40,177 nt of DNA from Verrucomicrobiota bacterium (lineage in GTDB: Bacteria; Verrucomicrobiota; Verrucomicrobiia; Limisphaerales; AAA164-E04). The notes under the pieces are model-generated. The model searched no databases. It was not told where the DNA came from and worked only from the letters and a program-made list of their open reading frames with translations. The position numbers and the translations under genes are program-made. The stretch is from positions 1 through 40,177 of the forward strand of contig JALRAZ010000195.1 in assembly GCA_023257935.1 (NCBI GenBank), read 5' to 3'. Positions 1-40,177 of the stretch are shown here, one piece after another (positions within the stretch are counted from its first letter, which is position 1; the number at the start of each line of letters is the position of its first letter).

Positions 1-512
1 CCTTGGTTGTAGGACTCCACACGCGCCAACTCCGCACCACCTAAGCGACCCGCACAACGGATTCGGATACCGTCGGCACCAAAGTCCATGGTGGTCTGGA
101 GAGCCTTCTTCATGGCACGACGGAAGGCCACACGACGCTCGAGTTGAAGCGCGATGTTTTCGGCGACGAGCTGGGCATCCAGTTCTGGAGTTTTAACCTC
201 CTGAATGTCGACATACACTTCTTTGCCGGTGACACGGCTCAATTCTTCCTTGATCTTATCAATTTCAGTTCCCTTGCGGCCGATGACCACACCCGGACGC
301 GCAGTATGAATGGTCACACGACAGCGAGTCGCAGCGCGCTCGATCTGAATACGAGGCACTGCTGCTGTTTCGAGCTTTTTCTTGAGGATGGCTCGGATCC
401 GGTAATCTTCGGCCAGTAAGCTACCAAAGTCTTTTTTGTCGGCGTACCATTTGGATCGCCAGTCACGATTCAAGGCTATGCGCAAGCCGATTGGATTGGT
501 CTTTTGTCCCAT
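1..512 (-). CDS. rpsC: 30S ribosomal protein S3, 3' part cut by window edge
   Basis: S3 binds 16S rRNA in the head of the small subunit and lines the mRNA entry channel. The visible N-terminal ~170 residues begin [11 protein letters not shown], the classic bacterial S3 start, and contain the KH-domain loop (PGVVIGRKG, about residue 73-81) that contacts RNA. The ATG is at 510-512; the frame is open through base 1, so the C-terminal ~40-60 residues lie outside the window. It follows rplV by 9 bp in the S10-type cluster. Nothing odd is visible in the part present. Confidence 0.96.
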
Positions 513-521
513 AATAAATGA

Positions 522-857
522 TTAGCTAAGGTCGGATACGACGATTTTGACATGGCAACTTCTTTTGAGGATAGGCCCAGCGGATCCTCGTGCCTTAGGA
601 ATGAATCGCTTCATGGTTGGCCCTTGACCGGCAACAGCCAACTTAACCACGAGTGACTCAGGCTTGGCATTGTTGTTATGTTCAGCGTTGGCAATAGCGC
701 TTTTGAGCGTCTTAGCCACGACACGTGCCGATTTACGGGGGACAGCCCCGAGCACTGCTACCGCCTGCAGGGCGTTCATGCCCTGAATTTGCCTGACGAC
801 CTCTCGCATTTTCTGTGCGGACATACGCACATTCTTAGTGATACTCTGGACTTCCAT
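522..857 (-). CDS. rplV: 50S ribosomal protein L22
   Basis: L22 (111 aa, normal length) binds 23S rRNA early in assembly, and its beta-hairpin lines the nascent peptide exit tunnel. The protein shows the family pattern: N-terminal helices (SAQKMREVVRQIQG), the LKSAIANAEHN helix, and the extended hairpin region with PKARGSAGPILKR near residues 86-100. It sits between rpsS and rpsC with short spacers (4 and 9 bp), which supports co-transcription and translational coupling. No Shine-Dalgarno sequence is obvious before the ATG, so coupling to rpsS is likely. Confidence 0.96.
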   Translation of the reverse strand: MEVQSITKNVRMSAQKMREVVRQIQGMNALQAVAVLGAVPRKSARVVAKTLKSAIANAEHNNNAKPESLVVKLAVAGQGPTMKRFIPKARGSAGPILKRSCHVKIVVSDLS

Positions 858-861
858 GTGA

Positions 862-1140
862 TTACTTGGTCACTTTGGCGGTATGCGCGCCGTGGCCCTT
901 GAATGTGCGTGTCAGTGCGAACTCTCCCAGTTTGTGGCCTACCATGTTCTCAGTAATGAAAACGGTCTCGAAACTGCGGCCATTGTGAACATTCACCGTG
1001 TGCCCCACAAACTCCGGGGTCACGGTTGAACGTCTGGACCAGGTCTTGATGGGTTTTTTCTTCCCACTTTCATTCATCTGGTCGACTTTACGCTGAAGAC
1101 TTTCGTCGACGTAAAAACCCTTTTTAATTGAACGTGCCAT
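862..1140 (-). CDS. rpsS: 30S ribosomal protein S19
   Basis: S19 (92 aa) sits in the small-subunit head with S13 and contacts the A-site finger and tRNA. Diagnostic pieces are the start [12 protein letters not shown], the central [23 protein letters not shown] and the tail [14 protein letters not shown]. Length is normal. It lies between rplB (14 bp upstream) and rplV (4 bp downstream), the standard S10-cluster order. The C-terminal tail is short and not strongly basic compared with some families; otherwise ordinary. Confidence 0.97.
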
Positions 1141-1154
1141 AGTCGGTAGAAACC

Positions 1155-2009
1155 TTATTTAACTTTGTTTGGGCGGCCATCTCGGCGAACCAAAATAAAT
1201 TTGTTGGATGTTTTGTACTTCTGACGGGTCTTATAACCCTTGGCCAGAAGACCCCAGGGAGAAACTAGGTGCTGACGACCACCACCACTTTTGGAAAGAC
1301 CATTACCACCACCATTTGGGTGATCCACAGGGTTGCGGGAAATACCACGAGTTAGAGGGCGACGACCACGGTGACGGTTACGACCAGCGCTACCGATAAC
1401 AATGTTCTCGTGCTCGGTGTTGCCCACCTGTCCAATCGTGGCCATGCATTTGCAATGAATGCGGCGGATTTCGCCCGATGGCATCTTGATCTGAGCGTAA
1501 TCGCCATCACGTGACATCACGGTAGCAAAACTACCAGCTGATCGAGCGATTTGTCCTCCGCGTCCAGGAGTCAGTTCGATGCTGTAAACAGTTGATCCGA
1601 CTGGGACATTAGCTAGAGGCATGGCGTTACCAGGGCTAGCCGGAGCTTCGGATCCGCTCATGACCTTCGCGCCGATTTGCAACCCGACTGGTGCCACGAT
1701 GTAACGCTTTTCACCGTCGCTGTATTGAAGCAGGGCCAAGCGAGCTGAGCGCATGGGATCATACTCGATGGCAATCACTTCTGCCTCGACTCCAGCTTTG
1801 TTTCTGCGGAAGTCAACGGTTCGGATCTTTTGTTTGTGGCCACCACCAATAGCGCGGGCCGTGATGCGTCCGTAACAGTTACGTCCACCAGTCTTTTTCT
1901 TGGTCTTGACCAGCTTTTTCTCCGGCTTCTTCTTGGTCAGATTGGAAAAATCTGCAACCGCTTGAAAGCGCCGGCTCGGGGTCAGGGGTTTGTAAGTTTT
2001 AACGGCCAT
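1155..2009 (-). CDS. rplB: 50S ribosomal protein L2
   Basis: L2 (284 aa) binds domain IV of 23S rRNA near the peptidyl-transferase centre and is needed for subunit joining. The N-terminal OB-fold region ([20 protein letters not shown], about 41-60) and the C-terminal SH3-like region with the [11 protein letters not shown] loop (about 226-236) are clear. The conserved Asp-His of the VDHP motif is present, whereas the second His of the common HPHGGG version is Asn; that position varies between phyla. A Shine-Dalgarno-like GAGG lies about 7 nt before the ATG. It is followed by rpsS after 14 bp. Confidence 0.97.
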
Positions 2010-2039
2010 GTTGTGCCTCTATGGTATGAATGAAACGGG

Positions 2040-2318
2040 TTAAACGAGTTCGATTTTTTCTCCTTTAGCCAATTTAACAATGGCCTTCTTCCAATGGTTG
2101 GAACGCCCAGCCTGCTTGGTTCGCTGCCGGCGTTTTTTACCATGCACACTCAAAGTGTTGACTCTCACCACCTTGACCTTGAATAACTCTTCAACCGCAT
2201 CACGGATCTGAAATTTGTTGGCTCGGGTGTCTGCAACCACGGTGTACTGATCGTGTTCGCTCTGAGCAGAACCCTTTTCAGTCAACCGGACAGTTTTGAT
2301 AATATCGTAAGCTTTCAT
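2040..2318 (-). CDS. rplW: 50S ribosomal protein L23
   Basis: L23 (92 aa) lies at the exit of the peptide tunnel and is the docking site for trigger factor and SRP. The family signature is visible: IIKTVRLTEKGSAQSEHDQY near the N-terminus, ANKFQIRDAVEELFKVKVVRVNT in the middle and a basic GKKRRQRTK loop. The length is normal. It lies between rplD (16 bp upstream) and rplB (30 bp downstream). Confidence 0.96.
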   Translation of the reverse strand: MKAYDIIKTVRLTEKGSAQSEHDQYTVVADTRANKFQIRDAVEELFKVKVVRVNTLSVHGKKRRQRTKQAGRSNHWKKAIVKLAKGEKIELV

Positions 2319-2334
2319 CGTCTGACTCCTGCGA

Positions 2335-2958
2335 TTAACTCAATCTTGATTCCAGTCCGCTGAGCGCATCCTTGGTAAGGATGATGCAGTCATACTTGAG
2401 GGTGTCGTAAGTATTGAGCGTGGCACTGGTGGTGACATCCACGTAAGGGATATTCCGAGCTGATAGCTGGGCATTGGTATTCACCTCACCGGTCACAATC
2501 AAAGCGGTACCATCCACTTTGAGCTGGTCGAGCAATTGAAGCACGTCCTTGGTCTTGGGCTTATCAAACTGAACCTGGTCAATCACAACCACTTCACCTG
2601 ATTTGAATCGCTCGCTCAAGGCCTTACGAAGTGCCAATTTACGGGTTTTCTTGTTGATATCTTTGCGAAAGCTACGGGGCCGTGGACCAAAGACGACACC
2701 CCCACCTCTCCAGATTGGGGATTGTTTGGAACCCACCCGGGCGCGCCCAGTCCCTTTTTGGCGCCAAGGCTTTTTACCGGTGCCAGCCACTTCCGATCGC
2801 GTTTTAGCGCAAGCGGTGCCACTACGCTGGGAAGCACGGTAAGCCACCACTGCGTCGTGCACGGCCTGCAAACCCTTTGCATCATCCTCGAAAGCGTCGA
2901 AACCAATTTCCAACTCTTCAACGGACTGACCACTGATATTTTGAACGTTAATTTTCAT
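2335..2958 (-). CDS. rplD: 50S ribosomal protein L4
   Basis: L4 (207 aa) is a primary 23S-binding protein with a long loop reaching the exit tunnel. The loop is recognisable around residues 40-95 (RTRSEVAGTGKKPWRQKGTGRAR-type pattern, here KTRSEVAGTGKKPWRQ followed by GTGRARVGS). Length is normal. It follows rplC by 23 bp. In E. coli L4 represses its own S10 operon through a leader hairpin. Here rpsJ has only ~30 bp of upstream spacer after fusA, so I see no room for such a leader. Confidence 0.96.
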   Translation of the reverse strand: MKINVQNISGQSVEELEIGFDAFEDDAKGLQAVHDAVVAYRASQRSGTACAKTRSEVAGTGKKPWRQKGTGRARVGSKQSPIWRGGGVVFGPRPRSFRKDINKKTRKLALRKALSERFKSGEVVVIDQVQFDKPKTKDVLQLLDQLKVDGTALIVTGEVNTNAQLSARNIPYVDVTTSATLNTYDTLKYDCIILTKDALSGLESRLS

Positions 2959-2981
2959 GCGTTAGCTCCCCTGCTGAAGGT

Positions 2982-3626
2982 TCAAGCCTTCTGGGCGGAC
3001 TTTTTTTTGGCCCCGCGGACCACAACATAATCGCCATCGGCACCAGGTATGGCACCGTGGACGAGCAACAAATTATCATCTCCAAGGACCTCAACCACCT
3101 TGAGGTTCTGGACCGTCCTGCGTCGTTGACCCATATGGCCAGGCATTTTCTTGCCCTTGGCCACCCAACCTGGGGTCGATCCCCAGCTGACGGCGCCTGG
3201 ACGCCTCTTCCAGCCCTTACAACCGTGGGTGGCTCGGCCGCCTCCAAAATTCCAGCGTTTCATCACACCTTGGAACCCCTTACCTTTGGTGGTTCCAATC
3301 ACATCGACAAAATCGCCAGCGCCAAAGCAGTCTTCCACCTTAACCACATCCCCTGACTTCACATCAAGCGAGAAATCCCGGAACTCACGAATTCTTTTGA
3401 ATCCGGTGGTCTTGTGCTTCGTATAATGACCCAATTTTGGCTTGGTGAGTCGGTGATCTTTTTGGGGATCAAATGCAAGCTGGACGGCACTGTAACCATC
3501 GCTCTCAGGAGTCTTGCATTGAACAACGTGGTTGGGCCCGCATTCAACAACAGTGACATGAACTGCACTGCCGTTGCTGTCATAGACACGAGTTTGGCCC
3601 AATTTCTTTCCAAGTAATCCTACCAT
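2982..3626 (-). CDS. rplC: 50S ribosomal protein L3
   Basis: L3 (214 aa) is an assembly initiator with a long extension toward the peptidyl-transferase centre. It starts MVGLLGKKLGQTRVYD, the typical form, and has the central GGRATHG...RRPGAVS stretch and GMGHMGQ-like KKMPGHMGQRRRTVQN motif around residues 125-175. The Gln in the GHMGQ motif, methylated by PrmB in proteobacteria, is conserved. A good Shine-Dalgarno (AAGGAAAG) precedes the ATG. It follows rpsJ by 15 bp. Confidence 0.97.
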   Translation of the reverse strand: MVGLLGKKLGQTRVYDSNGSAVHVTVVECGPNHVVQCKTPESDGYSAVQLAFDPQKDHRLTKPKLGHYTKHKTTGFKRIREFRDFSLDVKSGDVVKVEDCFGAGDFVDVIGTTKGKGFQGVMKRWNFGGGRATHGCKGWKRRPGAVSWGSTPGWVAKGKKMPGHMGQRRRTVQNLKVVEVLGDDNLLLVHGAIPGADGDYVVVRGAKKKSAQKA

Positions 3627-3641
3627 GATAGTTTTCTTTCC

Positions 3642-3950
3642 TTAGATCTTGATAGTGATGTCCACACCAGCAGGCAGGTTGAGCTTCTTGAGCTCGTCCA
3701 CCGTTTTGGCGGTAGGCTCGATAATGTCCAGCAAACGCTTGTGTGTGCGCTGCTCAAAAGATTCATGAGACTTTTTGTCCACGTGAGGCGAGCGAGTCAC
3801 CGTAAAACGCTCAATGCGCGTGGGTAGCGGGATAGGCCCAGCCACACGAGCACCGGATCGCTTGACGGTTTCGACAATTTCCATTGCGGACTGATCGATC
3901 ACTCGATGATCGTACGCCTTGAGGCGAATTCTAATACGTTGTCCTGCCAT
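3642..3950 (-). CDS. rpsJ: 30S ribosomal protein S10
   Basis: S10 (102 aa) is a head protein of the small subunit and, as NusE, part of transcription antitermination complexes with NusB and the NusG KOW domain. The sequence has the characteristic [17 protein letters not shown] start and the [16 protein letters not shown] loop at about 36-51. It opens the S10-type cluster and directly follows fusA with a 30-bp spacer; tuf, which often lies between them, is not here but at the head of the block. No separate promoter is evident in the 30-bp gap. Confidence 0.97.
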
Positions 3951-3980
3951 AAGATTAAAGAACGATAGATTAAAACTGAC

Positions 3981-6161
3981 TTATTCCCGGTTCACCATCA
4001 TGGGTGCAACCGTTTCCAACATGTTATTTAAAATTTGCGTAGGAACCGGGTCAAAACGACAAGGTTCCATTGAGTAAGATGCCCTACCCTTGGAAAGGGA
4101 TCTCACTGCCGTGGCATAACCGAACATTTCGGCCAGAGGCACCTCGGAATGAATGAGCGTTGCCTGAGACTTGGCATCAATGTGCTGAATCTTGCCCCGC
4201 CTGCGATTCAAATCTCCAAGAATGTCACCCTGATACTCATCAGGGGTCGTCACTTCCACTTTCATTAAAGGCTCAAGCAAGGTCATACCTGCCTTTTGGG
4301 CAGCATCCTTGAAGGCAAAAATCCCTGCCATTTTGAAGGCGAGTTCATTGGAATCAACCTCATGAAAACTGCCATCAGTGATTTCCACAGACAAATCAAC
4401 CATGGGGTAGTTAGCCAGCACTCCGCCCGCAATAGCCTCGTTCACACCCGCAATCACAGCTGGAACAAATTCCTTGGGGATCACACCACCGACAATCTTG
4501 CTTTCAACCGATACCCCCTTACCCCGCTCATTGGGACGGATCTGGATGACCGCATGGCCGTATTGACCTCGGCCTCCAGATTGGCGGATAAATTTCCCTT
4601 CGCCAGTAGCCTGGGTGGTGATGGTTTCTCGGTAAGCGATCTGAGGGGCCCCAGCATTGGCCACCACCTTGAATTCACGAAGCAGTCGGTCACGAATGAT
4701 TTCCAAATGCAATTCGCCCATTCCCGCTATAATTAGCTGCCCGGTCTCTTCATTGGTATAGCACCTGAAGGTGGGATCCTCATCAGATAAGCGCTGCAAT
4801 CCGTCCGATAGCTTATCTCGATCGGCCTTGGTTTTTGGCTCGATAGCCATGGAAATGACCGGTTCGGGAAAAGTGGGAGGTTCGAGGCTGATTTGGAAAC
4901 CTTGCTCAGAAAGCGTGTCACCCGTGGTGACCTGGCGGACACCCACAATAGCGGCAATGTCGCCTGAGTAAACGGCCTCACACTCGGTTCGCTTGTCAGC
5001 CTGGATCATCAGCAGACGGCTAGCTCGTTCACGCTTACCGGTCCTAGTGTTGATCAAGGTATCTCCCTTACGGAGCGTCCCACGGTAAACCCGCATGAAA
5101 ACAAGCTTGCCAACAAAAGAGTCGGTCCACAGTTTGAAAGCTAAACCGCAAAAGGATCCATTGTCATCGGCCTTGATTTCAACCTCGCCGCCTTTGGCCA
5201 AATTGTTGGCTACAGCTGCTGGCACTTCAACGGGAGAGGGTAAGTAATCAATCACCGCATCAACCACCGCATGAACCCCTTTATTCTTGAAAGCCGAACC
5301 CCCCAACACAGGAACAAATTCGAGGCGACAAGTTAGGCGTCGAATGGCTGATTTGAGCACGTGAGGGTCAACTGGCTTTTCTTCAATCACCAGCTCCATC
5401 ACCTCATCATCCTTTTCAGCCACTGCATCGATCAGTTCCTGGTAGGCACATTGAGCACGCTCTTGCTGGCTGGATGGGATGTCAGTGACCTCATAGGTCA
5501 GGCCTGTTTCATCCTTTTCATCGTAGATGACCGCCTTTTGACTGATCACATCGATGACGCCAGACAAGTTTTCTTCAGCTCCCAACGGCATGACTACCGC
5601 ATGGGCATAAGCGCCAAGCTTATCCCTCATTTCTTGGAGGGCGTTGTCAAAGTCAGCACCGGTACGGTCCATCTTATTGACAAAAGCGATGCGCGGGACC
5701 TTGTATTTGGTTGCCTGCCGCCAAACCGTTTCGGACTGAGGCTGAACGCCTGCAACCCCACAAAAAACCGCCACTGCACCATCGAGCACTCTCATGGACC
5801 GCTCCACTTCTGCGGTAAAGTCCACGTGCCCTGGGGTGTCGATTATATTGATGCGATGGGGGATGTCCGAAAAGGACTTGAAGAGACCATCCTCGGCCTG
5901 TTTCCAGAAGCAGGTAATCGCTGCTGAGGTGATGGTGATGCCTCGCTCTTTTTCCTGAGACATCCAGTCAGTGACAGTATTACCATCATGCACTTCACCC
6001 ATCTTGTGGATCAACCCCGTGTAGAAGAGGATCCGCTCAGTGGTAGTCGTCTTACCTGCATCGATGTGCGCGGCGATGCCAATATTACGCGTACGCTCTA
6101 GTGAATACTCCCTGTCGGGGGCATTCAGAGCAGACGGCTTTTCTGTGACAGCTACACTCAT
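3981..6161 (-). CDS. fusA: Elongation factor G
   Basis: EF-G is the GTPase that drives translocation of tRNA and mRNA and helps recycle ribosomes. G-domain motifs are all present: P-loop [12 protein letters not shown], switch [18 protein letters not shown] and [10 protein letters not shown]. The later domains follow in order, including the domain [14 protein letters not shown] stretch. I start at ATG 6159-6161 (726 aa, [13 protein letters not shown]); the frame can be extended nine codons to a TTG at 6186-6188, but that would fall on the U-tract of the terminator-like structure just upstream. No good Shine-Dalgarno precedes either start. The length is slightly above the usual ~700 residues. 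It lies between rpsG (79-bp gap) and rpsJ. Confidence 0.96.
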
Positions 6162-6186
6162 CAAAGATTCAAAATAGTCAAAGAAC

Positions 6187-6223
6187 AAAAAAACCCCAGT
6201 GTGTTACACAAACCACGCAGGGG
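6187..6223 (-). terminator. Intrinsic terminator/attenuator between rpsG and fusA
   Basis: On the minus strand an inverted repeat with outer CCCC/GGGG pairs and inner CACAC/GUG-type pairs (two mismatches) is followed at once by seven T residues (6193-6187). This has the form of an intrinsic terminator. Immediately before it, 6222-6236 forms a perfect 5-bp hairpin (GGCTG, five Ts, CAGCC) whose 3' arm shares two bases with the terminator 5' arm, so the two could compete. Because fusA and the S10 genes continue downstream, partial termination is the likely effect. Confidence 0.65.
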
Positions 6224-6240
6224 CTGAAAAACAGCCGGAA

Positions 6241-6714
6241 TTACCAGCGAAAATGGGCGAAGGCCTTATTGGCCTGAGCCATTTTGTGGACTTCGTCGCG
6301 ACGACGAATCGATGCCCCTTGTCCCTGATAGGCATCCATAATTTCGTTGGCCAGCGCCTCGGCCATTGGTATTCCCTTGCGGGAATTTGCAAACTTCACA
6401 ATCCAACGGATAGCAAGCGCTTGTTGGCGCTCAGCCGGAACCTCCATGGGCACCTGGTAAGTGGCACCACCAACACGACGAGGCTTGACCTCAAGACGTG
6501 GTTTGGCGTTGTCCACTGCCCTTTGAAGCAAATCAAGCGGGCTGTTGGATGGGTTTTTCTCTCCTAGGTTGTCCATGGCACTGTAGACAACTTTCTGAGC
6601 AATGCTCTTCTTACCTTCAAGCATCAGGATGCTAACAAGGCGAGCAACAAGGGTGCTGGCGTATTTTGGGTCAGCAACAATTTTCCGTTTAACGGCTCTG
6701 CGACGTCTAGACAT
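6241..6714 (-). CDS. rpsG: 30S ribosomal protein S7
   Basis: S7 (157 aa) initiates assembly of the small-subunit head and contacts E-site tRNA. Recognisable stretches are MSRRRRAVKRKIVADPKY at the start, LLQRAVDNAKPRLEVKPRRVGG at about 64-85 and the VPAERQQALAIRWIV segment. The length is normal. In E. coli S7 represses translation of the str operon by binding the rpsL-rpsG spacer; here that spacer is only 17 bp, too short for the same structure. Confidence 0.97.
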   Translation of the reverse strand: MSRRRRAVKRKIVADPKYASTLVARLVSILMLEGKKSIAQKVVYSAMDNLGEKNPSNSPLDLLQRAVDNAKPRLEVKPRRVGGATYQVPMEVPAERQQALAIRWIVKFANSRKGIPMAEALANEIMDAYQGQGASIRRRDEVHKMAQANKAFAHFRW

Positions 6715-6731
6715 AGGATCAAATTAAAATA

Positions 6732-7118
6732 CTAGCTTTTCTTCTGCTCTTTGGGCCTCTTGACGCCGTACTTGGAACGACTGACACGTCGTTTCTCAAC
6801 ACCATTGGAATCCAGCGCCCCGCGCACCACGTGGTAGCGCACACCGGGCAAATCTTTCACACGGCCCCCTCTCACCAGCACAATGCTGTGTTCCTGGAGG
6901 TTGTGTCCTTCATCAGGGATATAGGCAATGACTTCATACCCATTGGTCAGGCGAACCTTCGCCACCTTACGCATGGCGGAGTTTGGCTTCTTGGGTGTGC
7001 GTGTCATCACTTGGACGCATACACCGCGCCGGAAAGGGCAATTCTCCAGAGCAGGAGAATTGGATTTCACCTTGATTTTCTGGCGTCCCTTTCGGACTAA
7101 CTGATTAATCGTTGGCAT
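6732..7118 (-). CDS. rpsL: 30S ribosomal protein S12
   Basis: S12 (128 aa) lies at the decoding centre and affects accuracy and streptomycin response. Conserved segments are [31 protein letters not shown] (about 40-57) and [26 protein letters not shown]. The Lys residues in TPKKPNS and GRVKDLPG, whose replacement gives streptomycin resistance in other bacteria, are wild type. It heads the str-type unit and has its own candidate promoter 59-87 bp upstream in the rpoC-rpsL gap. Confidence 0.97.
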
Positions 7119-7176
7119 TTGCTATGGTCTAAAAATTCCAATGGGCTTATCCCAAATCCTGAGAAATGGAGCGCAG

Positions 7177-7205
7177 ATTATCTGCAAAGCCCTATCCTCT
7201 TGCAA
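7177..7205 (-). promoter_or_regulatory. Candidate sigma-70-type promoter for rpsL-rpsG-fusA
   Basis: In the 125-bp rpoC-rpsL gap the minus strand reads TTGCAA (7205-7200), exactly 17 bp, then GATAAT (7182-7177). This gives 4/6 and 5/6 matches to the consensus with ideal spacing. The -35 hexamer is inside a 12-bp perfect palindrome (CTCTTGCAAGAG), and an ATTATCT/AGATAAT inverted pair (7177-7183 and 7207-7213) brackets the element. A regulator could bind there, but none is shown by the sequence. Confidence 0.6.
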
Positions 7206-7243
7206 GAGATAATTTGAAATAATTCTGTTTTATGTTTGGTGGC

Positions 7244-10200
7244 TCAACCAGCTACTGGTTCGTCGATCTCTTCTGAGATTTCTTCCTCGATTTCAGGGGC
7301 CTCCACAAGTGGTTTGACCTTGATGTTTCTATGTTTTGGATAACCTGATCCCGCTGGGATGATGTGTCCCATAATCACATTTTCCTTGAATCCACGGAGG
7401 TAATCTACCTTGCCCATGGTCGCGGCATCAGTGAGCACTCGGGTGGTATCCTGGAAGGATGCAGCACTCAGGAAGCTTTCTGTTTCAAGCGAAGCCTTGG
7501 TAATTCCAAGCAGCACAGGGCTGGCGTCAGCTGGCTGACCGCCCATTTCTTCAACCCGTCTATTCTCGCGCTCGAATATGCTGCGCTCAACCTGCTCTCC
7601 CCAGAGGAAGAAGGTATCACCGGGCTCGGTGACGCGAACCTTACGCAACATTTGACGCACTATGATTTCAATGTGTTTGTCATTGATGGTCACACCCTGT
7701 AGTCGATACACCTCCTGAACTTCGTTCACTAGATGCTCCTGGAGTTCTTGCGGACCACAAACCTCGAGGATTTCGTGTGGCACCACTGGACCTTCAGTTA
7801 ATTGTTGACCTTTCTTGACATAGTCACCCTTGAAGACAATGACATGCTTGGCAATCGGTATGAGATGCTCCTCTTCGGTTCCTGAATCAGGATCCCGAAT
7901 GATGATGCAACGTTTCCCTCGAACACTTGGACCAAAGTCGACCACGCCGTCCATCTTGGCGATTTCTGCCGCATCCTTAGGTCGTCGCGCTTCGAAAAGT
8001 TCGGCCACACGTGGCAAACCACCTGTAATGTCCTTTGTCTTGCTGGTTTTACGAGGGGTCTTGGCCATCAAGGCGCCTGCTGGGATTTTACTTCCCTCTT
8101 GCACCACGATGTGTGCTCCCGAAGGAATCGGGTAATTGGCTAAGACTTCGCCGTTTCTGGATTCAAGCACCATGATCTGAGGATGCAGATCCTCTTTGTG
8201 ATCGATGACCACCATAGCTTCCTGCCCAGTGGCATCATCCACTTCCTGCTTCATGGTCACCCCTTCGATGATATCGTGGAATTTGACGACACCAGCTCGC
8301 TCGGAAAGAATCGGAACATTATAAGGATCCCACTGAACGAATGTCTGCCCCTTCTTCACTTTACCGCCATCAGGGACTAGGATGACCGAACCAATGATGA
8401 TGTTGTGCTCTTCAATTTCTCGACCCTCCTCATCAAGGAGTCGGATTGTTCCATTTTTATTGAGAACAATGTTGTTTCCGTCTTCGAGCTCAACGCAGCG
8501 CAAGTCTGTGTAAACCACCTGGGCATCAAACTTTGATTTGATTTGAGGTTGTTTGAAGATCTGCGATGCCGTGCCACCGATGTGGAAAGTACGCATGGTG
8601 AGCTGGGTTCCAGGTTCACCAATGGATTGTGCGGCGATGATACCAACGGCTTCTCCCTCCTTGACCAGTTTACCCGTGGCAAGGTTTCGTCCATAACACA
8701 TGGCACAGAGTCCCACGTTGGACTCACAGGTGAGCACAGAGCGAATCTTCACCCGTTCGATGCCAGCGGAGTCAACCTGTTTGGCCTTGACTTCATCGAT
8801 TTCATCGTTGGCTCGAACGATGACATTCTTCACATCACCCGGGTCAACGATATCCTCGCATGATACGCGGCCTACAAGACGTTCGCTGAGTTTGACGACC
8901 TCGTCTTCACCTTCATAAATGGCCGACACCCAAATGCCATTACTGGTTTCGCAATCCTGCTCGCGAACAATCACATCCTGAGCGACATCCACCAGCTTTC
9001 GAGTCATGTAACCGGAGTCCGCCGTCTTGAGGGCTGTATCGGCCAGCCCCTTACGCGCACCGTGGGTGGAAATAAAGTATTCCAGCACCGTCAGGCCTTC
9101 GCGGAAGTTCGAGAGGATGGGCTTTTCAATGATGTCCCCAGAAGGCTTGGCCATCAATCCGCGGATACCAGCTAGCTGCCTGACCTGTTGTCGGTTACCA
9201 CGCGCTCCAGAATCAACCATCAGATAAACCGGATTGAACTCATCCTTGGACTGGTTGGCCTGAAGTGTCTTGAGCATCACATTGGAAATCTGGTCAGTAC
9301 AGTGGGTCCAGATATCAATGATCTTGTTGTAACGTTCGCCTGGGGTGATGACACCTCGTCGATACTGATTTTCAACTTCAGAAATCTGATCCTGCGCCGA
9401 GTTGATTTCTTGGTTCTTCTCTACCGGGATGATCATGTCATCGATACCGATGGAGACACCAGCCTTGGTCGCTTCCCGGAATCCAAGTTCCTTGAGCCGA
9501 TCCAGTGTTCTAACTGTCTCTTGATGGCCGCAAACCTTGTAACAATTCCAAATCAAATCGCCGATCTGTCCCTTACCGATCGGTCGGTTTGGAAAACCTA
9601 GCTCAGTCGGCCAGATCTCACTGAAGACAACCCTGCCAACGGTGGTCTCAATGACCTTCTTGTCTTTATCTCCATAAACAGTGTCATTGCCATAGTCAGG
9701 ATTGAGAAGCATGACCCTTGAATGAGTGGATAACTCGCCATCGTCGAAGGCGAAGATGACCTCTTCTTTCGAACCAAAGAAGTTCAGGCGCTGACCTTTT
9801 TTCCTCTGCTCTCGAGGTTCTGCGGTCACATAGTAGCAACCCAAGGTAATATCTTGGGTCGGGGTCATGATAGGCTTCCCACTGGACGGACTGAAAATAT
9901 TGTTAGGGGCCATCATCAGAAGCCGAGCTTCCATCTGCGCTTCCACAGAAAGCGGTACGTGGACGGCCATTTGGTCCCCATCAAAGTCAGCATTGTAGGC
10001 GGTGCAAACCAGCGGATGAACACGAATGGCCTCGCCCTCGATCAACACAGGCTCAAAAGCCTGAATGGAGAGTCGGTGTAGGGTCGGAGCACGGTTGAGA
10101 AGCACTGGGTGCCCCATGGTCACCTCTTCAAGAATGTCCCACACCTCGGGAGACTGGCGTTCGATCATCTTCTTGGCAGAACGAACAGTATGGACGTAGC

Positions 10201-11377
10201 CAAGTTCCTTCAGTCGACGGATAATAAAAGGCTCGAAAAGGACCAGAGCCATTTTCTTGGGTAGACCGCACTGGTTGAGTTTGAGCTCAGGCCCAATCAC
10301 GATGACTGATCGCCCAGAATAATCGACGCGCTTACCAAGCAAGTTTTGTCGGAAGCGGCCGCTCTTGCCCTTGAGCATGTCACTGAGTGATTTCAGCGGG
10401 CGGTTGCCTGCACCGGTGACTGCCCTACCATGACGCCCATTGTCAAACAACGCATCAACAGCTTCCTGAAGCATGCGTTTTTCATTCCTGATGATTACCT
10501 CAGGGGTCTTGAGCTGAAGAAGATTCTTAAGGCGATTGTTTCGGTTGATCACCCGTCGATAGAGATCGTTCAGATCGGAAGTGGCGAATCGCCCACCTTC
10601 CAGAGGCACGAGTGGCCTGAGGTCAGGAGGTATGACAGGCAAAACAACCAAAATCATCCAATCGGGACGAGTCTTGCTGGCTTGGAATCCCTGAAAGAGC
10701 TTGATTCGCTTGCCTAGTTTCTTCCTGATCTGCTTGCTGCGAGTCTCGGTCATGGCCACCTGCAACTCATCAATCTGCTGAGCCAAGTCCACTGCCTCGA
10801 GGGCACGTCTGACTGCTCCAGCACCCATCTCGGCCTCAAAAGCGTCGCTGCCGTATGTTTCACGAGCTTCGCGATATTCCATCTCACTGAGGAGCTGATG
10901 GGCTTTCAGAGGTGTGGTACCTGGGTCGATCACCAGGTAATCCTCATAATAGACCACGCGCTCTAGATCGCGAGCAGTCATGTCCAGTATCAATCCGATC
11001 CTGGAAGGCATGCACTTGAAAAACCAGATATGCGAAACGGGTACGGCCAACTCAATGTGGCCCATGCGCTCACGCCTGACCCTGGAAAGGGTGACCTCGA
11101 CACCGCAACGATCACACACAACGCCGCGATGTTTGATACGCTTGTACTTACCGCAGGAGCACTCCCAGTCTTTGACAGGACCAAAGATGCGCTCACAAAA
11201 AAGACCCCCTTTTTCAGGTTTGAATGTGCGGTAGTTGATTGTTTCCGGATTTTTGACCTCTCCTTTGGACCAGGAGCGTATGGATTCGGGCGAAGCCACA
11301 CTGATGCTGATATGGTCCACCATGTTCACCTGATCCAGGCCAAACAATTCACGGGTGCTGTTTCTGCTTTCAATCAT
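7244..11377 (-). CDS. rpoC: DNA-directed RNA polymerase beta' subunit
   Basis: Beta' forms the clamp and active site of RNA polymerase. The absolutely conserved Mg-binding motif [12 protein letters not shown] is at about residues 460-471. The N-terminal zinc ribbon ([20 protein letters not shown], about 72-91) and the second cysteine cluster ([15 protein letters not shown], about 890) are intact. The trigger-loop region with [16 protein letters not shown] is present. At 1377 aa it is close to the proteobacterial length, consistent with an insertion in the trigger-loop region. It is 45 bp downstream of rpoB; the acidic C-terminus ([14 protein letters not shown]) is normal for the family. Confidence 0.98.
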
Positions 11378-11422
11378 TATTAAATCCTTGCGAAGAAGTT
11401 TTCTAGTTATGAGACAGTACCA

Positions 11423-14400
11423 TCACCCCATGGCTGAAAGACTGGATGGAATGGATCGTAATTCCGCATCGGGATCTATTTCCTCAGGTTCGTATCCCAC
11501 ATTGACATCCATGCCAAGAGATTGAATTTCCTTGACCAAAACGTTGAAGGATTCCGGCACGCCGGCATCGAGGGAATTATCGCCCTTGACAATGCTTTCA
11601 TAGATGCGCGTTCTACCCTGGACATCGTCCGATTTGACGGTCAGCAGCTCTTGGAGTGCATAAGCTGCACCGTAGGCTTCCATGGCCCAAACTTCCATCT
11701 CTCCAAATCGCTGCCCACCGTATTGTGCCTTACCGCCCAAAGGTTGCTGGGTGACCAGTGAGTAGGGACCCACAGCTCGAGCATGAATCTTGTCAGCAAC
11801 AAGGTGCCCCAGCTTGAGCATGTAAATGTAACCGACAACCACCTCCTGGTCGAAACGATCACCGGTGCGACCATCGTAGAGGTGAATTTTGGCATGATCA
11901 GGCAAGTTGGCATCCTTGAGGTATCCGCGCACCTCCGATTCCTTGATACCGTCAAAAACAGGCGTGGCAAACTTGATCCCCAAAACCTTGGCAGCCCAGC
12001 CAAGATGCGTCTCCAAAAGCTGCCCCACATTCATGCGTGAAGGCACACCAAGCGGATTCAACACAATATCGACAGGCGTTCCATCAGCCAGATAAGGCAT
12101 ATCTTCCTCAGCGACTATCTTAGCCACGACACCTTTGTTACCGTGGCGCCCCGCCATCTTGTCACCAACCGAAAGCTTGCGTTTGGAGGCAATGTAGACC
12201 TTAACCGACTTGACGATCCCTGTTTCGAGGTCATCACCCGATTCCACCCTCTCCATCTCCTCGTCATGCTGCATCTGGAGATCATCAAAGCGCTTCTTAT
12301 AGGCGCTGATGATTTCGTTGATCTTATTGCGAATAGGAGACGGATCGATTTCGATCCGATCGTAGACGCTGGCTAATTTACGCAACAGTGTTTTGGTGAT
12401 CTTGCGGTTAGCTGGAATGATGATTTCACCCGTTTCCGAATTAACCACATCCAAGGGAATCTTCTCTCCCAACAAAATGTTACTGAGTGACTCAGTGAGC
12501 TGCTCCCGAAGATCATCAGCCTTCTTTTTGTGCTCATCCTCGACCTGCTTGGTGTGTTTCTTGGCCTCAGAGCTGACAGAGCGAGTCATGGACCGATCGG
12601 ACTCCTTTTTGGAGGAGACTTTAACATCCATAACAATGCCGTAAGTTCCAGAGGGAACCTTGAGTGATGTATCTTTCACATCAGCAGCTTTCTCACCAAA
12701 AATGGCTCTGAGCAAACGCTCTTCCGGTGCCAACTCAGTCTCACTTTTCGGTGTGATCTTGCCGACTAGGATGTCTCCCGGTTTGATCTCTGCACCAACG
12801 CGAATGACACCATCAAGTCCAAGATTCTTTAAAGCTTCTTCACCAAGGTTAGGAATGTCTCGGGTGATTTCCTCGGGCCCAAGTTTGGTATCACGGGCGC
12901 TGACTTCGAATTCATCCACGTGAATAGAGGTGTATACGTCGTCCTTGACGATGCGCTGACTGATCAGGATGGCATCCTCGAAGTTATAACCGTTCCAAGG
13001 CATGAACGCACAGAGAACATTTTTGCCCAAGGCCAGCTCGCCATTCTCGGTGGATGGACCGTCGGCGATGGGGTCACCTGACTTCACTTTCTGACCTTTG
13101 TGAACCAAAGCCTTCTGGTTGATACAGGTTGCAGCATTGGAACGCATGAACTTGCGAAGTCGGTAGACGTAAACTCCGCTGGCTGGATCATGCTTGAGCT
13201 TTTTCTTACCCTCGGGCATCGCGCCATCATTGGTGATGACAATCTGACTACCGGTGACTGAGGCCACGACACCATTGGACTCGCTCACGAGGACGGCTCG
13301 AGAATCCTGAGCTACCTTGCCTTCAAGGCCAGTGGCAACCAATGGGGCTTCGGTGACAAGCAATGGCACCGCTTGACGTTGCATGTTCGATCCCATCAGA
13401 GCGCGGTTGGCATCATCATGTTCCAAGAATGGAATCAACCCGGCTGCGACCGAAACCAGCTGCTTGGGCGAAACATCCATATAATCAACCCGATCAGGTG
13501 GGACATCAATAAAGTCTCCCTTGCAACGGCACATGACCCGTTCGTTGATGAACTTGCCCTTTTCGTCAATCGGAGCATTGGCCTGAGCGACGATGAATTG
13601 CTCTTCTCGGTCTGCAGTCAAGTAATCGAGATGGCTGGTGACCCTTCCTTTTTCGACTTTCCGATATGGCGTTTCGATGAAACCAAAATCATTGACTCGG
13701 GCAAAGGTGGCCAAAGAGGCAATCAAGCCAATGTTTGGACCTTCAGGGGTTTCAATGGGGCAGATGCGGCCGTAATGAGATGGATGGACATCGCGCACTT
13801 CAAAACCTGCACGATCTCGACTCAAACCACCGGGACCAAGGGCTGAGAGACGACGCTTGTGGGTCAACTCCGCCAAAGGATTGATCTGATCCATGAACTG
13901 CGAAAGCTGACTGCGGCCGAAAAAGTCTCGAATCACAGCAGAGAGCGCCTTGGGATTGATCAATTTTTGAGGAGTCATGGTATCCAAGCCCTGATCGAAG
14001 AGGGTCATCCTCTCCTTAACCAAGCGCTCGGTGCGCGCTAAGCCAACGCGGCACTGGTTGGCAAGCAATTCTCCAACAGTCCTGACTCGGCGACTGCCTA
14101 AATGATCGATGTCATCAAGAGTACCTTCTCCTTTTTTGAGACTCAGCAGATACTTGGTTGCCGCAACCAAATCTTCTTTTTCCAGCACCCTTGAATCATT
14201 CTTGGGATCAAGGTTGAGTTTTTGGGAAATTTTATAACGACCGACTCGGCCAAGGTCGTAGCGCTTGGCATCAAAGAAGAGGCGTTTGAGCAGAGCTCTT
14301 GCGTTAGCTGCGGTGGGTGGATCACCAGGACGGAGGCGGCGATAGATATCCTTGAGGGCCTCTTCCTCGTTGGTGGTTGGGTCCTTCTTGAGGCATTTGA

Positions 14401-15259
14401 TGATGATACCTTCATCAACACTGGTGTCTACCACCTTGATTTTTTTGAGGCCAAGATTGGCGATTTCCTTGACCACTGCCGCTGAAAGAGGCTCAAAGGC
14501 GCGGGCAACCACCGCTCCTTTGTCCAAATCGAGCACATCTTCGATCAAAACCATGTTCTGAATGTCCTCCATCTTGGTTGCGGCTTTGAGGGAAACCTCC
14601 TCAATGTCATAGAACAGACGAAGAATGTCGGCATCAGAGCCATACCCCAGTGCCCGGAAGAAGGTAGTGGTCAGGAATTTCCGGCGACGCTTCTTACGGT
14701 CCAGGTAAACAAACAAAAGATCGTTGGTATCAAATTGGGCCTCATACCAAGAGCCTCGATCAGGGATAATCCTGAATGAGTGCATTGTCTTGCCGTTGGG
14801 ATGCTGTGTTGCCTCAAAAGCAAGACCAGGAGAACGGTGAAGCTGGCTGACAATGACACGTTCAGCCCCGTTGATCACAAAACTCCCCTGGGGGGTGATC
14901 AAGGGTAATTCACCCATGAACACCTTTTCTTCCTTGGTCCCCTGCTCGTCCCGCAGGCGAAAGATCACGTGGAGTGGCGCACCAAATGTCACTCCCTCGC
15001 GGAGGCATTCGAGCCAATCGAGCTTGGGTTCACCAATTTCATAGTGACTGAACTCAAGCACACATTTGCCATCATAACTTTCAATTGGAAAAACTTCGTT
15101 GAACACGGCTTGAAGGCCGAGGTTTTCGCGTTTTTTGGGATCGATCTCACATTGCAGGAACTCGGCGTAGGAGTTGTTCTGAACTTCGATCAGGTTAGGA
15201 GGTGTGATAACCTCTTTAATTTTTCCGAAATTGATTCTCTCAGAAGTTTTGGATGGCAT
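11423..15259 (-). CDS. rpoB: DNA-directed RNA polymerase beta subunit
   Basis: Beta (1278 aa) forms the other pincer of RNA polymerase. The rifampicin-binding cluster is clear around residues 460-500 ([21 protein letters not shown], then [20 protein letters not shown]). It matches sensitive enzymes except that the position of E. coli Asn518 is Ile, a site that varies naturally. The catalytic [11 protein letters not shown] motif (about 1000) and the C-terminal [18 protein letters not shown] are intact. A charged coiled insertion (about 870-990) resembles the large insert of proteobacterial and chlamydial enzymes. It follows rplL after an unusually structured 223-nt spacer. Confidence 0.98.
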
Positions 15260-15482
15260 AGTGATCTTTGATAATCTTTAACGCACATGGGCCATAAGGC
15301 CCTATTTAAATTGTAGACGAAACAGGTCCGCAGCTCTCCTTGAGTGAGTGCTTGCGGACTTGCTGATATTGACTTTTTAAGCCTCGTGTCGCTTCAGCTC
15401 GCAACAAAAGTGATATGACTGAAGAGGTTTGGACGCGGAATGAGACGTTTTGTTCAAATTCCGCGTCCAATCAAAAGGTGTT
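15260..15482 (-). promoter_or_regulatory. Structured rplL-rpoB intergenic RNA
   Basis: This 223-nt spacer holds three clear hairpins. (1) 15431-15468: a perfect 11-bp stem GGACGCGGAAT/ATTCCGCGTCC with a 16-nt loop, starting just after the rplL stop. (2) 15326-15359: GTCCGC/GCGGAC, extended by AGC/GCT across a bulged A on the minus strand. (3) 15289-15302: GGGCC, four-nt loop, GGCCC, ending about 30 nt before the rpoB ATG. None has a U-tract, so they are not simple terminators. In E. coli the equivalent spacer holds an attenuator and an RNase III site; a similar processing or attenuation role is inferred here. Confidence 0.55.
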
Positions 15483-15869
15483 TTACTTCAGTTCGACACC
15501 CGCGCCAGCTGCTTCCAGCTTCTTCTTGGCATCTTCGGCTTCATCCTTGCTGACTCCTTCGAGTAGCGGGGCTGGAGCACCTTCGACGACCTTCTTGGCA
15601 TCGGCAAGGCCCAAACCGGCCTTGACCTCACGGACAGCCTTAATGACAGCAATCTTCTTGTCAGCAGGAACCGAGGCGAGGATCACATCGAATTCAGTTT
15701 TTTCTTCGGCAGCTGCACCACCGCCAGCGTCTCCGCCAGCAGCTGCGGCCACTGCGACAGGTGCAGCAGCGCTGACACCCCATTTTTCTTCCAGTTGCTT
15801 CACCAGATCAGCGGCCTCCATGACCGTCAGCTGGCTCAATTCATCAATCAATTTTTCTAAGTCTGCCAT
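15483..15869 (-). CDS. rplL: 50S ribosomal protein L7/L12
   Basis: L7/L12 forms the flexible stalk that recruits and activates translational GTPases. The 128-aa protein has the N-terminal dimerisation helices ([23 protein letters not shown]), an Ala/Gly-rich hinge (about 33-52) and the C-terminal factor-binding domain with [21 protein letters not shown] and the final AGAGVELK. It lies 141 bp downstream of rplJ. That gap has no gene but contains a small CACGG/CCGTG palindrome. The hinge coding sequence is strongly GC-rich, as expected for Ala and Gly codons. Confidence 0.97.
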
Positions 15870-16010
15870 AATGTTTGGTTGTCGCCATTTCCGGCCAGAA
15901 ATGATTTAAAGCCACGGCCCGTGACCCGACATGTTTATTGGTTTTTGTTGGTTTGTTATCCGCCAACCCACCAAAAGTGGAGAGGACGAAAGGGTTGTGT
16001 TCTCCTAGCC

Positions 16011-16523
16011 TCAGCCTTTTTCGGATTTGGCCTTGATGACCTGAGCCAACTGACTGGCTGGAGTGTTGAGTAGGACTGCAAGCTTCTGTGCAGGCGCTTG
16101 AAGGACTCCGAGGATTTTGCCTCTGAGTGTTTCCAATGGCGGCAGATCAGCAATGACCTTGACCTCTGCTGCTTCAAGCCGAGTCGCACCCATGTAACCA
16201 AACTTGATGCTCGGTTTTTCAAACTCGGATTCAAAATTCTTGATGATTTTGGCTGCAGCACTGATTTCAGATTCGCCAGTGACGACCGCAACTTGTCCTT
16301 TGAGGTCTCCAGCCAGATCCGCTTCCACACCGGCCTCTTTGGCGGCAATGTTGAAAATTCGATTTTTAACAACATGGAGTTCTGCCTTGGCGCCGTCCAA
16401 GCGCTCACGGAGATTGGCGAACTGATCCACCTTCAGGCCCTGATATTCGACGACGATGAAATAAGGGGAAGCATTCAACCTCTCCAGGTATTCAGCACTG
16501 ATGTTCTTTTTGGCTTCGCGCAT
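16011..16523 (-). CDS. rplJ: 50S ribosomal protein L10
   Basis: L10 (170 aa) anchors the L7/L12 dimers to 23S rRNA. The globular N-terminal domain (REAKKNISAEYLERLNASPYF, then VVEYQGLKVDQFANLRERL) and the KNRIFNIAAKEAG segment are typical, followed by the C-terminal helix that carries L12 dimers. The rplA-rplJ gap is only 26 bp. In E. coli a long leader here mediates L10-L12 autoregulation; any such site would have to lie within rplA. No strong Shine-Dalgarno precedes the ATG. Confidence 0.95.
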   Translation of the reverse strand: MREAKKNISAEYLERLNASPYFIVVEYQGLKVDQFANLRERLDGAKAELHVVKNRIFNIAAKEAGVEADLAGDLKGQVAVVTGESEISAAAKIIKNFESEFEKPSIKFGYMGATRLEAAEVKVIADLPPLETLRGKILGVLQAPAQKLAVLLNTPASQLAQVIKAKSEKG

Positions 16524-16549
16524 GATTTGATTCGTTGAGGTTGTGTTGG

Positions 16550-17257
16550 TTAGGCGGCAGCGGCTGCTTGCTGGAGTGACTTGAGGTCGAGTGCAAGCCC
16601 GGGGCTCATGGTGGCACTGACAGTACAGCTGAGGAGGAAAGCTCCCTTGGCACTGCTGGGCTTGGATTTGCTGACCGCATCAACCAAGGCCATGATATTG
16701 TCAGACAGTTGATTGGCATCAAAGGAAACCTTGCCAACTGGGACGTGAAGGTTGGCAGTTTTGTCGATCTTAAATTCGACACGACCAGCCTTCACTTCAG
16801 TGACAGCTTTGGCTGTGTCATCGGTTACGGTTCCTGTCCTGGGGTTGGGCATCAACCCGCGAGGACCGAGCACACGACCCAACTTCCTGACTTCGGCCAT
16901 CGCAGCGGGCGTGGCTATGGCTACATCGAAATCAACCCAGCCTTCGCTAACTTTCTTGATGTACTCGTCAAACCCCACATATTCAGCACCCGCGTCCTTG
17001 GCGGCCTGCTCTGATTCACCACCACTGGTGAACACAAGCACTCTGACATTTTTACCACTTCCATGTGGCAGGGGCACGGTACCGCGCACCATTTGATCGG
17101 ACTGCCGAGGATCAACGCCTAATTTAATGGCAATCTCCACAGTTTGATCGAATTTGGTAGCTGGCATTTTCTTGAGGACTTCCAGCGCCTCTGCCAACGT
17201 GTATTGTTTGGTTGCGTCAACCAGTTCCAGAGCTTTTCTGTATCGCTTACTTGACAT
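16550..17257 (-). CDS. rplA: 50S ribosomal protein L1
   Basis: L1 (235 aa) forms the mobile stalk at the E site and in many bacteria represses its own rplK-rplA mRNA. Typical segments are KFDQTVEIAIKLGVDPRQSDQMVRGTVPLPHG (about 34-66) and the GPRGLMPNPRTGTV motif (about 131-144). The length is normal. It follows rplK after 50 bp. That spacer contains a 5-bp GCGGG/CCCGC hairpin (17275-17299) that could be a control element, but I cannot show that it matches an L1 site. Confidence 0.97.
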   Translation of the reverse strand: MSSKRYRKALELVDATKQYTLAEALEVLKKMPATKFDQTVEIAIKLGVDPRQSDQMVRGTVPLPHGSGKNVRVLVFTSGGESEQAAKDAGAEYVGFDEYIKKVSEGWVDFDVAIATPAAMAEVRKLGRVLGPRGLMPNPRTGTVTDDTAKAVTEVKAGRVEFKIDKTANLHVPVGKVSFDANQLSDNIMALVDAVSKSKPSSAKGAFLLSCTVSATMSPGLALDLKSLQQAAAAA

Positions 17258-17307
17258 ATTAATTGGCGGTTCATGCGGGCTGTTGAGAAACCCTCCCGCG
17301 TTGGTTG

Positions 17308-17733
17308 TTATTCTTTGATTTCGATTCCCATGCTACGAGCTGTTCCCGCAATAATATTGAAAGCGGCATCCTCGTTACGGGCGTTAAGATCTTTAAATTT
17401 GGTCTTAACAATGTCTTTGATTTGATCGGGAGTGACTTTGCCTACCTTCTCCTTGTTGGGCATCTTGGATCCTGAAGCGATGCCTGCTGCTTTTTTGAGC
17501 AAGACAGCTGCAGGCGGAGATTTGGTAATGAAGGTGAACGATTTGTCCTGATAGACAGTGATGACCACCGGGATGACCAAACCTGCTTGATCCTTGGTCC
17601 TTGCATTGAACTCCTTGCAGAAACCCATGATGTTCACTCCCTGCTGACCCAGGGCGGGTCCAACCGGCGGCGCAGGATTTGCCTGACCTGCCGGAATCTG
17701 GAGTTTGATCATTCCTGTAACTTTTTTAGCCAT
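17308..17733 (-). CDS. rplK: 50S ribosomal protein L11
   Basis: L11 (141 aa) forms the GTPase-associated centre with 23S rRNA and is the target region of thiostrepton. The N-terminal Pro-rich surface ([21 protein letters not shown], about 10-30) and the C-terminal RNA-binding domain ([17 protein letters not shown], then AARSMGIE-like [11 protein letters not shown] at the end) are intact. It is 6 bp downstream of nusG, so tightly coupled. The ordering nusG-rplK-rplA-rplJ-rplL is standard. Confidence 0.97.
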
Positions 17734-17739
17734 AAATTT

Positions 17740-18288
17740 TTATGATTTTTCAACCTGCCAATATTCAAGTTCTACCGGAGTGTTGCGTCCGAAAATGTTG
17801 ACAGTCACTTTCAGCTTACCACGTTCTGGCTCGACTTCTTCAATGACCCCACTGAAGTTAAGGAAAGGCCCGTCATTGATCTTAATGGTCTCACCCACTT
17901 CGAAATCAACCTTGGGCTTCTCAACATCCTCAGCATCGCTGATCTGAGCCTTGATGGCCTCAATCTCCTCATCCGCAGTTGGCGAGGGATTGTTACCACC
18001 CACAAAACCAATGATTCCCTGTGTTTCGCGTATGAAATACCAAGGACGGTCGATGATGCGCTGTTGATCGTCCAGCAAGACCATGTTGATGAACACATAA
18101 CCAGGACAAAGCTTGCGGTTGGAGACAATTTTCTTTCCGCTTCGGATTTCAACGACTTTTTCCATCGGAACGAGTATTTCAGAAATATACTCCTCCATCT
18201 CCTCGGCTTTAAGACGCTTTTCGAGGGTATTCTTCACTTTCTGCTCCTGACCCGAGAGGGTATGAATGACGAACCACTGGCTTTTCAT
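17740..18288 (-). CDS. nusG: Transcription termination/antitermination factor NusG
   Basis: NusG binds RNA polymerase through its N-terminal domain and links it to Rho or to ribosomal S10 through its C-terminal KOW domain. The 182-aa protein begins WFVIHTLSGQEQKVKNTLEKR, with the conserved PGYVFINMVLLDD strand around residue 63. The linker is acidic and longer than minimal (about 95-125). The KOW domain is seen as VGETIKINDGPFLNFSGVIEEV near 126-147. It lies between secE (10 bp) and rplK (6 bp), the usual place. Confidence 0.96.
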   Translation of the reverse strand: MKSQWFVIHTLSGQEQKVKNTLEKRLKAEEMEEYISEILVPMEKVVEIRSGKKIVSNRKLCPGYVFINMVLLDDQQRIIDRPWYFIRETQGIIGFVGGNNPSPTADEEIEAIKAQISDAEDVEKPKVDFEVGETIKINDGPFLNFSGVIEEVEPERGKLKVTVNIFGRNTPVELEYWQVEKS

Positions 18289-18298
18289 CAGAAAATCT

Positions 18299-18559
18299 TC
18301 AGTTGGTTAGTTTGAGCAGCCATTTGAGGCCCCCTTGCACCAAGAAATCAGAAAAGAAGGTGAACACTGCAATACACAAGGTAGCCACCACGACCACGAT
18401 GGTAGAACCCTTGAGTTCCTCAGCCGACGGCCAGCTGCATTTAAGCAGTTCCTGTTTGGTTTCACCCGAGAATCTGGCCAAAGCTGCCACATAACCTTTC
18501 TTCCAAAGGAATGCGAAGACAACTGCCAGAACTATGATTGCGATGTATGACTTATCCAC
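18299..18559 (-). CDS. secE: Preprotein translocase subunit SecE
   Basis: SecE (86 aa) clamps SecY in the inner-membrane protein export channel. The diagnostic amphipathic helix and following membrane segment are present: FSGETKQELLKCSWPSAEEL (about 30-49), then a hydrophobic span at about 54-72. An extra hydrophobic N-terminal segment (IAIIVLAVVFAFLW) makes this a two-span version, longer than the minimal one-span SecE. The start is GTG at 18557-18559. It is followed by nusG after 10 bp, which secures the identification. Confidence 0.9.
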   Translation of the reverse strand: MDKSYIAIIVLAVVFAFLWKKGYVAALARFSGETKQELLKCSWPSAEELKGSTIVVVVATLCIAVFTFFSDFLVQGGLKWLLKLTN

Positions 18560-18590
18560 GTCTTGTCCACTTTATCAAAATTTTATCCGG

Positions 18591-18680
18591 TGGCGGAGGG
18601 GGAGGGATTCGAACCCCCGTTTCGATTTCTCGAAAAGCGGTTTTCAAGACCGCCGCATTCAACCGCTCTGCCACCCCTCC
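18591..18680 (-). tRNA. tRNA-Ser (anticodon TGA)
   Basis: A full class II tRNA can be folded. The GGAGGGG acceptor pairs with CCCCTCC. The anticodon stem GCGGT/ACCGC closes loop CTTGAAA with anticodon TGA. A long variable arm (TTTCGAGAAATCGAAA) follows, then a T arm with TTCGAAT, discriminator G and a gene-encoded CCA. It lies between tRNA-Trp and secE, within the usual tuf-trnW-secE order. Confidence 0.97.
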
Positions 18681-18708
18681 TTAAAACCACTTCGAGGTTT
18701 TTCGATAC

Positions 18709-18730
18709 ATGAAAACCATTTGGTTTTCAT
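18709..18730. repeat. 22-bp palindrome between tRNA-Trp and tRNA-Ser
   Basis: ATGAAAACCA and TGGTTTTCAT are perfect 10-base inverted repeats separated by only two Ts. A second weaker AAAACC/GGTTTT pair (about 18683-18701) lies between it and the tRNA-Ser 5' end. In the RNA this would make a stem between the two tRNAs, plausibly a processing site; an operator in DNA is the alternative. Confidence 0.6.
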
Positions 18731-18756
18731 ACTTGCCCCCCTGGCTTGCGCTTAGG

Positions 18757-18832
18757 TGGCAGGGCGGGAGGGACTCGAACCCCCAACCGACGGTTTTGGA
18801 GACCGCTACTCTACCAATTGAGCTACCGCCCT
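18757..18832 (-). tRNA. tRNA-Trp (anticodon CCA)
   Basis: The 76-nt gene folds as a canonical tRNA. AGGGCGG pairs with CCGCCCT, and the D arm has AGCTCAATTGGTAGAGT. The anticodon stem GCGGT/ACCGT closes loop CTCCAAA, giving CCA. The T loop is TTCGAGT, the discriminator is G and CCA is encoded. Its place between tuf and secE is conserved in many bacteria. Confidence 0.98.
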
Positions 18833-18888
18833 AACCCGAAAAACCGAGGCGTGACCCATTTTCACAGGTACGCCTTGCAAAATACACA

Positions 18889-18919
18889 GGTTGGGTGAAG
18901 GCATAGCCCTCACCCAACC
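18889..18919 (-). terminator. Long hairpin after tuf, possible terminator or processing stem
   Basis: A perfect 10-bp stem GGTTGGGTGA/TCACCCAACC, with an inner GGC-ATA-GCC mini-stem, starts 17 bp after the tuf stop. The minus-strand sequence that follows (TGTGTATTTTGC) has only four consecutive Ts. It is therefore a weak intrinsic terminator at best, or a stem separating tuf mRNA from the tRNA-secE transcript. Confidence 0.5.
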
Positions 18920-18935
18920 TCATTGATTGTGATTC

Positions 18936-20126
18936 TTATTCGATCACCTCAGCAACCACACCGGCACCGATGGTTCGCCCACCCTCACGGATGGCAAATC
19001 GCTGACCTTTTTCCATGGCCACTGGAGCAATCAATTCAATGTTCACAGAGACATTGTCTCCAGGCATGACCATCTCAACTCCATCACCTAGGGAAACCGT
19101 ACCGGTAACATCACTGGTGCGGAAGTAGAACTGAGGTCTGTAGTTGTTAAAGAATGGCGTGTGACGCCCACCTTCATCCTTGGAAAGGACATAAACCTCG
19201 GCTTTGAATTTGGTATGGGGGTTAATGGAGCCTGGCTTAGCAAGGACCATACCGCGCTCAACGTCGGTCTTTTTAACGCCTCGGAGCAAAACACCGACGT
19301 TATCACCCGCAGAAGCACTATCGAGCAACTTGCGGAACATTTCGATGTCTGTCGCTGTGGTCTTGCGGGTGTCACGCAGACCCACGATTTCCACTTCGCT
19401 CATCTTGGTGAGCTCACCGCGCTCGACACGACCCGTTACCACTGTGCCACGTCCTTCAATGTTGAAGACGTCCTCAATACACATCAAGAATGGCTTATCT
19501 ATTTCACGCTCAGGAAGTTCCACTTTCTCGTCGAGGGCAGCAAGCAAGTCAGCAATGCACTTTTCGCCCACGTCGGTACCTTCAAGAGCACCGGTTGCGG
19601 TGCCACGGATCACCGCAGCGTCATCGCCTGGGAATTTGTATTTGGAGAGCAGCTCGCGAACTTCCATTTCAACCAGTTCCAGCAACTCGTCGTCGTCGAC
19701 CAAATCGCATTTATTAAGGAATACCACGATGGAAGGAACGCCCACCTGTCGTGCCAACAAAATGTGCTCACGGGTCTGAGGCATTGGGCCATCGGCTGCA
19801 CTGACCACCAAAATGGCACCATCCATCTGTGCTGCACCGGTGATCATGTTTTTAACGTAATCGGCGTGACCAGGACAGTCGACGTGGGCGTAGTGACGGG
19901 TGTCACTTTCGTATTCCACGTGGGAAACGGCGATGGTAACGGTTTTGGAGTCGTCACGCACGGTGCCGCCCTTGGTGATGTCCTTGTAAGAGATAGGGGT
20001 GGCCAGATTCTTACGTGCCTGCACTGCAACAATAGCAGCTGTGAGGGTGGATTTGCCGTGGTCAACGTGCCCAATGGTTCCGACGTTAACGTGTGGTTTG
20101 GTTCTTTGAAACGCTTCTTTTGCCAT
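18936..20126 (-). CDS. tuf: Elongation factor Tu
   Basis: EF-Tu (396 aa) delivers aminoacyl-tRNA to the ribosome as a GTP complex. The motifs are [14 protein letters not shown] (about 19-32), [12 protein letters not shown] (about 82) and NKCDLVDD (about 137), with domains II and III in full through the ending [11 protein letters not shown] good Shine-Dalgarno (AAGGA) precedes the ATG. It lies 48 bp downstream of tRNA-Thr and upstream of tRNA-Trp, tRNA-Ser and secE; there is no tuf copy in the fusA-rpsJ gap. Confidence 0.98.
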
Positions 20127-20174
20127 GCGATTTCCTTAGCGATTATGTTTTATTTCCAGTCTTCAGTTAAAAAA

Positions 20175-20250
20175 TGGAGCCCATGACCGGGCTTGAACCG
20201 GTGACCTCATCCTTACCAAGGATGTGCTCTACCAACTGAGCTACATGGGC
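20175..20250 (-). tRNA. tRNA-Thr (anticodon GGT)
   Basis: The 76-nt gene folds as GCCCATG/CATGGGC acceptor, D arm AGCTCAGTTGGTAGAGC, anticodon stem CATCC/GGATG with loop TTGGTAA (anticodon GGT) and T loop TTCAAGC. The discriminator is T and CCA is encoded. It is the first gene of the tuf transcript and may be co-transcribed with tuf. Confidence 0.98.
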
Positions 20251-20577
20251 CAAATATTTCCTCTGGAGGCTCAGGAGCCCAGATAGGCCAGACGAAAATT
20301 CACCACTAACCCACTAGTCAGTTTCAGCCGGGGTTCGTGGCGAAGGTCTCTAGCCAATCTTAGAGGGGGGGAAAATAAGGACACCCCTACTATCTGTCAA
20401 CGCGATTTTCCAAAAAAAGGTCGCTTTCCATCTCTCGCCTTGAGACCCACTCCTTGACAGGCCCTCCTGACCCTCCGCGTGACTTCCAAACATGAGTGAT
20501 CGGGGGCAGTGTTTAAGCTTTGCCAGCCCATCTGGAACCAAATAAAGTGCAGGCCATACCAAATGAAAGCATTTTCA
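20251..20577. other. Intergenic region between tRNA-Thr and the Gfo/Idh gene
   Basis: The two flanking genes diverge here. The minus-strand tRNA-Thr/tuf promoter lies at 20372-20400. A plus-strand TTGACA occurs near 20454, but no fitting -10 box follows it at 16-18 bp. No credible coding frame was seen; the short frames that cross it have no recognisable product. Confidence 0.5.
20372..20400 (-). promoter_or_regulatory. Promoter for tRNA-Thr-tuf
   Basis: The minus strand has a perfect TTGACA (20400-20395), 17 bp, then TATTTT (20377-20372). The -35 box is a full match and the -10 box matches 4 of 6. The predicted start is ~115 nt before the tRNA-Thr 5' end. Because tRNA and tuf would need strong expression, this is the natural promoter for the head of the block. 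Confidence 0.6.
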
Positions 20578-21855
20578 ATGAATCGACGCTCATTCTTGAA
20601 GCGAAGTTCCCTGGCCAGCCTGAGCGCCACCACACTGGGTGCTTTGCATGTGGCACCCTCCAAAGCAGCAGCCCAGGCTAGCCAACGCGTGCGGGTGGGG
20701 GTCATGGGCCTTGGACGAGGCATGGCTCACGTGCGCGCAGCCCTAGCCCTTCCCCACGTAGAACTTGCCTACGTTTGCGATGTGGATCAGCAAAGAACCA
20801 GTCAGGCCATTGAGGCAGCTGCCAAAAGCCAGCCCCAAAAGCCCAAAGGGGTTGCTGATTTCAGGCGTATGCTTGATGACAAGGAATTAGATGCAGTGAT
20901 GATCGCGACCTGCAACCACTGGCATGCCCCGGCGAGCATCCTGGCCTGCTCGGCAGGGAAACATGTGTATGTGGAAAAACCGGGCAGCCATAACCCTCAG
21001 GAAGGCATCTGGATGGTGCAGTCTGCCCGGAAACACAGTCGCGTGGTTCAAATGGGCAACCAGCGGCGGAGTTGGCCAGCCATTCAGGAGGCCATGGCGA
21101 GACTTCACGCCGGCGTCATTGGGGAAACCACCTTCGCTCGATGCTGGTATGACAATGCCAGGGGGTCTATTGGCAAGGGTAATCCGATTCCCACACCGCC
21201 ACATTTGAATTACGACCTTTGGCAGGGACCAGCTCCCCGCCGCCCTTTCAAGGACAACCTGGTGCACTACAATTGGCATTGGCACTGGCATTGGGGCAAT
21301 GGTGAATTAGGTAACAATGGGATCCATGCCCTGGATCTGGCTCGATGGGGCTTGCAGGTCGATTATCCCATCAAGGTGACCTATAACGGAGGGCGTTATC
21401 ACCATGATGACGACCAGGAAACGCCCGATACGGCCATCGCCACCTACGATTTTGGGAACAAAGGGGCATCTTGGGATGGAAGTAGCTGCCACCCCCGAAG
21501 GAGTGAAGCTAACGATTTCGTCCGTTTCTACGGCACCAAGGGTATGCTCGCCATCAACGGCACTGGCTATGAGGTCTTCGATCTGGATGGTAAGTCACTG
21601 GAATCCCACAAGGGAGAGGGAGGCGACTTAGGCCATATGGGCAACTTTTTTGAATGCATTCGGTCGGGCAAGCGACCCAACTCTGAGATTGAGGTTGGGC
21701 AGATTAGCACCCTTCTCTGCCATCTGGGTAATATGGCCTACCGTACCAGCCAAACCATTCATTTCGATCCTAAAGAGAGGCGCATCCTCAATCAGCCCGA
21801 GGCAGAGGCTCTCTGGGAAAGGGATTACCAAGAAGGCTGGAAGCCACTTATCTGA
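20578..21855 (+). CDS. Tat-exported Gfo/Idh/MocA-family oxidoreductase
   Basis: This is probably an NAD(P)-dependent sugar oxidoreductase. The Tat signal MNRRSFLKRS with an Ala-rich stretch spans residues 1-34. A Rossmann fold with GVMGLGRG (41-48) follows, then CNHWHAP and the catalytic-lysine motif VEKP (132-135). The substrate side carries GNNGIHALDLARWG (245-258), as in the large planctomycete/verrucomicrobial subfamily. I start at ATG 20578 (425 aa), which gives the twin-arginine motif directly; ATG 20563 adds five residues. The stretch NWHWHWHW (232-239) is encoded by a TGGCAY repeat. Family members oxidise or epimerise sugars, some at C3; the substrate here is unknown. It is convergent with the FAD/GcvT gene. 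Confidence 0.88.
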   Translation: MNRRSFLKRSSLASLSATTLGALHVAPSKAAAQASQRVRVGVMGLGRGMAHVRAALALPHVELAYVCDVDQQRTSQAIEAAAKSQPQKPKGVADFRRMLDDKELDAVMIATCNHWHAPASILACSAGKHVYVEKPGSHNPQEGIWMVQSARKHSRVVQMGNQRRSWPAIQEAMARLHAGVIGETTFARCWYDNARGSIGKGNPIPTPPHLNYDLWQGPAPRRPFKDNLVHYNWHWHWHWGNGELGNNGIHALDLARWGLQVDYPIKVTYNGGRYHHDDDQETPDTAIATYDFGNKGASWDGSSCHPRRSEANDFVRFYGTKGMLAINGTGYEVFDLDGKSLESHKGEGGDLGHMGNFFECIRSGKRPNSEIEVGQISTLLCHLGNMAYRTSQTIHFDPKERRILNQPEAEALWERDYQEGWKPLI

Positions 21856-21887
21856 ATCAGCCCCAAAAGAAATCCCTCGGGCCGGTT

Positions 21888-21912
21888 GCCACCCCAATCA
21901 AGGGAAGGTGGC
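21888..21912. terminator. Weak hairpin between convergent genes
   Basis: A 6-bp stem GCCACC/GGTGGC with a 13-nt loop lies in the 143-bp gap between two converging genes. There is no T-tract on either side, so any terminator role is tentative. Confidence 0.25.
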
Positions 21913-21998
21913 ATAAGGTCCCAACGGCAACACCTGATCAGGCAGGAATCCAAACTCCCCGTCAGCTTAACTGATGCATAGCGATGAAAAGCGTCATT

Positions 21999-24443
21999 TC
22001 ACGAGACCAGAGGACGTAAATGGGCCTGGGCGCGATGCAGGTTTTCCCCTACCTGCAGCTGAAAATTTCCCGCGAGGAAGCGATCGGTGAGATGATCCTT
22101 TTCGCTGGCATCAGGATTGGCACGCACATAGCCCATGGCAACTGAAGCCCCGACGCTATGTCCATAGGCTGCCGAGGTGGTGTAGCCAACAGGCTGGCTG
22201 TCTCGCAGGATGATTTCCCCCCCCCAAAGCATGGGATCAGGATCCTCCAACTGAAAGAGGGCAAGTCGACGATCAAGTGCTTTGGTTTCCTTTAAATTCA
22301 GGAGAGCCTCGCGTCCCTTGAAGCCCCCTTTCTTGTCCCAACTCACGGCAAAACCCAAACCAGCTTGAAGTGGGTTGTCATCGGGCGAAAGCTCAGCTGA
22401 CCAAGCACGAAATCCCTTTTCTATACGCAGAGACTGAATGGCATAGTGACCGGCATGTTGAATGGGGGCTGATTGAGCGCGCTCCATCAGCGTGAGATAG
22501 ACCGATGCCATCTGATCGATGGGAATATGTAGCTCCCAGCCAGGTTCCCCAACATAGGAAAGGCCCACAGCCCAAACCGTGGCCATACCCACCCCAATTT
22601 GACGGGCCCTACCAAAACCAAGGGATGAATCGCTTAGGTCAGCGTCAGTCAGAGCTTGCAAAAATGCCGTCGATTGTGGCCCCATGACACTCAGCACTCC
22701 GATGCTGGAGCTGATATCGACTAGAGAAAAATGAGATCCGCTTGGAGCATGACGCCTGATCCAGTGCGCATCATGCTGTCCCTGAGTGGTCGAGGTCACC
22801 AGATAAAAATCCTCTTCTCCTTGACGCACAAGGGTTAGATCGGACTCGTAGCCGCCACGATCATTGAGCATACCAGTGTAAACTGTCCTTCCCACTGGTA
22901 CATCCACTTCATTGGCACACAACCATTGAAGCACCTTGAGGGCATCTCTTCCCTGGATGCGAAGTTTGGCAAAACTAGATTGATCAAACAGGGCCACCCC
23001 TTCCCGAGCCGCACGGTGTTCCAGCGCATGAGCCTGGAACCAATTCTGTCTTTCAAATGAGTAAGAAACCTCAGGGGAAGAGCCAGGGACCCCAAACCAA
23101 TTCGGACGTTCCCAACCTCCCTTGGCACCAAAACAGGCACCAGCTGCTGCCAGGTGAGCATGGATGGGTGTGGTTCGCAGGTTTCGGGCAGTCACCATCT
23201 CACGGTTGGGCCAGGCCATCTGGTAATGCAAGCCAAGCACTTCGGTGATACGATCGCGCAAAAATCGTTGGTTACTGGCCCAAGGACCAAATCGACGAAT
23301 GTCCACAGACCACAGATCCATGCTCGGCTCTCCGTGCACCATCCAAAGGGCCAGCTCTTTGCCTGCACCCCCAGCACAGGCGATCCCAGCGGAGTTAAAT
23401 CCAGCAGAGACAAAAAGCCCTTCCAGTTCAGGCGTCTCGCCCAGAAGAAATTGATTGTCTGGAGTGAAACTCTCAGGTCCGTTGACAAAGCGCTCATAGC
23501 CTACCTTAGAGAGCGCGGGTACCCTCCGCTCGCCTGCGGCAAGTGGGTCTTGGTATTTTTCCCAGTCCGGCTCCAAGAGATCGAATGAAAAATCACTGGG
23601 GATAGGATCCACAAGCCAGGGTTTTGTGTAAGCCTGGAAGGCCCCAAGCAATACCTTGTCCCCCTCTCCGCGCAAATAGATTGCGTGATCGGGGTCCCTC
23701 AAGCATGGCAAGTCGTCACGCCCTCCCTCAATGGGATTGGAAACGACATAATGATGTTCTACGGGGGCCAGAGGGATGGAGACACCACAGGTTTTGCCCA
23801 ACTGCCTGGACCACATACCACAGGCAAGGACAACTTGCCGCGCGGCAATAGAACCATAAGCGGTCCTAACCCCAGTGACACGCCCCCCTTCATGCAAGAT
23901 AGCATCGGTCGGCACCTGCTCAAACAAACGCGCCCCGCCCATTCGAGCGCCTTGGGCCAGAGAAAGAGCTGTTTCCTTGGGGAGGACCTTGCCATCACCG
24001 GGCAACCAGACCGCTCCCTTCACATCTGAGGTTTGCATCAGAGGCCATTTCTCTCTGGCCTCATCCCCACTAATCATGTGGGCTTCAACACCCAGGTAGG
24101 ATGCCATGGCAGCTGTCCGGTGGAGTTGTTTCATACGCTCCAGATTGGTTGCCATCACGAGGCTACCCACCTGCTTCCACCCCGTTGGGAGACCTGTGAC
24201 CGCCTCAAGCCCAGCGTATAATTCAGCACTGTATTGATTGATTCGCGTCAGGCTGTTGGATGTCCTAAGGCGGCCAACCATGCCCGCTGCATGCCAAGTG
24301 GTTCCGCCAGCTAATTGATTCTGCTCGAGCAAGACCACATCTTTGATGCCCAGCTGGACAAGATGATAGGCAACGCTGCATCCAGCTATACCTCCTCCGA
24401 CGATAACGACCTCAGCCTCCAGTGGCAGTTCAACATGGCTCAT
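21999..24443 (-). CDS. Dimethylglycine/sarcosine dehydrogenase-like FAD oxidoreductase with GcvT domain
   Basis: The N-terminal half is a DAO-type flavoprotein, with the dinucleotide motif VIVGGGIAGCS (13-23). The GGTTWHAAGM motif has its His (51) at the site that carries covalent FAD in dimethylglycine and sarcosine dehydrogenases. The C-terminal half (about 435-814) is a GcvT/aminomethyltransferase domain with YTGMLNDRGGYESDLTL and GEPGWELHIP, which in this family passes the released one-carbon unit to tetrahydrofolate. I start at ATG 24441-24443 (814 aa, MSHVELPLEAEVV); an upstream in-frame TTG at 24485 would overlap the preceding stop codon. No signal peptide is seen, so it is cytoplasmic. 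It lies 38 bp after the third CNNM gene; a common transcript is possible. The exact N-methyl amine substrate cannot be read from sequence. Confidence 0.88.
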   Translation of the reverse strand: MSHVELPLEAEVVIVGGGIAGCSVAYHLVQLGIKDVVLLEQNQLAGGTTWHAAGMVGRLRTSNSLTRINQYSAELYAGLEAVTGLPTGWKQVGSLVMATNLERMKQLHRTAAMASYLGVEAHMISGDEAREKWPLMQTSDVKGAVWLPGDGKVLPKETALSLAQGARMGGARLFEQVPTDAILHEGGRVTGVRTAYGSIAARQVVLACGMWSRQLGKTCGVSIPLAPVEHHYVVSNPIEGGRDDLPCLRDPDHAIYLRGEGDKVLLGAFQAYTKPWLVDPIPSDFSFDLLEPDWEKYQDPLAAGERRVPALSKVGYERFVNGPESFTPDNQFLLGETPELEGLFVSAGFNSAGIACAGGAGKELALWMVHGEPSMDLWSVDIRRFGPWASNQRFLRDRITEVLGLHYQMAWPNREMVTARNLRTTPIHAHLAAAGACFGAKGGWERPNWFGVPGSSPEVSYSFERQNWFQAHALEHRAAREGVALFDQSSFAKLRIQGRDALKVLQWLCANEVDVPVGRTVYTGMLNDRGGYESDLTLVRQGEEDFYLVTSTTQGQHDAHWIRRHAPSGSHFSLVDISSSIGVLSVMGPQSTAFLQALTDADLSDSSLGFGRARQIGVGMATVWAVGLSYVGEPGWELHIPIDQMASVYLTLMERAQSAPIQHAGHYAIQSLRIEKGFRAWSAELSPDDNPLQAGLGFAVSWDKKGGFKGREALLNLKETKALDRRLALFQLEDPDPMLWGGEIILRDSQPVGYTTSAAYGHSVGASVAMGYVRANPDASEKDHLTDRFLAGNFQLQVGENLHRAQAHLRPLVS

Positions 24444-24481
24444 TGCAGAAAAGGCTACATCAGGCGGTCGGAGCAAGACAA

Positions 24482-25813
24482 TCAATCATCGGTAGGTTCG
24501 GCAACCGGCTCGAGGCGCAAACGCTCAATGAGATGGCCTGAAATTTTCACAACCTGCCAACGAAAACCATGCCGCAAGACCTCATCACCCACCTTGGGAA
24601 AAGAACCCAATTGCTGTGTCAGCCAACCACTGACGGTGTTGATGCCTTCCTCTTGCACTTCGGTCCCGAGGATCTCTGAAAGGTCATGCAGGGGGCATTG
24701 CCCCATCACGTCAAAAGAACCGCCCTGATGGGTGATAATCATGGGGACTTCTTGGTCGAATTCATCCTGAATTTCTCCTACCAGCTCCTCGAGTACATCC
24801 TCCAAGGTAATCATCCCGACAGTCGTCCCATACTCATCCACAACCATGCCAAGGTGAAGCTTGTGTCTCAGGAAAAGCTGGAGTGCTTTTTCCAGACGTG
24901 CTGTCTCAGAGAGGTGAATGATTTTCCGGGATATCTGCTTCAGGTCACCAGCCTGGAGCAGACGATCTCGGGAAACGTGTACATCCTTAAAATGAACCAC
25001 GCCTATGGCCTGATCGGGATTGGCATCAAGGCAAAGCGGGTAGCGCGAGTAACGCTCCCTGTCCATCACCTCAAGACATTGTTCCATGGTCATGTCAGTG
25101 GAAAGGAAGACAATTTCCGGTCGAGGCTGCATGACTTCCCTCACCAAGCGCTGCCGCAATTCCATGGCATTGAAAACGATTTCTCGCTCCAGAAGGGTGC
25201 CACCTTGCTGGCGATGGGTATCGGCGATCAACATCCTCAGCTCCTCTTCGGAATGGCTTAGTTCATGCTCTGAAACTGCCTCAACGCCTACCCAACGCAG
25301 CATCTTGTTGGAGGCTTCATTCAAGCCCCAGATGAAAGGATAGGATAACTTACTGAACCACCAAAGCGGCTTAGCAATCCAAAGCGAAGTTGGGAGTGGC
25401 TTTTGTATTGCCAGTAATTTGGGAGCCTGCTCTCCAGCGGTGATATGAAGGAAAGTGATCACCGAAAACCCAAACAGAAAGGAGAGGCTGTGTTTGAGGC
25501 CCTCCGACTCGATGTGCATTGATTCCATGACCGGTTCAAGCAAGGCCGCAAAGACCGGTTCTCCAACCCATCCTAGAGCCAGGCTAGCCAAGGTGATCCC
25601 AAGCTGGCAGGCACTGAGCGAAGCATCCAAGTGCTCAAGCACTCGCCGTGTCATGAGAGCCTTGCGATTGCCCTCATCAATCAATGGCTTGATCTGTGAC
25701 TCCCTGATTTTAACCAAGGCAAATTCGGCTGCCACAAAAAACCCATTCAGGGCAACCAGCAAGAGCACAAAGCCCACTTGCATCAAAATCCATATGGATC
25801 CGGATTCTTCCAT
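24482..25813 (-). CDS. CNNM/CorC-family membrane protein (DUF21-CBS-CorC), third of three
   Basis: This is a 443-aa inner-membrane protein of the HlyC/CorC (CNNM) family, linked to divalent-cation (Mg/Co) export. The N-terminal DUF21 domain has about four hydrophobic spans (first at 6-27) and the LNGFFVAAEFALVKIRESQ motif. A CBS pair spans about 215-340 (VMQPRPEIVFLSTD; VVDEYGTTVGMITLEDVLEELVGEI). The CorC_HlyC C-terminal domain (about 355-435) ends GFRWQVVKISGHLIERLRLE. The start is ATG 25811-25813, two bases after the preceding stop; a TTG at 25819 would overlap that stop by 4 bases. Of the three paralogs, this one looks the most canonical. Confidence 0.9.
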   Translation of the reverse strand: MEESGSIWILMQVGFVLLLVALNGFFVAAEFALVKIRESQIKPLIDEGNRKALMTRRVLEHLDASLSACQLGITLASLALGWVGEPVFAALLEPVMESMHIESEGLKHSLSFLFGFSVITFLHITAGEQAPKLLAIQKPLPTSLWIAKPLWWFSKLSYPFIWGLNEASNKMLRWVGVEAVSEHELSHSEEELRMLIADTHRQQGGTLLEREIVFNAMELRQRLVREVMQPRPEIVFLSTDMTMEQCLEVMDRERYSRYPLCLDANPDQAIGVVHFKDVHVSRDRLLQAGDLKQISRKIIHLSETARLEKALQLFLRHKLHLGMVVDEYGTTVGMITLEDVLEELVGEIQDEFDQEVPMIITHQGGSFDVMGQCPLHDLSEILGTEVQEEGINTVSGWLTQQLGSFPKVGDEVLRHGFRWQVVKISGHLIERLRLEPVAEPTDD

Positions 25814-25815
25814 GC

Positions 25816-26799
25816 TCAAAGATTCACTTCACCAAACACAGTCTTGAGAATATCACGCAGATTCACCCAACCCAGTTCCTTTTGATCAGCTTTCACCACC
25901 AAGGCAACTCGCTGGCCAGATGCCTGCATTTTTCGTAACGCTTCATCCGCAGACAGCTCTGAGGGCAACCGCATCACACCGGTCAAGTGATCACCAACCA
26001 GTTCGTCACAATGCTTTTCCCAGTCATGCAACATGGCCTTGAGGTGAAAGGCACCAACCACAACTGTTTTACCTTCCTGTATTCCCAATACAGGGAAGCG
26101 GGTCAGAGCCCTCTCTTGCGCAATCTTGACCACCTCGAGGATGGTCTGATCACGGTTCAGGCATGTGGTCTGATTCATGGGGGTCATGACACTAGCTAAG
26201 GAGCGACTCTGCAAATCCATCACCCTGTCGATCATGGACTTTTCCTCCATGGTCAGGTTTTGACTCGAATGAGCCATGACCTGACGCATTTCTTCTCGAT
26301 TCGTAAAAAGACGGGCATTGAGAGCCTTCCCTCCACTCACCTTGAGCATCAGGTCAGCGAACCCGGATACCAGGAAGACTACAGGGGCAAGCAGACCATG
26401 AAAAAAACGGTAAGGACCGATGGAACCAATCGTTAATGAGTCTGGAAACCGGCGATAGAGCAGTTTTGGAAAGAGATCACAAAAGGTGTAAAGCAACAAC
26501 AGCAACAGTACCAGAGAGAGTCCCGAAAGCCATGGCTGGGTTGGCAAAAGAGCTCGAAGCCCAAGCAGGAGGGGAGCAACAATCATGAGGTTGGCAAGCG
26601 TGTTGCCTACCAAAACAGTCCAAAGAAAAGACTCGGTTTCATCCAAGTAACTCATGAGGGCAGAAGCTGAGTGGTCGCCAGCGCGAGCCCGCCTTCGCAA
26701 AGCGAGCCGATTAGTCGAGAGCATGCCTGACTCCATTCCCGAAAAAAGAAAGGAGAGTGCCAGCCCCATCACAAAAATAAAAAGGAGGAGAAGGTTCAT
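25816..26799 (-). CDS. CNNM-family membrane protein lacking the CorC domain, second of three
   Basis: This 327-aa protein has the DUF21 membrane domain (FLFSGMESGMLSTNRLALRRRA, then several hydrophobic spans including a very Leu-rich one near 95-110). A CBS pair follows at about 205-320 (VMTPMNQTTCLNRDQT; LVVKADQKELGWVNLRDIL). It ends right after the second CBS motif, so the ~80-residue CorC_HlyC domain of its neighbours is missing. There is no frameshift remnant: the next gene starts within three bases. The ATG at 26797-26799 overlaps the upstream TGA by one base (TGATG). It could act as a partner of the two full-length paralogs; this is inference. Confidence 0.85.
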   Translation of the reverse strand: MNLLLLFIFVMGLALSFLFSGMESGMLSTNRLALRRRARAGDHSASALMSYLDETESFLWTVLVGNTLANLMIVAPLLLGLRALLPTQPWLSGLSLVLLLLLLYTFCDLFPKLLYRRFPDSLTIGSIGPYRFFHGLLAPVVFLVSGFADLMLKVSGGKALNARLFTNREEMRQVMAHSSQNLTMEEKSMIDRVMDLQSRSLASVMTPMNQTTCLNRDQTILEVVKIAQERALTRFPVLGIQEGKTVVVGAFHLKAMLHDWEKHCDELVGDHLTGVMRLPSELSADEALRKMQASGQRVALVVKADQKELGWVNLRDILKTVFGEVNL

Positions 26800-28067
26800 C
26801 AGGTCGTTGAAAATCGAGTTAGCTTTTTGTCTTCATGATCGCTGAGCCGCTCAACCAGTAGCTCCTTGACTCTTCGCTCCCCTACCACTTTGGAAGTCAG
26901 TTTGAGTCCACCATATTGAACCGTTTCCTCTCCATCGGGTACGTAACCTAGTTTCATGGTGAATAGACCTCCCATTGTATCGACCTCATGGACTTCTCCC
27001 AACTCAGGGCAATGCTCCCTGAAAACCTCGATTTCCAGAAGCCCACTCACCCGCCAGAGGCCGGAGGCCAGCACTTCAAATTCAAAATCTTCTGATTCGT
27101 CTTCATTGCGTATGGGGCCAAGGATGGCTTCCAGAATATCTTCCATGGTCACCACCCCAGCCAGGCCCCCAAATTCATCCACAACCACCGCTAGACCTCG
27201 TCGCTGTCGCTGCAAGCTCTTGAAAAGAGCGAGTAGATTCATGGACTCAGGCACGAATGAAGGCAATTCGGTGCACTCAAAGAGGTCTCCACTGGGATTG
27301 AGGAAAAGCAGGCGAGTATCAAGGATGCCTACAATCTGATCCAGAGACTCGCTGTAGAGAGGCATACGCCTGAAAGATGCCTGACGTGCCTCTGAACGCA
27401 TGTCTTGAATAGGCATGTCAAATGCAATGGCCTTAACCTGACTGCGCGGAGTCATGACGTCAGTGGCGCACTTCCGGTCCAATTCGATTATTTCCTGGAT
27501 AATTTCCTTTTCCCCCTGGCCAAGCACTCCCTGCTGATGACCCAGTTCGAGTAGCTCCTGATAATCCGAATCACCGCCGCCTCGAGTGATTTCACCACGT
27601 AAACGTTTCGGCGCCCATTGGTTGATTGCATCGCCCATCCAGTCAGCCAGTTTTTCTAACGGGCGAGCAGTCCATTCCATGAATCGCAGGGGGCGAACGA
27701 CCGCCAAAGACCATTTCTCGGGAAGCCTCACCGCCAGTGCCTTGGGAATAACCTCACAACCCAGAAGGATCATCAGCACCAGCGCCACAAGGGTCGCAAC
27801 GGGGGGCCAAGCACCTTTGATCACCATCATCAAACCCGTTGCCCAGATAGCGGAGTTGAACAAGGTGTTCCCAAAGACAAGCGTAGCGACTATGCCATTG
27901 GGCTTGCTCAATTTGTTGACAATCCACTCAGCATCAGATGCTTTACGTTGGCGCAATCGCTGGACCGCCTGCTGACCGAGTGAGAAGAGAGAGGACTCAG
28001 CTAGGGCGAACAGGAAGCTCATCAACCCAAAGGCAAAAATCAGTAGGATGGCGATACCTGAAGTCAA
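26799..28067 (-). CDS. CNNM/CorC-family membrane protein (DUF21-CBS-CorC), first of three
   Basis: This 422-aa paralog has an N-terminal DUF21 membrane domain (AILLIFAFGLMSFLFALAESS). The CBS pair spans about 205-325 (DVMTPRSQVKAIAFD; VVVDEFGGLAGVVTMEDILEAILG). A C-terminal CorC_HlyC domain reads WRVSGLLEIEVFREHCPEL to TSKVVGERRVKELLVER. An in-frame TAA at 28083-28085 leaves TTG 28065-28067 as the only early start that preserves the first membrane span. It ends in a TGATG junction with the second paralog. Upstream, 47 bp away, is a small helical ORF on the same strand. Confidence 0.88.
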   Translation of the reverse strand: MTSGIAILLIFAFGLMSFLFALAESSLFSLGQQAVQRLRQRKASDAEWIVNKLSKPNGIVATLVFGNTLFNSAIWATGLMMVIKGAWPPVATLVALVLMILLGCEVIPKALAVRLPEKWSLAVVRPLRFMEWTARPLEKLADWMGDAINQWAPKRLRGEITRGGGDSDYQELLELGHQQGVLGQGEKEIIQEIIELDRKCATDVMTPRSQVKAIAFDMPIQDMRSEARQASFRRMPLYSESLDQIVGILDTRLLFLNPSGDLFECTELPSFVPESMNLLALFKSLQRQRRGLAVVVDEFGGLAGVVTMEDILEAILGPIRNEDESEDFEFEVLASGLWRVSGLLEIEVFREHCPELGEVHEVDTMGGLFTMKLGYVPDGEETVQYGGLKLTSKVVGERRVKELLVERLSDHEDKKLTRFSTT

Positions 28068-28114
28068 AACGGGCTCAAGCGGTTAGTTCAAACCACCGGG
28101 GAAAGGGCAGCAGC

Positions 28115-28342
28115 TCAGAGGATTTGATTATCATCTCCCTTTTCATAACGGATGACCTGCTTTTTGACGGCTTCTAGCTGACCGGTGAGTTGGTAAACCG
28201 TTTCGTAAAGTGACTGCCTGATCTCAGGCTGCTGCAATTGACCAATAGCAGGTTGTAGCGGCATCATCTCCTTGACGATGCGATGGCAGATAGCCTTGAT
28301 TTGTTCGATGGCCTGAAATTCTTTGTCGGATTTGGGCTCCAT
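28115..28342 (-). CDS. Small helical protein of unknown function
   Basis: This is a 75-aa protein that I do not recognise. It is charged and Gln-rich with heptad-like hydrophobic spacing (MEPKSDKEFQAIEQIKAICH at the start; SLYETVYQLTGQLEAVKKQV near 44-63), so it is probably mostly alpha-helical and cytoplasmic. It has no signal peptide, no membrane span and one Cys. ATG is at 28340-28342 without a clear Shine-Dalgarno. It lies between the Fur-family gene and the three CNNM genes on the same strand, with spacers of 105 and 47 bp. The composition looks like a real protein and nothing overlaps it, but a chance frame cannot be excluded. Confidence 0.55.
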   Translation of the reverse strand: MEPKSDKEFQAIEQIKAICHRIVKEMMPLQPAIGQLQQPEIRQSLYETVYQLTGQLEAVKKQVIRYEKGDDNQIL

Positions 28343-28447
28343 GCTAGGCAGACAGAACGGTAAAGGAGGACTTAAAGAAGCCCATTCAGGCTAGTTTGCA
28401 GTCAGGTGTTTTTTCGGGGGGTATCGGGTTGGATTGACCCAGGGTTT

Positions 28448-28927
28448 TCATCGGCAGGCATCCTTCTGACCACAACTCCCATTTTTCTTGAGCGACTCGC
28501 AATTAGCCGTGATACGCAAGTTTTGTGATCGGAGCGCAAAACCCAGCTTCTGGGCTATCTCTCCTTCTAATTGCTCAATTTTTTCACTTTCAAACTCAAC
28601 GATACGATCACAATCCTCGCATATGATATGATGATGATTGGGATGATCTGCGTAGTTCGGATCGTAGTATTTCTGATCCTTACCAAAATCCATTTCGTGG
28701 ACCAAGCCACTCTCGGTGAGCAGGGGCAATGTGCGATAGACTGTTGCCCTGGATATGGAGGCATCTCTCGAACGAGACCACTCAAGCAGCTGGTCGGCTG
28801 TGAAATGCTCCTCGGTGTTGAAGACAACGTCGATGATGATCATCCTCTGAGAGGTCAACCTCAATTTCTTGCGGTCAATGAACTCGAGAAACCTCTCTTT
28901 TGCCTGATTGCCTTGGGGACTTGCCAC
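28448..28927 (-). CDS. Fur-family metalloregulator
   Basis: This is a 159-aa winged-helix repressor of the Fur superfamily (iron, zinc, manganese or peroxide sensing). The DNA-binding domain has LRLTSQRMIIIDVVF (22-36) and the recognition helix ISRATVYRTLPLL (58-70). The metal/dimerisation domain has HPNHHHIICEDC, with His 98-100 and Cys 103/106, and C-terminal cysteines at 143, 152 and 158. CxxC plus later Cys implies a structural zinc site. The start is GTG 28925-28927; no in-frame ATG lies upstream before the -10 box, so this is the best start. The metal sensed cannot be decided from sequence. The CNNM cation-transport genes downstream make metal homeostasis a natural theme. Confidence 0.92.
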   Translation of the reverse strand: MASPQGNQAKERFLEFIDRKKLRLTSQRMIIIDVVFNTEEHFTADQLLEWSRSRDASISRATVYRTLPLLTESGLVHEMDFGKDQKYYDPNYADHPNHHHIICEDCDRIVEFESEKIEQLEGEIAQKLGFALRSQNLRITANCESLKKNGSCGQKDACR

Positions 28928-28934
28928 TGAAGGA

Positions 28935-28962
28935 ATTATAGGTTTTGGCCGACAGACGTCAA
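28935..28962 (-). promoter_or_regulatory. Near-consensus promoter of the Fur-family gene
   Basis: The minus strand has TTGACG (28962-28957), 16 bp, then a perfect TATAAT (28940-28935). The expected transcription start, 6-8 bases beyond the -10 box, falls at about 28927-28929, on or beside the GTG start at 28927. Upstream is a direct repeat of TCAATCG on the plus strand (28959-28965 and 28971-28977), touching the -35 box, which might be an operator. Confidence 0.65.
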
Positions 28963-29166
28963 TCGGTGATTCAATCGAAGCAAATGGAGGATACCCTCGG
29001 AAGCAGGATTAACTTTATCGTTGCAGGTTTCTTTTGCGACTATTTGAGCAGGCTGAAAGTCGAATTGATTTGACGATTCACAGAGAAGGTTGCTAGCTAT
29101 TATAGATGTCCTTGACCCAACAAGTGGTCTCGGTTCCTCACTTTCCAGTGGCAGTCCCATAGACTG
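28963..29166. other. Noncoding gap between the RND transporter and the Fur-family gene
   Basis: About 200 bp are left between the transporter stop and the Fur-family promoter. The single 74-aa minus frame here (28936-29160) has no recognisable features and would overlap the promoter, so I regard the stretch as noncoding. I see no strong terminator after the transporter gene. Confidence 0.45.
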
Positions 29167-31971
29167 TCACTGGTTTTTTTTTGCTCTGAAATGCTGACTT
29201 GCAGGCAAAAATTCAGCCAAAACAGTGATCAAGGGGGGCAGAATGAGGAGGGCTGAGATCAAGGTAAAGAGGACACCTAGAGTCATGACCAGACCCAAGC
29301 TTGCAATACCCTGGTGTCCAGCCAGCATGAGACTGGAAAAACCAGCCATCGTGGTCATGGCTGAAATCAGCACCGCTCTCCCAGTACTGGAATAACGCAA
29401 ATCAATGAATGACTCCTCACGATAACGATGCAGGAGATGAATCCCATGGGCCACACCGATACCTAGGATCAGCGGCAAGGTCATGATGTTGGCTGGATTA
29501 AACGGGATGCCAAACAGGCCCATCCACCCGAGAAGCCAGAAGCAACCCACAAAAACTGGAAGCAGCGCCAAACACAAGGTCAGCAGGCTGCCAAAGTGAA
29601 ACCACACCAAGATCACGATGGCTAGCAGGGCATAAATCGAGGCCTCGAGATAACTCTGCTTGAGGAGTTCGGTGTATTCAAATAATTGCACTGGGGTGCC
29701 GGTAATCACAGGGGTGTTGAGATCTTCTTTGTCAAGGGTTCGAAGCTGAGAAATAAAGGTGGTCTGATGCCTTCGTTCCCAAAGGTTTTCCTTGGGAAAA
29801 ACCTGCAAAAGAAAACGGCCATCCTCCCCGAGAAATCGCTGACGAAGAAAGGGCGGCAAGTCAGCAATAGGAAGAGATTCTTTCAAAACAGTAGCACGCA
29901 GGCACTCCACCATATCGCTCCATTGAGTAAAGAGATGGGTCTGAAACCTTCCAAGACTCTGGCTGACTTCCTTGGGATCGCGCCGATTAACCGCCAGGAT
30001 AAGCTCGGAAATCTGCTCCTTAAGAGCCATGAGAGCCTGCCTGGTTTGTGCCATATCCTGGCGACCCTTCAGCTTCGTGGAAGCAGCCTGCAGGTAGCCA
30101 GCGCAGTAGACCATAGCCCGATGGAGTTCATGACTCTCAGGCGGATTTAATCGGGCAGATGCCAGCGGTAGCGTGAAGGCTTGAGCGACTATACGTTCCA
30201 GAATCCTCCGTTTCTCGGATTCCAGAGGTTCAAGCAGGGGAATTAGAGAACGGACTGATTTCACCGAGTTCATGCCCTCGATGGATTGGGAGGCATCGCG
30301 AGCTTCCTGCAATGTTTGAGTAATCACCGCACCATACAGAGCAGATTGATCGGTTGCCTTCATGAGCTTATACTCATAACGCACCGATTCGAGATCTGGG
30401 TTCTGCAGGTTCAGTAGATTGTAATCGAAGTAAACGCGAGGGATTTGCCAAAGGGCTATAAGGGTTACCGCCGCACTCCATCCCCAGACACGCCAGGTCG
30501 CATAAGGGCGGGATGACTCACGAGCAGCTTCATTGTGTCCAGCTTCAGGGACTGGCAAAGACGGCTTCTTGGAAGATCGCGCGGTGGAGAGGAGCCAGGC
30601 GGGTAGCATGGTCATCATCGGAATCAGGGAAAGCAACATACCCCCTCCGGTGATCAGTCCCATTTCCCTGACCCCCTTGAACTCAGTCAAAGCCATGGCC
30701 AAGAAAGCACCAGCAGTGGTCAGGCAGCCGGTGACAATACCCGCACCAGTGTTGACTATGGCCTGGTGAGCCGCCCGGCTGGCGTCCCCGTGTAAAAGAA
30801 GCTCCTCCTCGAACCGAGTGATCAGGTGCACCCCAAAGTCAATGGCAAGCCCAACCAGCATGGGCAGGAAAGCAATGGTCAGGATGTTCAAATGCCCGAC
30901 ACACAGGCTGGTGTAGCCAAGGGTGTAGCCCAGAGCAATGATCAGGCAACAGGTTGCCTTGATGGGGCGACCTACTTCGCGATAGCCAAAAATGAAAATC
31001 AAGGAAACCAACCCAATGGAAACCACGGTGGCCAGCAGCGTGTCGCGTCGCGACTGAGTCATTTCATCGAACTCCATCACCGGCTTGCCAGTGATCCCGA
31101 CGTTGATCCCTGGAATCTCCCTGACCAGAGCATTCACCAGCTCTCTGAGTCGTCGTATCGCCTGTTTCTCAAGCTCTGGTCGGCTAGGCTGAACAAGCAG
31201 CAAGTAGCTTTTACCTTGATCAAAGGATAGGTAACCTCCTCCCCCTGATCTCGGACTCATAGTCATCAGAGCTAGGTTTGCAGAGGGCTGGGTTTCAGGG
31301 TGCTTGACTGCATGAAGCATCTCGCCCAACAAGGACTGGAGCATCGGCAAACTCTCCACCAAAAGGGAAGGTCCAGAGGAGGGATTATCTCTGGAAGCCT
31401 TTCGATCTGATGCCTCGCGAAATTGAAGATTAACCCAGAAAAACAAATCGCTCAGGCTGGTCATATTCGCCACCTCACCCAAAAAAGGGGTAGCTCTGAT
31501 GAGCATTTGCTCAAGCTCCAGTAGGGTATCCAGCTCTGGCACCAATCTCAGCGCAGTAGGCCCGATGGTGAGTAAATCCTGACGATACAATACATTGGCA
31601 AAGAGGTCTGACTCTGCCTGAAGACGAGATCCAAGTGCCTCGACCCACCGTCGATTTTTTTGCCAATCCCCGCTCTCGACAACGACGATGAGTTCATCTT
31701 GCCCACCAAAATTTGCCTGATAATCCAGAAAATTTCGATGGTAACGCTGAGCGGACCCCACCAAATCGCTACGCGAGGTATTGAATTCCAGGTGTGTCAG
31801 GGTCCAGCCCACACAAATCAGAAAACAAAAGCATTGTGGATAGATGAACCAACCTGGGGCTTGAATCACGGCATGAGCCAATCGCTCAAGGCATGCTTTG
31901 AGCAGGGATCTGTTGGGATTGCTTGTCACAGCATGAAGGCCTCTGGTTGCGATCAGCCTGTTGAGAAACAC
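29167..31971 (-). CDS. RND/MMPL-family exporter, HpnN-like
   Basis: This is a 934-aa inner-membrane transporter with the two-fold RND architecture. One span near 45-60 precedes a periplasmic domain (about 65-300), then about five spans (about 310-470). The second half repeats this: span near 495, periplasmic part, spans at about 765-920. The motif GLAIDFGVHLITRFEEE (about 375) is typical of hopanoid-exporter HpnN and MMPL proteins. The second-half equivalent is GIGVAHGIHLLHRYREE (about 834), without Asp. Family substrates are lipids such as hopanoids; no hopanoid genes are in this window, so the substrate is open. The start is GTG 31969-31971 by frame; no early ATG exists and the true start is uncertain. 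It lies 42 bp downstream of the yebC gene. Confidence 0.85.
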   Translation of the reverse strand: MFLNRLIATRGLHAVTSNPNRSLLKACLERLAHAVIQAPGWFIYPQCFCFLICVGWTLTHLEFNTSRSDLVGSAQRYHRNFLDYQANFGGQDELIVVVESGDWQKNRRWVEALGSRLQAESDLFANVLYRQDLLTIGPTALRLVPELDTLLELEQMLIRATPFLGEVANMTSLSDLFFWVNLQFREASDRKASRDNPSSGPSLLVESLPMLQSLLGEMLHAVKHPETQPSANLALMTMSPRSGGGGYLSFDQGKSYLLLVQPSRPELEKQAIRRLRELVNALVREIPGINVGITGKPVMEFDEMTQSRRDTLLATVVSIGLVSLIFIFGYREVGRPIKATCCLIIALGYTLGYTSLCVGHLNILTIAFLPMLVGLAIDFGVHLITRFEEELLLHGDASRAAHQAIVNTGAGIVTGCLTTAGAFLAMALTEFKGVREMGLITGGGMLLSLIPMMTMLPAWLLSTARSSKKPSLPVPEAGHNEAARESSRPYATWRVWGWSAAVTLIALWQIPRVYFDYNLLNLQNPDLESVRYEYKLMKATDQSALYGAVITQTLQEARDASQSIEGMNSVKSVRSLIPLLEPLESEKRRILERIVAQAFTLPLASARLNPPESHELHRAMVYCAGYLQAASTKLKGRQDMAQTRQALMALKEQISELILAVNRRDPKEVSQSLGRFQTHLFTQWSDMVECLRATVLKESLPIADLPPFLRQRFLGEDGRFLLQVFPKENLWERRHQTTFISQLRTLDKEDLNTPVITGTPVQLFEYTELLKQSYLEASIYALLAIVILVWFHFGSLLTLCLALLPVFVGCFWLLGWMGLFGIPFNPANIMTLPLILGIGVAHGIHLLHRYREESFIDLRYSSTGRAVLISAMTTMAGFSSLMLAGHQGIASLGLVMTLGVLFTLISALLILPPLITVLAEFLPASQHFRAKKNQ

Positions 31972-32013
31972 CCTTGAGCCGCATGAGAGCGGCCACTCTC
32001 ACCCGCATCAGAC

Positions 32014-32742
32014 CTACTGAGGGAATTCCACGTTGGTATGGAGGTTGGTGACATCATCGTGATCATCGAGCATATCAATCAACTTCTGGATTGCAGGGAC
32101 GCTATCAACCGAAACCGGTGAGAGTAGCTCGGGTAGGAACGTGACGGTCGCGCTCATTGTAGGGATCGCTGCCCCCTCGATGGTCTGCAGCACAGTCTCA
32201 AATTGATTTGGGTCCGTAATGATTTCATAACCTTCCGGATCGGCTAGAAAATCTTCCGCTCCTGCCTCCAACGCAAGCTCCATCACCTTCTCCTCGCTCG
32301 CTTCATCCCGAGCTATCATGATCTGGCCCTTGCGGTGAAACAATCGGGTAACCGAGCCTGCAGAGGCGATAGCTCCCCCATGCTTGGTCAAAATATGGCG
32401 AATCTCCGCAGCAGTTCGGTTTTTGTTGTCGGTGGAGATTTCCGCCATGATAGCCACACCTTGCGGTCCATATATTTCGTAGGTCAAATCCAAGAACACT
32501 GAATGACCACCTTCTCCTGTCGCCTTCTGAATCGCACGCTGGACATTATCCGATGGCATGTTGGCCTGACGTGCCTTCAGGAGCACCATTCGCAGCCTTG
32601 GATTCAGATCGGGATCATCACTGGCCCCCTCCTTCACCGCGACAAATATTTCCCGGCTTAGCTTGGAGAAAATTTTAGCACGCTTGGCATCTACAGCTCC
32701 CTTGATGTGCTTGACCTTGGACCATTTATTATGACCTGCCAT
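32014..32742 (-). CDS. yebC: YebC/PmpR-family protein
   Basis: This 242-aa cytoplasmic protein begins MAGHNKWSKVKHIKGAVDAK, the family signature, with RAKIFSKLSREI and ARQANMPSDNVQRAIQKATG following. Members were described as transcriptional regulators (PmpR). YebC paralogs have more recently been tied to relieving ribosome stalling at proline-rich stretches. Length and three-domain composition are normal. It lies immediately upstream of the RND transporter gene and is divergent from the DUF1080 gene, with 122 bp between them. I see no strong consensus promoter in that gap. Confidence 0.95.
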   Translation of the reverse strand: MAGHNKWSKVKHIKGAVDAKRAKIFSKLSREIFVAVKEGASDDPDLNPRLRMVLLKARQANMPSDNVQRAIQKATGEGGHSVFLDLTYEIYGPQGVAIMAEISTDNKNRTAAEIRHILTKHGGAIASAGSVTRLFHRKGQIMIARDEASEEKVMELALEAGAEDFLADPEGYEIITDPNQFETVLQTIEGAAIPTMSATVTFLPELLSPVSVDSVPAIQKLIDMLDDHDDVTNLHTNVEFPQ

Positions 32743-32864
32743 AGTAAGATCTGGTTAAACCCCGATGTCGGTTAATGCAAACCTTTTGTCTGGGAGCGCT
32801 TTTTGATCATTGAGCTTGAACCCGAAAGCAGGGCAATGTCCTTGGAATCACCAACCAATCAATC

Positions 32865-33629
32865 ATGAAATCATATCACTTGTCAGCAATCCTGCTGGTT
32901 TGTCTCCTTCCCCAGTCCTTGCTAAGCCAGTCCGATGAGTCAGGGTTTGAGCCTCTCTTTGATGGATCCACTCTCAGTGGCTGGCACGTCAGTGCGAAGA
33001 CAGGTCATAGCCGTGCCAGCAATCACCAGAGTGGGGGCAAATGGGAAGTTCAGGATGGGGCCATCGTCGGCTCACAGGATGTCCCTGGAAATGGTGGTAT
33101 CCTCGTGAGCGACACGACATACGGTGATTTTGAAGTGGTCCTGGAGATGAACAACGACTTTGGTCCAGATAGCGGACTCTTTTTGCGTAGCACTGAAGAT
33201 GGCAAGGCCTGGCAGGCCATGATTGACTATCACGCAGGTGGCAATGTCATGGGCATTTACGGAGAGGGACTTGGGGGGCGCCCACATGTTCGCAATTACA
33301 GTTTTACCGACAAGGTCACAGACATCACCACCCAACCCACGGGTAATCCCCCCATCCCTTTTCCAATCCTACCCGAATCCTGGCCTTTATTCTGGCGGCA
33401 TGGTCAGTGGAACGAGTGTCGAGCCCGTATCGAAGGCAACCCTCCTCATATCACCACCTGGATCAATGGGGTTAAGATCATGGAGTGGCAGGAGACTGAA
33501 ATACGACATCCAGCAACCGGTAAGATCGCTCTCCAAGTCCACGGTGGTGGCGATCATACAGCCGAATATGTCCGCTACCGCCATATCCGAATCAAATCCC
33601 TCAAACCAGTAACGACCCCTCAGCCCTGA
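32865..33629 (+). CDS. Secreted DUF1080 protein (3-keto-disaccharide hydrolase family)
   Basis: The 254-aa protein has a signal peptide (MKSYHLSAILLVCLLPQSLLS, cleaved near 21-23) and then one DUF1080 domain. Typical pieces are FEPLFDGSTLSGWHV (about 28-42), GGKWEVQDGAIVG (about 57-69), FGPDSGLFLRS and the late WNECRARIEGNPPHITTWING and GKIALQVHGGG motifs. Characterised members hydrolyse 3-keto-glycosides or act as lyases in the C3-oxidation route of glycoside breakdown, often beside Gfo/Idh enzymes. It should be periplasmic or exported. Its stop codon is separated from the convergent sulfatase stop by only two bases. Confidence 0.9.
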   Translation: MKSYHLSAILLVCLLPQSLLSQSDESGFEPLFDGSTLSGWHVSAKTGHSRASNHQSGGKWEVQDGAIVGSQDVPGNGGILVSDTTYGDFEVVLEMNNDFGPDSGLFLRSTEDGKAWQAMIDYHAGGNVMGIYGEGLGGRPHVRNYSFTDKVTDITTQPTGNPPIPFPILPESWPLFWRHGQWNECRARIEGNPPHITTWINGVKIMEWQETEIRHPATGKIALQVHGGGDHTAEYVRYRHIRIKSLKPVTTPQP

Positions 33630-33631
33630 AA

Positions 33632-35146
33632 TCAGTTTGCCTCAAGAACCATCGCTCTCAAGCGGTGGAGTCTCTCGTGCATTTGAGGCTGTCCGGCCAG
33701 ATTGAACCATTGCCCGGGATCCTCCCTGGAACTGGCGTAGAGTTCCTCAGAACCATCAGCATAATGAAGGTAGCGCCAATGACGGGAAGTGAGCACCACA
33801 TTGCCAGCATCAAACCAGGTCAACACATGACGGCCAGCCTGTTGTCCAGGGTTCTCCAGCTGCGGGCGCAGTGTGACCCCATCAAGCCAGGGAGCAGGAG
33901 GCAGATGACAGAGATCCACCAAAGTGGGGAAAATATCCAGTAAGCTGACAGGTTCCTCACAACGCTGACCGAATTGAGGGCTTGTTGGGTCAAGCGGGGG
34001 CACCAGGATCAAGGGTATACGAGTGGATTCTGCCCAACCGGTCCACTTGCCCCAATGTTCCTTTTCACCAAGATGCCAACCGTGGTCGCTCATCAGAACA
34101 ATGATCGTTCGATCGGCATGAGGACTGGCATCAAGCGCTGCCACCAATCGACCCATTTGACGATCCACAAAATGAACGCTAGCAAGGTAGGCACGCACGG
34201 CATCAGCCCACTGCCCTGAGGCTTCAACCTGATGATGCGTACCAGCGGTGACAGGTTCTCGCGCCCATCGGCGAGCTTCCTGAGACACATCGCTTAAATC
34301 ACGGGCTAAAATCTCTGGCAACTGAATCTCTTGAACAGGAGGGAGTACTTCAAAATCTCGAGCCGGAGCATAAAGAGGGATATGCGGTCGATAATAACCC
34401 ACTGCCATGAAAAAAGGCTGATTGCGCCGCTGCCGCAACTGCTCGATGGCCCAGTCAGTGATACGGGTATCACCCATGGCCGTATCGGCGACTTTTAGTG
34501 GGCCCCAATCAAATGATTCTCCTGATCGAGTATCAGGTTGACGTTCACTGGGCAGCCCATTGAGTGGGAGAGCGATCTCTTCGCCACCAGGGCCATCGGG
34601 AACGACGTGCCTGGGATGATTCGAACCCTTGGTGGGCTGCTCTGCGACGGTATACTCGACTCTCTTGCGGGTGAACGGACTCCATCGCTGCTCGGTTTGA
34701 TACCCCTGGTCAAATAGATGAAGACGCCCCCCATGAAGGAGTTTGCCCGTTCCAAGGGTCTCATATCCATGCAAACTGAAATACCCGGGCAACAGCTGCT
34801 CAATGGCCAGGTCTGCGATGACATCGTCGCTGGCATTGGTCCATGCCCCTGTTTTGGAAGGAAGCTTTCCGGTGAAAATGGCAGTGCGCGATGGCCGACA
34901 GGCCGGGGCAACACAGTGGGCTTGGGTGAAAAGCACCCCCCTCTGAGCCAAGGCATCCATGTTGGGAGTTTTTGCCTGAGGATGACCTCCCAGGCACCCG
35001 ATCCAATCATTGAGATCATCCACCATGATCATCAATACATTAGGCTGCTGAGCCCCATGAAGCTGACCGATTCGGCCTAAACAAACAAAAAGGGAAAACC
35101 AGAGCAGAAACCAGTAATCGTTCCTAAGCCAGTTTAGTTTGACCAT
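33632..35146 (-). CDS. Secreted sulfatase, iduronate-2-sulfatase-like (type I, FGly)
   Basis: This is a 504-aa arylsulfatase-superfamily enzyme that hydrolyses sulfate esters, likely of glycans. A hydrophobic signal (about 10-31) precedes the domain. The metal-binding VDDLND (Asp 43, 44) follows, then the formylglycine motif CRPSR (Cys83), GKLLHGG (Lys135, His138), YRPHIPL (His255), and SDHGWHLGEKEHWGKW with Asp354, His355 and Lys362. All expected active-site positions are present. The pattern NVLMIMVDDLNDWIG together with GEKEHWGKWT is typical of the iduronate-2-sulfatase-like S1 group. Cys83 must be converted to formylglycine, and no maturase is encoded in this window. It is divergent from the LamG/PQQ gene and convergent with the DUF1080 gene. 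Confidence 0.93.
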   Translation of the reverse strand: MVKLNWLRNDYWFLLWFSLFVCLGRIGQLHGAQQPNVLMIMVDDLNDWIGCLGGHPQAKTPNMDALAQRGVLFTQAHCVAPACRPSRTAIFTGKLPSKTGAWTNASDDVIADLAIEQLLPGYFSLHGYETLGTGKLLHGGRLHLFDQGYQTEQRWSPFTRKRVEYTVAEQPTKGSNHPRHVVPDGPGGEEIALPLNGLPSERQPDTRSGESFDWGPLKVADTAMGDTRITDWAIEQLRQRRNQPFFMAVGYYRPHIPLYAPARDFEVLPPVQEIQLPEILARDLSDVSQEARRWAREPVTAGTHHQVEASGQWADAVRAYLASVHFVDRQMGRLVAALDASPHADRTIIVLMSDHGWHLGEKEHWGKWTGWAESTRIPLILVPPLDPTSPQFGQRCEEPVSLLDIFPTLVDLCHLPPAPWLDGVTLRPQLENPGQQAGRHVLTWFDAGNVVLTSRHWRYLHYADGSEELYASSREDPGQWFNLAGQPQMHERLHRLRAMVLEAN

Positions 35147-35335
35147 GTAGATGATCTCATCAGAAAACTTTCTTAAAAAGCAAGCTTGGGAAGAGCTTTA
35201 CTCTGACCTGATGTCATGGTTGCTTTGCCTTCCCGGAGAGGGGGCGAATCGATGCATCGCAACCAACTCAACTCGGGGGCAAAGGTTCGAATCGATGATT
35301 GCCTGAGATCATTGAGGTCCCTAGTATTGAGGATC

Positions 35336-38332
35336 ATGGACCAACCAGCCAGCACAACAAGGCGCACAGGCCAGCACCCCATCATCCAGTGGATAGGCCT
35401 GCTGCTTACGGTCATGCTTCTTCCTTTTGAATCCTTGATGGCAGGACCAGACAAAGATGTGATCCACGCACACTGGTTGTTTGCCTCTCACCGTAAACAG
35501 GGTCACAAGTTACTGCCCCTGGCCGGAGGTCCTAGGATCGAGTTACGAGGTCCAATAGTCTTGGCGGATGATCCCCTGCCACCCCGCGTCGACCTAAAGC
35601 AATCGGCAGGAAGGCTTTTTCTTGCGGACAAACAAACCGACGCAAGCCTCCCGCCAGATCTTTTCTGCATTGAAGCCTGGGTAAGGATCGATGAGGTCGA
35701 TCAATCCGGAGGAATCATCAGCGCCACCCATCCCGAGGGGGTCACCAAAGGTGGCTGGCATCTTGGTCACCAAGGTGGGCGGCTTGAATTTTCAATCTTG
35801 CCTGACCACCAAACTTTACCGCTGACATTGAAGGCCGGTGCGCTGTTGAAAGCCAGTCAGTGGCATCACATCGTGGTCAATGTAGGGCCGGAACAATTAG
35901 CACTTTGGGTCGATGGTGAGCCAGAGGGTGAGGTCCCTCGCCCCAAAACCACCATCAAATATCCGGAATCGCTTCATTATGAATTGGGTAATTGGATTCA
36001 GGAAGGGAGCGTCCAGCCCCTCAAGGGATCCCTCCACGAAGTCTATCTGCTGAACCAACCAGCCAGCATGGAGGCAATTCAGGAACGTCATCAGGCACGT
36101 AAGGCCTATTTCCCACTGGCGGGACCAGAGCCTATCATCATGCCCATCGCTTTGGGGCCTTTCGTAGACTGGACAGGCAGGACAAGTGTCCGCATCAGCT
36201 GGAATTGCGATGAGGAAATGCCAACGCGAGTCGACCTGATGGGTCCTGAGGGAGAGTTCAGAGAATTTGCTTCCCCCACGCTCAGTGAGAAACATCAAGT
36301 CGAGTTTAACAACATCCAAATAGATGGAGAATACTCGTTCCGAATCCACGGACCCATGGTAGGCAAGCAAGCTCAATTCAGTCAGCTTTATCGCTTTGAT
36401 AGTTCATTCTACTACGCCCCACTGGAACCGGCTTCCCCCCAACCAGAGGGAGCCCCAATCACAGTGAGCAGCAAGCTCACAGAGCAGATGACTGCCTTGC
36501 TCAACACAACCGAAAACGACAAAGGATTTGCTCTGATCATCGGGGCTTCAAGCCAACAACTCATGCGTGCAAGCGCTCTGGCAAAGCTGAGTCAGCTCAA
36601 AATCATTCTGGTGGATGAATCAGCATCGGCCGTTGCTGATGCCAGAGCCAAATTGGACGCAGCCGGTCTCTACGGAGAACGGGTTTCTGTGCATCACAGT
36701 GAGCTAGACTCCCTGCCCTACGGCCCATTCTTTGCCAACCTGATTTTGGTCGAAGAAACAAACCACCTGACCCATAGCTTGGATATCAATCAAAGACTCA
36801 AGCAACTAGCCAGACACCTCAGACCAGCAGGCGGATCCCTCTGTATCCATCGCTCAAACCCATCAAGCGTGACCGACGCTGAGCTTGAGACGGCCCTAAG
36901 CTCCCTCGATCTGAAAACTGAATCCTCTGGTGTGGCGAATAACTGGTGGCTGGCCAGACGAGGCATTCTGCCTGGTTCAGGGGATTGGAGTCATCAGTAT
37001 GGTGGGGCAGACAATTCCTCGTGCAGTCAGGACGAACTGGTTTCTGGCGAATTGGGGGTCCTTTGGTGGGGGGACCCAGGCCCACGCCCCATGCCTGATC
37101 GAGGCCCCCGCAATCCAGCCCCGATATCCGTCAATGGAAGGCTTTACATTCAGGGGGATCGAATTCTTTTTGGCTTGGATGCCTATAATGGAACCATTCT
37201 GTGGAATTATTTTAGCCCCGAAATGAGACGAGCCAACTTGCCGCGAGACTGCAGCAACATGATCGGGACCCACGACTATCTCTACGTGGCACAGGGGCGT
37301 CACTGCCTTGGGATTGAAGGTCACACCGGGCGGCGCGAGCTGATCTTCGAGACATTTTCTGAGGGTCAATCCCGGTCCATGGACTGGGGCTACCTGGCCA
37401 CCTACCGTGACATGCTCATCGGAAGCAGTGTGAAGGCAGGTTCGGGTTACCTTGGAGACGATGGGGAGTGGTTTGAGGATGATCACCCTGAAGATATCAG
37501 TCGGGTTGTCAGTGCTCATCTTTTTGCCGTGGATCGGCATGATGGCAATTCACTCTGGTCCTACACGGGTGGGGCCATCATCAATTCAACCATCACCATC
37601 GGGGATGAAGAAATTTTTTTCCTGGAGAGCCAAAATCCTGCAGCCATTCATGCTGAAACCGGAAGGCTTAAACCCGAAGAACTCACTGATGTCCGGCTGG
37701 TGTGCCTGGATCTTAGAAGCGGCAAGCAGAGTTGGGAGCGAGTTCATGATTTCAGTGATTGTCGGTTCATGACCTACATGACCTACAGCAATGATACCCT
37801 AGTTGTGGCTGGCGCAGACAAGGACAAACACTATCATACCTATGCCTTCAACACACGCCCCCAGTCCTCGGGTGGGCTCGATCAATCCTCACCACCTTTG
37901 GCAGCCGGATCCTTGCTCTGGGAGGAAAGTCATGAAGCGGGCAAAAATCATCATAGTGGTCATCTACAGCATCCTGTGGTCATTGGTGACACCTTCTACT
38001 CTGACCAGCGTGCCTTCAACCTGCGGGATGGTGCCTTGCTACGTAGCGACCTTCCCGAGCGACGCGGTTGCGGCACCATGTCTGCAGCCCTCAATAGCAT
38101 TTTCTACCGTCATTATTACCATGGCCAGTGGGATCTGCAGAGCAACCGTCGCACTCAATTCGAAGGCCTTCGCAGCGGGTGCTGGCTAGGCATGATTCCG
38201 GCAGGCGGACTGCTACTGGCCCCGGAAGCCAGCGCGGGTTGCTCCTGCGAGAATGCCATCCAAACCTCAGTCGGTTATCTGCCCAAGTCTCTGGATCCAG
38301 CCATGACCAGTCGATCGGTCCTTTCGCGGTGA
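35336..38332 (+). CDS. Large exported LamG / methyltransferase-like / PQQ beta-propeller protein
   Basis: The 998-aa multidomain protein runs in this order. Signal segment near 18-35 (IQWIGLLLTVMLLPF). LamG/concanavalin-like domain, about 105-242 (FCIEAWVRIDEVDQSGGIIS). FnIII/phosphatase-N-terminus-like strand region, about 275-355 (GRTSVRISWNCDEEMPTRVDL). Rossmann methyltransferase-like region, about 395-522. Then a PQQ/BamB-type propeller to the end (LDAYNGTILWNYFSP; VDRHDGNSLWSY) with a Cys-rich GCSCENAIQTS near the C-terminus. The nucleotide loop reads IIGASSQQL, without the glycines of a SAM site, so that domain is probably not catalytic. ATG 35336 fits the signal peptide best; ATG 35252 has a better Shine-Dalgarno (GGAG) and would add 28 residues, and 35216 is also open. 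The architecture is known in planctomycetes and verrucomicrobia; the function is unknown. Confidence 0.82.
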   Translation: MDQPASTTRRTGQHPIIQWIGLLLTVMLLPFESLMAGPDKDVIHAHWLFASHRKQGHKLLPLAGGPRIELRGPIVLADDPLPPRVDLKQSAGRLFLADKQTDASLPPDLFCIEAWVRIDEVDQSGGIISATHPEGVTKGGWHLGHQGGRLEFSILPDHQTLPLTLKAGALLKASQWHHIVVNVGPEQLALWVDGEPEGEVPRPKTTIKYPESLHYELGNWIQEGSVQPLKGSLHEVYLLNQPASMEAIQERHQARKAYFPLAGPEPIIMPIALGPFVDWTGRTSVRISWNCDEEMPTRVDLMGPEGEFREFASPTLSEKHQVEFNNIQIDGEYSFRIHGPMVGKQAQFSQLYRFDSSFYYAPLEPASPQPEGAPITVSSKLTEQMTALLNTTENDKGFALIIGASSQQLMRASALAKLSQLKIILVDESASAVADARAKLDAAGLYGERVSVHHSELDSLPYGPFFANLILVEETNHLTHSLDINQRLKQLARHLRPAGGSLCIHRSNPSSVTDAELETALSSLDLKTESSGVANNWWLARRGILPGSGDWSHQYGGADNSSCSQDELVSGELGVLWWGDPGPRPMPDRGPRNPAPISVNGRLYIQGDRILFGLDAYNGTILWNYFSPEMRRANLPRDCSNMIGTHDYLYVAQGRHCLGIEGHTGRRELIFETFSEGQSRSMDWGYLATYRDMLIGSSVKAGSGYLGDDGEWFEDDHPEDISRVVSAHLFAVDRHDGNSLWSYTGGAIINSTITIGDEEIFFLESQNPAAIHAETGRLKPEELTDVRLVCLDLRSGKQSWERVHDFSDCRFMTYMTYSNDTLVVAGADKDKHYHTYAFNTRPQSSGGLDQSSPPLAAGSLLWEESHEAGKNHHSGHLQHPVVIGDTFYSDQRAFNLRDGALLRSDLPERRGCGTMSAALNSIFYRHYYHGQWDLQSNRRTQFEGLRSGCWLGMIPAGGLLLAPEASAGCSCENAIQTSVGYLPKSLDPAMTSRSVLSR

Positions 38333-38334
38333 AA

Positions 38335-38844
38335 ATGGGGCGCCCAGAGACTTCATCAAAAACGGCTCACCACCTGGCTAGCGCCGAGGGATGGCTTCTT
38401 TTGCATAATCCCATTGAGGCACTGGGCGAACTCCAGTGCATTCCTCTTGAGGACCGAAAAGACCTCCTGTTCCTTGAACTCAATTGGAGGCTGCATGCGG
38501 ATTTACAGGAATGGGAAGAGGCACTTAAGGTTGCAATCCAGTTGATCAGTGAACACCCTTCGGATACCAGTGGCTACATCCTCAGATCCTATGCGATTCG
38601 ACGGTCCAAAGAAGGTTCACTGGAAGCTGCCAGTCAGGCCTTACTGGAAGCCGCTGCCAAATTCCCCAAGGAATCGATTATCCCTTACAATTTGGCTTGC
38701 TACGCCGCTCAACTTGGCAATCTCAAGGAAGCACGAGATTTTTTGCGAATGGCTTTGGAGCTGGGCGATCGCCAGCAAATGATCCGGATGGCCAGGAGAG
38801 ATGAAGATCTCAAACCACTGTGGAGCGAGTTAATCAAGGGTTGA
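38335..38844 (+). CDS. Small TPR-repeat protein coupled to the PQQ protein
   Basis: The 169-aa protein is built mainly of helix-turn-helix TPR-like units (AEGWLLLHNPIEALGELQCI; LQEWEEALKVAIQLISEHP; then NLACYAAQLGNLKEARDFLRMALEL near 118-142). It ends with the ARRDEDLKPLWSEL motif often seen at the end of bacterial TPR proteins. No signal peptide is visible, so it is likely cytoplasmic unless the start differs. ATG is at 38335, two bases after the PQQ-protein stop. An in-frame GTG at 38329 would overlap that stop by four bases. The frame is open further upstream but inside the PQQ gene. The tight junction argues for a joint function, as a scaffold or partner; that is inference. Confidence 0.8.
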   Translation: MGRPETSSKTAHHLASAEGWLLLHNPIEALGELQCIPLEDRKDLLFLELNWRLHADLQEWEEALKVAIQLISEHPSDTSGYILRSYAIRRSKEGSLEAASQALLEAAAKFPKESIIPYNLACYAAQLGNLKEARDFLRMALELGDRQQMIRMARRDEDLKPLWSELIKG

Positions 38845-39143
38845 ACTCATTAGCCTTGCAAGTGAGGGAGCCCCTTCAAAGCCATCGCATCGGTCACATT
38901 TTTCTCCTAACCAGCGTCACCCCTCTGATGTATGAGTCAGGTGTCTATGGCATCGATTTGAAGGCAAGCAAGGAGGGCCAAAAACACGGCTGAGCAAAAA
39001 ATCAAATGACTCAGACAGCAGCATTCAAATCGGTTTTTAACTGGCGGCCAACATTTCAGGCTTGCAGGTGCCCTGAAGCTCGGGGAGTGCTGAGGTAACC
39101 GTCCTTAGACCTCAAGAAAAGCGTTTGGCTGATCCAGCTTTCA
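38845..39143. other. 299-bp gap between convergent TPR and amidohydrolase genes
   Basis: No credible gene is seen. A 9-bp inverted repeat, CGATTTGAA (38954-38962) and TTCAAATCG (39024-39032), is separated by 61 bp and followed on the plus strand by GGTTTTT. It could form a long terminator-like stem for the upstream plus-strand genes, but the wide spacing makes this weak. Confidence 0.35.
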
Positions 39144-40177
39144 TCAATCCGACCAAGCGCTGGGAAAGAGTTGCCTTGCGTTGCCATGATAGATCTTGTC
39201 AACCACAGCTCGCGGAAGTTTCAGTCCTCGCACTGGCAAATCCAATTCAGGCACTGATTGCTCCTGATCGGTGCAAAAATACGTCCAGTCTGATAACCAT
39301 CGCCTTTGCATCTGCAGACTCGCGGCTTTTGCTTGGCCAGGGGCTTGAACACCGCCATCGGTACCGTAGAGAATTCGATCCTGATAGCGTATGAAAAAGG
39401 AGCGTACCTTGGAGGGATCATTTTGACTCTGATACTGGATCTGCCCCATTCTGGCAGCGGTATCTACCCTTGCTGCAGGATAACGATCCAGGAAATCCGC
39501 CAGTAAGTCGACGCTCCATTCCAAACTCCCAAAGTGGGCTCCTAGAAAAGGTAAGTTGGGGTGCTTATCGAGCATACGATCACGCGCCGCTAGCTGATCC
39601 TCATAAGAGGGCATTTCAGGGTGTTTGTACATGTGGTATTCTGGATGGGCAGCAAAGTAGCGGCGGTCATTCTTGACGGTCATCTGATCAAGAGGTAACC
39701 AACAGTTTTTTGGTTCACCGAGGTGGGCCATCAGCCGAAGGCCCTCTTGCTCCATGAAGTTCAGAACCGGATCGAATTGGTGATTATCCACCTTCACCAA
39801 ATCGCCCATTCCATCGCGAAAACCCATCCCAACGTCCTTCCATATCTTGACCCCAATGGCGCCCTGACTCTTTGCCTGCCGCAGGAAAGTGAGGGTTCGC
39901 TCAACCCAGTCGGGTTCATCCCATCCCTTAAGAGGAAAAGCAACTACGACTTCGACCCGGTCAGGATGCGCCTGCTGCTGCGCCCAAGCCGCCTGGTGTC
40001 GCTTTCTAAGCTCGGTTTCATCGGCGGTATGAACGACCACATTGAGAAAGCGAAACCCATCCTCTGTCGCCCGAGCAACGAACTCCGTGTCCACAGTGCG
40101 GATGTGAAAGTGGGCATCGATCTTTTCTACATCAGGATAGTTGTCCACTGAGTAATAATCAGAGGCTTGCTCTGCCT
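39144..40177 (-). CDS. Amidohydrolase family 2 protein, 5' end beyond the window
   Basis: This TIM-barrel metal-dependent hydrolase (Amidohydro_2 type) is read here as 344 residues. The metal motif DAHFHI lies near the start. GVKIWKDVGM (Lys), LMAHLGEP (His), LGAHFGS (His) and YGTDGGV (Asp) are also present, so the usual metal and catalytic positions look complete. A GTG at 40146-40148 could be taken as start, but the frame stays open to base 40177. The residues upstream (QASDYYSVDNYPDVEKIDAH) resemble those of longer exported relatives, so the true start, possibly with a signal peptide, is outside. The reaction (hydrolase or decarboxylase) and substrate are not decided by sequence. It is convergent with the TPR gene. 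Confidence 0.85.
   Translation of the reverse strand, partial: AEQASDYYSVDNYPDVEKIDAHFHIRTVDTEFVARATEDGFRFLNVVVHTADETELRKRHQAAWAQQQAHPDRVEVVVAFPLKGWDEPDWVERTLTFLRQAKSQGAIGVKIWKDVGMGFRDGMGDLVKVDNHQFDPVLNFMEQEGLRLMAHLGEPKNCWLPLDQMTVKNDRRYFAAHPEYHMYKHPEMPSYEDQLAARDRMLDKHPNLPFLGAHFGSLEWSVDLLADFLDRYPAARVDTAARMGQIQYQSQNDPSKVRSFFIRYQDRILYGTDGGVQAPGQAKAASLQMQRRWLSDWTYFCTDQEQSVPELDLPVRGLKLPRAVVDKIYHGNARQLFPSAWSD

Follow-up and report, generated by a model that had tools for sequence, protein, structure and literature searches.

An apparently exported bacterial propeller protein carries a methyltransferase-shaped domain with an eroded cofactor loop

The gene at positions 35336-38332 (forward strand) of the window, by which we mean the whole 40,177-nucleotide stretch of DNA that was analyzed, encodes a chain composed of a signal peptide, a LamG domain, an FnIII-like sandwich, a class I methyltransferase (MTase) fold, and a BamB/quinoprotein-like propeller. 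The host, a marine Verrucomicrobia-type bacterium, appears to export a propeller protein with an MTase-shaped domain in which the cofactor loop is eroded. Our preferred reading, to which we assign a probability of roughly 0.58, is that this is an exported, probably glycan-associated protein whose MTase fold is a pseudoenzyme module bound to the BamB-like propeller. Because the fold is real, its SAM loop has been lost, and the chain looks exported, a non-methylating role is judged from sequence to be the likeliest one for the MTase domain of the window protein.

The reading frame is open already from 35216; read from the ATG at 35336, the protein begins with MDQPASTTRRTGQHPIIQWIGLLLTVMLLPFESLMA, which resembles a signal peptide. 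The nearest relative (L001) begins MRFSKQKTLPLICLLILCMLIPAENPLAG at about the equivalent position with a clear signal peptide, and 35336 is the likely start of the window gene. The signal-peptide-like N-terminus (MDQP...LMA; 35336..35443, forward strand) is also the region where a full-chain model has a helix, at residues 15-27. With such starts in both proteins the chain looks exported, as the original prediction had it, and the predicted signal peptide would secrete it. Residue numbers used here count from the upstream ATG at 35216; subtracting 40 gives the numbering of the original prediction.

That the MTase fold (36470..36958, forward strand) is real, and not a chance reading, is supported in three ways. 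Pfam detects Methyltransf_25 at residues 453-539 (E 6.4e-6) with 27.2 bits, just above the cut-off of 27.0. For residues 393-605, an AlphaFold2 model based on 11 sequences (alignments used for models had 10-11 rows) has the Rossmann-like alpha/beta fold and the alternating beta/alpha order of a class I MTase, with a mean pLDDT of 76 that reaches ~90 over beta1-beta3 in the first half of the domain. When this model was searched against the PDB with Foldseek, 954 matches were returned at E<=1e-3, and almost all of the top 50 were SAM methyltransferases, among them 3dlc (6.6e-11), 3dh0, and RebM (3bus). Finally, an 11-row profile matched 3dlc among PDB sequences at 7.3e-7 over ~119 residues, with the eroded loop aligned to the GSGPG of 3dlc. 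Structure prediction and structural search, the check suggested in the original prediction, therefore did yield an MTase fold, and the MTase-like domain that had been proposed to lie between the LamG domain and the propeller was borne out by the Pfam and profile searches as well.

The domain resembles class I SAM MTases (Methyltransf_25/11; nearest solved structure 3dlc, MMP1179) in its fold, strand order, acidic residue at the end of beta2, and LxPGG motif. Unlike them, the window protein lacks the acid and two glycines of motif I, is fused to a propeller, and has a signal peptide. Several alignments place GASSQQL (36542..36562, forward strand) at the canonical GxGxG position, and where the class has D/E-x-GxGxG the window protein has FALIIGASSQQL. 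The glycines of motif I had been described as gone. This is correct for the second and third, which are replaced, and incorrect for the first, which is retained (F-A-L-I-I-G443-A-S-S-Q-Q-L). The loop is followed by a two-residue insertion in the window protein, L001, L002, L003, and L010. Alignments thus uphold that the window protein and its closest relatives have lost the SAM loop; the domain presumably does not bind SAM.

Well over a hundred relatives, one of them (L011) labeled as Planctomycetota, were identified in genome contigs and in whole genomes from the same family, order, and phylum. The architecture had been thought unusual; the MTase-propeller pair instead defines a large family that occurs in multiple copies per PVC-type genome. 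The host has two copies, and matching stretches number more than 10 in certain genomes of the order. The second host copy (L013; G000:C437:1508-4282) is more distant, has an extra PQQ-type propeller before its LamG-like region, and has a likewise eroded loop (GAARPAL). A literature search on PQQ and methyltransferase domains in Planctomycetes/Verrucomicrobia returned nothing relevant and no description of the MTase-propeller pair; the family is apparently undescribed.

Members were classed by loop state as intact (second and third glycine present), half-kept (first and third glycine), or lost. The 81 members scored comprised 21 intact, 30 half-kept, and 30 lost loops, and among 118 members that also carry the propeller the corresponding numbers were 32, 32, and 54, with the full D/E-x-GxGxG present in 12. 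On a 74-row tree, built by a quick method without removing the loop columns, the lost state requires 15 changes, of which well-supported branches force at least 12. Gain and loss are not separable from the tree alone; the direction is read as loss because the canonical loop is that of the MTase superfamily. The window protein groups with L001, L002, and L003 in a single supported clade in which the loop is lost, and the sister group of this clade is half-kept. The loop therefore appears to have been lost many times in the family while the domain itself was kept, and the census and the tree rule out loop loss as a feature special to the window protein. Judging by the sequences of relatives, loop loss is not a property of the LamG-MTase-propeller architecture either: in three members (L037, L164, and L167) the order of LamG, MTase, and propeller is the same and the loop is intact, reading DYGCGEG. 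The homolog alignment suggested in the original prediction thus gives a negative answer to whether the glycine loop is lost in all. Homologs of this architecture that have an intact loop and bind SAM had been named as grounds for abandoning the proposal, and these three supply the sequence half of that description.

Could the family consist of active SAM methyltransferases, with the window protein an unusual working variant? The 12 members with the full motif belong to long-branch clades, and L164 matches Methyltransf_25 in Pfam at 2.3e-11, both of which speak for activity. Against this, the window protein lacks two of the three glycines and has the two-residue insertion, and the LamG members with an intact loop have themselves lost the beta2 acid (GVTADA). 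In addition, the chains carry signal peptides, and there is no known SAM supply outside the cytoplasm. We consider this explanation very improbable. By a simple hydrophobicity rule, which is not a trained predictor, signal-peptide-like starts were found in all six complete loop-intact members tested, 8 of the 17 complete half-kept members, and 9 of the 12 complete lost members. A perfect DLGxGxG loop is seen over long branches in an exported PQQ-MTase-PQQ clade (L075, L080, L154, L155, and L156). The full-loop clades, meaning this one and the three proteins with the window architecture, might be exported binders of SAM or a SAM-like nucleoside that methylate or sense surface glycans, with the window clade a derived non-binder, an idea to which we give little credence.

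In MTases, the acidic residue at the end of beta2 holds the ribose, and the position after beta3 usually contacts the adenine. The former is retained in the window protein as D467 (36614..36616, forward strand), as had been noted originally. The position carries D or E in 85% of loop-intact members and in 70% of those that lost the loop, and D in 100% of the window clade. This pattern, along with the purifying selection on the domain described below, is what would be expected if the former cofactor cleft of the eroded fold bound a small non-SAM ligand (e.g. a nucleoside, nucleotide, or sugar), which the fold would then sense or present outside the cell. However, the adenine-contact position is not conserved in any loop class (D in 26-30%), and the loop sequences differ widely between lineages, which is not suggestive of one shared ligand. 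Binding in the old cleft is therefore regarded as unlikely, if the least unlikely of the alternatives.

Several observations bear on why the domain has been kept. It accompanies the propeller in 93 of the 99 propeller-bearing ORFs, the exceptions being six fragments. These loci came mostly from whole-protein or MTase queries, and some from a propeller-only search of ten genomes. Relatives differ in their N-terminal part, where LamG-FnIII and a second PQQ-type propeller replace one another, and extra C-terminal modules (3-keto-disaccharide-hydrolase-like, CBM96, or malectin) occur in some; the constant core is the MTase fold paired with the four-cysteine propeller. Behind the second propeller, the C-termini of L075, L076, and L072 contain chitobiase-C-type domains and a 3-keto-disaccharide-hydrolase-like module. 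For the MTase domain, which is under purifying selection, dN/dS was 0.05-0.21 between closely related members whose loops are degenerate; for the propeller it was 0.02-0.04 where well measurable. Residues G437, R477, Y486-G487, R489, P537, and G539-G540 are retained equally in loop-intact and loop-lost members, and the constraint therefore lies on the domain and not on the SAM loop; because these residues overlap generic MTase motifs (e.g. LxPGG), keeping them does not point specifically to a new role. Across L001-L009, the propeller is 61-85% identical to that of the window protein vs 29-53% for the MTase domain, indicating that the latter evolves faster. This lower conservation, together with loop loss that is repeated and uneven across the tree, would suit a relic in slow decay that has no present role and is kept only as part of a needed chain. 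A relic is nevertheless quite improbable in our estimation: the domain is never cleanly removed from the 99 propeller ORFs, its dN/dS is well below 1, and its core signature residues are retained over long distances.

Pseudoenzymes are well known as such, and we favor a role of this kind for the domain. With its SAM loop no longer needed, the fold would most likely pack on the propeller or have a binding site elsewhere on its surface. The analogy is with animal fatty acid synthase, in which a pseudo-methyltransferase domain is structurally important and catalytically inactive (PMC10764717). What the two share is an MTase fold kept without catalysis, and the mammalian synthase (2vz9) is among the fold matches. 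The animal enzyme differs in being a cytosolic megasynthase with neither LamG domain nor propeller, and common descent of the loss is not implied. The original prediction of a dead fold re-used as a ligand or scaffold module is thus plausible; the fold, the loop loss, and the exported look stood up, and the remainder is supported in part.

The C-terminal propeller (37016..38290, forward strand) is of the PQQ/BamB type, as predicted. Pfam detects PQQ_2 in the window protein with 28.8 bits vs a cut-off of 27.6, partial profile matches connect it to tetrathionate hydrolase, PQQ alcohol dehydrogenases, and BamB, and BamB (8orr) was returned in the fold search. PQQ binding, which the original prediction had put forward for assay, is not supported. 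Although quinoprotein-type repeats are present, scores against the NCBIfam model PQQ_enz_alc_DH reached 14-18 bits vs a cut-off of 480, and the translation of the window protein has no vicinal CC pair. A vicinal disulfide (Cys-Cys) lies at the PQQ site of enzymes such as methanol dehydrogenase; certain PQQ enzymes lack the pair, so its absence alone is not final. The propeller is like that of BamB or the "empty quinoproteins". The NCBIfam BamB model had no match in the window protein, with weak matches in other family members only, and the model for acido-empty quinoproteins (TIGR04528) has a cut-off of 650 bits vs 28.8 for the window protein. Likeness to BamB, the empty quinoproteins, and PQQ alcohol dehydrogenases thus consists of propeller repeats and partial profile matches, and the family differs from all three in having four invariant cysteines, no vicinal Cys-Cys, and a fused MTase fold. 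The cysteines (C952, C989, C1009, and C1011, in RGCG, SGCW, and GCSC; 38069..38248, forward strand) show no variation across an alignment of 16 members whose identities go as low as 26%, and they could form two disulfides or a metal site. In the alignments, the propeller is the best-conserved part of the chain. The original prediction had singled out the MTase-like fold as the best candidate for an undescribed function, which places the stress on a less conserved part than the propeller with its four invariant cysteines.

Toward the N-terminus, Pfam detects Laminin_G_3 at residues 142-289 (E 1.8e-15), defining a LamG (concanavalin-like) domain at 35639..36082 (forward strand). The FnIII-like beta-sandwich behind it (36152..36400, forward strand) is seen as strands 273-355 of the full-chain model; Pfam found no FnIII match in the window protein and weak Pur_ac_phosph_N matches at this position in L037 and L164. 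The full-chain model (pTM 0.52) comprises LamG, the FnIII-like sandwich, the MTase fold, and a low-confidence propeller, with low confidence at the join between MTase fold and propeller. Its best fold matches were generic LamG-type sandwiches, and BamB for the propeller. Kinship to the binding domains of botulinum toxin or to PAPP-A (~10% identity, rmsd >10 A, TM-score <0.2 of query) was rejected because such matches reflect the generic LamG-type beta-sandwich. A polysaccharide or some other surface ligand is the probable target of the LamG and FnIII parts.

A gene for a TPR protein (38335..38844, forward strand; TPR by Pfam) lies directly downstream, two bases separating its ATG from the stop codon of the main gene. 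A TPR gene follows the main gene in all five window-clade members seen (the window, L001, L002, L003, and L010), and its short product is possibly a partner protein. Upstream are genes for a sulfatase and a 3-keto-disaccharide hydrolase, which fit, without showing, a role in polysaccharide use. No shared gene neighborhood that might hint at function emerged: neighbors differ across the family except for the window-clade TPR gene and synteny with L001. In another branch, the gene (L008:8139-10928 and L009:8092-10881) is followed by one for a DUF1549/DUF1553 (PSCyt2/PSD1) protein.

In this large, apparently exported family of bacterial proteins, the SAM loop has disappeared around twelve or more times, and individual genomes carry intact and eroded copies together. 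The family would amount to a natural experiment on what an MTase fold does without its cofactor. It also raises the testable question of why a perfect SAM loop persists in some of the exported members.
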